DNA from: Chiridota heheva
Lineage: Eukaryota; Echinodermata; Holothuroidea; Apodida; Chiridotidae
Assembly: GCA_020152595.1 (NCBI GenBank)
Contig: JAIGNY010004089.1
Coordinates: forward strand, 97,001-161,000
Direction: 5' to 3'
DNA length: 64,000 nt
The position numbers and the translations under genes were made by a program. How positions within the stretch are numbered: position 1 is the stretch's first letter; each line of letters starts with the position of its first letter. A model generated the notes under the pieces. It had not been told where the DNA came from, made no database searches, and was given only the letters and a program-made list of their open reading frames with translations. This document shows, one piece after another, positions 1 to 64,000 of this stretch.

Positions 1-228
1 ATTTCAGATTAATAAAAGGACTTGAAAGTTGAATGTCATATTTAAGGTCTCTTGGGGTTTTAAAAAAGTTTCTCAATTTACTCATATTAAGAAAGCATTC
101 TGAATCTTTGCCAGGTCAGTCTATTTCTAGTGTAGCCATAATGTCTTCCTTTTTTACTTCTCACATGTAGTCAGTTGAAATTGACAGTTAACTAATAGGG
201 GAAGTGGCGCAATAGTTTTTCAAAAGGT

Positions 229-278
<50 letters not shown>

Positions 279-689
279 GGTGTATATGCATGTGTGTGGG
301 TGGGTGTGTGTATGTGTGAACCATGAACCTGAAATTCCCTTTCAATCTATTTTCATCTTAAAAACATTGTTGTCATTTCACTTGAACATAAATTGGGTTT
401 GCCATCAAGGAAAAAGTTGGGCCAAATCTGGATCTCCTAAATAGTGATGAGCCATATCCTTTACCCCACTTTTGGAACCATTGAATAGGGGGAGAAGACA
501 CTGGCCCTTGGCATGATGTTTGAAAAATGTAATAGGAGGAGATCTGAAGTAGATATTGCCAAAAATTGACAATGATTATATTTCAATTATTGTGTTTAAA
601 AGTTTACTGCCATGATTCAGAATATCAATGTTATATTTTGATTTGGAAAACAAATTGTTTTATTTTTTTATTTTTTTCTCCATCTATAG
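1..689. other. 5' flank or 5'UTR intron of ADAT2
   Basis: No coding segment is visible. The stretch is AT-rich and holds a TA/TG microsatellite at about 229-310. It ends with a pyrimidine-rich tract and CTATAG at 684-689, a good 3' splice site. The first coding exon of ADAT2 may therefore be preceded by an intron in the 5'UTR, and the true promoter may lie at or beyond the left edge. Confidence 0.5.
229..310. repeat. TA/TG microsatellite
   Basis: A run of TA dinucleotides passes into TG and TGGG repeats. Confidence 0.9.
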
Positions 690-739
690 CCTCAAACTTC
701 CAGGAATAAGACAACTCTCATACTTGACTTGACATTTGT
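690..739 (+). other. ADAT2: ADAT2 5'UTR segment
   Basis: Lies between the candidate 3' splice site (CTATAG, ending 689) and the ATG at 740. The in-frame TGA at 725-727 shows that this part is untranslated in the ADAT2 frame. Confidence 0.5.
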
Positions 740-13817
<13,078 letters not shown>

Positions 13818-15590
13818 GACTGCTTGCAAAACAGGCTGCTTTTAAAAAGTAAAGTGTTTGCAGCTACAAAGCTTGCAAGCAAGGTGCTCACAACCAAAGC
13901 TGCTTCTTGCAGCCGAGGTGCTTACAACCATGGATCTTACAGCTGGGTTGCTTGCAGATTAGGCTGGTTCTTAAAACTGAGATGCTTGCAGCTACAGAAC
14001 TTGCAAGCAAGGTGGTCGCAACCAAAGCTGGTTCTTGCAGCCGAGGTGCTTACAACCATGGATCTTACAGCTGGGTTGCTTGCAGACCAGGCTGGTTCTT
14101 AAAACTGAGATGCTTGCAGCTACAGAATTTGCAAGCAAGGTGGTCGCAACCAAAGCTGGTTCTTGCAGCCGAGGTGCTTACAACGATGGATCTTACAACT
14201 GGGTCGCTTGCAAATCAAGCTGGTTTTTAAAAATGAGGTGTTTGCAGCTACAGAACTTGCAAGCAAGGTGCTCACAACCGAAGCTGCTTAGCATTTATTA
14301 GCAATTAGTTTAACATAAATTTACATACACAATTTAAACTTCTTTTGCTAAATTTTGTTATGTTTTTCTGCTTGAGTCATCTTTGCATAAAATATTTTGT
14401 AGTCTTTTTATCTATATATGTGCATTTGTGGCAACTATAAGCTCTCTCTCTCTCTCTATCACACTACCTAGATATTCTTAAGGCCTAAAAAAAAAGGTGT
14501 TTGTTTGCCCTTTAGAAATTTTATTTTAAAAAATCTCTACGCTTTGTAAAATTCAACCACTTTTGCCTGTTGATATTACTGTGAAGAAAACAATCCCTAC
14601 CCTTCGTAAAAATCCTCACAATTCTCCACAAAATGATGTGGCAACCAGTTTTGCCTGTTGACGTTACTGTGGAGAAAACGAAGCCCAGCGCCCACAAGAG
14701 CTTGTGATTGACTGATAGAATACAAGGTTGTCCTTCCTGTTTGTAACGAGTGTGTCAGGTAAGGGAAGGAAAATCACACAAAAAGCTTTAGTGAGATATA
14801 AAAGTGAGATGTGTAAAATAAAAGGAAGCAACAATCTGAAAATGAAGTGAAGTGTTTAATTCTGTTTTGTAGGTGTTGTTGGTACTTCACCCTGAGCGAG
14901 CCAGTGTTGGTCGAAAGTATTGTCAAGAAATATTCCATTTCAGTGATCTGTGGAAGGAAAAAAAACACATTTTTCTGCCTGCCCCTCCCTTACAATTTTC
15001 CATAAGAAAAGGCAAACTAACCCTTGTTTTATGCTTACATTGCTACTCACAAGGTTCTGGAAAACTAGGGAATAAACTTGTGAGGCAATCAATGCCATTA
15101 AACTATGGATTTTTTCTAATATTAATCAGTTCATGCAGATTTGTGAAAGTCCTCAAATTTGTGTTTTGTATCTTATTAGTGACATGAGGGTGTTTAAAGT
15201 TCTATAGATGTGTAGCAATTTGAAAGAGTATTAATCCATGAGCAGATCAGTTTTAAAATAAAAAGAAACACTTTTAATTCTTGAATTGGAAGGAGGGGGT
15301 GGGGACCCATAGCTTTGATTATATCTGTTGGTGTGTGGGGGTGGGGGCATATGTACTGCCATATTTGTTATCATTTTTGTTTTGTAATTTGGGAGTGTTG
15401 TACTCCGTTAAGCTCACCAGAGTTTTTACACAACACTTCCTGTCACAACCATATATATATATATATATATTCTTCTGTATATACATATTTTGTAAATTTC
15501 ATAATATATTTATATTTAAAACTCCTCTGTAAGTATATATAAATATGTTGTGGAAAAACAAATAAAAGAAATGAAATGAAATTATGGTTG
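13818..15590 (+). other. ADAT2: ADAT2 3'UTR and downstream region
   Basis: After the 128-bp repeat the sequence is unremarkable. AATAAA occurs at 15071-15076 and 15561-15566 as candidate poly(A) signals; neither can be chosen from sequence alone. A CT run at about 14441-14458 and an AT run at about 15450-15470 are simple repeats. Confidence 0.4.
13822..14290. repeat. 128-bp tandem repeat in the ADAT2 3'UTR
   Basis: About 3.6 copies with exact 128-bp spacing: the CTTGCAAGCAAGGTG landmark lies at 13872, 14000, 14128 and 14256. Each unit contains shorter internal reiterations (GAGGTGCTTACAACC, AGGTGCTCACAACC). It starts about 5 bases after the ADAT2 stop, so it would be transcribed in the 3'UTR. 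Three overlapping ORFs of 88-107 residues are by-products. Confidence 0.93.
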
Positions 15591-16160
15591 ATCAAACTTT
15601 CATCAGTTTTTAATTTATGCAAAATTTGTTATGTACAAGTGGGACAACAGCTCAAAATCTTTATGAAATTGTTTGTCACTGAAAATGATGGGGAAGTCTA
15701 TTCATGCTAGAATTTTATTAGGGGCACGGCAAAAACTAGATTTTTTTTTTTGGCTGCACCACGTCAAAGAATTTTAATACACATTCAAAAAACAAAACAA
15801 AAGATTTACAAAAGAAAATACAAAGGTCGCTTTTTATTGTAATACATAACAAAATTTGCATGAAATATGCAAATAGCCGCCTGAGATTTTAAAAATACTG
15901 TAAAATTGGTAATTTTTTAAAACTGAATTTGGATGAAATGTTTTACTACTATAATTGCTTTAGCTAATGTTGCCAAGATCTACACGTCCATACACCTTTA
16001 AGATTATTCTCCACTTTCTCAACTTTCATCCTGTCAGGAAAATTCCTCTCCCCTTCATCACCACAAACGTTGTGTTTAAAATTGATACATAAATTAATTA
16101 ATTTATGTTAAGACATTACCCTTTTTTCCCTTTCAACAATTACCACCCCCATCCAAAAAC
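15591..16160. other. Intergenic, no feature seen
   Basis: AT-rich sequence without splice-bounded ORFs or recognisable repeats. Confidence 0.5.
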
Positions 16161-16176
16161 AAAAACTATATATGTA

Positions 16177-16177
<1 letters not shown>

Positions 16178-16254
<77 letters not shown>

Positions 16255-16478
16255 TAAATATACATACATACATACATACATACATACATACATACAAACA
16301 TATATACATACATCATATATACATACATACAAACATATATACACACATACATACATACAAACATACATACATACAAACATACATATATACATACATACAT
16401 CATACATATATACATACATACAAAAACATACATACAAACATACATACATACATCATACATATATACATACATATGTAC
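16178..16478. repeat. TA microsatellite followed by ATAC tetranucleotide array
   Basis: About 36 TA units, then about 220 bases of ATAC with CATCATATAT interruptions. Tyr/Ile/Val/Cys-rich ORFs on both strands are by-products. Confidence 0.95.
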
Positions 16479-18000
16479 AGAATGCTCTACTGCCCCCTGT
16501 ATTGGGAAGAACTGGGCTTTGGGGAACTTCTCTATTTTCCCTGATTTCTTCAATGTTTTAACAGATTTTTGATGAGAAGTTTTGCTACTACGATTGTTTT
16601 AAATAGATTTTGGAAAACAAATTCTTAATAAAAACAAAATGCCACATATCACCTTTGACTTGCAATGAAATTGTAAAATGTCAGGAAAAGAAATCTTCAT
16701 TCTTTCGAAGTTGGCCCATTTGACAAGCTTTCGTGATATTTTACACCTATTAACATTTTTGGGATCAGCCATATCACATAAAATGAAAGGCACTTTTTAT
16801 AAACAACTCCAAGAATTGTACACATTGATTGACACTCATTAAAAAGTATCAGTGTGATAGGTATCGGAATCACTTCAAACAATTATTGTAGGAAACCCCC
16901 TTCCCCTCTCTTAAACCACTTTTCCAAAAAATGAAAATAAAAGTGCTCCTCGATTATTGTCCCAATAGGAGTAAACTGGCAAATTTTGTCAGTCCCATGT
17001 ACGGCAGGAATGTGCCCCCATTGAAAAAATGCTCCTTTCTAAAAATGAAGTGCCCCTTTCAATTTGTTTTGGGCTCAGTTATTCTATCTGCAAATTGGGA
17101 CGATGGGGTCATATGAGTTGGGAAGTGCCACCCAAGAGGTCCTGCCTGCCACTTTTCAAAAGCTTTCTACGCCCCTGCTGCAAACAAGGCTTTGCAGTCA
17201 AAAATGGCACCTCGCCACAGGGGAATGAGGTGAATTTGCCCACCCTCCTTACCCCAGGTAATAATCATCATTTTTTTCTTGTAATGAATACAAACCTACT
17301 TGAATTATATGTACTGTATGATTAAACAATATCACTTATTTTCACCCCCTCAATCACGTTTCCCCTCAACTAAATTCTCTTACAGCTGTCGATGGCATTA
17401 AAGGCCCCACGTTTTTCAGCAAAGGGCAATTGCAAGTTAGGTCACAAGGGATTGTGCAATCCCACACTAGTAACAATGCAGGGGTGGGGGAACCCAGGGC
17501 TAAACTGGATGGCAGGGCACACTGAAAATTCTGAGAAAAAAAACGGGTCGCCTATTTTTGTTCCCATTTTACATTTATTTTTGACATTGTCAAGCAGAGG
17601 TGTAGGGGTGAAGGGGAAGGGGGAGGGGAACATCCCCTGAGAGGATTGCATGCTTTCTTCCTAATTGGATTGTACTGTACAATTAGGGATTTATTGACTT
17701 AAGATTGAAAAAATAAATATAAATAAAGGGAAATTGTCTTGGTAAAATTTGAAAATCAAGAAATTTTCCGGAAAATAAGCCCACTTTGCCCTCCTTCTTG
17801 GTGGTACTGGCGGAACCTCTACAAGATCGCTTTGTCCCCCAATCCCATTTGTCTTTTCTGTTAACATAACAATTTTCCCCTCCATGATCTGGCACAGCTC
17901 CCATTTTCATCTCGCTATTAGTCTTGTTTCAAGGGAAAAAAGATACCATACAAAATATTTGGTACAAAAATGGTTTATTTTTTCGTTTATCAAAACAACA
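16479..18000. other. Intergenic, no gene supported
   Basis: Short ORFs only, without splice context or recognisable domains. Confidence 0.5.
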
Positions 18001-18528
18001 CAACATAGTACCATGCACACGGCATAGTACCATGCACACGACATAGTACCATGCACACGACATAATGCCATGCACACGACATAGTACCATACACACGGCA
18101 TAGTACCATGCACACGACATAGTACCATGCACACGGCATAGTACCATGCACGACATAGTACCATGCACACGACATAGTACCATGCACGACATAGTACCAT
18201 GCACGACATAGTACCATGCACACGACATAGTACCATGCACACGACATAGTACCATGCACACGACATAGTACCATGCACACGACATAGTACCATGCACACG
18301 ACATAGTACCATGCACACGACATAGTACCATGCACACGACATAGTACCATGCACACGACATAGTACCATGCACACGACATAGTACCATGCACACGACATA
18401 GTACCATGCACACGACATAGTACCATGCACACGACATAGTACCATGCACACGACATAGTACCATGCACACGACATAGTACCATGCACACGACATAGTACC
18501 ATGCACACGACATAGTACCATGCACATC
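18001..18528. repeat. 19-bp minisatellite
   Basis: About 28 copies of ACATAGTACCATGCACACG, with GGCATAGT and CATAATGCC variants and three short copies lacking a few bases near 18150-18200. All three minus frames are open (172-212 residues) because no stop arises in the 57-bp superperiod. These are not genes. Confidence 0.97.
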
Positions 18529-19500
18529 AGCTTGCAATGTAACACATTCTTTATTACTGTTCTTGATTTAGGTCACATACAAGAAAGATACAGAAGGAAT
18601 GCTAATGATCGTGCTGATTACAGAATTGCATCAAAATGACTTATTATAAAAGTAGGGACTGAAAATACTACCACGCACATTAGTACTGTCCTCCAAGGGA
18701 ACTGGCAATGTAAAAAATCTTTATTACTGTTCTTGATTTAGATCACATACAAGAAAGATACAGAAGGAATGCTAATGATCGAACTGATTACAGAATCGCA
18801 TAAAAATGACTTATTATAAAAGAAGAAGGGACTGAAAATCAAGATCTTATTAATTTCATTATTTATTCATACAAAGAGCTACCAATAAGGACAGTATCCT
18901 ACTTTGAAAAAGATGTTTGAAATATGACACCTACTTTGAAAAAGATGTTTGAAATATGACACCTACTATACCCTAATCAACCAGAATGGTGGAAGACTAT
19001 GGTTAAAGTTTAACAACATTTATCAAGAGCTTGGACTAACTTTTATCCTTATTTCACCTATTTTAAAATCCTGAAACTGATACGCCATCACTCATAAAAT
19101 GTTCAGAGTGTTCTCAGCACAATACTTTGGAAAAGGGCATTAGAGAATTTCAAACTTGGTAATACACCTTCTCCCCTCCCCCATCCCATACTGCCTTTCA
19201 TCCTTATTTCACATATTTTAAAATCCTGAAACTGATACGCCACAACTCAAAGGATGTTCAGAATATTCTCAGCACAATACTTTGAAAAAGGGCATTAGAG
19301 AATTTCAAACTTGGTAATACACCCCGTTCCCTTCCACTCCCCCACATCCGTCCCCCCCACATCCGTCCCACCCATCCCATACTGCCTTTCACCCTTATTT
19401 TACATATTTCAAAATCCTGAAACTGATACGCCACCACTCATTCACTGTCCCGATGCCATTTTTGCATCAAGTGGCCCACCAGTGAAAACTCCATAACAAA
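18529..19500. repeat. Short tandem duplications
   Basis: A block of about 135 bases beginning near 18534 (ACATTCTTTATTACTGTTCT ... GACTTATTATAAAAG) is repeated from about 18714. A 32-base segment (CTACTTTGAAAAAGATGTTT...) is doubled at 18898-18962. A block of about 180 bases (AATCCTGAAACTGATACGCC...) occurs about 2.5 times at 19065-19440. Confidence 0.8.
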
Positions 19501-20158
19501 AAAAGTCATGTTGCTACATGTGTGAATGACATCAGTACTAGGTTTACTTCGTTGCCTCGAATGTACAACAATGACATGTATTTCAAATTTAGGAATGTAC
19601 AATACTTCACCATGTACTTTCTCTTGAAAATAAATTCTTTAGTGAATAACACATATTTACATTGCTATAAAATTTGACCTGAATATCACTTGTCTACCAA
19701 CTGTGGTGTTGCAGTTATCATACATGTCTACAGACCACGAGGCCCTGGATTCTAGCCTAGGATGGGTAGACACACCAGTGTACCACAACTGGTTATCAAA
19801 GGCCGTGGACATTGACTAGGTTGTCGATGTTTATGTCTGTCCCTACGTCGTACTTGTGTTCTCGTCCGGGTCGTATTAAGCGTTTTGTAATAGCATTGAC
19901 ACTATCATAACCAAATACGCAGGCAACGATCCCGTCATTGTAATTGTGTGTTCACTTGTCGTCGTCACTTGTTACAAAACAAACAAATTGCAAGGTATTT
20001 TTAATAAGGCACTCAAAGTAATTTCATTAATAATAGTTGACTTAAAGACACAAGCTACTCTTTTTCTGAAATAGTCACGAATGGTTGATATACTTTACTT
20101 TCCTTCAGACTTTATAATAAAATTGTGAAAAAATTGATCTTAACCTTATATCCATTAA
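19501..20158. other. Intergenic, no feature seen
   Basis: No splice-bounded ORF or repeat recognised. Confidence 0.5.
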
Positions 20159-20721
20159 ACGATTACTTCATGGTTCAAGCAAGTCTATTCTATATGAAAG
20201 AGGACTTCAAACAAAACAAAATGATGAAGAAAGCATTCAAACATCTTATTCCATTAAGAAGATATATTTAAGTTTAAAGTTTGGTATCAATTGTGTAGAA
20301 ACAACTGAAATCAGACTAGTTGTGATGTCATAGCCTCAGATTCCTCAGTCTTGATGTATTCTATCATATTTTGTCCTGCAATTTTGTGGCTTATAAACAA
20401 TGGGATATGTAAAAAAAGTAGTAAAACTGAATCTAGTAAGGGTATTTATAATATACCACCTGAAGAAAGTTTGAAGAAAAATAATTTTAAATAGTTAAAA
20501 AATTAAATATACTTTCTTTAAAATACATAAAGACTAAGTAATCTGAGGCTGTGACATCACAACTTGTCCGATTTTAGTCGTTTCTACAGAAATGCTACCA
20601 AACTTTAAATTTGAATATCTCCTTAAAGGAACAAGATTTTTGAATGCTTTCTTCACCATTTTGTTTCTTTTGAAGTCCTCTTTCATATAAGATGAACTTG
20701 CTTGACCCCTGAACTAATCCT
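20159..20721. mobile_element. TTAA-flanked fold-back element (family 1), copy 2
   Basis: Between TTAA at 20155-20158 and 20722-20725. The left arm ACGATTACTTCATGGTTCAA... and the right arm ...CCCCTGAACTAATCCT form inverted repeats of about 230 bases around a central AT-rich loop. Same family as 4686-5468 and 22497-23151. Confidence 0.8.
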
Positions 20722-21092
20722 TTAAGGTTATGTGCATGGCTTATTTTTACTCATTATGCATACAGACCATATCATATCATGACATACCAAATTTGTAATA
20801 CAGTAGTATATAAGCAACTCCTGTAGGATTATTGATAAAAGTTGCCTTAATGATCTATGGTGGGTAGCAACAACTTTGAGCTAAATTAGTAGAAAATACG
20901 CTTATAAACCGTGAAAATATGCCACAAACCGTGGAAATGTCAAATTTCATCTTCAGTCATTAAAAAATGACAATTTCACAGCGTTTTAAATATTAAGGCA
21001 ATAAATAAATCATGCAAATTTAAATTTAAATTTTGTGACATTACAAGAAAAATTTCCTAAAGTTAACTTTGTTTTTCAATCCACGACCAACA

Positions 21093-22424
21093 TTATTTGA
21101 ATGGGAGCACTTGAATGACTACCAAGTCATGACTAAGAATGGGAGCACTTGAATGACTACCAAGTCATGACTAAGAATGGGAGCACTTGAATGACTACCA
21201 AGTCATGACTAAGAATGGGAGCACTTAAATGACTACCAAGTCTTGACTAAGAATGGGAGCACTTGAATGACTACCAAGTCCTGACTAAGAATGGGAGCAC
21301 TTGAATGATTACCAAGTCATGACTAAAAATGGGAGCACTTGAATGACTACCAAGTCCTGACTAAGAATGGGAGCACTTCAATGACTACCAAGTCATGACT
21401 AAGAATGGGAGCACTTGAATGACTACCAAGTCTTGACTAAGAATGGGAGCACTTGAATGACTACCAAGTCATGACTAAGATGGAGAGCACTTAAATAACT
21501 ACCAAGTTATAACTAATAAGAGCACTTGAAAGACTACCAAGTCATGACTAAGAATGGAAGCACTTGAATAACCACCAAGTTATAACAAAGAATGGGAGCA
21601 CTTGAATGACTACCAAGTCCTGACTAAGAATGGGAGCACTTGAATGACTACCAAGTCATGACTAAGAATGGGAGCACTTGAATGACTACCAAGTCATGAC
21701 TAAGAATGGGAGCACTTGAATGACTACCAAGTCATGACTTAGATTGAGAGCACTTAAATAACTACCAAGTTATGACTAATGGGAGCAATTGAAAGACTAC
21801 CAAGTCATGACTAAGAATGGGAGCACTTGAATAACCACCAAGTTATAACAAAGAATGGGAGCAGTTGAATGACTACCAAGTCAGGACTAAGAATGGGAGC
21901 ACTTGAATGATTACCAAGTCATGACTAAGAATGGGAGCACTTGAATGACTACCAAGTCCTGACTAAGAATGGGAGCACTTGAATGACTACCAAGTTATGA
22001 CTAAGAATGGGAGCATTTAAATGACTACGAAGTCATGACTACCAATGGGAGCACTTGAATGACTACCAAGTCTTGACTAAGAATGGGAGCACTTGAATGA
22101 CCACCAAGTCATGACTAAGATTGAGAGCACTTAAATGACTACCAAGTTATGACTAATGGGAGCACTTGAATGACTACCAAGTTATGACTAAGAATGGGAG
22201 CAATTGAATGACTACCAAGTCATAACTAAGAATGGGAGCACTTGAATGACTACCAAGTCATGACTAAGAATAGGAGCACTTGAATGACTACCAAGTCATG
22301 ACTAAGAAATGGAGCACTTAAATGACTACCAAGTCATGACTAAGAATGGGAGCACTTGAATGACTACCAAGTTATGGCTAAGAATGGGAGCACTTGAATG
22401 ACTACCAAGTCATGACTTGGAATT
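21093..22424. repeat. 38-bp satellite array
   Basis: About 35 copies of AATGGGAGCACTTGAATGAC plus TACCAAGTCATGACTAAG. Most units contain the 10-bp palindrome AGTCATGACT. Variant units (AAGTTATGACTAATGGG, TTAAATAACTACC) recur at intervals, which suggests higher-order duplication of several units at a time. Confidence 0.96.
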
Positions 22425-22496
22425 TATAGCTCTCTCTGGTTCCTGTGAAATCTCTACCTGTCCACATACCTTTACATTCCACTCACTTCTGCATAA

Positions 22497-23151
22497 AGGA
22501 TTAGTTCAGAGGTCAGGCAAGTTTATCTTATATGAAAAAGGACTTTAAAAGAAACAAAATGGGGAAGAAAAAAAACATTCAAAAATCTTCTTCCATTAAG
22601 GAGATATTCAAGTTTAAAGTTTTGTCTTATCTGTGTAGAAATGACTGGTGTAGTAAGTCTACTATGGCAGGTTGGTGCCCTTATCCTCATTCTTAACAAT
22701 TGTTAAAATATTTTAAGGATGTTTTTTTATTTTTCATATTTTTTTATTATTTTTTTACTATTTGAATTTTATTTTTCATATTTTTTTATTATTTTTTTAC
22801 TATTTGAAGTATTTTTCCTTGAAATTTCTTTAAGTGGTAAATTATAATTACCCTTACTGGATTCTGGTTTACTACTTCCCTGACATATCGAATGGTTTTT
22901 CAGCCACAGACATATTCAATTGTTTTTCAGCCACATCGCAGGACAAAATATGATATAATATATAAAGATTTTGAGGAATCTGAGGCTGTGATGTCACAAG
23001 TAGTCTGATTTCAATTGTTTCTACATAAATGATACCATTTAAATCGAATATCTCCTTAACGGAATAAGATTTTGAATGTTTTCCTCACCATTTTGTTTCT
23101 TTTAAAGTCATCTTTCGTATATGGTGGACATGCTTGACCTGAACCAATCCT
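22497..23151. mobile_element. TTAA-type fold-back element (family 1), copy 3
   Basis: Starts AGGATTAGTTCAGAGGTCAG after ATAA (probably a mutated TTAA) and ends CTGAACCAATCCT before TTAA at 23152-23155. Inverted arms as in the other copies. A duplicated poly-T-rich segment lies near 22722-22806. Confidence 0.75.
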
Positions 23152-23359
23152 TTAAGGTTAGAGACCTTTTCAAACTGATTTTTACCGGATGTGATTACTT
23201 CAGTACGTTGACCAATCAATATGGTGGGGGAATTTTACCTTTGGTTTCCCAACCAATCAGCTGCAGGTAAATTTGAAAGTAAACATGCGCCTACTATCTA
23301 AATGTATAAATATGATATGTTCATATACTTGGTCCCATAATTGTGCGTAAATTTTGCAA

Positions 23360-23620
23360 CAGGCGGCCAAGATTCCCTGAGTCGATAGGTCAATTGGGCA
23401 TGTATTAAGAATGAAAGAGGACAGCCACTGCATGACAGCATTGACATGGAAGCCAGAAGGGAGAAGAAAAATAGAACGCCCAAGAACGACATGAAGAAGA
23501 ACGGTAGTGAAGGAAAGAGATAAGTTCTTGGATTGAAGCCAGACACATTGCCAGAGACAGGATACGTTGGAGAGAGTACACTGCAGCCTTATGGGACACA
23601 TGGCCTGAAGAGGACAGTGA
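23360..23620 (+). pseudogene. Non-LTR retrotransposon C-terminal relic
   Basis: Read on the plus strand, 23390-23480 gives IGHVLRMKED...ALTWKPEGRRK and RPRTT, followed by a TGA where the family has Trp, then RRTV and a Gln/Arg-rich continuation. This is the familiar tail of reverse transcriptases of many invertebrate LINEs (IGHVLRM ... GKRKRGRPKTTWRR). It is 5'-truncated and broken by stops. The longer minus-strand ORFs here (130-138 residues) are shadows. Confidence 0.8.
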
Positions 23621-23779
23621 GTGAGTAAGTGAGTGTATCCGTAATGCCTTATTTTCAACCTCAGAAAAAACACTTATTTTACTCACACCCTGGATTTTTA
23701 CCACTTTTATGACTTTTAAAGGAAAAAAAAAATGACTCCAGAGCCAAGAAATTCCTCGTCCAATGGTGACTGCACTTAA

Positions 23780-24357
23780 AGGATTATTCCCATGCAATTT
23801 TATTATAATATTTGATAAGAAAACAATAAAAGAAAGAGATTGGTGAAGAAACCAAGTTAATATCTTATTCCTACAAAAATTTATCGAAATTTAAAGATTT
23901 TTCTTGTCTGTGTAAAAGAGATTGTTCATCAGAATCCAAGTCATCATCATGATGTCATCACAGCACTTCATGTACTATTCTTTAAGTATTTCTTTACAAA
24001 TTAATTTTGTATTTTCTAAATGATTGGGAACATTTTATCCTTCAAAAATTATCAAGAATAGTGTAGAAAACTTATATTGTTTTCCAATCTGCTCTTTTAA
24101 CCTCTATTAGAATTATGAACAATTGGTGATTAATTTTCTTAGAAATACATAAAGATCAGTACAGGAACTGCTGTGATGACATCATAATGATGACTTAGAC
24201 TCAGTAAAAGTCATTTTTATGCACGCAAGAAAAATCTTTATATAAAGTTCAGTAACTTCTTCTAGGAATAAGATATCAACATGTTTTTATCACCAATTTG
24301 TTTCTTAAATTTTTCTCCATCAGATATTTAAAAATGAAATTCCATGGGAATAATCTT
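23780..24357. mobile_element. TTAA-flanked fold-back element (family 2), copy 1
   Basis: Between TTAA at 23776-23779 and 24358-24361. Ends AGGATTATTCCCATG and CATGGGAATAATCTT are inverted. Inner arms (GATGTCATCACAGCACTTCA / GAACTGCTGTGATGACATCA) also pair. A relative lies at 55239-55792. On the minus strand it contains AATAAA (23798-23803), which might serve as the E2F poly(A) signal. Confidence 0.8.
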
Positions 24358-24756
24358 TTAAAGAAGCACTCTGATGAAAAGTGAGGGCACTTTTTTGCAC
24401 ATTCTGAAATACCAGAAGCTTCATTTTGTCCGCTGTCTGTTCATGGTGAGTTTTTGCGAAACTGGAAAATGCAATGTTAACACCAAACCATTATGGAATA
24501 TGAAAGGTTATCAGTACTGTCACATACAAGAAAAGTGTATTGAAATATTCTAGAGTGCCCCTTTAAATTAGAACAAGCACAACCAATTAAGAAAGAACTT
24601 ACAAAGGGGGAAAATGCAAAGTATGCAGACAACGATTACGCTGAAATATAATCAACTTTAAGAACCACTCCTGTATAAAATTCACACACACTCGAAATTC
24701 TGAGAGAAAAACTTAATTCTGGCATATTAATTAAAACAATTATATATTAAGCACCA

Positions 24757-24962
24757 TTAATTGAAAAAGTCATCAAACAAATCTGAAATTCCTTCGTTGT
24801 CACCTAACGCAAATAGATAATCGTCAACGGCAGGTGGCGATAACGGGACAAAGTCATCATGAAAGGCTGAATTCTGGTCTTCTGTTAAAAGAAGATTTCT
24901 CCCAAGGTCGGAAAGGTCATCCACTTCTAAGGAGTTTACTTTCAGGGCTGGATCACCTCCAC
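24757..24962 (-). CDS. E2F3: E2F terminal exon 8 (pRB-binding)
   Basis: 67 residues plus a split Ser, stop TAA at 24757-24759. Contains [17 protein letters not shown] and then [20 protein letters not shown], the acidic transactivation/pRB-pocket-binding motif (human E2F3 [17 protein letters not shown]). Acceptor TTTTTTAG. Confidence 0.95.
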
Positions 24963-27900
24963 CTAAAAAAAATGGAGCAAAAATTTGAGATTAGAGTATG
25001 AATACACTTGCTGTTTGGATCAGAGGTTCCACTTAAATATCTGAATAAGCTTTAATCAAAGCCTCGGGCCTCTCAGCCAATCTAGGGGCCTCTCAGCCAA
25101 TCTGGGGGTCTCTCAGCCAATCTGGGGCCTCTCAGCCAATCTAGGGTGTCATTCCTGAATGAGCAGTTGAGACCCCAGCACCATCAATTTTGATTCATGA
25201 ATACTGAACAAATTCATACAGAACAACTGTGCAGTATACAGTGTGATGTCAAACTTACAGGTCGAAGGCAATTTTTTTAACGTATTTTTTAAAGAAAAAC
25301 ACACATACACTTTTCTCCCTTATTAAGAATTTGGAAATACGTGGGCAGACGGGCAAAGCATGTTCTTGTAAAGTGCATGTTTTACCCCATCCCAATAATA
25401 ATACAAAAACTCTAATAAAAGAAATGCAAAAAAATTGACTTGGATCTGCAAGTATGACATCACGGATCTGCATGTATGACATGGATCTGCGTGTATGACA
25501 TCATGGATCTGCAAGTATGACACCACAGATCTGCATGTATGACATCACACATCTGCAAGTGTGACACCACAGATCAGCATGTATGACACCACAGATCAGC
25601 ATGTATGACATCACAGATCTGCAAGTATGACATCACAGATCTGCAAGTATGACACCACAGACCAGCATGTATGACACCACAGATCAGCATGTATGACACC
25701 ACAGATCTGCAAGTATGACATCACAGATCTGGAAGTAGGATATCACACTGGAGACTAGTCTGGGCACTTTTCAACAACTAATATCTTGTGAAATGCAGTA
25801 ATAAGATATCTACATGTTAATTCACAGGAATATTCAATTATCCACGTATTCATTTACAAAATCATTCAAATTACAATGAAACTTTCGGAGACGCTCTCGG
25901 TTATCAGACCAAAACTTCAGGAGAGCAGGTAGCTCAGTTGGCAGAGTGCACGACTGAGATGCTGGAGATCCTGATTCAAGGCTCGGTCAGGTCCTTCCAC
26001 AGCTATGCAAACAGATACGCCGAACCATCAAAGCAGAAGCATTTTGTCTGCAGCTCTTACTCATTCAGCTGTTGAAAGAGTGGCAATGGTTGAATGGTGT
26101 ACACCGTCCTACGGAGGGGAAGTTAAGCTGTCAGTCCCGATGGTAGGACAGTGACATCCTACCTGGTTCTCTGAACACTATTCAAGAAGAGAAGCATGGA
26201 CAATGTAGTGTTCATTCTATTCCAGTCCCAGTCCAGTCATGTTGAGCGCACCGTCTCTAGCTGTAGCTGAAGGATTTGACTGGCGCGCAAGGAGATGATG
26301 TAGAATTGTGATATTGCGCAATTAGAGCTGTGACCGTTTAGCGTGTACACGCTACACGCTCGCAAATCTTGTAAACGTTTACTAAATACTTCACTGCGAG
26401 TAATCGTTTTTCATACATCATAGTGTCTTGCCGTTGAAAATCAATATTCATGATTCAAATCACACACACATTCGGCTGACAAAATTCCAATTAATGACTT
26501 TTTACAAACTGTAAACCCGATTAGCATAATCCTTTTTAAATGTGCGAATCACAAATGCGCAGTAATCACCAATGAATGGGGATATTATGCACTTTGATTT
26601 CGCCAAAATCTAAGTAATATAACTTGTAAAATGCACCGTGAATGTGCAGCAGTAAACAGTGAAACTAACAATAGGCCTAACGATAGGCCATAAGGCTTTA
26701 AATCCCACGCATTTATCGACCAAAAAACACTTGAATTGTGACAATCAGTACATTTACATGTAAATATTACCTGATGAGTCAAATAAATTTTGCAATAAAA
26801 GACAAAATATTGCATAATAAATAAACAGAAAAAGGTTTTAATAGAGCTGAAATTTTGCATGCTTCGCAAAGATGGTGGCCATTTTTTCGAGAGGACTGAT
26901 ATTTCCGTTCTTCCTGGTGGTGGTGGCGTAGTTTTAAAATGTTTTACGGCGAGGTACATCATAGGCCTCAGTATGCAAAATTTTCACAGAACTTTGAAAG
27001 CCGTAGCGAATAGGACAAAAAAGTTACGCGATGTTGAGTTTAAATGACATTGAAAGGAAGTTATCTGTTCTTTCTAAACTGAATTTCCATGCAAATTTTC
27101 CATAAAAATGATGATTTATACTGTAGAAGTAAACTTTTTACGATTTGGAAAGCAACACTTAGCGTCTATTTGGGCAATGCAGTCAGTACTTTTGCCATAC
27201 TGGTTGCACGATTTTTTTACTTCGCCTGGTAGTTTTGGAGCAATTTTGGTGTATTTCCGAAAATTACGGTACTAAACTCGTATACACGATACACGCTCGC
27301 TTTTTTTGGTGTGTACACATTTACTAAAATCCCTAAACGCTCACGGCTCTATGCGCAATATAAGAAACCGATAGCAACCAGCCCCTCCACTAATATGTTT
27401 CAGCTGATGTCATGAGGTCACATGGCTTTGTTTACATCGATATTTTGTAGGATTGAAAAACACTGTCGTCTGCTGTACAAATACATACTTTTGCATGTTG
27501 TTATACATGTTATATAAGATTATTTTTGTAAGATAAATATGCTGGAATCTTACATGTGCTGTTGGTTGCACTAATAGATGTGTTTAAATTTCAGTGATTA
27601 AGATTAATTGGAAGAGTAATTTTGCCTCTGAATAACATTTTACATAACAAAATAATTCATCTGGCTAGTTTACTATAACCAGCGAGTGTTTTATATGCGT
27701 AGTGCATGTTTTACATGCCCCAGCGCATGCTATAGTAGGACCGAGTCTGTTTATTTTACGCATGGTATAAGTGAGCTGTGTGAAGATTAAACGTGTAAAA
27801 TGCTCAACACACAAAGCTTTGTCCTACAAAATGGCTTCCAGTTGAGTTATAGTCACGTGATGAAAACCCTCTATAGGAGAGCACTTACTTTTTGGCGTTG

Positions 27901-30900
27901 TGGGTGATTCTTGTTCTGGAAATGAAAGTTCTTCTTCTTTCCGGCACTCCTCTGGACACAAGTACACCTCGATTTGCCCTCTCGTGCTCTTCAGCCAAAT
28001 TTGAATGCCCTACGAGAGCGATTATAAACAAAGTTAAAAATAATTCATTTTGTAATCTACAAAGATGGTTAGCCCAATAATTCATTTCCTTCTAAATGTT
28101 AAGACAAATGGAAGAGTTCAGTTAGTTGCCGACAGTACTAAATTTAAATCATATACCACTGTTCAAGAGTACTTAAAAAAATTTAATACGGATCAGATTT
28201 CACTGTTTCAGATCAGATTTCACTGTTTCGGATGAGATTTCACTGTTTTGGATGAGATTTCACTGTTTCGGATGAGATTTCACTGTTTCGGATGAGATTT
28301 CACTGTTTCGGATGAGATTTCACTGTTTCGGATGAGATCTCCCTGTTTCGGATCAGATCTCCCTGTTTTGGATCAGATCTCACTGTTTTGGATCAGATCT
28401 CACTGTTTTGAATCAGATCTCACTGTTTCGGATCAGATTTCACTGTTTCGGATCAGATTTCACTGTTTCGGATCAGATTTCACTGTTTCGGATCCGATTT
28501 CACTGTTTCGGATCCGATTTCACTGTTTCGGATCCGATTTCAGTTTCGGATCCGATTTCACTGTTTCGGATCCGATTTCACTGTTTCGGATCCGATTTCA
28601 CTGTTTCGGATCAAATTTCACTTTTTTCTTAATCTCTACCTGTCCATATACCTTTAATTCCATGACATAGTGTCATGCTATATCCAATTTCAACATATAT
28701 AAGACAACAACAAAGAACCCTGCGTGAATGAATAATTCACACACAGGAAAACAAATTTTGTACCATTTATAATTAAAAACCCGACGAGTTTAGACTTACT
28801 TCTTTAGGATCTGGAACTTCTAGTTTCGTCTCTGGAGGCGCCTTTATTGCAATTACTGTTTGGTCTTCAAAACTATGAATACTTCGGATATCGTGATATG
28901 TTACATATGCAAATGTAAGGCTAAGTCAAGGATAACAACCGTGTTTAACTTACGTGAGCTTTTAGAGACAGAAAATATTACTTTATCGATTCTAAATCTA
29001 TTAACACACAAAGCATCGAAATAAAATCATACCAAGGTCTGTGTATACCCAGTAACAGACTTGACAATTCAGGACAGATTATATATACAATGAAAATACG
29101 TTCCCGTTGTGCCTCAGCGTCAAGGATTGACAAATCAACCAAAAATCAACTTGTCTGACGGGCAGGCGGATCTGAATCCGTGGTGGTCCTGAAATTAGTA
29201 AGGTGGTCCTGAAGTAAGTAAGGTAATCCTGAAATTAGTAAGGTGGTCCTGAAATTAGTAAGGTGGTCCTGAAATTAGTAAGGTGGTCCTGAAATTAGTA
29301 TGGTGGTCCTGAAATTAATAAGGTGGTCCTGAAATTGGTAAGGTGGTCCTGAAATTGGTAAGGTGGTCCTGAAATTAATAAGGTGGTCCTGAAATTAGTA
29401 AGGTGGTCCTGAAATTAGTAAGGTGGCCGTGGCCCAGGGAAATTTTTTGTATACATATGATGCAAATTTTCCTGAAAACTTAGTTGTCCGTCCGGGCAGG
29501 TCAAGCAAATGTCATGGATGCCAGGATAAGATTTCTGGTTGTCCGGACAGCAGGACGTATGATTTGTCAAACGCTACTCAACATGGTGGGATTGTTTGCA
29601 CCAAACCTGGGTTTATCTTTGATAAAATCACTCACTATCAATTTTTCTTTTGCTGTTTGGTCATTTATTACCAAAATTACTGTCCACGACAGTCAAACAA
29701 AACAAGTTGATAAAATCACTCGCTAAAATCACTTGTAAATTTTCCTTTTGCTGTTTGGTTATTTATTACCAAAATTACTGTCCACGACAGTCAAACAAAA
29801 TAAGTTGATAAAATCACACACTAAAATCACTTGCTATAAATTTTCCTTTTGCTGTTTGGTTATTTATTAACAAAATTACTGTTCACTAGTCAAACAAACA
29901 AGTTGATAAAATCACTCACTAAAATCACTCGCTATAACTTTTCTTTTTGCTGTTTGGTTATTTACCAAAATTACTGTTCACGACAGTCAAACAAACAAGT
30001 TGATAAAATCACTCGCTAAAATCACTTGCTATAAATTTTCCTTTTGCTGTTTGGTCATTTATTACCAAAATTACTGTTCATTAGTCAAACAAACAAGTTG
30101 ATAAAATCACTTACTAAAATCACTCGCTATGACTTTTCTTTTTCTTGTTTGGTTATTTACCAAAATTACTGTTTACGACAGTCAAACAAACAAATTGACC
30201 CAAAAAATCTCACTGTTTGATGTTCAGCGTTTTAGCTTTCCTCAAAGGGTTGTTAATGAGTGGAATAGTTTGTCTGAGTGGGTGTACCCGGTTAGCTCTG
30301 ATTAAGTGAATGTTCTATTTCAAAGTCAACATTGATGTTGTTTGATTTTGTTTAATAGTTCTTTTGTATTTTTTCTTTCGAGGTGGTGGTCTTGAAGTTT
30401 AAGCTTTTCATGGGGTGACTAACACTTTGTAACCAAACATCAAAGCAGAAGCATTTCGTCTGCAGCTCCTACTCCTCATTCAGCTCTTGTGAAAAGTGAC
30501 AATGGTTGAACGGCGCACACCGTCCTTCAGAGGGAACGTTAAGCTGTCAGTCCCAATGGCAGGAGAATCACCCCTGCCTGGTTCTCTGAGCACTATTGGA
30601 GAAGAGATGCGTGAAAATGCGGTGTTCACTCACTTTCCCTTCCTTTCAAGTACTAAGTTCACGTGCACCCTTGGGCAGCCGGAGAACTAGTCTGTTAGTT
30701 GTAGAGTGCATTTGAATAGATCTTTAAAACTAGAAAATGCGCCATACAAATTCTATATTAATATAATCTTATGTAATGATGATAATATTTGAAAAAGGAT
30801 ATCTTTTATTTTCTGGATTTTCCGTTAACATCTTGAGCTGGAGAGATGCACTGCGTAGTACGTCATCTAAGTTCTTCTCTTGCATACCTAAATAATTATT

Positions 30901-33900
30901 TTCTGCAAAAACAATTAGAAAGGAAAACACAATCAGTAATAGATTATGAATTCATGATATAGTCAATAATTATAATGCATACATACATACAATAGGCTTT
31001 TATACTATGCCATTCCATATAGACCACAGCCCCTTCAGCCAAGTTCTCCGGCTGCCAACAAATCTGCGCATATGAACTTGGACTGGGCAGGACAGGAAAT
31101 AAATGAACACCACATTTTCACGCTCTCTTCTCGAATAGTGTACAGAGAGCCAGGCAGGGGTGACTGTCATGCCATTAAAATCGACAGCTTAATGCCCCCC
31201 TGACAGCTTAACGTCCCCTCCGAAGGACAGTGTGCACCATTCAACTATTGTCACTCTTCCAACAGCTGAATGAGGATCGGAGCTGCAGACAAAATGCTTC
31301 CGCTTTGATGTCCGGCGTATCTGTCTGCATAGCTGTGGGAGAATGGAGTTAGACCTGACCGAGCCTTGAACCCGGGACACCTCCAGCATCTCAGTCGTGC
31401 ACTCTGCCAACTGAGCTGCCTATTCTCATAATAATGTGATTCAGTACATTTTTCCGTAGTGACTGTTGATAAAGGAATATTTTATTTTAATAAATATGAC
31501 ATCAGGACTTTTGAAGAAACATATTGGTGGGAAAAATGATGTGATACTTTCGAATCAAATACAATTTTCATGTGCAGTAATGTTGATATTTCATTTTATT
31601 TAGTAGTTTTTACATTTTTAGTAAGCCTAGTGGCTCCATGAGCCTAATGGCCCTATGAGCCTAATGGCTCCATGAGCCTAGTGGCTCCATGAGCCTAATG
31701 GTTCCATTAGCCTAATGGCCCTGTGTGCCTAATTGAGCCTAATGGCTTAATGAGCCTTATAGCCCGTGAGCCTAATGGCACCATAAGCCTCATAGCGCTG
31801 TGAGCCTAATGGCTTCATGAGCCTAATGGTTTGCATGGAATTAGCCAGAACCGTAAATTGTTTCCAGGTCTGAACTGACAGACCCGCCAAAAATCATGGT
31901 TGCCAGGATATGATTATAGAGGGATTTCATCATGTGACTTTAAACTCAACTGGACTCCATTTTGCAGGGCAGTGGCATTGCTGCATTTCACGCATCCTCA
32001 CACATGCTCAGTCACATCACACGTACAACAAACATACTACTGCACATGCTAACCAGAGGTTGTATAATAATTTTTTGTCTGGCGTATTTAGTTACGACAA
32101 CCCCTTGATTTTCGGCGAATTTTGTCAATTTGCCGTTGTATGTACAGGGCACTGTGTAATGTACAAGGCACTGCGCAATTATGAAGCTTGCAAGTGTTGT
32201 TAAGACACACATACACACTTGTGTAGCCTTGCCTTGCTAAAATGAAAGAAAATTTCGCTTAAAATACCAAAAACATTAGAAAATCAAACTATCATTATCA
32301 TATAAAAATATTAAGAAAAAGTTCTCACCTAATCCTTGTATAATGCCAAAATAAAATATAAAAATACTTTTGTTTATTGTATTCAAACTTTCATTAGGTT
32401 TTAGTGAACTTTGACCACTTGTCAGTGATAATATACTATTGAGATCTCGAACACGCCTACTTCTTTACAGTATAGTAACTTGACTTGCAGATTGTGATCA
32501 ATTCACAGATACACAATCTTACACATACAACACAATACAGGAGGAAAGTAGAATCCTATCTAATAATATGGTTGACAATTGGCAGCCTGCATTCAAAACA
32601 ACATCAAAACTCTCACGTACAGTGTACATGTATACTGACTATAGTACTAGCCTATATGTGTTATGTACAGTACTTGTATGGACATGTTGAATCATTCAGC
32701 CGTTAGTCTCGTAATTGTGTCATTTTTCTTTTATTTCTGAGTAAACGAAAATCAATTTTTGTGTGAAATTCTGGCGTAAAATTTCACATGCTATATCTAT
32801 ATTTTACGATGCAGGTACAACATGTGTCATAAGAAATTTCAACCATAGCGTAATATACGACAAATTTGTCGTTAACGCAAACCCTGATGCTAACCTACCT
32901 GTACCAGCTCAGCGAATTTTACTAATTACAATTTCTTATTTTTTTGCTACCAAGTTTACTTCATATATACCTTAAGTTTTATATTTTCACTGGGTATACG
33001 AAGAGTACCTTTAACATTAACGCCAGCTGATTGTTTGTTATACTCAAATCCTATACCTGATATAAAGTGCTCGCTGCAAATAGTAAGAACTGTAGGTTGA
33101 AGCCGTCACATCGTACAGCAGAAACCTACTTCGAACGTCGATCAAGATCAGATGGAAATCGATAAGAAGTCTTTTTATTCCCCCGCACACATATACTAGT
33201 GCAACCAATGGCACAGCAAGATTCCAGCATAATTGTCTTACAAAAACTAATCTTATATAACAACATGCAAATGTATGCAAGTCTAATTAAGTGTATAGCA
33301 GAGGAAAGTGTTTTCCCCCGACAAAATGGCGATGTAAACAAAGTCATGTGACGTCGGCTTAAACACCCCTATTGGTTGCAATGGGTAGCCAGATGAGTAA
33401 TTTGTTGAAGGTGGATATATATAGAGCACCCACTAGAAATGACATACAAAACTTTGACATTTAAGAATAATAATGAATGTATTTTTGTCTGTATGGTTTA
33501 AGACATATTGCTTACCTTCTGTTAAATTTAACGTCTCTGGACTAATTTGATGACTTTTGGCATCGGGAGCTGTGTAGCTGCTGGAACCCCTGCAAAATGA
33601 GAATATACGGCTTATGACGAACATCCATATATACAGTGCTACTCAAAAGTATGAAGTTCATTACAATGCAGAGATAAACAACCACAGTAAGGAACAATGG
33701 ATACTAGAAATGCAAAGAAGAAAATGTCTGGTAACAGGGGGTGAGAATGGGGTGCGGGCAGATTGTCTCTGAGAAGAGACAGAATTTATACATTTTTCTT
33801 TTCCCCCCCCTCCCTTCTTCAACTCCTGGTAAATAAATACCTCCTCTAAATATTTGTGGAAAAATGACACTTACTTCCATTCAATGTTTTCCTCCTCCCT

Positions 33901-36900
33901 CCACCCCCGCCCCTTCACCCCCCCCTCCCATCTTCAACCTCTGGTAAATAAATACCTCCTCTAAATACTTGTGGAAAAATGCCACTTACTTCCATTCAAT
34001 GTTATTTTTTGCCTCTTGGTGATGAGTTTAATTCCTTCAAGTACATTCGTTATATCGTATATTCTCCTCTTCTGGACATTAAGTTCTTCTGCTGCTCTGT
34101 TTAAGTCAGGATACCGTCTGGCGCCATCCGTAGTAAACTGACAAATCTTTTTGTAAGAAGCCCTAAGGATGTTTCATATCTAGACTTTTCTGATGGAGAT
34201 TTGGTACCTGGGATAAAGAACAAAAAGATATCAACAAAATTCAGATGGGGCAAGAACTGTAAAGATTTAATCTAATGCTGTCACGACATGGTTCTATTAC
34301 GCATCGATTATCGTCAAGAAAAATATCGCGATATATCGTATATTGCAATACTTTTAAGAAAACTGACTCACGACACAAATTGTTAATATCACTAATGTTA
34401 TATGATCATGGAGTTACAATTTACTCCATGATATGATGAACACAAGAACAAATTATTTCCAGATCTAGCAGACAAAATGATCGCGTGACTATTACGTTCA
34501 TCACGCACGTGTTTGGTAATTCAGCCAACGTGATCATGAATCATCGAAGTGAGAACCTGAGTGGCACATTCTGGACCAATTTTTTGTTCTTTTTGCCAAC
34601 TTACATTGGCAACGTGCCAGTGTGTGGTGACGGAGCACAATTTTTAATTAGTTGTTTTTTGTTTCACGATTATTTTGCACATTTTTAATGGGCTAAACTT
34701 GACTTTTAGATTAGTACCGTAACATTAGAATTGTAAGGTACGAAGTAGCCTAATCTAGTATCGCGAAAATGTATTAGTTGAGTATTAGTTTTTGGTGTCG
34801 CGATATGTCGCGAGGCACATTGCATGTTGTGGGAAAAGAGATATCATGATAATCGATTTGTCATCACAGCACTAATTCATTCTTGGATGGTTAGAAACAG
34901 GTATTCAACATCCAACACAGTGCCTTAGTTTTTTATTTTCAGAGGCCCACCCGCCACTCTTGTGGCCTACCCCATCCCCATTTGACCCACCCTGCCCCTC
35001 TCATCAGAAAAAAAATAAGTTTTATTATTTGTTTTTAATTAAACATGTATGCTTAATGCTTTAGAGATCAAATTCTTTAAGATCTTAAGCTCATACAGTA
35101 AGTGAAATACCTTCCATGGATACAGAATGATAGCATAGTAAGAAATTGTCCTGTTTGACTCATGAACGATCCTTAATCATTCAAAATAGTTTTATTCTGA
35201 GGTAGGATTATAGCTCAAATCCAAGAGCTTCAGCCTAAAGGCTTGGATCCCATACCGAAAAAAGGTGCTCGCTTTGCATGCATTAAGTGCAACAAAACAA
35301 GCTACGGGTGTGGAAAGATTTCAGCAAAATAAATTTCTTGTAATATAACTTTGTATTGTTTTTTTGTTTAAATAATTATACCTGAAAACATTACAGTTAA
35401 ACAGAATTTTCCTCTTTCATTGCATGACCTACTGTTTGCTTGAAACATGCAGCACTTTACTGCAGAGTTGGAAATAATTATAAAATTAATAAAGGTGTTG
35501 AAATTCTTCCCAAGAAAAATTGGGACAAGAAATAATATTAATGTAGTAAATACATCTTTATATGCTTTGCAATCTAATGTACTAGTCATCGCACAAGTAC
35601 ATGGGTACGCTTTTAGAGCACATATTTACCATATGTACCGCTGCTTGCTTTATCTTTCAAAAAATAAAATAATGATGAAATTCCCCCCCTCCTCCAAGAA
35701 TTCCTGTTTTTCCCGCGGTTATAACCACTGGAACTGTAAAAAATTCCTTCTATGTCTGCTTTTCTGTACCTTTGGGGCTTTTAGTGGGTTTTTTCTTCAT
35801 TTTTGGTGGACTTGGCGTTTTAAAACCAACATTATTTGACAATTCCATCGCCAACATGGACAGATCCATCTGCAGCTTCCTCTTTGCCTGAATAAAAAAA
35901 GAAAGAAACTTCAAGAAGATATACTTCTATAACACTACTGTGCTGGCTACCCCACTGGCGAAATGAATTAGGGGACCCGGGCATGTAAGAGTTCTCCTCT
36001 TGGTTGTCCTGAAATCCACCATTGATAAAAAATAAATAAGAAAAAAATTGATGCAAAAAATTATGGCAATATCTGCATAACACCCTTCAAAACTTCCAGT
36101 TTCAATAAGAGACCCCTCCCCTAGCTTTGCTGTTTTGGGGCCACCCCGCCCTTCCATGGGCCTGCCCCCTGCCCCCTGGGGGTCCGCCCTGTCCCTCATG
36201 AGAAAAAAATGTTTCTTTTTTAAAAACCTAATAATCCTAATTAACCTTATAAATGAAATACCTTACATGGATACATAAACACAGAATGATAGCATCGTAA
36301 GGAATTGTCCTGTTTAGCTCATGAATGGTCCTTATCAATATCAGTTAAAATAGTTTCATTCTGAGGTATGATTATAGCTAAAATCCCAGAGCTACTTCAT
36401 CGTGGGATTGAGCCTTAAGGAGGCCCCTGGACTCCACGTCGAAAATACGCAGCACTTCGCAAGCGCATTAATGTGCCTCAACAAGTCTAGCACCCTGCCC
36501 CTTTTTAAATCAAGCTAGGGGTCTGCCACCCTCCCCAAAGATAGACCTATGGGTTTTACTCATAAACCAAAGTGTCAATGGTAAAGAAAGTTTGAAAGTT
36601 TATGCAAATGTAAATATTTGTGTAGAAGTGACTGAAATTAGAAAAGAACAGGATCAGAGAACCAGACATGAGGTATGAAAACCCTGTTGACGAGATGCAG
36701 ATTACCAAAATCCGCACTTGATGTCGGCATACTGTTCTGCATATCTGTAAAAAATTGTGTATTAAATAATTGTTTCGACTTGGACCTGGAACCTCCAGCA
36801 TATCAGTAGTGCTGGTATGCTCAAGCCAACTGCGCCACCTACCTCCTGTGTGATATCACTCATGTCATGAGCTGGAAACATAAAAAAGATGTATGACTAT

Positions 36901-37854
36901 GAGGATGAGTACAAGATTATGCCCCAACCTGTAAAGGCTGCAAGGCCCCATAAAAGAAAATATTATCTTATCACCCTCACCCCCATTCGTTTTGAGAGAA
37001 TCCCAGTTCTTTTAATTTTCAAAAAGTACTGGGCTATAATTTTCTCTCGGATCAGTATTTCAGCATCCATATTTCCATTTCTTTTACTTCCAAAATACAA
37101 ACGGGTGTTTTGTTGTGTTATAATAGTATAAAATATTCATTATTATTAATAGGCCTGATGTGGTTGACCTTGATCCGGACAGCTGCAAATCACCAAAATG
37201 AATTGGCGTGGGATAAAAAAAAAAAAAACCTCCCTCCCTCATCATTTTTCAAACTGGGTCAGGGTAATAAGCTAATTAGGCCTAGGGGGGCCTAATACTT
37301 GTTTTACTTTACGGGCCTAATAAATCATATTGACAGTATCTCTAATGCCATGTTAAATACTAAAATCTAAATGCTAGCAAAACATAAGGCCTCTATCAAA
37401 TTTACCCAAGACTTTACATCATTTTTTGGTCGTTCCATCCAGGCAACCGGACAGGTCAGAGGTAGGCCTATTTGTCAATTTCCTGTTTGAGGCCTAATCT
37501 TAGGCCCTACCGAACAAAATCAAGAAATTCTAAACAAAAGTAACAAGAAATGAAAATAAAATTAATGCAAAAGATTATTAATCTGAAATTATAAATAGAT
37601 GTCCCGACACCTACCGGTGGTCTGCCAAGCAAGGGACGTGTCCCCTTTGTCTGCAAACTTTCAGGCGTGAAGCCCACCACATCTAGTTCTTCCTCTTGGT
37701 CGTCCTGAAATCCACCCTGAATTCTTGTGAAAGCTGAACCTAAATGATTATCTATCAAACTATCTGTAGGCAAATTAATGTCAAAAATGGTTGCATTGTC
37801 ACCGATTGAAAAATGATTCTCCAACGAAAAGCTGTCGTGATTAAACCCTGACAT
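24757..37854 (-). CDS. E2F3: E2F1/2/3-type transcription factor (eight exons; two frame breaks in exon 3)
   Basis: Sequence-specific activator that pairs with DP proteins and is restrained by pRB; it drives S-phase genes in the nucleus. Exons in transcription order: 37854-37615, 35887-35770, 34207-33990, 33589-33516, 30902-30803, 28914-28800, 28009-27889, 24962-24757. Six introns are GT-AG; intron 5 is AT-AC. All phases agree if exon 3 is two bases longer than given; the product would then be 397 residues. Domains: cyclin-A/NLS-like PPAKRKLQM (about 79-87), winged helix (about 125-192) with [13 protein letters not shown], a short Leu-rich helix, marked box with AYVTYHDIR and [11 protein letters not shown] (about 228-310), [14 protein letters not shown], and the C-terminal pRB-binding [19 protein letters not shown]. 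Read literally, the frame stops after about residue 154 within the DNA-binding domain. Assembly error is the likeliest reason, as everything else is intact. The choice of E2F3 over E2F1/2 is uncertain. Confidence 0.93.
25068..25147. repeat. 20-bp tandem repeat, four copies
   Basis: GGCCTCTCAGCCAATCTGGG units in E2F intron 7. Confidence 0.9.
25443..25740. repeat. 22-bp minisatellite in E2F intron 7
   Basis: About 13 copies of GATCTGCAAGTATGACATCA plus CA, with GATCAGCATGTATGACACC variants. Confidence 0.93.
25921..26275 (+). mobile_element. tRNA-derived SINE, copy 1
   Basis: Starts with a tRNA-like head: A-box TAGCTCAGTTGGCAGAGTGC and B-box-like GATTCAAGGCTC. A conserved body follows (ACCGTCCTACGGAGGGGAAG, TTAAGCTGTCAGTCCC), shared with copies at 30435, 31016 and 36655. 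Polymerase III promoter elements are recognisable but the head does not fold as an intact tRNA. Confidence 0.8.
26323..27351 (-). mobile_element. hAT-like non-autonomous transposon, copy 2 (inverted)
   Basis: Perfect 8-bp duplication TGCGCAAT at 26315-26322 and 27352-27359. Ends TAGAGCTGT and CGGCTCTA. It is 1029 bp and is the reverse complement of the copy at 6017-7077 along its length. It lies in E2F intron 7. Confidence 0.88.
27360..27888. other. E2F intron 7, right part
   Basis: Nothing recognised apart from ATGAGGTCACATGGCTTTGT and the following TTACATCGAT near 27413-27442. This resembles, in reverse, the segment at 33332-33352 in intron 4, so it is probably a dispersed repeat. Confidence 0.4.
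27889..28009 (-). CDS. E2F3: E2F exon 7 (end of marked box)
   Basis: [20 protein letters not shown] followed by an acidic ECRKEEE stretch. Matches human [20 protein letters not shown]. Acceptor CTCGTAG, donor GTAAGT, phase 0 in and 1 out. Confidence 0.95.
28193..28625. repeat. 20-bp minisatellite in E2F intron 6
   Basis: About 21 copies of GATNNGATTTCACTGTTTCG. Variants lie in blocks: GATGAG (about 28220-28340), GATCAGATCTC (28340-28425), GATCAGATTTC (28430-28490) and GATCCG (28490-28610). The plus ORFs ([11 protein letters not shown] repeats) are by-products. Confidence 0.96.
28800..28914 (-). CDS. E2F3: E2F exon 6 (marked box), after the U12 intron
   Basis: [20 protein letters not shown] then [15 protein letters not shown]. 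The exon follows an AC, not AG, intron end; the first base completes Arg251. Donor GTAAGT. Confidence 0.94.
29190..29430. repeat. 20-bp minisatellite in the U12 intron
   Basis: About 12 copies of AAGGTGGTCCTGAAATTAGT with AATAA and TTGGT variants. Confidence 0.95.
29615..30195. repeat. About 97-bp tandem repeat, six copies
   Basis: Units contain GATAAAATCACTCACTAAAA, TTTTGCTGTTTGGTTATTTA and CCAAAATTACTGTTCACGAC, with small indels between copies. Confidence 0.85.
30215..30345 (+). pseudogene. LINE-like reverse transcriptase tail relic
   Basis: The plus strand reads [20 protein letters not shown], which resembles the FFSQRVVNVWNSLP tail seen in many invertebrate LINE polymerases. A stop and frameshift follow. 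Too short to class further. Confidence 0.6.
30435..30690 (+). mobile_element. tRNA-derived SINE, copy 2 (head missing)
   Basis: Carries the shared body: ATCAAAGCAGAAGCATTTCG, CACACCGTCCTTCAGAGGGA and CGTTAAGCTGTCAGTCCC, to GGGCAGCCGGAGAAC. The tRNA-like head is absent (5' truncation). Confidence 0.78.
30803..30902 (-). CDS. E2F3: E2F exon 5 (dimerisation helix)
   Basis: [20 protein letters not shown] then [12 protein letters not shown]. Matches human [27 protein letters not shown]. Acceptor TTTTGCAG; the donor is ATATCCTTTTTC (U12 type). Confidence 0.94.
31016..31436 (-). mobile_element. tRNA-derived SINE, copy 3 (full length, reverse)
   Basis: On the minus strand it reads GGCAGCTCAGTTGGCAGAGT at the head, a B-box-like GGGTTCAAGGCTC, the body (CTTCGGAGGGGACGTTAAGC) and the tail GGCAGCCGGAGAACTTGG. 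It is the most complete copy and lies in E2F intron 4. Confidence 0.82.
31620..31835. repeat. 17-bp minisatellite in E2F intron 4
   Basis: About 12 diverged copies of TGGCTCCATGAGCCTAA. Confidence 0.92.
31836..33515. other. E2F intron 4, remaining part
   Basis: Short ORFs only, none bounded by splice sites in frame with E2F. Nothing recognised. Confidence 0.45.
33516..33589 (-). CDS. E2F3: E2F exon 4
   Basis: [20 protein letters not shown] then NLTE, a poorly conserved linker before the Leu-rich helix. Acceptor TTTTGCAG, donor GTAAGC. It needs two bases from the previous exon (phase 2), which exon 3 as printed does not supply. Confidence 0.88.
33804..34003. repeat. 115-bp tandem duplication covering the 3' end of E2F exon 3
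   Basis: The segment TAAATACCTCCTCTAAATAC ... CACTTACTTCCATTCAATGT occurs twice at an offset of 115. The right copy contains the last 14 or so bases of exon 3 and its donor; the left copy (about 33866-33888) carries the same donor inside intron 3 as a possible decoy splice site. Confidence 0.85.
33990..34207 (-). CDS. E2F3: E2F exon 3 (DNA-binding domain) with two 1-base deletions
   Basis: Encodes [17 protein letters not shown], then APDGIL, then [24 protein letters not shown] and a final NIEWK-type end. The frame shifts between 34107 and 34108, where a C is missing (plus strand AGTCAGG, expected AGTCCAGG). It shifts again in the T-run 34005-34010, which needs seven Ts. With both bases restored the exon is 220 nt and its end phase (2) fits exon 4; as printed it is 218 nt and does not. 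Acceptor TATCCCAG, donor GTAAGT. Confidence 0.92.
34273..34874. mobile_element. hAT-like element, 602 bp, in E2F intron 2
   Basis: Ends TAATGCTGTCACGACA and (reverse) TAGTGCTGTGATGACA, with CGATTATCGTC and TATCGCGATAT motifs inside, typical of hAT elements. Flanks ATTTAATC (34265-34272) and ATTCATTC (34875-34882) agree at 6 of 8 positions, a decayed target duplication. Confidence 0.75.
34940..35290. repeat. Segment duplicated on both sides of E2F exon 2 (left copy)
   Basis: Shares GGATACAGAATGATAGCAT-type sequence, TTGTCCTGTTTGACTCATGA and TTCTGAGGTAGGATTATAGC with 36140-36470. The pair flanks exon 2. Confidence 0.7.
35770..35887 (-). CDS. E2F3: E2F exon 2
   Basis: [20 protein letters not shown] then [19 protein letters not shown]. 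With the end of exon 1 it forms PPAKRKLQM, equivalent to the cyclin A-binding/NLS motif of E2F1-3 (PPVKRRLDL). Acceptor TTATTCAG, donor GTACAG. Confidence 0.9.
36140..36470. repeat. Segment duplicated on both sides of E2F exon 2 (right copy)
   Basis: See 34940-35290. Nearby at about 35990-36025 the minus strand reads [10 protein letters not shown], close to [10 protein letters not shown] of exon 1; about 27 bases of exon 1 appear to have been copied into intron 1 as well. Confidence 0.65.
36655..36855 (-). mobile_element. tRNA-derived SINE, copy 4 (diverged, reverse)
   Basis: The minus strand reads GGTGGCGCAGTTGGCTTGAG at the head and CACTACTGATATGCTGGAGG, matching the head and following region of the other copies with more differences. 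Confidence 0.6.
36856..37614. other. E2F intron 1, right part
   Basis: Short ORFs only. No coding exon or known repeat recognised. Confidence 0.45.
37615..37854 (-). CDS. E2F3: E2F exon 1 (start)
   Basis: 80 residues, [15 protein letters not shown] ... GRPP. The ATG at 37854 is the first in frame after a TAA at 37975-37977. The GTG upstream at 37872 is not needed. Donor GTAGGT. Confidence 0.88.
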
Positions 37855-38215
37855 GCTGATTCTTGGTTGCACCAGTGGAAATGTGTGTGTAGCTAAGCTA
37901 GGCCTCCCTTCAGCACTTTGTTTACACGATCTTCCAACTTGCCTAGCACAGCTGATTTGGTCCAGTTGGCGAAGTTAATAGAATTGCACAGCACTAATCA
38001 TCCGATTTCCTACCAAATTGACCACTAAGCGCTAGTATTTGGCACTGAAATCGTTAATTTCTTGATATTCTATTGCAAAGATAACAGATCTATACATGTT
38101 ACTTTGAAATTACAAGGAAATTAGAAGTTTTTAGTCTGCTTTTTATCGTACCTTTTGTACTCCTCTCGTTAACTTTCACGACCAACTGAAGTGAAATTTT
38201 ATTCTGGCAGAGACT
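37855..38215 (-). other. E2F3: E2F 5'UTR and proximal promoter
   Basis: No ATG in the E2F frame between the in-frame stop (37975-37977) and 37854. The transcription start is probably between about 38000 and 38215, given the E2F-site cluster just upstream. Confidence 0.5.
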
Positions 38216-38263
38216 GGCGCGAATCATATTTCGCGCGGACTACGTCACGTGGTAATTTCGCGC
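38216..38263 (-). promoter_or_regulatory. Cluster of three E2F sites, a CRE-like site and an E-box
   Basis: GGCGCGAA at 38216-38223 (a reverse E2F site), TTTCGCGC at 38229-38236, TACGTCA at 38241-38247 overlapping CACGTG at 38246-38251, and TTTCGCGC at 38256-38263. All lie in 48 bases of otherwise AT-rich DNA about 360-410 bases upstream of the E2F start codon. E2F consensus is TTTSSCGC. This is the arrangement expected of a cell-cycle promoter that E2F controls itself. Confidence 0.8.
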
Positions 38264-38470
38264 ACCAAAAAAGTTGATTTTGTTGTTATTGACACTAAGT
38301 TGGTTATAAGAATCACTTAATACACAGAAAAAGTGGAAATAAGTCAATACAAATAAATATAGGCTACAGTGAGTTGTTAATCAGTGGATATTTGCCTTTA
38401 TACTGCAGGTCAAGTTTCAGGTGGCATATTCAGGGTGGTGTTGGCAATTAATTCCACAAAAGTTGGTGCA

Positions 38471-38525
38471 ATTGGAGAGGGAGGGGAAAGGGGAAGGGAG
38501 GGGAAGAGGAGGGGAGGGGGGGGAT
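38471..38525 (+). repeat. Polypurine tract with G-runs
   Basis: GAGGGAGGGGAAAGGGGAAG and similar, ending in GGGGGGGG; could form G-quadruplex or triplex DNA. Confidence 0.7.
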
Positions 38526-39200
38526 CATCCATCACAAGGGCTGATCATCAAGTGTGACTTTTTTGCTACAATTTGTTTTATTTTTCCTAGAATTACCGAG
38601 CAAAATTTCTCGATGATTAGGCCTAAAGAAAATTTCTCGAAAATCATTGAAGAAAAAAAAAAAAAAAACCCGAAAATGAAAGAACTTTTCGCGAAAATGT
38701 TTCGAAACTAACATAAATTTTTTCCTTAAAATATCCTGAAGTATTCCCTCAAAATGTCCTATGTTTTCGGTAACGGGAGGGGGAAAGTGGGGCAGCTTGG
38801 ATTAAAAATGTCTGAAGTTTTTGCTCAAATATCTCACTTTTATGGTTAAGATCCCCCAGTGGCGTGTGTCTTAGGGAGATATTAGGGGCTAGCCCCTCTA
38901 AAAATGACGTAGCCCACCCCCTCCAATTTTCTTGTTTTTTTGTTGAAGCCACAAAAATGATTAACTGAAATATCAAAGAGTCAAATGAACGATAGAAAAC
39001 AAATGTTTTTAATCGCATCAATTGAGTTTTTGTTAGTTTTGGTCCCAAACCTTTCCACTTTCCACCATAAATGGACAAAACATCTTTAATTTTGGCCCCA
39101 AAATCTTCAATTGTGGATCATCAAGCTTCAATTTTGGACCCAAAATCTTCAGATAGGGAGGTGAAATTCTGAAAAAATATTAGGACCACTCGCCCCCTCC

Positions 39201-39202
<2 letters not shown>

Positions 39203-39234
<32 letters not shown>
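39203..39234. repeat. Poly-A run
   Basis: About 32 consecutive A. No retroposon body is recognisable to its left. Confidence 0.95.
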
Positions 39235-39236
<2 letters not shown>

Positions 39237-42200
39237 TATTTTCAGAGCAATACAATTTTCAAATAGGCCTTTTACCTGTGAGTCCTTTTCGCCCGATGCC
39301 TTATAGTGAATTGTTGCCAACAATAAAATTTTGTCCTGGCAAGGGGCAGGATGTAAGAAGGGTCACCTCTCAGGGAAAATAGTCCTGGATGCACGCGGAT
39401 AAATTGCATGGTTAAGTTTCCATAAAATGTTGCTGCTAATTGCAAAATCTCCTTGAATTCTCTTTAAAGTTTTAGAAAATTATCCTTGAAATTTCAGGGA
39501 TTCTCCTTTAATTTGCAAAAATTCTCCTTAAATTTTAAGAATTCTCCTTCAATTTTTAGAAATTAAGCTTAAATTTTCGGCAAACCTAGTTCTTTAAATT
39601 TTCAAAATATTTTCTTCACTTACAGGAAATTTTCTTCAATTTCCGTAAAATATATTCAAGTTTCCTGGAAAACCGTCTGAACGTGATGAAAGGAGGCAAC
39701 CGGGAAGTACAAATCCTTTCAGATGGGGGAGGAGGGGGGTGGGGGTAGGTGGCTTGTCCCAGCTTCCCCACTCTTAAACCTGTGTCGGGGCCCTAAACTT
39801 ACTGTGTTTTTAGGGGGCATCAAACGAAAAGCTAGACACATCCCTGCCCCCCCCCCACCTTTGCCAAAAGCCATATAGCTATACGCCAATGCCTGCCAGC
39901 ACCCACCCAAACGGTTTTCCCTTCACAATCTGCCTATCATGCCAAGGCTTTGCCATCACCAACGACAGTGAATCGATTTCTGCGTAGGTTTGCCCCACTG
40001 GTCTGAATGGAACTTACTGTGTATTTTGTCGGATTTAATCTTCTGACAGTCTGATCATTTTTGATTCATTCGAAATGTGGCTAGTAGGAAAATGCTTAAA
40101 GTCCCATACACAACACATCTGAGTAACAAAGAAGTTTTAATCAATTTAGAGGAAAATTGCTTAAAACTCAATAACCTGATAGCTCAAAGGAAACTCAAGT
40201 AATTTTGGACATGCTGTAAGGGGAGAGAAACTGGAAAGCTGCTACTAGGACTTTTACCATTTTTTTACCTTATAGCTTTTACAGTGTAGCCCTTCTGCCC
40301 TTTCAAAAGAACGTTTAACTTCAATTAAAACTGAGTGTGGGGGCACGTTCCTCGATTTTGCCTGTTGAACAAGGTGTTACCCCCGGATGTATGAAGATTT
40401 CTTGTTTTTGATGCCCCAAATATCATCGCCTAAAATTAACACAAACAGTCCGGCAGCATGCCTATTAATGGGAACATTAATGTTCCTAAAGTTGGAACAT
40501 TTTGCTACATATAAGCCGCCATTTTGTGATATTTCCATGATCCTTTTCTATCCTAACTTTAAAGCCTTATGCACTGTTACATATTTCAAATTTGAATGCC
40601 TTCATCACTGTCATGGCTAAAACTTTTCCACTCTCATTTGATATGTTCGCCACGCCGTTTTTGAAATATTAGAAATAATATACAATAGAGCTAGGCTTTT
40701 AGGCGAAAAACGGCCTTTTAAAAATTCAAATATTTTTCAACACAATGATTTTTAATATTTAATTACCAATAAATCTCGCAATAAATATTTGGTCTTCATA
40801 CCCGCAGAATCGTGGATTTCTGCGGGTGCTATTTTTAGAATCCAGCCCTACGCAAGTATCTAATACCACCACGCCCAGCATTGAATCTAAGCAATCAAAA
40901 ATTAATTGGATTTTGAAGGATGTTTAGGCATAATCATGGGGTTGGTAGTATTTGCCTAGGTGTATCGTTTGCACACCAATAATGAAAGAAATGGACTGAA
41001 AATGTATAGCCTGAGTTATTCGTCATAAAATTAGAAACTGTGACATTCTATTGCAACATGTGAACAATATGGCTGCATGACTTCAATATTCTCGTGTTAT
41101 AAATGTTCCTATTAATATGCATGCGTCCGGACGAACAAATTAAGTTCAAAAGTAAAAAAAAAAATATATATAATTCTTATGTTAAAATCTATCTTCAGAT
41201 AAGTATAGGCCATTTGGGTTACCATTTCAAAACAGACAGAGGATAAACTTCCCATGAAAATAAGAGCACAAAATGTGGGGAACGTGTTTGGGTGAATGAT
41301 GGCCAGGCGACGCTCTGAAGATTTCTTATTTGCCTCAAAATGGTTTAACATCACACACATGAAACTAAAAAATTCAACTGTAATGAAAAAGAAAAGAATT
41401 TAATTTTAAATTATAATGTTAAAATCAACCAAAATAATCGTTATTGGTTACCAACAGATATGACTTCTCCTGAAAAATGAGAACTTTTGGGAAAAATATT
41501 ATTGGTCAAAAAGCTGTGAAAGGGTTGAACAAAATTGAAGGGTAAAACAAAATTCCTAACTCATTTCTAGCCACTTTTTACAAGATATTCATTCTTTGTT
41601 TATCATGTTTATTTTTGAGTCGAATTTCGAGTCATATGATATGCGTGAGGCTCTTATAGGCCAAAGGCATTTCAACGTTTTTTTGGAGAAAGTCCGCCAC
41701 CCACTCGAAAATGTCCTCCCTGCACCTAGTCCACATGTCCAACTTCCAAAAATGCTTAAATCTTTTAGGCAGTGGCTTCGATTTCTTTTCAACATTGGGT
41801 GGGCGGAGAGAGGGGGGGGGGACCCAGACAGTGTTGTAGCCAGCCAAGGGTTTATGTTTTAGGGGGACATAATGATATTCGTCCCCCAACAAAATTATTG
41901 GGGGACATGTCCCTTCGGATCGCCGCCAGTGCATTTAGGGTTAAAACATCGGAAAATTTCTTGTTGTTTGCCAATAACTGCTGCAATTTTCTTTAATTTT
42001 TGTCATTATCATTCTCGCTGTAAAGCATCAAGCTTTTGTCCAAACAGAGATATTGGGAAATATGATGACCCCCTCCCCCTCCCCCTAACAAACACATGCC
42101 CTAATTCTATCTTATACTTATTTTGCAAAATAATACACACAAATGACGTGAATATAAACAAAATAATTTAACTATGTTAATTTCCTTCCATTAGTTAAAT

Positions 42201-43080
42201 ACCATGTTTTTGCTATAGACGAATTAGTCAAAATTTGAATATGCATGGCGGCGGAATATATTTTAATTGGGGGTGTGGGTGGGGGGGGGGTGGGGGACAC
42301 AGGATCTAAGAGGAACTTTCCAACTGTTGTATTTTCAAGCATGTAACACTGTTTATGGTCAACCCCTCCCCAAACGGAAAAATTTTTTTAAATCGGTCCG
42401 AAAATTATACTGCGGGTGATACATTTTCCCTTCTTTTGTCAATTCTTAAAATTATCTAAAAATGTCTAAAATAATGTGAAAAGCAAATAATGGGTCTCAG
42501 GAGGCCATCATTTTCTTGGTGAGAATAAATTTGACTCGGTGTATCAGTTTCAATAAGACCAGATTGCCCAAATTCACACCTGTAGCTTACAGCGAGTCAG
42601 TGGCAATGGTCCCATGCATGCACATTGTATGTTTTTTTCTTCCAGAACCCAAGTTAATATTTTGTTTGATGTTTGTGTTACTTCAATCTGTCAATGAAAA
42701 GATCAACTAAAATTAGGGGACTTAAATATATTTTGATATTGAAATAACTCTTTTTTTTTATCTCTATAAAGTGGCACCTTTTAAACTTTACAAAAGGGAT
42801 GGGGAGGACACATCAGTTTATGTCATGACAATGGCCCGGGTCCGAATAGTAAGTTTTGCCCCTGCATGGCCCATTTCAAAGAATTGCCCCAGCAGCCCCA
42901 CTAATAAAATTTGGGATGGCTCGCTCACTAGTATAGCAAGGCTCTATCAGTCTATCTTAACGAGATTTGCAAATCATAAGATGGGAAGACAAAAAAGATC
43001 AATTAAAATTAAAATTAAAACCTAATTTGCCCGACGAAAATATGCATTTGCCCAACTATTTAAAAACAAAAACCATAGAA

Positions 43081-43990
43081 TTTGGGCAGAATTGTTTGGT
43101 TCATGGGCGAAGCCTTAAAAGCTTGTCGGGGTCCAGGGGCGAAGCCCCGGAAGCTGAAGATTTCATGTTTTTAATGCCCGAAAATGATTTTTAAATGAAT
43201 ACAAAGTTCCAAAAAAAAGAATGAAAAGAGGAAAATTTCAAATTCGAATGTTAAAATCTACTCAGATATTTGGATGAGCATTTGAGATACCATTTCTAAA
43301 CATGCAAGGACAGTATAGAAATTTTCCCTAAAATTGTGAAAATTCGGACAAAATTGTGAGGTTTATGGATGAAGATTTATTGTTTTTGATGGCCCAAAAT
43401 GGCTAAAATCAACCAAAAGTTCAAAACGTAAATCGTGGGGTCCTGGCAACCTGGAGCGAAGCAAGAATAGAAGGAGAATAAGTTTTGGTCAAGGGCCTTT
43501 TAGTAGGGACCAGGGGCGAAGCCCCTGGACACTCTGAAGATTGATTGTTTTTGATGCCTTAAAATAGTTTTAGGTTCAGAAAATCTAAGTGATGATGAGC
43601 AAATAAGAAGATTAATATTAAAATCTACTCCAAAATGTTTTTAAATCTTCACAAACAGACATAGTTTCCAAATGTAATTGATAAAACAAGACAATTTCAA
43701 ATTCTAATGTAAGGCAGACAAGAAATTTCCCTGAAAATTGAAAAAATTGGACAAAATTGTGGGGCTCAAGGGCAAAATCTTGGTCTAAAGATTTTTCTTT
43801 TTTTGCCCCAGGGTGGCTTGAAATTAAGTTGAACACAAAAATATCCAAAATGTAATGTATCAAACAGTGTCAAAAGAAGAAAAATCATTATGTTAAAATC
43901 TACTCAGATAAGCATTTGAGTCGCCATTTTTAAACAGGCAGAGCAGAAATTTCCCTAAAAAGTCGGCCACAATTGTTGGGGTCATATGGC
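43081..43990. repeat. Diverged repeat with GGGGCGAAGCCCC palindromes
   Basis: About four diverged units of roughly 200-270 bases share AAAATCTACTCAGAT, GAAATTTCCCTAAAA, TTTTTGATGCC and the palindrome CCAGGGGCGAAGCCCCTGG (43510-43527; related at 43132-43150). The same palindrome type recurs at 50210-50512. Confidence 0.65.
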
Positions 43991-44189
43991 CCATGATCAT
44001 CAGGGCTCTTGCAACTTTAAACGTGTGTGGGCGGGCATCTCCCCTGCAGCTAGCTGCCTAAACCGACATGCCCGAGCCCAATCAGTATCATGCCGGGTTG
44101 ATTGGAGATAATTCTGATATCTAGTTGACTTAGGCATGATTGAGATATATCTCTAATTTAAACAGAACATCCAGACATCCAACATTTTA

Positions 44190-44640
44190 AATCTCTGCCC
44201 GGCTAAGTGCCCAAGTATGATGTTTTAGCATCATGGTGCCGAGTCATGATTGTGATAAGAGTCTAGATATGATTCTGACTCATAACGATTCGGGAGGACA
44301 TGGTAATATAACGATTCGGGCATGGTTGAAACAGTATACAGACTGACAGGTATACCCGACATTTTACATCTCTGCCCGACTTAGTGCCCGAGTATAATGT
44401 TGTTAGCATCATGGTGCCGAGTCAGGAAGACATGATTCTGATATCTAGAGTCTAGTTATAAAACCATGTCCTCCTGACTCATTCTAGACGAGTCCAGAGG
44501 ACATGATTATGATATAACGATTTGGGCATGATTGATATGTATCTCCGACAGTACATCCGACATTTTACATCTCTGCTCGACTTAGTGCCCAAGCTGCCAA
44601 GTATGATGTTGTTTACATCAAGATATTGACAGACACTGTG
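44190..44640. repeat. Diverged tandem repeat, about 175-200 bp, three copies
   Basis: Landmarks CATCTCTGCCCGACTTAGTG and AGCATCATGGTGCCGAGTCA recur near 44195, 44370 and 44570. Confidence 0.7.
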
Positions 44641-46559
44641 CTCAGTCAACGGTCCGTCGGGAGGATATGATCTGAAGATTGTGATACCAGCATACAGGTG
44701 CATCCGGCATTCTAAATTTTTGCCCAACAGAGCTTTGGTATCCAGCCAACCGAGAGGTTGGGGGGAGGATAGGGGAGGGGGAGGGGGTGTACTACAATAA
44801 AGGTACAAAACAATGAAGGTAACACAAAATGTCCCTATATTTTTGTTTCAATACTGGGCCCTTTTTTTTCCCGACGAAAAAGTCAAATTTGGAATTGCCC
44901 GACGATTTTTTCTAGAGGGTGTAACACCTCCCTTCCCCCTCTAAGTTACGTCCCTGGTGGCAGAGGCGAAAGTTTTTAAGTACGAAAAAGTCTAATATAA
45001 GGGCTGTTGGGTCCCCAAATTTCCCTTTATATATAATGAAAAATTTAGACTACTGAATGCGCGGAAGCGCATGAAATTCACAAGTTTATTCTTTTTAGGG
45101 CGATATTTGTGTGACTTTCTTTATTGATATATAATCTTAGAAGAAAAACGTTTTCATTATTTAAAAGGTCATGTTCTTGCTCTAAAAAAGGCACTTGTCG
45201 TCTCTGAAAGGCACTTTTCCTTCAAAAAAGGGCACTTTTCCTCTTGGTTTCGCCGTCTATGGAAGTGCCCCGTGCACGAAAAAAAAAAACAACAAAACAA
45301 CACAAACAACTAGTGGGTTTCACACCCCCATCCTCTGTATGTGCGGGGGACTCCGTGACCCTAACCCTAATTACAGTCAGTGAAACAACGAGCTAATTAA
45401 ACCCGTTCAGTTATCTGGTTCAAGATCACTTACACATATAAACTGAAATTAAAGTGTGTGTGTCTTAATGTGTGTGTGTGTGGTCGGAGGAGGAGGGGGG
45501 GGGGGGAGGGGGAATAAATTATAAGGTTGTGATGTGAATAAAGGAAAAATAAAGCATTTTACCCCTGGTCCAAATTCAGCAATTTATGAAAACAAACGAT
45601 GTATTTTTCGGGAAATTTCTTTCATTTTCGGGAAATTTTCTTCTATTTTCGGGACATTGTCTTTGATTTTCGTGAAATGTTGCCCATGTTTTATTTTACC
45701 TAATTTGTGTATAATTTCACCTAATATTTCTTTAGTTTGAATTATTTTTTCAATTTTATGTTAATAATTTCTCAATTTCATCTCCCAGCCGGGAAGAAAG
45801 CATTAAACTGGGAAAAGTGAAATCTCCCCGGGGGGCTAATTGTCCCCCTACTTCCGACGCATCTGGTTACATCCCAAAATCTTGTGGAACGAGTGTAATA
45901 TATTTTCATCGGAACTGTCGTCTAATTGTACGTGCCCCACAATCAGTCAGCTCTGGGTACGTGCCTGCTGTTTCCATGACCCCGAGGATATTAATCTGTA
46001 GGCCTACCCGAGACGAAACAAATAATGCCCAGGACTCCCGGGAGTCTTGTTTATACCGTTTGACCAACTGGCTGGTAGCATCATGCATATGCAGTAGCGT
46101 ATAGGAGGTGGAGGACTGAAAAAGCTGCCCCTCTGAAAATATTTCAACTTCCGGTTGCATGACTAAAAATTGGGGAATTATTCAAATATAATTACAAAAT
46201 TTGGAAAAAATGTTTGGTTAAATTGACAACAAATTTAATAAAATTAAAGAATATTTTGGCAATTTCCCGAAAATAGAAGACTTATCGATGAACAATTAAC
46301 GTTTGATGGAAACTTTAATTTACCAGTGCAATTTTTCCGCTAATTTTTTTGTACGGCCATCAAAACTGTTTTGTCTTTTTGCGAAGAAACATAAAGGTAT
46401 TATTTTTCTACAATTTCTTTTCAATACTGGGCCATGACTTTGCAGGACAAAATAGTCAAAACTGAAATTGCCCTAAGAAAAAATTATATGGATGTAACAC
46501 CCCCACACCCAAGGATGGATTCCGATGATACTTTTTTTAACATGAGATAATTCTTAGTC
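44641..46559. other. Intergenic, no gene supported
   Basis: Contains a GT/G-run low-complexity patch (45455-45512), a degenerate AT-rich repeat (45600-45770) and short ORFs without domains. Confidence 0.45.
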
Positions 46560-47330
46560 ACGGTTTCGGTAAATTTTCTTCAATTTTCGGGAAATATCAT
46601 TCAATGTTTGCGAAATCTCTTTCAATCTTAGGAAATTTCCTTCATTCTCGTGCAATTTTCGGAAAACTTCCTTCATTTTCTAAAAATTTTCTCCATTTTC
46701 GATAACTTTTTTTCCATGTTCGGGAAATTTTCTTCAATGTTTGAGAAACTTTTTTCAATTTTGGACAATTTCCTTAATTCTTCTAAAATTTTCGAAATTT
46801 TTTCTTCATTTTGGGGCAATTGATCTTCGATTATAGGTAAATTTTCTTTAATTTTCGGAAAAGGTTCCTTCACTTAATGCTTAGGAAGTTTCTTTCAATT
46901 TTAGACAATTTCCATTACTTTCGTCACGGTGCATTTTTTTCAATTTTTGGAAATTTCCTTTATTTTGTGGCAATATATCTTTGATTATCGATAGATTTTT
47001 TTCAACATTTGGGAAATTTCCTTCAATGTTTGGGAAATTACATTCAATCTCTGAAAATTTCATCCATTTTTATGTAATTTTTTGAAATTTTCCTTCCTGT
47101 TTAGGGAATTTTTCTTTGCTTCTCGATATTCTTCAATTATTTTTAATTTTCGGACAATTTCCTTCGACATTTTGGCTGATAAATGTTCTTTGATCTTCGG
47201 TAAATTTTCATGAATTATCGGAAATGTTACCAAAATTTCCAATGATTTTACAAAAATTTTAATGATTTTATCAAAATTTCCAATGATTTTATCAAAATTT
47301 TATTCATTTTTGTTAATAATTTCCCAATTT
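46560..47330. repeat. Degenerate AT-rich repeat (AAATTTTCTTCAATTTTCGG type)
   Basis: About 25 loosely similar 25-35-base units with TTCAATTTTNGGNAAATTTC. Minus-strand ORFs at 46673-47242 read as Lys/Glu/Asn/Ile-rich pseudo-coiled-coils; this follows from the base composition and is not evidence of a gene. Confidence 0.75.
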
Positions 47331-47685
47331 TCTCAAGGTAAAATCGTTTCAGAGAGTACCTTTCTCTCTGCTCCCCGCTTATAAGATTACACCCTTGTCC
47401 CAGTATGTCCCATTAATTATGACATAACTGCTCATAAAACCGTAACACACGTTATCACATCATCCCTGGTTTAGTTTAGCTTTCCCCCTGACATTTTATC
47501 CTGTTACGCCCCTGTTTCTATGACGTCAATTTTGTAAACATTGTGACAAATAAACGGGTTCGTATGTACGTGAAAAACAATTGCTGATGGGGCGAACAAC
47601 AATGATTATTCGATTGGTTTGGGAGTTCACAACAGACATGTATAAAGTCGAATGAATGCCTTTTAAAAAAGAAAATTTTCCACAA
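47331..47685. other. Intergenic, no feature seen
   Basis: Short unique stretch left of the 28-bp array. Confidence 0.5.
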
Positions 47686-49605
47686 GGCAATTATTTCCCC
47701 CTTTCCAATGGAGGACACTTCTTGCCCCCTTTCCAATGGAGGACACTTCTTGCCCCTTTCCAATGGAGGACACTCTTGCCCCCTTTCCAATGGAGGACAT
47801 TTCTTGCCCCCTTTCCAATGGAGGACACTTCTTGCCCCCTTTCCAATGGAGGATACTTCTTGCCCCCTTTCCAATGGATTGTACTTCTTGCCCCCTTTCC
47901 AATGCAGGGCACTTCTTCCCCCTTTTCCAATGGAGGGCACTTTGTCCTCCTTTCCAATGAAGGGCACTTATTTTCCTTTTCTAATGGAAGGCACTTCCTC
48001 CCTTTTTCCAATGGAAGGACATCTTCTTTTCCCCTTTCCAATGGAGGTACACTTCTTGCCCCCTTTCCAATGGAGGGCACTTCTTTTCCCCTTTCCAATG
48101 GAAGGACACTTTTTGCCCCCTTTTTTTCAATGGAGGATACTTCTTTGCCCCCTTTCCAATGGAGGACACTTCTTGCCCCTTTTTCCAATGGAGGATACTT
48201 CTTTGCCCCCTTTCCAATGAAGGACACTTGCCTCTTTTCCAATGGAGGACACTTCTTGCCCCTTTTTCCAATGGAGGACACTTCTTTCCCTTTCCAATGA
48301 AGGGCACTTCTTGCCCCCTTTTTCCAATGGAAGGTACTTCTTTCCCCTTTCCAATGGAAGACACTTCTTGCCCCCTTTTTCCAATGGAGGACACTTCTTT
48401 TCCCCTTTCCAATGGAAGACACTTCTTGCCCCCTTTTTCCAATGGAGGACACTTCTTTTCCCCTCTTCAATGGAAGACACTTCTTGCCCCCTTTTTCCAA
48501 TGGAGGACACTTCTTTTCCCCTTTCCAATGGAAGACACTTCTTGCCCCATTTTCCAATGGAAGACACTTCTTTTCCCCTTTCCAATGGAAGACACTTCTT
48601 GCCCCCTTTTCCCAATGGAGGACACTTCTTTCCCTCTTCAATGGAAGATACTTCTTGCCCCCTTTCCAATGGAGGACACTCTTGCCCCCTTTCCAATGGA
48701 GGACACTCTTGCCCCCTTTCCAATGGAGGATACTTCTTGCCCCCTTTCCAATGAAGGGCACTTCTTGCCTCTTTTCCAATGGAGGACACTTCTTGCCCCC
48801 TTTGCAATGAAGTGTACTTCTTGCCCCCTTGCCAATGGAGGACACTTCTTCCCCTTTCCAATGGAGGACACTTCTTACCCCCTTTCCAATGGAGGACACT
48901 TCTTTTCCCCTTTCCAATGGAGGACACTTCTTTCCCCTTTTCCAATGGAGGACACTTCTTACCCCCTTTCCAATGGAGGACATTTCTTTTCCCCTTTCCA
49001 ATGGAAGGCACTTCTTGCCCCCTTTCCAATGGAGGACACTTCTTGCCCCCTTTCCAATGGAGGACACTTCTTGCTCCCTTTCCAATGGAGGATACTTCTT
49101 GCCCCCTTTCCAATGGAGGATACTTCTTGCCCCCTTTCCAATGGAGGACACTTCTTTTGCCCCTTTCCAATGGAAACTTCGTTTGCTCCCTTTCCAATGA
49201 AGACACTTCTTACCCCCTTTTCCAATGGAGGACACTTCTTTTTTTCCCCTTTGCAATGGAGGATAACCCTTTCAATGGAGGATACTTTTGCCCCCTTTCC
49301 AATGGAAGACACTCTTGCCCCCTTTCCAATGGAGGGCACTTCTTGCCCCCTTTCCAATGGAGAATACTTCTTGCCCCCTTTCCAATGAAGGGCACTTCTT
49401 GCCTCTTTTCCAATGGAGGACACTTCTTTTCCCCTTTCCAATGGAGAACACTTCTTTTCCCCTTTCCAATGGAAGACTCTTCTTACCCCATTTTCCAATG
49501 GAGAACACTTCTTGCCTCTTTTCCAATGGAGAACACTTCTTGCCCCCTTTTCCAATGGAGGACATTTCGTGCCCCCTTTCCAATGGAGGACACTTCTTGC
49601 CCGTG
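47686..49605. repeat. 28-bp minisatellite, about 68 copies
   Basis: Unit TTCCAATGGAGGACACTTCT plus TGCCCCCT, varying from 26 to 30 bp through C/T-run length. The superperiod of 84 bp gives a 28-residue pattern that cycles through all frames, so stop-free ORFs of up to 521 (minus) and 409 (plus) residues occur. Variants (AATGAAGGGCACTT, AATGGAAGACACTTC, GGATACTTC) cluster in runs. A higher-order block near 48300-48620 alternates GGAAGACACTTC and GGAGGACACTTC units. Confidence 0.97.
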
Positions 49606-51655
49606 TGGTGAGGGGCAGGAGGGGTTTGCCCCCATATCCGTGGTGCAGGCATCCTTTATCAGTACACAGATTAAATAGGGAGGCAAAGGGGCGTTTGTCT
49701 CCGGCCCCAGATGTTTTAGTTTAATTTTCTGATGTTATAGTTTGGTACACAGGTAAACAATCTTGCATCTTGATAAACATATGAATGATATTAGTAAGGG
49801 GAAATTGAACGATATAAAGGTACAACTCTCGGTCAGGAACCAGTGGCATAGAAAGGGTCACCTCTCATGCATGGCCGTAATTCCAGAAGGGGAGGGGGAC
49901 ATGCGCTCCCTTTCGACAGAACTTTAAAAATTCAGTACAATTTAGGGAAAATTTGCCTCTTGTTCCCCCACTTTTTGGATAAGATGCCATTTATCGCGAT
50001 TTTGAGAGCAGAAAGTTGTTTAATATTATGTTAACTCCAAGGATGAAGCCCTGTTAGAAGTCAAGTTTCTGGAAATCCTGAGTTTTCGATTTTGATAACA
50101 GAAAATTGCTTAAACTCTTGTCAAATCCAGGGCGGAATTCCCGGAAGCCCTGCGCTTCTCGTGATTTTGATAGCACAAAATTGGTCAAGGACCAAGCCCT
50201 GGTAGGGACCCAAGGGGCAAAGCCTCCAGAAGCCCCACATTTCTCATGATTTTGATAACAGGAAATTGCTTTAAAATGTGTCAAATCAAGGGGCGAGCCA
50301 AATTTATGGGGCAAATCATCACGTTTCTTGTGATTTTGACATGTTTGATAGCAGAAATTTTAATATCGTGTCAAACTAGGGGCGAAGCCTCCAGAAGCCC
50401 TACATTTCTCGCGATAATGAAAACACACAAAAAAAACTTAATATTGTGTCAAATCCAGCAGTCCCTACAGTCGGTCGAAGTCCTGGTTGGCACCCAGGGG
50501 CTAAGCCCCAGAAGCTTAGCGTTTTTTTTGCCGTGATTTTGCTCAGAATCATGTAAATTCCACACGAATGTTTAAATGTAGGACTACAATATGATATATA
50601 TTTTAAAATGTATGTTCAAATGTAGGACAACAATATGTGTGTCTTCACTTGAGGTCCCAGGCTATTTTTTATATGTAAGAATAAAGCTTGGAGAGAAAAC
50701 CTTTACGTTTATTTTAAAATGATACAAATTGCAGAAGTTGAGAATATAAAGTATATAAAAAATACAATCTCAGGACAATTTGTGTGCCCCTGTGAGCATT
50801 TGGTGCTCTCTAGGAAAGCTTCACTGGTGGAGGGGGGGGGAGGGGGGTTTCCCTGGCCCCCTGCCACTGTTCTTCACTACAGAATTTTCTGCACCCGGCC
50901 TTAGCAAGGCTTAATCTGGCCCTGGTCCTTGTAAATTCAGATAGCATCTAATTGTGCCCACAAGTTGCCAGTTCTGCTATGCATGGTTGCCGCCAATCCA
51001 CCAATATCACCCGACAAGCCTTTTTTTAATCTACTCATACAACCTCTTCATTTACAAGCTCTTCTTATACAGTCTCTTCATTTGGCCTACCAATTTCTTT
51101 TAAATATTATGGTACTGGTTGGCCAACCTGCACATTTTACACGAGCATTTGACGAGCAAAATGAACAAAAATAAGTTTCATTAGCAATTTTCATATCATT
51201 TTGGAGGGAAATATTTTCTTTCTAGGTGTTCTTATATCCATTTCTTGTCATTTTCTTATTAATAAAAGTGGAGAATCTGTGTCTCTCAAACCTCTTCCCC
51301 CACCTGGTGGTGCCGCTTGTGCTTTAGGGATTCACTGTCTGCCTTTGCCATTTTCTATCAATTCAAGTGGCCTATCGAGTGACAATTCATTAAAGCCCTG
51401 ACACACAATAAATTACACTGGACAAGCTGATATGAGAATAATGCATCCGTAAGGCAGGATCTGGTGATACAAGAGGGAATTTTCCCCCCTCATTTTGTTT
51501 AAGGACAATTCCCCCCACCCCCTCCCACACACTTGTTTCAGTGTGCAAATCCTGCTTATGAACGCATATAAAACAGAAATGGCAGAACCATGTGATAGCA
51601 TCCCCACAATTTTCAGCAAAGTTAAACAAGTATCATTTTCAGAGATGAGGTGTCC
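49606..51655. other. Intergenic with GGGGC-palindrome repeats
   Basis: About 50040-50530 holds four diverged units with CGATTTTGATAACAGAAAAT, TTGTGTCAAATCCAG and the GGGGCGAAGCC palindrome seen at 43.1-43.9 kb. The rest shows no gene or recognised element. Confidence 0.5.
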
Positions 51656-51659
51656 ATTT

Positions 51660-54065
51660 TAATATAAAGTGCAACCCCCTCACCCCTCTTTCAACTAACA
51701 TCCTGATTGAGATAATCAGAGAGTGCATCCCCCTTCCCCCTTAACTAACACCCTGATTGAGATAATCAGAGAGTGCATCCCCCTCCCCCTTAACTAACAC
51801 CCTGATTGAGATAATCAGAGAGTGCATCCCCTCCCCTTAACTAACACCCTGATTGAGATAATCAGAGAGTGCATCCATTCCCCTCCCCTTAACTAACACC
51901 CTGATTGAGATAATCAGAGAGTGCACTCCCTCAACTAACACCCTGATTGAGATAATCAGAGAGTGCACCCACAACTAACATCCTGATTGAGATAATCAGA
52001 GAGTACACCCCCACAACTAACATCCTGATTGAGATAATCAGAGAGTGCACCCCCACAACTAACATCCTGATTGAGATAATCAGAGAGTGCACCCTCAACT
52101 AACCCTGATTGAGATAATCAGAGAGTGCACCCCCTCAACTAACATCCTGATTGAGATAATCAGAGAGTGCATCCCCCCCTCCCCCTCAACTAACACCTGA
52201 TTGAGATAATCAGAGAGTGCACCCCCTCAACTAACATCCTGATTGAGATAATCAGAGAGTGCACCCCCTCAACTAACATCCTGATTGAGATAAGTGCACC
52301 CCCTTAACTAACACCCTGATTGAGATAATCAGAGAGTGCACCCCCCTCAACTAACACCCTGATTGAGATAATCAGAGAGTGCACCCCCTCAACTAACACC
52401 CTGATTGAGATAATCAGAGAGTGCACCCCCTCAACTAACACCATGATTGAAATAATCAGAGAGTGCACCCCACCCCTCAACTAACATCCTGATTGAGATA
52501 ATCAGAAAGTGCACCACCCTCAACTAACATCCTGATTGAGATAATCAGAGTGCACCCCCACCCCTCAACTAACATCCTGATTGAGATAATCAAGACTGCA
52601 CCCCCTCAACTAACATCCTGATTGAGATAATCAGAGAGTGCACCCCCTCAAATAACATCCTGATTGAGATAATCAAGACTGCACCCCCCTCAACTAACAT
52701 CCTGATTGAGATAATCAGATAGTGCACCCCTCCTCAACTAACATCCTGATTGAGATAATCAGAGTGCACCCCCTCAACTAACATCCTGATTGAGATAATC
52801 AGAGAGTGCACCCCCCTCAACTATTATCCTGATTGAGATAATCAGAGAGTGCACCCCACCCCTCAACTAACTTCCTGATTGAGATAATCAAGACTGCACC
52901 CCCTCAACTAACATTCTGATTAAGATAATCAGAGAGTGCACCCTCAACTAACATCCTGATTGAGATAATCAGAGAGTGCACCCCCTCAACTAACATCCTG
53001 ATTGAGATAATCAGAGAGTGCACCCCCTCAACTAACATCCTGATTGAGATAATCAGAAAATGCACCCCCTTAACTAACATCCTGATTGAGATAATCAGAG
53101 AATGCACCATCCCCCTCCCTCAACTAACATCCTGATTGAGATAATCAAGACTGCACCCCCTCAACTAACATCCTGATTGAAATAATCAGAGAGTGCACCC
53201 CTCAAATAACATCCTGATTGAGATAATCAAGACTGCACCCCCTCAACTAACATCCTGATTGAGATAATCAGAGAGTGCACCCCCCTCAACTAACATCCTG
53301 ATTGAGATAATCAGAGTGCACCTCCCCCTCAACTAACATCCTGATTGAGATAATCAGAGAATGCACCCCCCCTCAACTAACATCCTGATTGAGATAATCA
53401 AGACTGCACCCCCTCAACTAACATCCTATTTGAGATAATCAGAGAGTGCACCCCCACAACTAACATCCTGATTGAGATAATCAGAGAGTACACCCCCACA
53501 ACTAACATCCTGATTGAGATAATCAGAGAGTGCACCCCCACAACTAACATCCTGATTGAGATAATCAGAAAATGCACCCCCTCAACTAACATCCTGATTG
53601 AGATAATCAGAGAATGCATCATACCCCTCAACTAACATCCTGATTGAGATAATCAGAATGCACCCTCCTAACATCCAACTAGCATCCTGATTGATTAAGA
53701 TAATCAGAGTGCACCTCCCCCTCAACTAGTATCCTGATTGAGATAATCAGAGTGCACCCCCTCAACTAGCATCCTGATTGAAATAATCAGAGTACACCCC
53801 ACAACTAACATCCTGATTGAAATAATCAGAAGTACACCCCTCAACTAACATCTTGATTGAGATAATCAGAGAATGCACCCCCTCAACTAACATCCTGATT
53901 GAAATAATCAGAGTACACCCCACAACTAACCCCCAGAGAGTCAACTAGCATCCTGATTGAGATAATCAGAGAATGCACCCCTCAACTAACATCCTGATTG
54001 AGATAATCAGAGTTAACCCCCACAACTAACATCCTGAATGAAATAATCAGAGAGTGCACTCCTCA
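51660..54065. repeat. 42-bp satellite, about 57 copies
   Basis: Unit CTCAACTAACATCCTGATTG plus AGATAATCAGAGAGTGCACCCC, 38-46 bp through variation in C-runs. Every unit carries the inverted repeat CTGATT-GAGAT-AATCAG, a 6-bp stem with a 5-base loop. Units at the left end have longer C/T runs (CCCCCTTCCCCCTTAACTAA); the CAAGACTGCACC variant recurs at intervals. The minus ORFs (SLIISIRMLVEGVH repeats) are by-products. Confidence 0.97.
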
Positions 54066-55238
54066 AATTCTTTGCCTCAAAATTCTAACCCTTTCTGCTG
54101 CCCCTTCACTGCTCAGTATAAATCATATTTCAAAGAAAAATGCCAGAAGGAGAAATCATTTGATTAAATTACATTTATTTCAATGTCATAAAAATTCTTT
54201 TAAAACTTTTTTTTTTCCTGCTCAAAGCAGTTACACAAATCACTGCATTAGCCACATTTCTATGTAGAACTTATACATCTTAAAAACATTAGCGCCGGAA
54301 GTGGGGAGGGAAATGAAAGAGGCCATTACCCTCACTTTTCAGAAATTCCAGTTTTGGTCGCCCCTCCCCACTTTTAATGGTAAACCCAATTTACTTTCCA
54401 GCAAAATAACAACAAAAATATTAAGATTACAAAAACTGAACAGTAATTTAGGGATTCCCCTCCACCCGACCCCATCAAGTTGCAAATTTTCCAGCACCAC
54501 TGTTTAAAATATATGTTGCACCATGCCAGAATTTTCTTTAATAGTTAAAGAATGTTCTGACAACTCATTTCTAATTCTCCCTTAAACTGGTAAATTCCAA
54601 CCCCACAAATAAGTCTGTTTGTCACACATCAAATAAACTAAAGCTTGTTCAGGGTGCAACAATAGGGTTGGGGAAGGGTGGGTAAACCCCACTGACCTCT
54701 TTTTTTGTTTGGAGGGAGGGGGCCTGAACAATAACACTGTGATATGTTCTTCTGGACCCCAAAAGGTAAATTACCCATGGCCCAAAGATCTTCCTTGCAC
54801 CACTAAATCAAAGCTGGATCAGTGGATCAAAATTGTCTTGCTGTATTTTTAATCACAACATTTCGGTTGGGCGACATTTCAGAGAATCGATTTTAAATGC
54901 AAATATTCTATGGATGCTTTTGATACCACTCCAATTAATAACTATTTACACACAGAATATACTCATCCACACCTGGTACCAAACCCTGTATTCTCTGCCA
55001 ACAATAAATATTAGGTCACACACGGCAAACTCACAGGCACGCAAAATTCAAATGTACAAAGCAACTAGTAAAATATGTAAGAAAATGGAATGTTAAGTAC
55101 AGAAATGTATCATATGCAAAACTGAAATGCACATTTTTATTTTGTTTTATAAGCAAGATAAGACAAAACAAATATACTTATGGTTCCCTAAATTTCCAGT
55201 CTTAATCGGTAGTACTCCAGTATTCCACATTGACTTAA
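54066..55238. other. Intergenic, no feature seen
   Basis: No splice-bounded coding sequence or recognised repeat. Confidence 0.5.
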
Positions 55239-55792
55239 ACATATTGACTCATTTTATTATATTTGATAGAGAACAATAAAAGAAACAAGATTGGTGAAAA
55301 AAAAACAAGTTAATATCTTATTCCTACAAGAACTTATTGAATTTTAAAGATTTTTTCTTGTCTGCATAAAAGAGATTGTTTATCTGAGTCTAAGTCGTCA
55401 TGACGATGTCATCACAGCACTTCATGTACTATTGTTTGAAAATTAATTTTAAATTTTGTACATGATTGGGACCATTTTTTCTTTAAAAATTATTAAGAAT
55501 AATGTAAAATAAAATGTACAATGTTTTCCAATCTATTCTTGTAACTTATATTTAAATTATGAAAAAATGGTAATCAATTTTCAAAGAAATACAGAAAGAT
55601 TAGAACAGGAGCTGCTGTGATGACATCATAATGATAACTTAGACTCAGTACAAAAGTAATGTTTATACGGGCAAGAAAAATCTTATAAGTTCAATAACTT
55701 CTTCTTGGAATGAGATATCAACATGGTTTTTGTACCAATCGCTCTCTGATTTTTTTCTCTATCAGAAATTCAAAAATAAAATTCCATAGGAA
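55239..55792. mobile_element. TTAA-flanked fold-back element (family 2), copy 2
   Basis: Between TTAA at 55235-55238 and 55793-55796. Same arms as 23780-24357 (GATGTCATCACAGCACTTCA and GAGCTGCTGTGATGACATCA pair). Confidence 0.75.
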
Positions 55793-57891
55793 TTAAGGAA
55801 AAAACAATAGTTGTGATTTCAATAGCTCTAAAGACGAGCAAAAATAAGCCTCAATTTTCAGCAACAAAGTCTGAAAAATGTATTAATTGACTACAAATAA
55901 CCAAGAAATATGACAGAAATTGCAGATGTTTTATAATGAAAGGAATACCATAAGGTGGGAAGTTGTCCCATCTGTTTTAAGAGTTGGGCAACCATCTTGC
56001 ATCAATAATTTGACTGAGGAGAGAAAAAGCCAATTATTTCCAATGTGCAGCTGTGTGTGAGTGGGTGGGGGGGGGGGGGACAGGATCATAATGTTCCTCC
56101 CATAAGTAAGATACAAAATGGATACAAAATGGGTTAACTGACCACTAAAATAATCCATTATTAAAGCAAACATTTCAGTCACATTCACCAACATATTCAT
56201 TATTTTTATGCCCTGCCGGAAAAAAAAGAAAACTTATTTCCCGAGAAATTGTCTGCTGGACATACTAGATCCCCCTCCATTTTCACGGATAACGTTTTCC
56301 TTAACACACAAAACTAAAAAAGAAAGAAGATACCTCTGCGAATATGAGAATAACTAAACTTCAGTGAACATTTTCTTTTATTGCTTTCATGTTTTCAGGC
56401 AATACCAGTTTCCTTGAGATCACAAAAAAGAAGAAGTGTTTTTTGCATTCTTCTGCAAGACTCATAATTAGCTACCCTCAGAAACCTTCCTACATCTTCA
56501 TTTCTCCAACCCACATCATTCCCCCGCCAATATCCATGACAACCCACCCGTATCCCCTACCCACATTCTTCTCCTACCCATATCCTTCGCATACCCCCAA
56601 GCTTCCCCATCCCTGGTCTACCACACGATATAATGGCTGTCCATTTGTCTTAATGAGCAGTCCTCAAGGATCTATCTCTATCATAATTTGTGGGTTTTAA
56701 TTCGTGAACACAAGAACTGGAACACCGTTGGTCACCTTTGTGCACCAGAATCATATTCCAAAGGTACCGACATTTCCCATTTTCTACCTGTCCCTATAGC
56801 TTTAAATATTAAAAACAAAATATTACAAAAATATCAATTTATAAATGCCAAGACGCCAGAAATTTTGACTTGAAGGTGACCATCAAGACAAAATCTGGAC
56901 AAAATCTATGGTTTCTGAATAATCGGGAATTCGAGGAAAGAAAAGGGGTTCAGATTTCATGAGTAACCCACATTGTGGTAAATATATGCTCTATAAACAT
57001 CGCCCATATAATTGTGCGATGAACTGTACATTAAATTGCAAAAGAGGGAAGTACATAAAGATGTATTTACTACATTAATATTATTTCTATGACAATTTTT
57101 CGTGGGAAGATTTTTGACACCTTTATTCAGACCGTGGGAAATTTTATAATTAATTCCGACTCTGCATCAAGATCTCTTTCATGTAAGATGGACTTGCTTG
57201 ATAAAGAAATTATTCAATCGTAACGATTTATACGTCCTATCATTGAATAAGAATGATTGGCATTGTTTCAATATCTTACACGCTATATTACTGGCATTAA
57301 CGTGCATGCACATCATAAAAGTTAAACAATTTCTACAACCATGAGTAATATTGACATGTCATTCCACACTTAGGTTCATTAGTTTTGGTCCATTGACAGA
57401 TTGTTCCATAGAGTTTGCTAGTTCTGCTCTGCTTTGTACAACTTATGTGCCATTCAAACCACAATCTTTGCTTTACAACCCCCATTGTTATGAGTTTCTT
57501 TCATTCTCATATTACTATTATTCAACCCTAGAGATTGTCATATATGTCCTCTATGTGATGGCATAAATCGTCCCTCTTTTCGCGTAGTGACGAATGCCAT
57601 TTTTGTAGTGACAAATGTCAAAATTAAAATGATTAATTCCGCATACTGATGAATGTTCCAAAAATTTTGAAGCTTGATGAAATAAAAATTGATAAACGTA
57701 TTATATAGCTTTATATATCATTGGAAAAAGAAAATGATAATTTTTGACAATTGTACTCACAATAAAGATATTCTAAACAAAATCTTATTTCATGAAACTT
57801 CAAAGACATTCGTCAGTATCGGAAATAATAATTCAGTATTTCCAACAATTTTCATTTCACCTAAATAAGACATTCGTCAGTATGCGGAAAA
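55793..57891. other. Intergenic, no gene supported
   Basis: A G-run at 56067-56080 and short ORFs only. Confidence 0.5.
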
Positions 57892-58119
57892 GTGGGCCAA
57901 AATGTCAAAGATGAATTTCATTTCCTAGCGGTTTGCATTAGCTATGATTATTTAAGAAGCAAATTCTTGCCTAAACTTGCACTACATCCTTCATTTCATA
58001 ATTTTGTAAAGCACCTAAAGCAGAAAAAGTATGTATGTGATATTGCAAATTTTCTTTTACAGGCTCTAAATTTTAGCGATTTTCTTAAAGAATTTAGAAG
58101 CGATTGTTTTAAAGAATAA
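57892..58119 (+). pseudogene. Retrotransposon reverse transcriptase C-terminal fragment
   Basis: A 75-codon ORF: NVKDEFHFLAVCISYDYLRS then KFLPKLALHPSFHNFVKHLK. DEFHFL-x-C-x5-LR is the widely seen C-terminal module of invertebrate LINE polymerases (zinc-binding DEFHFLFxCPLYxxLR). The first Met is arbitrary; the real reading frame once entered from upstream. 5'-truncated and probably dead; no RT core is present. Confidence 0.75.
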
Positions 58120-59465
58120 GAATCTTGTATATATTTACTTGTTTGTAATTCTCCTCTCAATTAATGTATGTGAATATGTTGTTATTATGTTATGGGCTGG
58201 ATTACAAATCATCATTAGTATAGGCACTGCTTAAAAATCTGGCCTGCAATTTTCAAGCAACAAATTAACCACATTGTTCCACAAGATTAACTTTGCATCA
58301 TAACATTGAGGTATAAATAGTTTATGCTCATATTTCATTTCACCTTTCCCCAGCAGCAAAGACAAACAATACCAGCATTGATTATGGTTACTAATTATAT
58401 TACAAGGAATGCCATTATATTCTAATGTGTGTCACTAAAAATACCATGCAACACCAGTGGGAGTAGTTGTTATCTTGAAGGAGCTAGGAAAGGTGAAACT
58501 GTATACAGTTTTGTGGTTTGGGAAACAAAGAAATATATAACTTTTACTTTGACTGCCCTGCTCCATTTGAGGGCCAGTTGAGATATTCCTGGTTTTAAGC
58601 AAAGTCATTTCTAATGATTCATTAATTACGCGTAAGCACTTTCACATTTGTACAATTGTGTATAACGAGGTTGTGCGATGTAAATACCATTCAAAATATT
58701 TTGTTCCATGAGTAATTTTATTATTTTGGTGTATTATTATTGATTATTTTGTTGTGGTTGTAACCATACATGTATTGATTTATTCCTCAGAAATAAATGG
58801 AGAAAAAAATTAATATTAACTGCATAGTGCTGGTGTTGATAATACTTCCACTGTCTTCTTTTGCATGTTTCATGCAGACAACATCTATATTTTATATCAC
58901 CTGCAAAGCGCTATGGTAACAATATGTCTCTTTTAACTCCTTTTCCGTTACTACTGGCCAAGTGGATTGGTTGATTTGATGATACTGGACGGTCCAAGTC
59001 ACATGAGTTGTGGAGCTACGGGTGGTGGAGGGGGGGAGTAATTTTCCCCACACAAGATTGCTTTCCCCCACTTGCCCCAGAAAATTTGTTAAAAAGACAT
59101 ATTTTGTCCAATTTATAGGATTTTGCCCCCCATGAGACAAATTTGCCCCTCACTTGCCCCCATGACTAAAATCCTGGTGCTGCACTGGTCGAATGTGTCA
59201 GACAGTTAGCAAAAAAAAAAGTTAGGATGTTGGTGCACATGTGTCAGATGGTTAGCAAAGAAAGTTAGGATGTTGCAAACATGCAGGTTAATTGCAAGAG
59301 ATAATTTTAGAGCACTGTTGGACACTGGACAAAACAGCCATATTGATATCACCAATGTAGTGCTATTGCAGAGAAAATTTTATCCAACTCCTTTTCATTC
59401 TGCCTCTTCTTTTGGTTAATCTCCAAGAATGGGTACTTTTTAAGAAGGAAAGGGGGAGTCCAACC
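58120..59465. other. Intergenic, no gene supported
   Basis: May include the 3' tail of the retroelement fragment to its left. A short duplicated phrase (GTCAGANNGTTAGCAAA, AGTTAGGATGTTG) lies at 59195-59275. Confidence 0.45.
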
Positions 59466-59590
59466 CTTAGGGTGCTAAAAACATTTCCCTTAGGGTGCTA
59501 AAAAACATTTCCCTTAGGGTGCTAAAACATTTTCCTTAGGGTGTTAAAAACATTTCTCTTAGGATGCTAAAAACAATTCCCTTAGGTGAT
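59466..59590. repeat. 25-bp tandem repeat, five copies
   Basis: Unit CCCTTAGGGTGCTAAAAACA plus TTTCC, with the last units diverged. Confidence 0.92.
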
Positions 59591-59639
59591 AACATTTCTA
59601 CCGAAGGAGAGGAAAGGGTGTGCACCACCTCTGGTCTAC

Positions 59640-59955
59640 ATTATATAAAAATATATCAATATAAATGTTTGAGGAATTATCTCAGGTTTTATCACCAGCT
59701 TGTTGCTAGTCTTTCAGGGAAGGGGGAGGGAGCGCAATCCCTTGGTCAACCCCAAATATATATATATATATATATCAATATAATGGTTTGAGGAATTATC
59801 TCAAGTTTCATCACCACCTTGTCGCTAGTCTCCCAGAGAGGTGGGGGGAGGGGGGCGCCATCCCTCTGGTCGAACCCAAATATAAATATATATCACTATA
59901 AATGTTTGATGATTTATTTCCGGTTTTGTCACCAGCTTGCTGCTAGTCTCTCACT
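59640..59955. repeat. About 118-bp tandem repeat, 2.6 copies
   Basis: Units share GTTTGAGGAATTATCTCAGG, ATCACCAGCTTGTTGCTAGT and a G-rich stretch followed by CAACCCCAAATATA. The right end overlaps the last codons of the possible exon at 59929-60089. Confidence 0.85.
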
Positions 59956-60089
59956 ATCAATATTGCTTTGTTTACTTGGAGAATTTTCCTTCAGTATCCG
60001 GGTCAGTTCGTTGTGAAGTTGATTGCACTCTGATAGGGTTATGGGGTCATCGCCAGACACCTCCGAAGTGTGGAATACTGAAGTTGCAG
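59929..60089 (-). CDS. Possible coding exon of an unrecognised gene
   Basis: The minus strand has a strong acceptor (TTTTCTTTCAATATTTCAG) followed by 52 open codons: ATSVFHTSEVSGDDPITLSE then CNQLHNELTRILKENSPSKQ and SERLAASW, stop TGA at 59929-59931. A donor-like GTAAAC near 59975 could instead end the exon before it enters the 118-bp repeat. The LSECNQLHNELTRIL stretch looks like an amphipathic helix. I do not recognise the family. A competing plus-strand reading exists: ATG at about 60040, then GSSPDTSEVWNTEVAAEILK and a GTGAGT donor at about 60113. Further exons would lie beyond the window. Confidence 0.35.
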
Positions 60090-60767
60090 CTGAAATATTG
60101 AAAGAAAAGATGGTGAGTATTTAATATGATTCTCAAGTGAAATATTTTCTCTCTAGCTTACATCCTACACCAATTTCTATTAAACATCATTTGGTCAAAA
60201 TTTATTTTTGACCAGGGCCGTAATTCTGCTAGAGAGGAAAGGGGGAGGGAGGGAGGGGAGGGGGTACAGGATGTAATTTCATAGGCTACAACTTTGATGA
60301 CCGACGATGATGCGAGGTATTTTGAAAACAAACAAAAACAGATTTTCAAAGCTTCAGTTTAAATTGTCTACATTTGCTTCAAGGTAAGAAAAACAAAGAT
60401 AGTTATATGAGTTGTGTCAGATTAAAGAAAGGGGGGGGAGGGTGGGGGGGTATGTCAGACTATGGTCCCTACCTTAAAATATTTAAAAAACAAAGTGTGT
60501 AGTTTCAGGGTTTTAAAACCTCCAAATGCTTTGCTTTAGTTTGTACATCTTGTCAAATTTTGACCTCTGTAGAGTGGTGGAGGAGGCAGGGAGGTAAAGT
60601 GCTCCACCCAAACTCCCTTTACCACTCAGTGTGCAATTGTTCAGTAAACAAAACTAACAATCAATAACAGGAAACTATGAACTGCATGAATATACTAAAC
60701 ACTCCAGTTGTGCTGCATTCATATACAAACAGAGAGTTGTATGAACAAGTTCTAATTTAAGCCTTAA
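60090..60767. other. Intergenic or intronic, no feature seen
   Basis: G-rich runs at 60238-60262 and 60430-60450. Nothing else recognised. Confidence 0.45.
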
Positions 60768-60862
60768 CTCTACCAGCACTTTTTTGAAAATGCGCTCGGG
60801 ATGCAGAGTCAAAGATGGGGAACCCAAAACGGTGATAATATCCACACGTAATAGAGTAAGGG
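60768..60862 (+). mobile_element. TTAA MITE, copy 2
   Basis: TTAA at 60764-60767 and 60863-60866. CTCTACCAGCACTTTTTTGA ... ATAGAGTAAGGG. Lacks about six bases of the left end compared with the next copy. Confidence 0.85.
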
Positions 60863-61007
60863 TTAAATCAGGGGCTTTTTATTGAAGGGTCCTCTGTCTT
60901 CCAAGCAGCAGATTCGGGCTCGTTCCATTTCAGTGACCCACTGGGCCGCCCACCGGGATCATGCTGCATATATTTTCGAGTTGGCACACTTGTCGCGGGT
61001 TCCTTAA

Positions 61008-61108
61008 CCCTTACTCTACCAGCACTTTTTTGAAAATGCGCTCAGGAGGCCAAGTCAAAGATGGGGAACCCAAAACAGTGATAATATCGCTGCATGGTAG
61101 AGTAAGGG
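61008..61108 (+). mobile_element. TTAA MITE, copy 3 (best preserved)
   Basis: 101 bp between TTAA at 61004-61007 and 61109-61112. Ends CCCTTACTCTACCA and TGGTAGAGTAAGGG form a perfect 14-bp inverted repeat. TTAA targets and this structure fit a piggyBac-type MITE. The middle (GAAAATGCGCTCAGGAGGCC, AAGATGGGGAACCC) is nearly identical to copy 2. Confidence 0.92.
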
Positions 61109-61112
61109 TTAA

Positions 61113-61561
61113 GCAAGTATGAACACATGGGTGGATCCTGAGTTACTTTTCTTTGTCAGGAGGGGAAAAGGGAGGAGGGGGAAGGGCATTGAAAATTTCT
61201 TGGTTTGCCATTTCAGTGACTTTGACATAAAATCATCAATCTTTAATACCAACACAATGCACAATTATTGAATTTGCACAGACAATTAAATGCTGTTGAA
61301 ACATTGCCCCCAACAAAATAACTCTGAAAAACTACTTTATTCTTTTATTATTTGGTGAGGCAGGGATCCCCGGATCTACCCCTGTACAACCTTGTAACTA
61401 AAATCATGAGCAAAATTCATTAGTTGGATGATATCTGTATGCTATACATATAACATGAAGTGTTTTAGTATAGCGCCATCTCTGTTTCTCCCTCACTTTG
61501 TGATTATGTTTGTCAGAACATGAAAGTGAAGGTTACAATCAATAACATTTTGGAACTCAAT
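61113..61561. other. No feature seen
   Basis: Unremarkable sequence without ORFs bounded by splice sites. Confidence 0.5.
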
Positions 61562-62113
61562 TATTACCTCTGCCAACGAAATTGGACGGAGGTTATGTTT
61601 TTGCCTGCGTTTGTCTGTTTGTCATGTACATATCTTCAGATATTGACAAATGGATTTTGATTAACATTGGTGTGTGGTTTTTCACTGCTTAGTGAAGAAG
61701 TGATTAAAATTTGGGTCATATTGGAACAGGGAAAGGGCAAAAATGGACTGGATATTTAGGTGAAATCTGCCATGAGCATTTTCAAGACTCTAAGAAAATC
61801 AAATCAAGTGGTTCCTGGTATCAAAGAAATCAAAACATTTGGTTTCTGTGAATGTGAATCTTGCCTGAAAGGAATTCAAACAATGGGCGCTTAGCCTGAA
61901 TAAAACTGTAAACAATGATACAACCTTGAAAGAAATCGGTCAGAAGGTATATAATCCTGGAATGTTTAAAATGCAAATGGGCAATACAGATCAAAATTAG
62001 TGACAAAAATTCTTTGAAACTTGGTGATTCTACAATTTCTGAGGTAGATTACATTGGGGATGGGGAATGAACTGGAGCAGTGGGGGCGGAGGTATGCGCT
62101 CTACACATTCTAG
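61562..62113 (+). repeat. Dispersed repeat with CTGCCAACGAAA start, copy B
   Basis: Begins TATTACCTCTGCCAACGAAA and ends GGCGGAGGTATGCGCTCTAC; shares GATTAAAATTTGGGTCATATTGGAACAG-type interior with the copy at 7303. At about 550 bp, without an internal array, it may be close to the basic length. Confidence 0.75.
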
Positions 62114-62157
62114 GTAAATAGTAGTTTTCATCGATTGCATTTATCCATGTATCTTGG

Positions 62158-64000
62158 ATAATGCAACAATTAAACAGTGCATCTATTACAAATGTATGCA
62201 ACAATTCTTAAGACTATAATGCAACAATTAAAATGCATCTATTACAAAATCAATAATGCAACAATTAAACAGTGCATCTATTACAAATGTATCTTAGACT
62301 ATAATGCAACAATTAAACAGTGCATCTATTACAAATGTATCTTAGACTATAATGCAACAATTAAACAGTGCATCTATTAATCTATTGACTATAATGCAAC
62401 AATTAAACAGTGCATCTATTACAAATGTATCTTAGACTATAATGCAACAATTAAACAGTGCATCTATTACATCTATACTTAAGACTATAATGCAAAATGT
62501 ACAAATGTATCTTAGACTATAATGCAACAATTAAACAGTGCATCTATTACAAATGTATCTTAGACTATAATGCAACAATTAAACAGTGCATCTATTACAA
62601 ATGTATCTTAGACTATAATGCAACAATTAAAAGTGCATCATACAAATGTATCTTAAGACATCTATTACTATTAAAATGTATCTTAAGACTATAATGCAAC
62701 AATTAAACAAATGTATCTTAAGACTATAATGCAACAATTAAACAGTGCATCTATTACAAATGTATCTTAAGACTATAATGCAACAATTAAACAGTGCATC
62801 TATTACAAATGTATCAAGACTATAATGCAACAATTAAACAGTGCATCTATTACAAATGTATCTTAAGACTATAATGCAACAATTAAACAGTGCATCTATT
62901 ACAAATGTATCTTAGACTATAATGCAACAATTAAACAGTGCATCTATTACAAATGTATCTTAGACTATAATGCAACAATTAAACAGTGCATCTATTACAA
63001 ATGTATCTTAAGACTATAATGCAACAATTAAACAGTGCATCTGCATCTATTACAAATGTATCTTAGACTATAATGCAACAATTAAACAGTGCATCTATTA
63101 CAAATGTATCTTAGACTATAATGCAACAATTAAACAGTGCATCTATTACAAATGTATCTTAAGACTGCAACAATTAAACAGTGCATCTATTACAAATGTA
63201 TCTTAAGACTATAATGCAACAATTAAACAGTGCATCTATTACAAATGTATCTTAAGACTATAATGCAACAATTAAACAGTGCATCTATTACAAATGTATC
63301 TTAAGACTATAATGCAACAATTCTATTACACAAATGTATCTTAAGACTATAATGCAACAATTAAACAGTGCATCTATTACAAATGTATCTTAAGACTATA
63401 ATGCAACAATTAAACAGTGCATCTATTACAAATGTATCTTAAGACTATAATGCAACAATTACAAAATCTTAGTGCATCTATTACAAATGTATCTTAAGAC
63501 TATAATGCAACAATTAAACAGTGCATCTATTACAAATGTATCTTAAACAGTGCATCTACAAATAATGCAACAATTAAACAGTGCATCTATTACAAATGTA
63601 TCTTACAGACTATAATGCAACAATTAAACAGTGCATCTAATACAAATGTATCTTAGACTATAATGCAACAATTAAACAGTGCATCTATTACAAATGTATC
63701 TTACAAAAGACTATAATGCAACAATTAAACAGTGCATCTATTACAAATGTATCTTAAGACTATAATGCAACAATTAAACAGTGCATCTATTACAAATGTA
63801 TCTTAAGACTATAATGCAACAATTAAACAGTGCATCTATTACAAATGTATCTTAAGACTATAATGCAACAATTTAAATCTTAAGACTATAATGCAACAAT
63901 TCATCTATTACAAATGTATCTTAGACTATAATGCAACAATTAAACAGTGCATCTATTACAAATGTATCTTACAAAGACTATAATGCAACAATTAAACAGT
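62158..64000. repeat. 49-bp satellite, about 38 copies, open at the right edge
   Basis: Unit GACTATAATGCAACAATTAA plus ACAGTGCATCTATTACAAATGTATCTTAA, 47 or 49 bp (TTAGACT versus TTAAGACT). Several rearranged units lie near 62200-62260, 62480-62500, 62630-62700, 63310-63335, 63460 and 63545-63570. The array is not finished at 64000. Confidence 0.97.

What the first reader, a model, noticed from the sequence alone, without database searches (positions are those of the whole stretch)
28915..30802. U12-type AT-AC intron in E2F
Donor ATATCCTTT, branch ATCCTTGAC and terminal AC 11 nt from the branch A are all seen directly. The join restores the marked box without a frame change, and no GT donor lies near the end of exon 5. 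U12 introns are known to be conserved in E2F family genes. Expression of this cell-cycle regulator would therefore depend on the minor spliceosome in this animal.
Basis: partly seen in the sequence, partly recalled or inferred. Interest (0 to 1): 0.7.

Follow-up and report, generated by a model that had tools for sequence, protein, structure and literature searches.

The report
Conserved minor-spliceosome intron in E2F
An animal's E2F cell-cycle gene carries a rare AT-AC intron of the minor-spliceosome class, at the same codon as in a second E2F gene of the same genome, which fits the E2F minor introns already described in vertebrates.

Summary
An E2F1/2/3-type gene runs on the minus strand (8 coding exons, 37854-24757). 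Six of its seven introns have GT-AG termini; intron 5 (30802-28915, 1888 nt) has AT-AC. Its donor ATATCCTTT matches the consensus 9/9, its branch word ATCCTTGAC 8/9, and the final C lies 11 nt from the branch A. The join is phase 2 and aligns without a gap to human E2F1. It scores higher on Pfam E2F_CC-MB (116.6 bits) than an AT-AG end (111.9) or the 7 frame-keeping GT-AG joins of 50 tested (54.1-95.5). New evidence: the E2F4/5-type paralog in the same genome has an AT-AC intron at the homologous codon and phase, and U11, U12, U4atac and U6atac genes are in the assembly. E2F minor introns are well known in vertebrates, so this is an ordinary conserved instance. Caveats: two one-base frame breaks in exon 3 of this assembly, and weaker branch-plus-AC sites inside the intron.

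The parts
28915..30802 (-). U12-type AT-AC intron 5 of the E2F gene, 1888 nt, phase 2 (first base 30802, last base 28915)
30794..30802 (-). 5' splice site ATATCCTTT, 9/9 to RTATCCTTT; read on, CCTTTTT is complementary to AAAAAGG at the 5' end of this genome's U11
   Evidence: U11 alignment; consensus as printed in PMC2846911
28925..28933 (-). branch word ATCCTTGAC (8/9 to TTCCTTRAC), branch A at 28926
28915..28916 (-). terminal AC, 11 nt from the branch A
30803..30902 (-). exon 5: coiled-coil part, ends ...ENPENK plus AG of an arginine codon
28800..28914 (-). exon 6: first part of marked box (A completing Arg, then [11 protein letters not shown]...)
37615..37854 (-). exon 1, from ATG
35770..35887 (-). 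exon 2
33990..34207 (-). exon 3, E2F winged-helix DNA-binding domain; two one-base frame breaks near 34105 and 34010
33516..33589 (-). exon 4
27889..28009 (-). exon 7, rest of marked box
24757..24962 (-). exon 8, C-terminal region ending ...[14 protein letters not shown], stop; looks like the pocket-protein-binding region of E2F1-3 (recalled, not tested)
29109..29127 (-). second ATCCTTGAC (branch A 29120) with AC at 29110-29109, 11 nt on; decoy or cryptic acceptor

Best explanation
Intron 5 of this E2F1/2/3-type gene is an ancestral U12-type (minor) AT-AC intron. Shown: the sequence signals, the frame, the domain restored, the same kind of intron at the homologous codon of the E2F4/5-type paralog, and the four minor snRNA genes in the assembly. 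Inferred: U11 and U12 recognise the donor ATATCCTTT and the branch UCCUUGAC, U6atac takes over the donor, and the intron is cut at the AC at 28915. The minor spliceosome is thereby needed for full-length E2F; if the intron is kept, reading runs into a stop 11 codons after the last complete codon of exon 5, before the marked box and the C-terminal region.
For: Donor 9/9, branch 8/9, branch-to-end 11 nt, phase 2. Both signals near the exon edges in 1 of 20,000 shuffles. Join aligns gap-free to human E2F1 across the junction, NKR-FAYVT with SQR-LAYVT. Pfam E2F_CC-MB: AT-AC 116.6 bits against 111.9 for an AT-AG end and 54.1-95.5 for the 7 of 50 tested GT-AG combinations that keep the frame. E2F4/5-type paralog on contig C2476: AGTAG|ATATCCTTTACC ... 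TTCCTTAACAGCTTCTTAC|ATTAGCATATATA, same codon, phase, subtype and 11-nt distance. U12 116.9 and 81.3 bits, U6atac 115.9 and 112.4, U11 91.4 and 71.3, U4atac 81.9, with 0 of 14 control genomes ringing in each; the U11 5' end AAAAAGGG, U12 GUAAGGA and U6atac AAGGAGAG stretches are intact. Retention gives a stop after ...[14 protein letters not shown]. In mammals E2F1-6 are given as minor-intron genes (PMC6717393, passages), and a U12 antisense oligo causes retention in E2F1 and E2F2 and alternative splicing of E2F3 in A549 cells (PMC12332006, passages).
Against: No RNA evidence. The branch word departs from the consensus at its first base. Two further branch words with at most 1 mismatch and an AC 11 nt on lie inside the intron, one of them identical to the proposed branch (29120/29109 and 29501/29490). 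The AT-AG end at 28921 scores only 4.7 bits lower. Two one-base frame breaks in exon 3, with no other full copy of the exon found in the assembly, leave open that the gene as assembled is not intact.
Confidence: 0.95

Rival explanations
1. The intron is removed by the major spliceosome at nearby GT-AG sites.
For: GT dinucleotides exist at -27, -49, -59 and -85 in exon 5 and at +55 and +72 in the intron; AGs exist near exon 6.
Against: Of 50 GT-AG combinations tested (5 of the 6 GTs with 10 AGs) only 7 keep the frame, and these score 54.1-95.5 bits against 116.6. No GT between -27 and +55.
Confidence: 0.02
2. U12-type intron with AT-AG ends: the 3' splice site is the AG at 28921, adding two codons.
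For: In frame; domain score only 4.7 bits lower.
Against: The AG lies 5 nt from the branch A, closer than U12 acceptors usually allow (recalled); the paralog has AC at 11 nt at the homologous codon; the two added codons would break the gap-free match to human E2F1.
Confidence: 0.02
3. An AT-AC intron spliced by the major spliceosome (rare U2-type AT-AC class).
For: U2-type AT-AC introns are listed at 0-0.05% in the rows seen of table 2 of PMC7367187 (passage).
Against: U12 donor 9/9 and branch word 8/9; a U12-type intron at the same place in the paralog.
Confidence: 0.01
4. The locus is a decayed E2F copy, so the intron is a relic.
For: Two one-base frame breaks in exon 3.
Against: The other seven exons are open and the protein reads as a conserved E2F. 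No other full copy of exon 3 was found in the assembly, so no intact sister of this type is at hand. Assembly error is the simpler reading.
Confidence: 0.04

Closest known systems
Minor (U12-type) introns of vertebrate E2F1-E2F6
   Same: Same gene family. The mouse E2f1 minor-intron primer in PMC12332006 (passage) codes for QLQESE, a stretch found upstream of the junction in the E2F1 chain, so the place is compatible.
   Different: Other animal. The exact codon, phase and terminal dinucleotides of the vertebrate introns were not seen in a call.
E2F4/5-type paralog on contig C2476 of the same genome
   Same: AT-AC intron, U12 donor and branch words, phase 2, same codon, 11 nt from branch A to end (distance is my count).
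   Different: Branch word is a 9/9 consensus match (TTCCTTAAC); intron 1778 nt by my count.

Membership tests
U12-type intron, AT-AC subtype | 5' splice site RTATCCTTT | tested here: met
   ATATCCTTT, 9/9
U12-type intron, AT-AC subtype | Branch site TTCCTTRAC close to the 3' end | tested here: met
   ATCCTTGAC, 8/9, A 11 nt from the end
U12-type intron, AT-AC subtype | Ends in AC, join in frame | tested here: met
U12-type intron, AT-AC subtype | Minor spliceosome snRNAs present in the genome | tested here: met
   U12, U6atac, U11, U4atac, each above its Rfam gathering score; minor-spliceosome proteins not searched
U12-type intron, AT-AC subtype | Removal from RNA by the minor spliceosome | not testable with these tools
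   no RNA data
E2F family minor intron (orthologous) | Intron at the homologous codon in another E2F gene | tested here: met
   E2F4/5-type paralog of the same genome
E2F family minor intron (orthologous) | Intron at the same codon in other animals | tested here: inconclusive
   no animal genomes to compare with; only a compatible mouse primer position
E2F1/2/3-type transcription factor | Winged-helix DNA-binding domain and CC-MB domain | tested here: met
   Pfam 92.6 and 113.6 bits, with X at two frame breaks in the first domain; marked box closer to E2F1 (77 bits) than to E2F4 or E2F5 (37.8, 34.1)
E2F1/2/3-type transcription factor | Continuous reading frame | tested here: not met
   two one-base frame breaks in exon 3 of this assembly; probably assembly error, unproven

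The most novel reading that the evidence does not exclude
The two identical branch words, each with an AC 11 nt on, form tandem U12 acceptors 194 nt apart. Use of the upstream one (29109) would give a short product that keeps the DNA-binding part and loses the marked box and C-terminal region, or a message removed by decay: a splice switch on E2F output set by minor-spliceosome activity.
Probability: 0.03. Interest if true: 0.45.

Novelty: new member of a known kind. Interest (0 to 1): 0.15.

Why it matters
It adds a same-genome pair of E2F genes sharing an AT-AC minor intron at one codon, which suggests that the intron predates the split of the E2F1/2/3 and E2F4/5 types. This supports the known view that E2F minor introns are ancient; it does not change it.

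Tried and rejected
GT-AG joins (50 combinations), an AT-AG end and the upstream AC decoy were tested and scored lower. Other U12-like pairs in the window were not pursued: a scan that allows one mismatch per signal gives many pairs over both strands, so such pairs alone mean little. Rfam finds no family at gathering score in the window itself. Paper searches gave, in the listings and passages that I saw, no exact codon of a vertebrate E2F minor intron; none of the searches was aimed at E2F introns of invertebrates, and three surveys searched inside for E2F (PMC10639083, PMC2846911, PMC7367187) do not use the word. The organism was not identified. A whole-genome search with PF16421 was asked for and never answered, so a further E2F gene with a marked box may have been missed. 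Of the five E2F_TDP places, the window gene and the E2F4/5-type gene were examined; the two on C2448 were not, and the one on C124 was only read and looks DP-like by eye.

Full report
What was claimed. What it listed is in the sequence: donor ATATCCTTTT at 30802, branch word ATCCTTGAC with branch A at 28926, and the final AC at 28916-28915, 11 nt from that A.

The gene. Eight coding exons can be laid out from ATG at 37854 to a stop at 24757. Of the seven introns six have GT at the donor and AG at the acceptor, and intron 5 has AT and AC. With X at two frame breaks the 397-residue product matches Pfam E2F_TDP (92.6 bits) and E2F_CC-MB (113.6 bits). In the PDB it matches five distinct sequences: two of E2F4 and one each of E2F1, E2F8 and E2F5. 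The E2F1/2/3 type rests on the better match of the marked box to E2F1 (77 bits) than to E2F4 or E2F5 (37.8 and 34.1 bits). The DNA-binding domain matched an E2F4 chain best (81.3 bits); no E2F1-3 DNA-binding chain was among the five.

The junction. Exon 5 ends in AG and exon 6 starts with A, so the intron splits an arginine codon after its second base (phase 2). The join reads [18 protein letters not shown] and aligns without a gap to human E2F1 SEDTDSQR-LAYVTCQDLRS. No GT lies between -27 and +55 of the exon end. Five of the six nearby GTs were combined with ten AGs; 7 of 50 joins keep the frame, and these score 54.1 to 95.5 bits on E2F_CC-MB against 116.6 for AT-AC and 111.9 for the AG at 28921. 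If the intron is kept, reading ends after ...[14 protein letters not shown].

Chance. The donor word alone is not unusual: a second exact copy lies at 454 on the + strand, and a scan that allows one mismatch per signal gives many pairs over the window. The conjunction at the exon edges is unusual: 1 of 20,000 dinucleotide-preserving shuffles had both signals within 30 nt of the edges, and the separate rates were 0.0014 and 0.011. This control is lenient, since the real signals sit exactly at the edges.

The paralog, a test within the same genome. The window lies in an assembly of 1.1 Gb. An E2F_TDP search there gave five places. One, on contig C2476, is an E2F4/5-type gene: its pieces match E2F4 and E2F5 better than E2F1 or the window protein. 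Its exon ends ...QFNS plus AG, followed by ATATCCTTTACC; the next exon is preceded by TTCCTTAACAGCTTCTTAC and starts ATTAGCATATATA, i.e. R-LAYIT. So the paralog has an AT-AC U12-type intron at the homologous codon and phase, also 11 nt from branch A to the end (my count). The other three E2F_TDP places were not examined for minor introns.

The machinery. The assembly holds at least two matches each to U12 (116.9 and 81.3 bits), U6atac (115.9 and 112.4) and U11 (91.4 and 71.3) and one to U4atac (81.9), each above Rfam's gathering score; these searches rang in 0 of 14 control genomes. Only the best candidates were scored, so counts are lower bounds. The alignments show the pairing stretches unchanged: U12 GUAAGGA, U6atac AAGGAGAG, U11 5' AAAAAGGG; that these are the pairing stretches is recalled. 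U4atac was not aligned. Whether the lower-scoring U11 and U12 copies are variants or pseudogenes was not tested. Minor-spliceosome proteins were not searched.

What is known. Passages seen, not whole papers: E2f1, E2f2, E2f3, E2f5 and E2f6 were listed in U12DB and E2f4 was added (PMC6717393); 75% of E2F genes have minor introns (PMC6865273); a U12 antisense oligo disturbs the splicing of E2F1-3 in A549 cells (PMC12332006); [quoted passage not shown] The mouse E2f1 minor-intron primer CAACTGCAGGAGAGTGAGC codes for QLQESE, present in the E2F1 chain upstream of the junction, so the place is compatible. About 26% of human minor introns are AT-AC (PMC10639083). In the listings and passages that I saw (and the passages above) nothing gave the exact codon or subtype of the vertebrate E2F introns; no search was aimed at E2F introns of invertebrates.

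Results against the reading. First, the nine-letter branch word occurs a second time in the intron, branch A 29120, again with an AC 11 nt on (29109); using it would give a truncated product (19.3 bits on E2F_CC-MB), and a third word with one mismatch (branch A 29501) also has an AC 11 nt on. Second, the AT-AG end at 28921 is in frame and only 4.7 bits behind. Third, exon 3 carries two one-base frame breaks, near 34105 and 34010. No other full copy of exon 3 was found in the assembly; the one other match is an 86-base piece next door, window 33803-33888. As the other seven exons are open and the product reads as a conserved E2F, I take the breaks as assembly errors, which only reads can prove.

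Verdict. A U12-type AT-AC intron by every sequence test made here, and ordinary for the E2F family. Dependence of expression on the minor spliceosome is a fair inference, unproven here.

Noticed in passing
window 33990-34207 (-): Two one-base frame breaks in the E2F DNA-binding exon, near 34105 and 34010; no other full copy of this exon found in the assembly.
   Followed up: partly
window 33803-33888 (-): An 86-base near copy (94% identical) of the end of E2F exon 3 with its donor and the start of the following intron, directly downstream of it.
   Followed up: no
window 2811-3005 (+): Open frame with a deaminase zinc-binding motif (Pfam dCMP_cyt_deam_1, 36.4 bits), resembling ADAT2 (recalled), running into a 27-base minisatellite.
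   Followed up: partly
window 3001-4426, 21099-22417, 47697-49602, 51691-54066, 62253-63873: Long minisatellite arrays (units of 27, 38, 28, 42 and 49 bases); two shorter arrays lie inside the U12 intron at 29182-29426 and 29623-30198.
   Followed up: no
window 29109-29127 (-): Second ATCCTTGAC with an AC 11 nt on, inside the U12 intron.
   Followed up: partly
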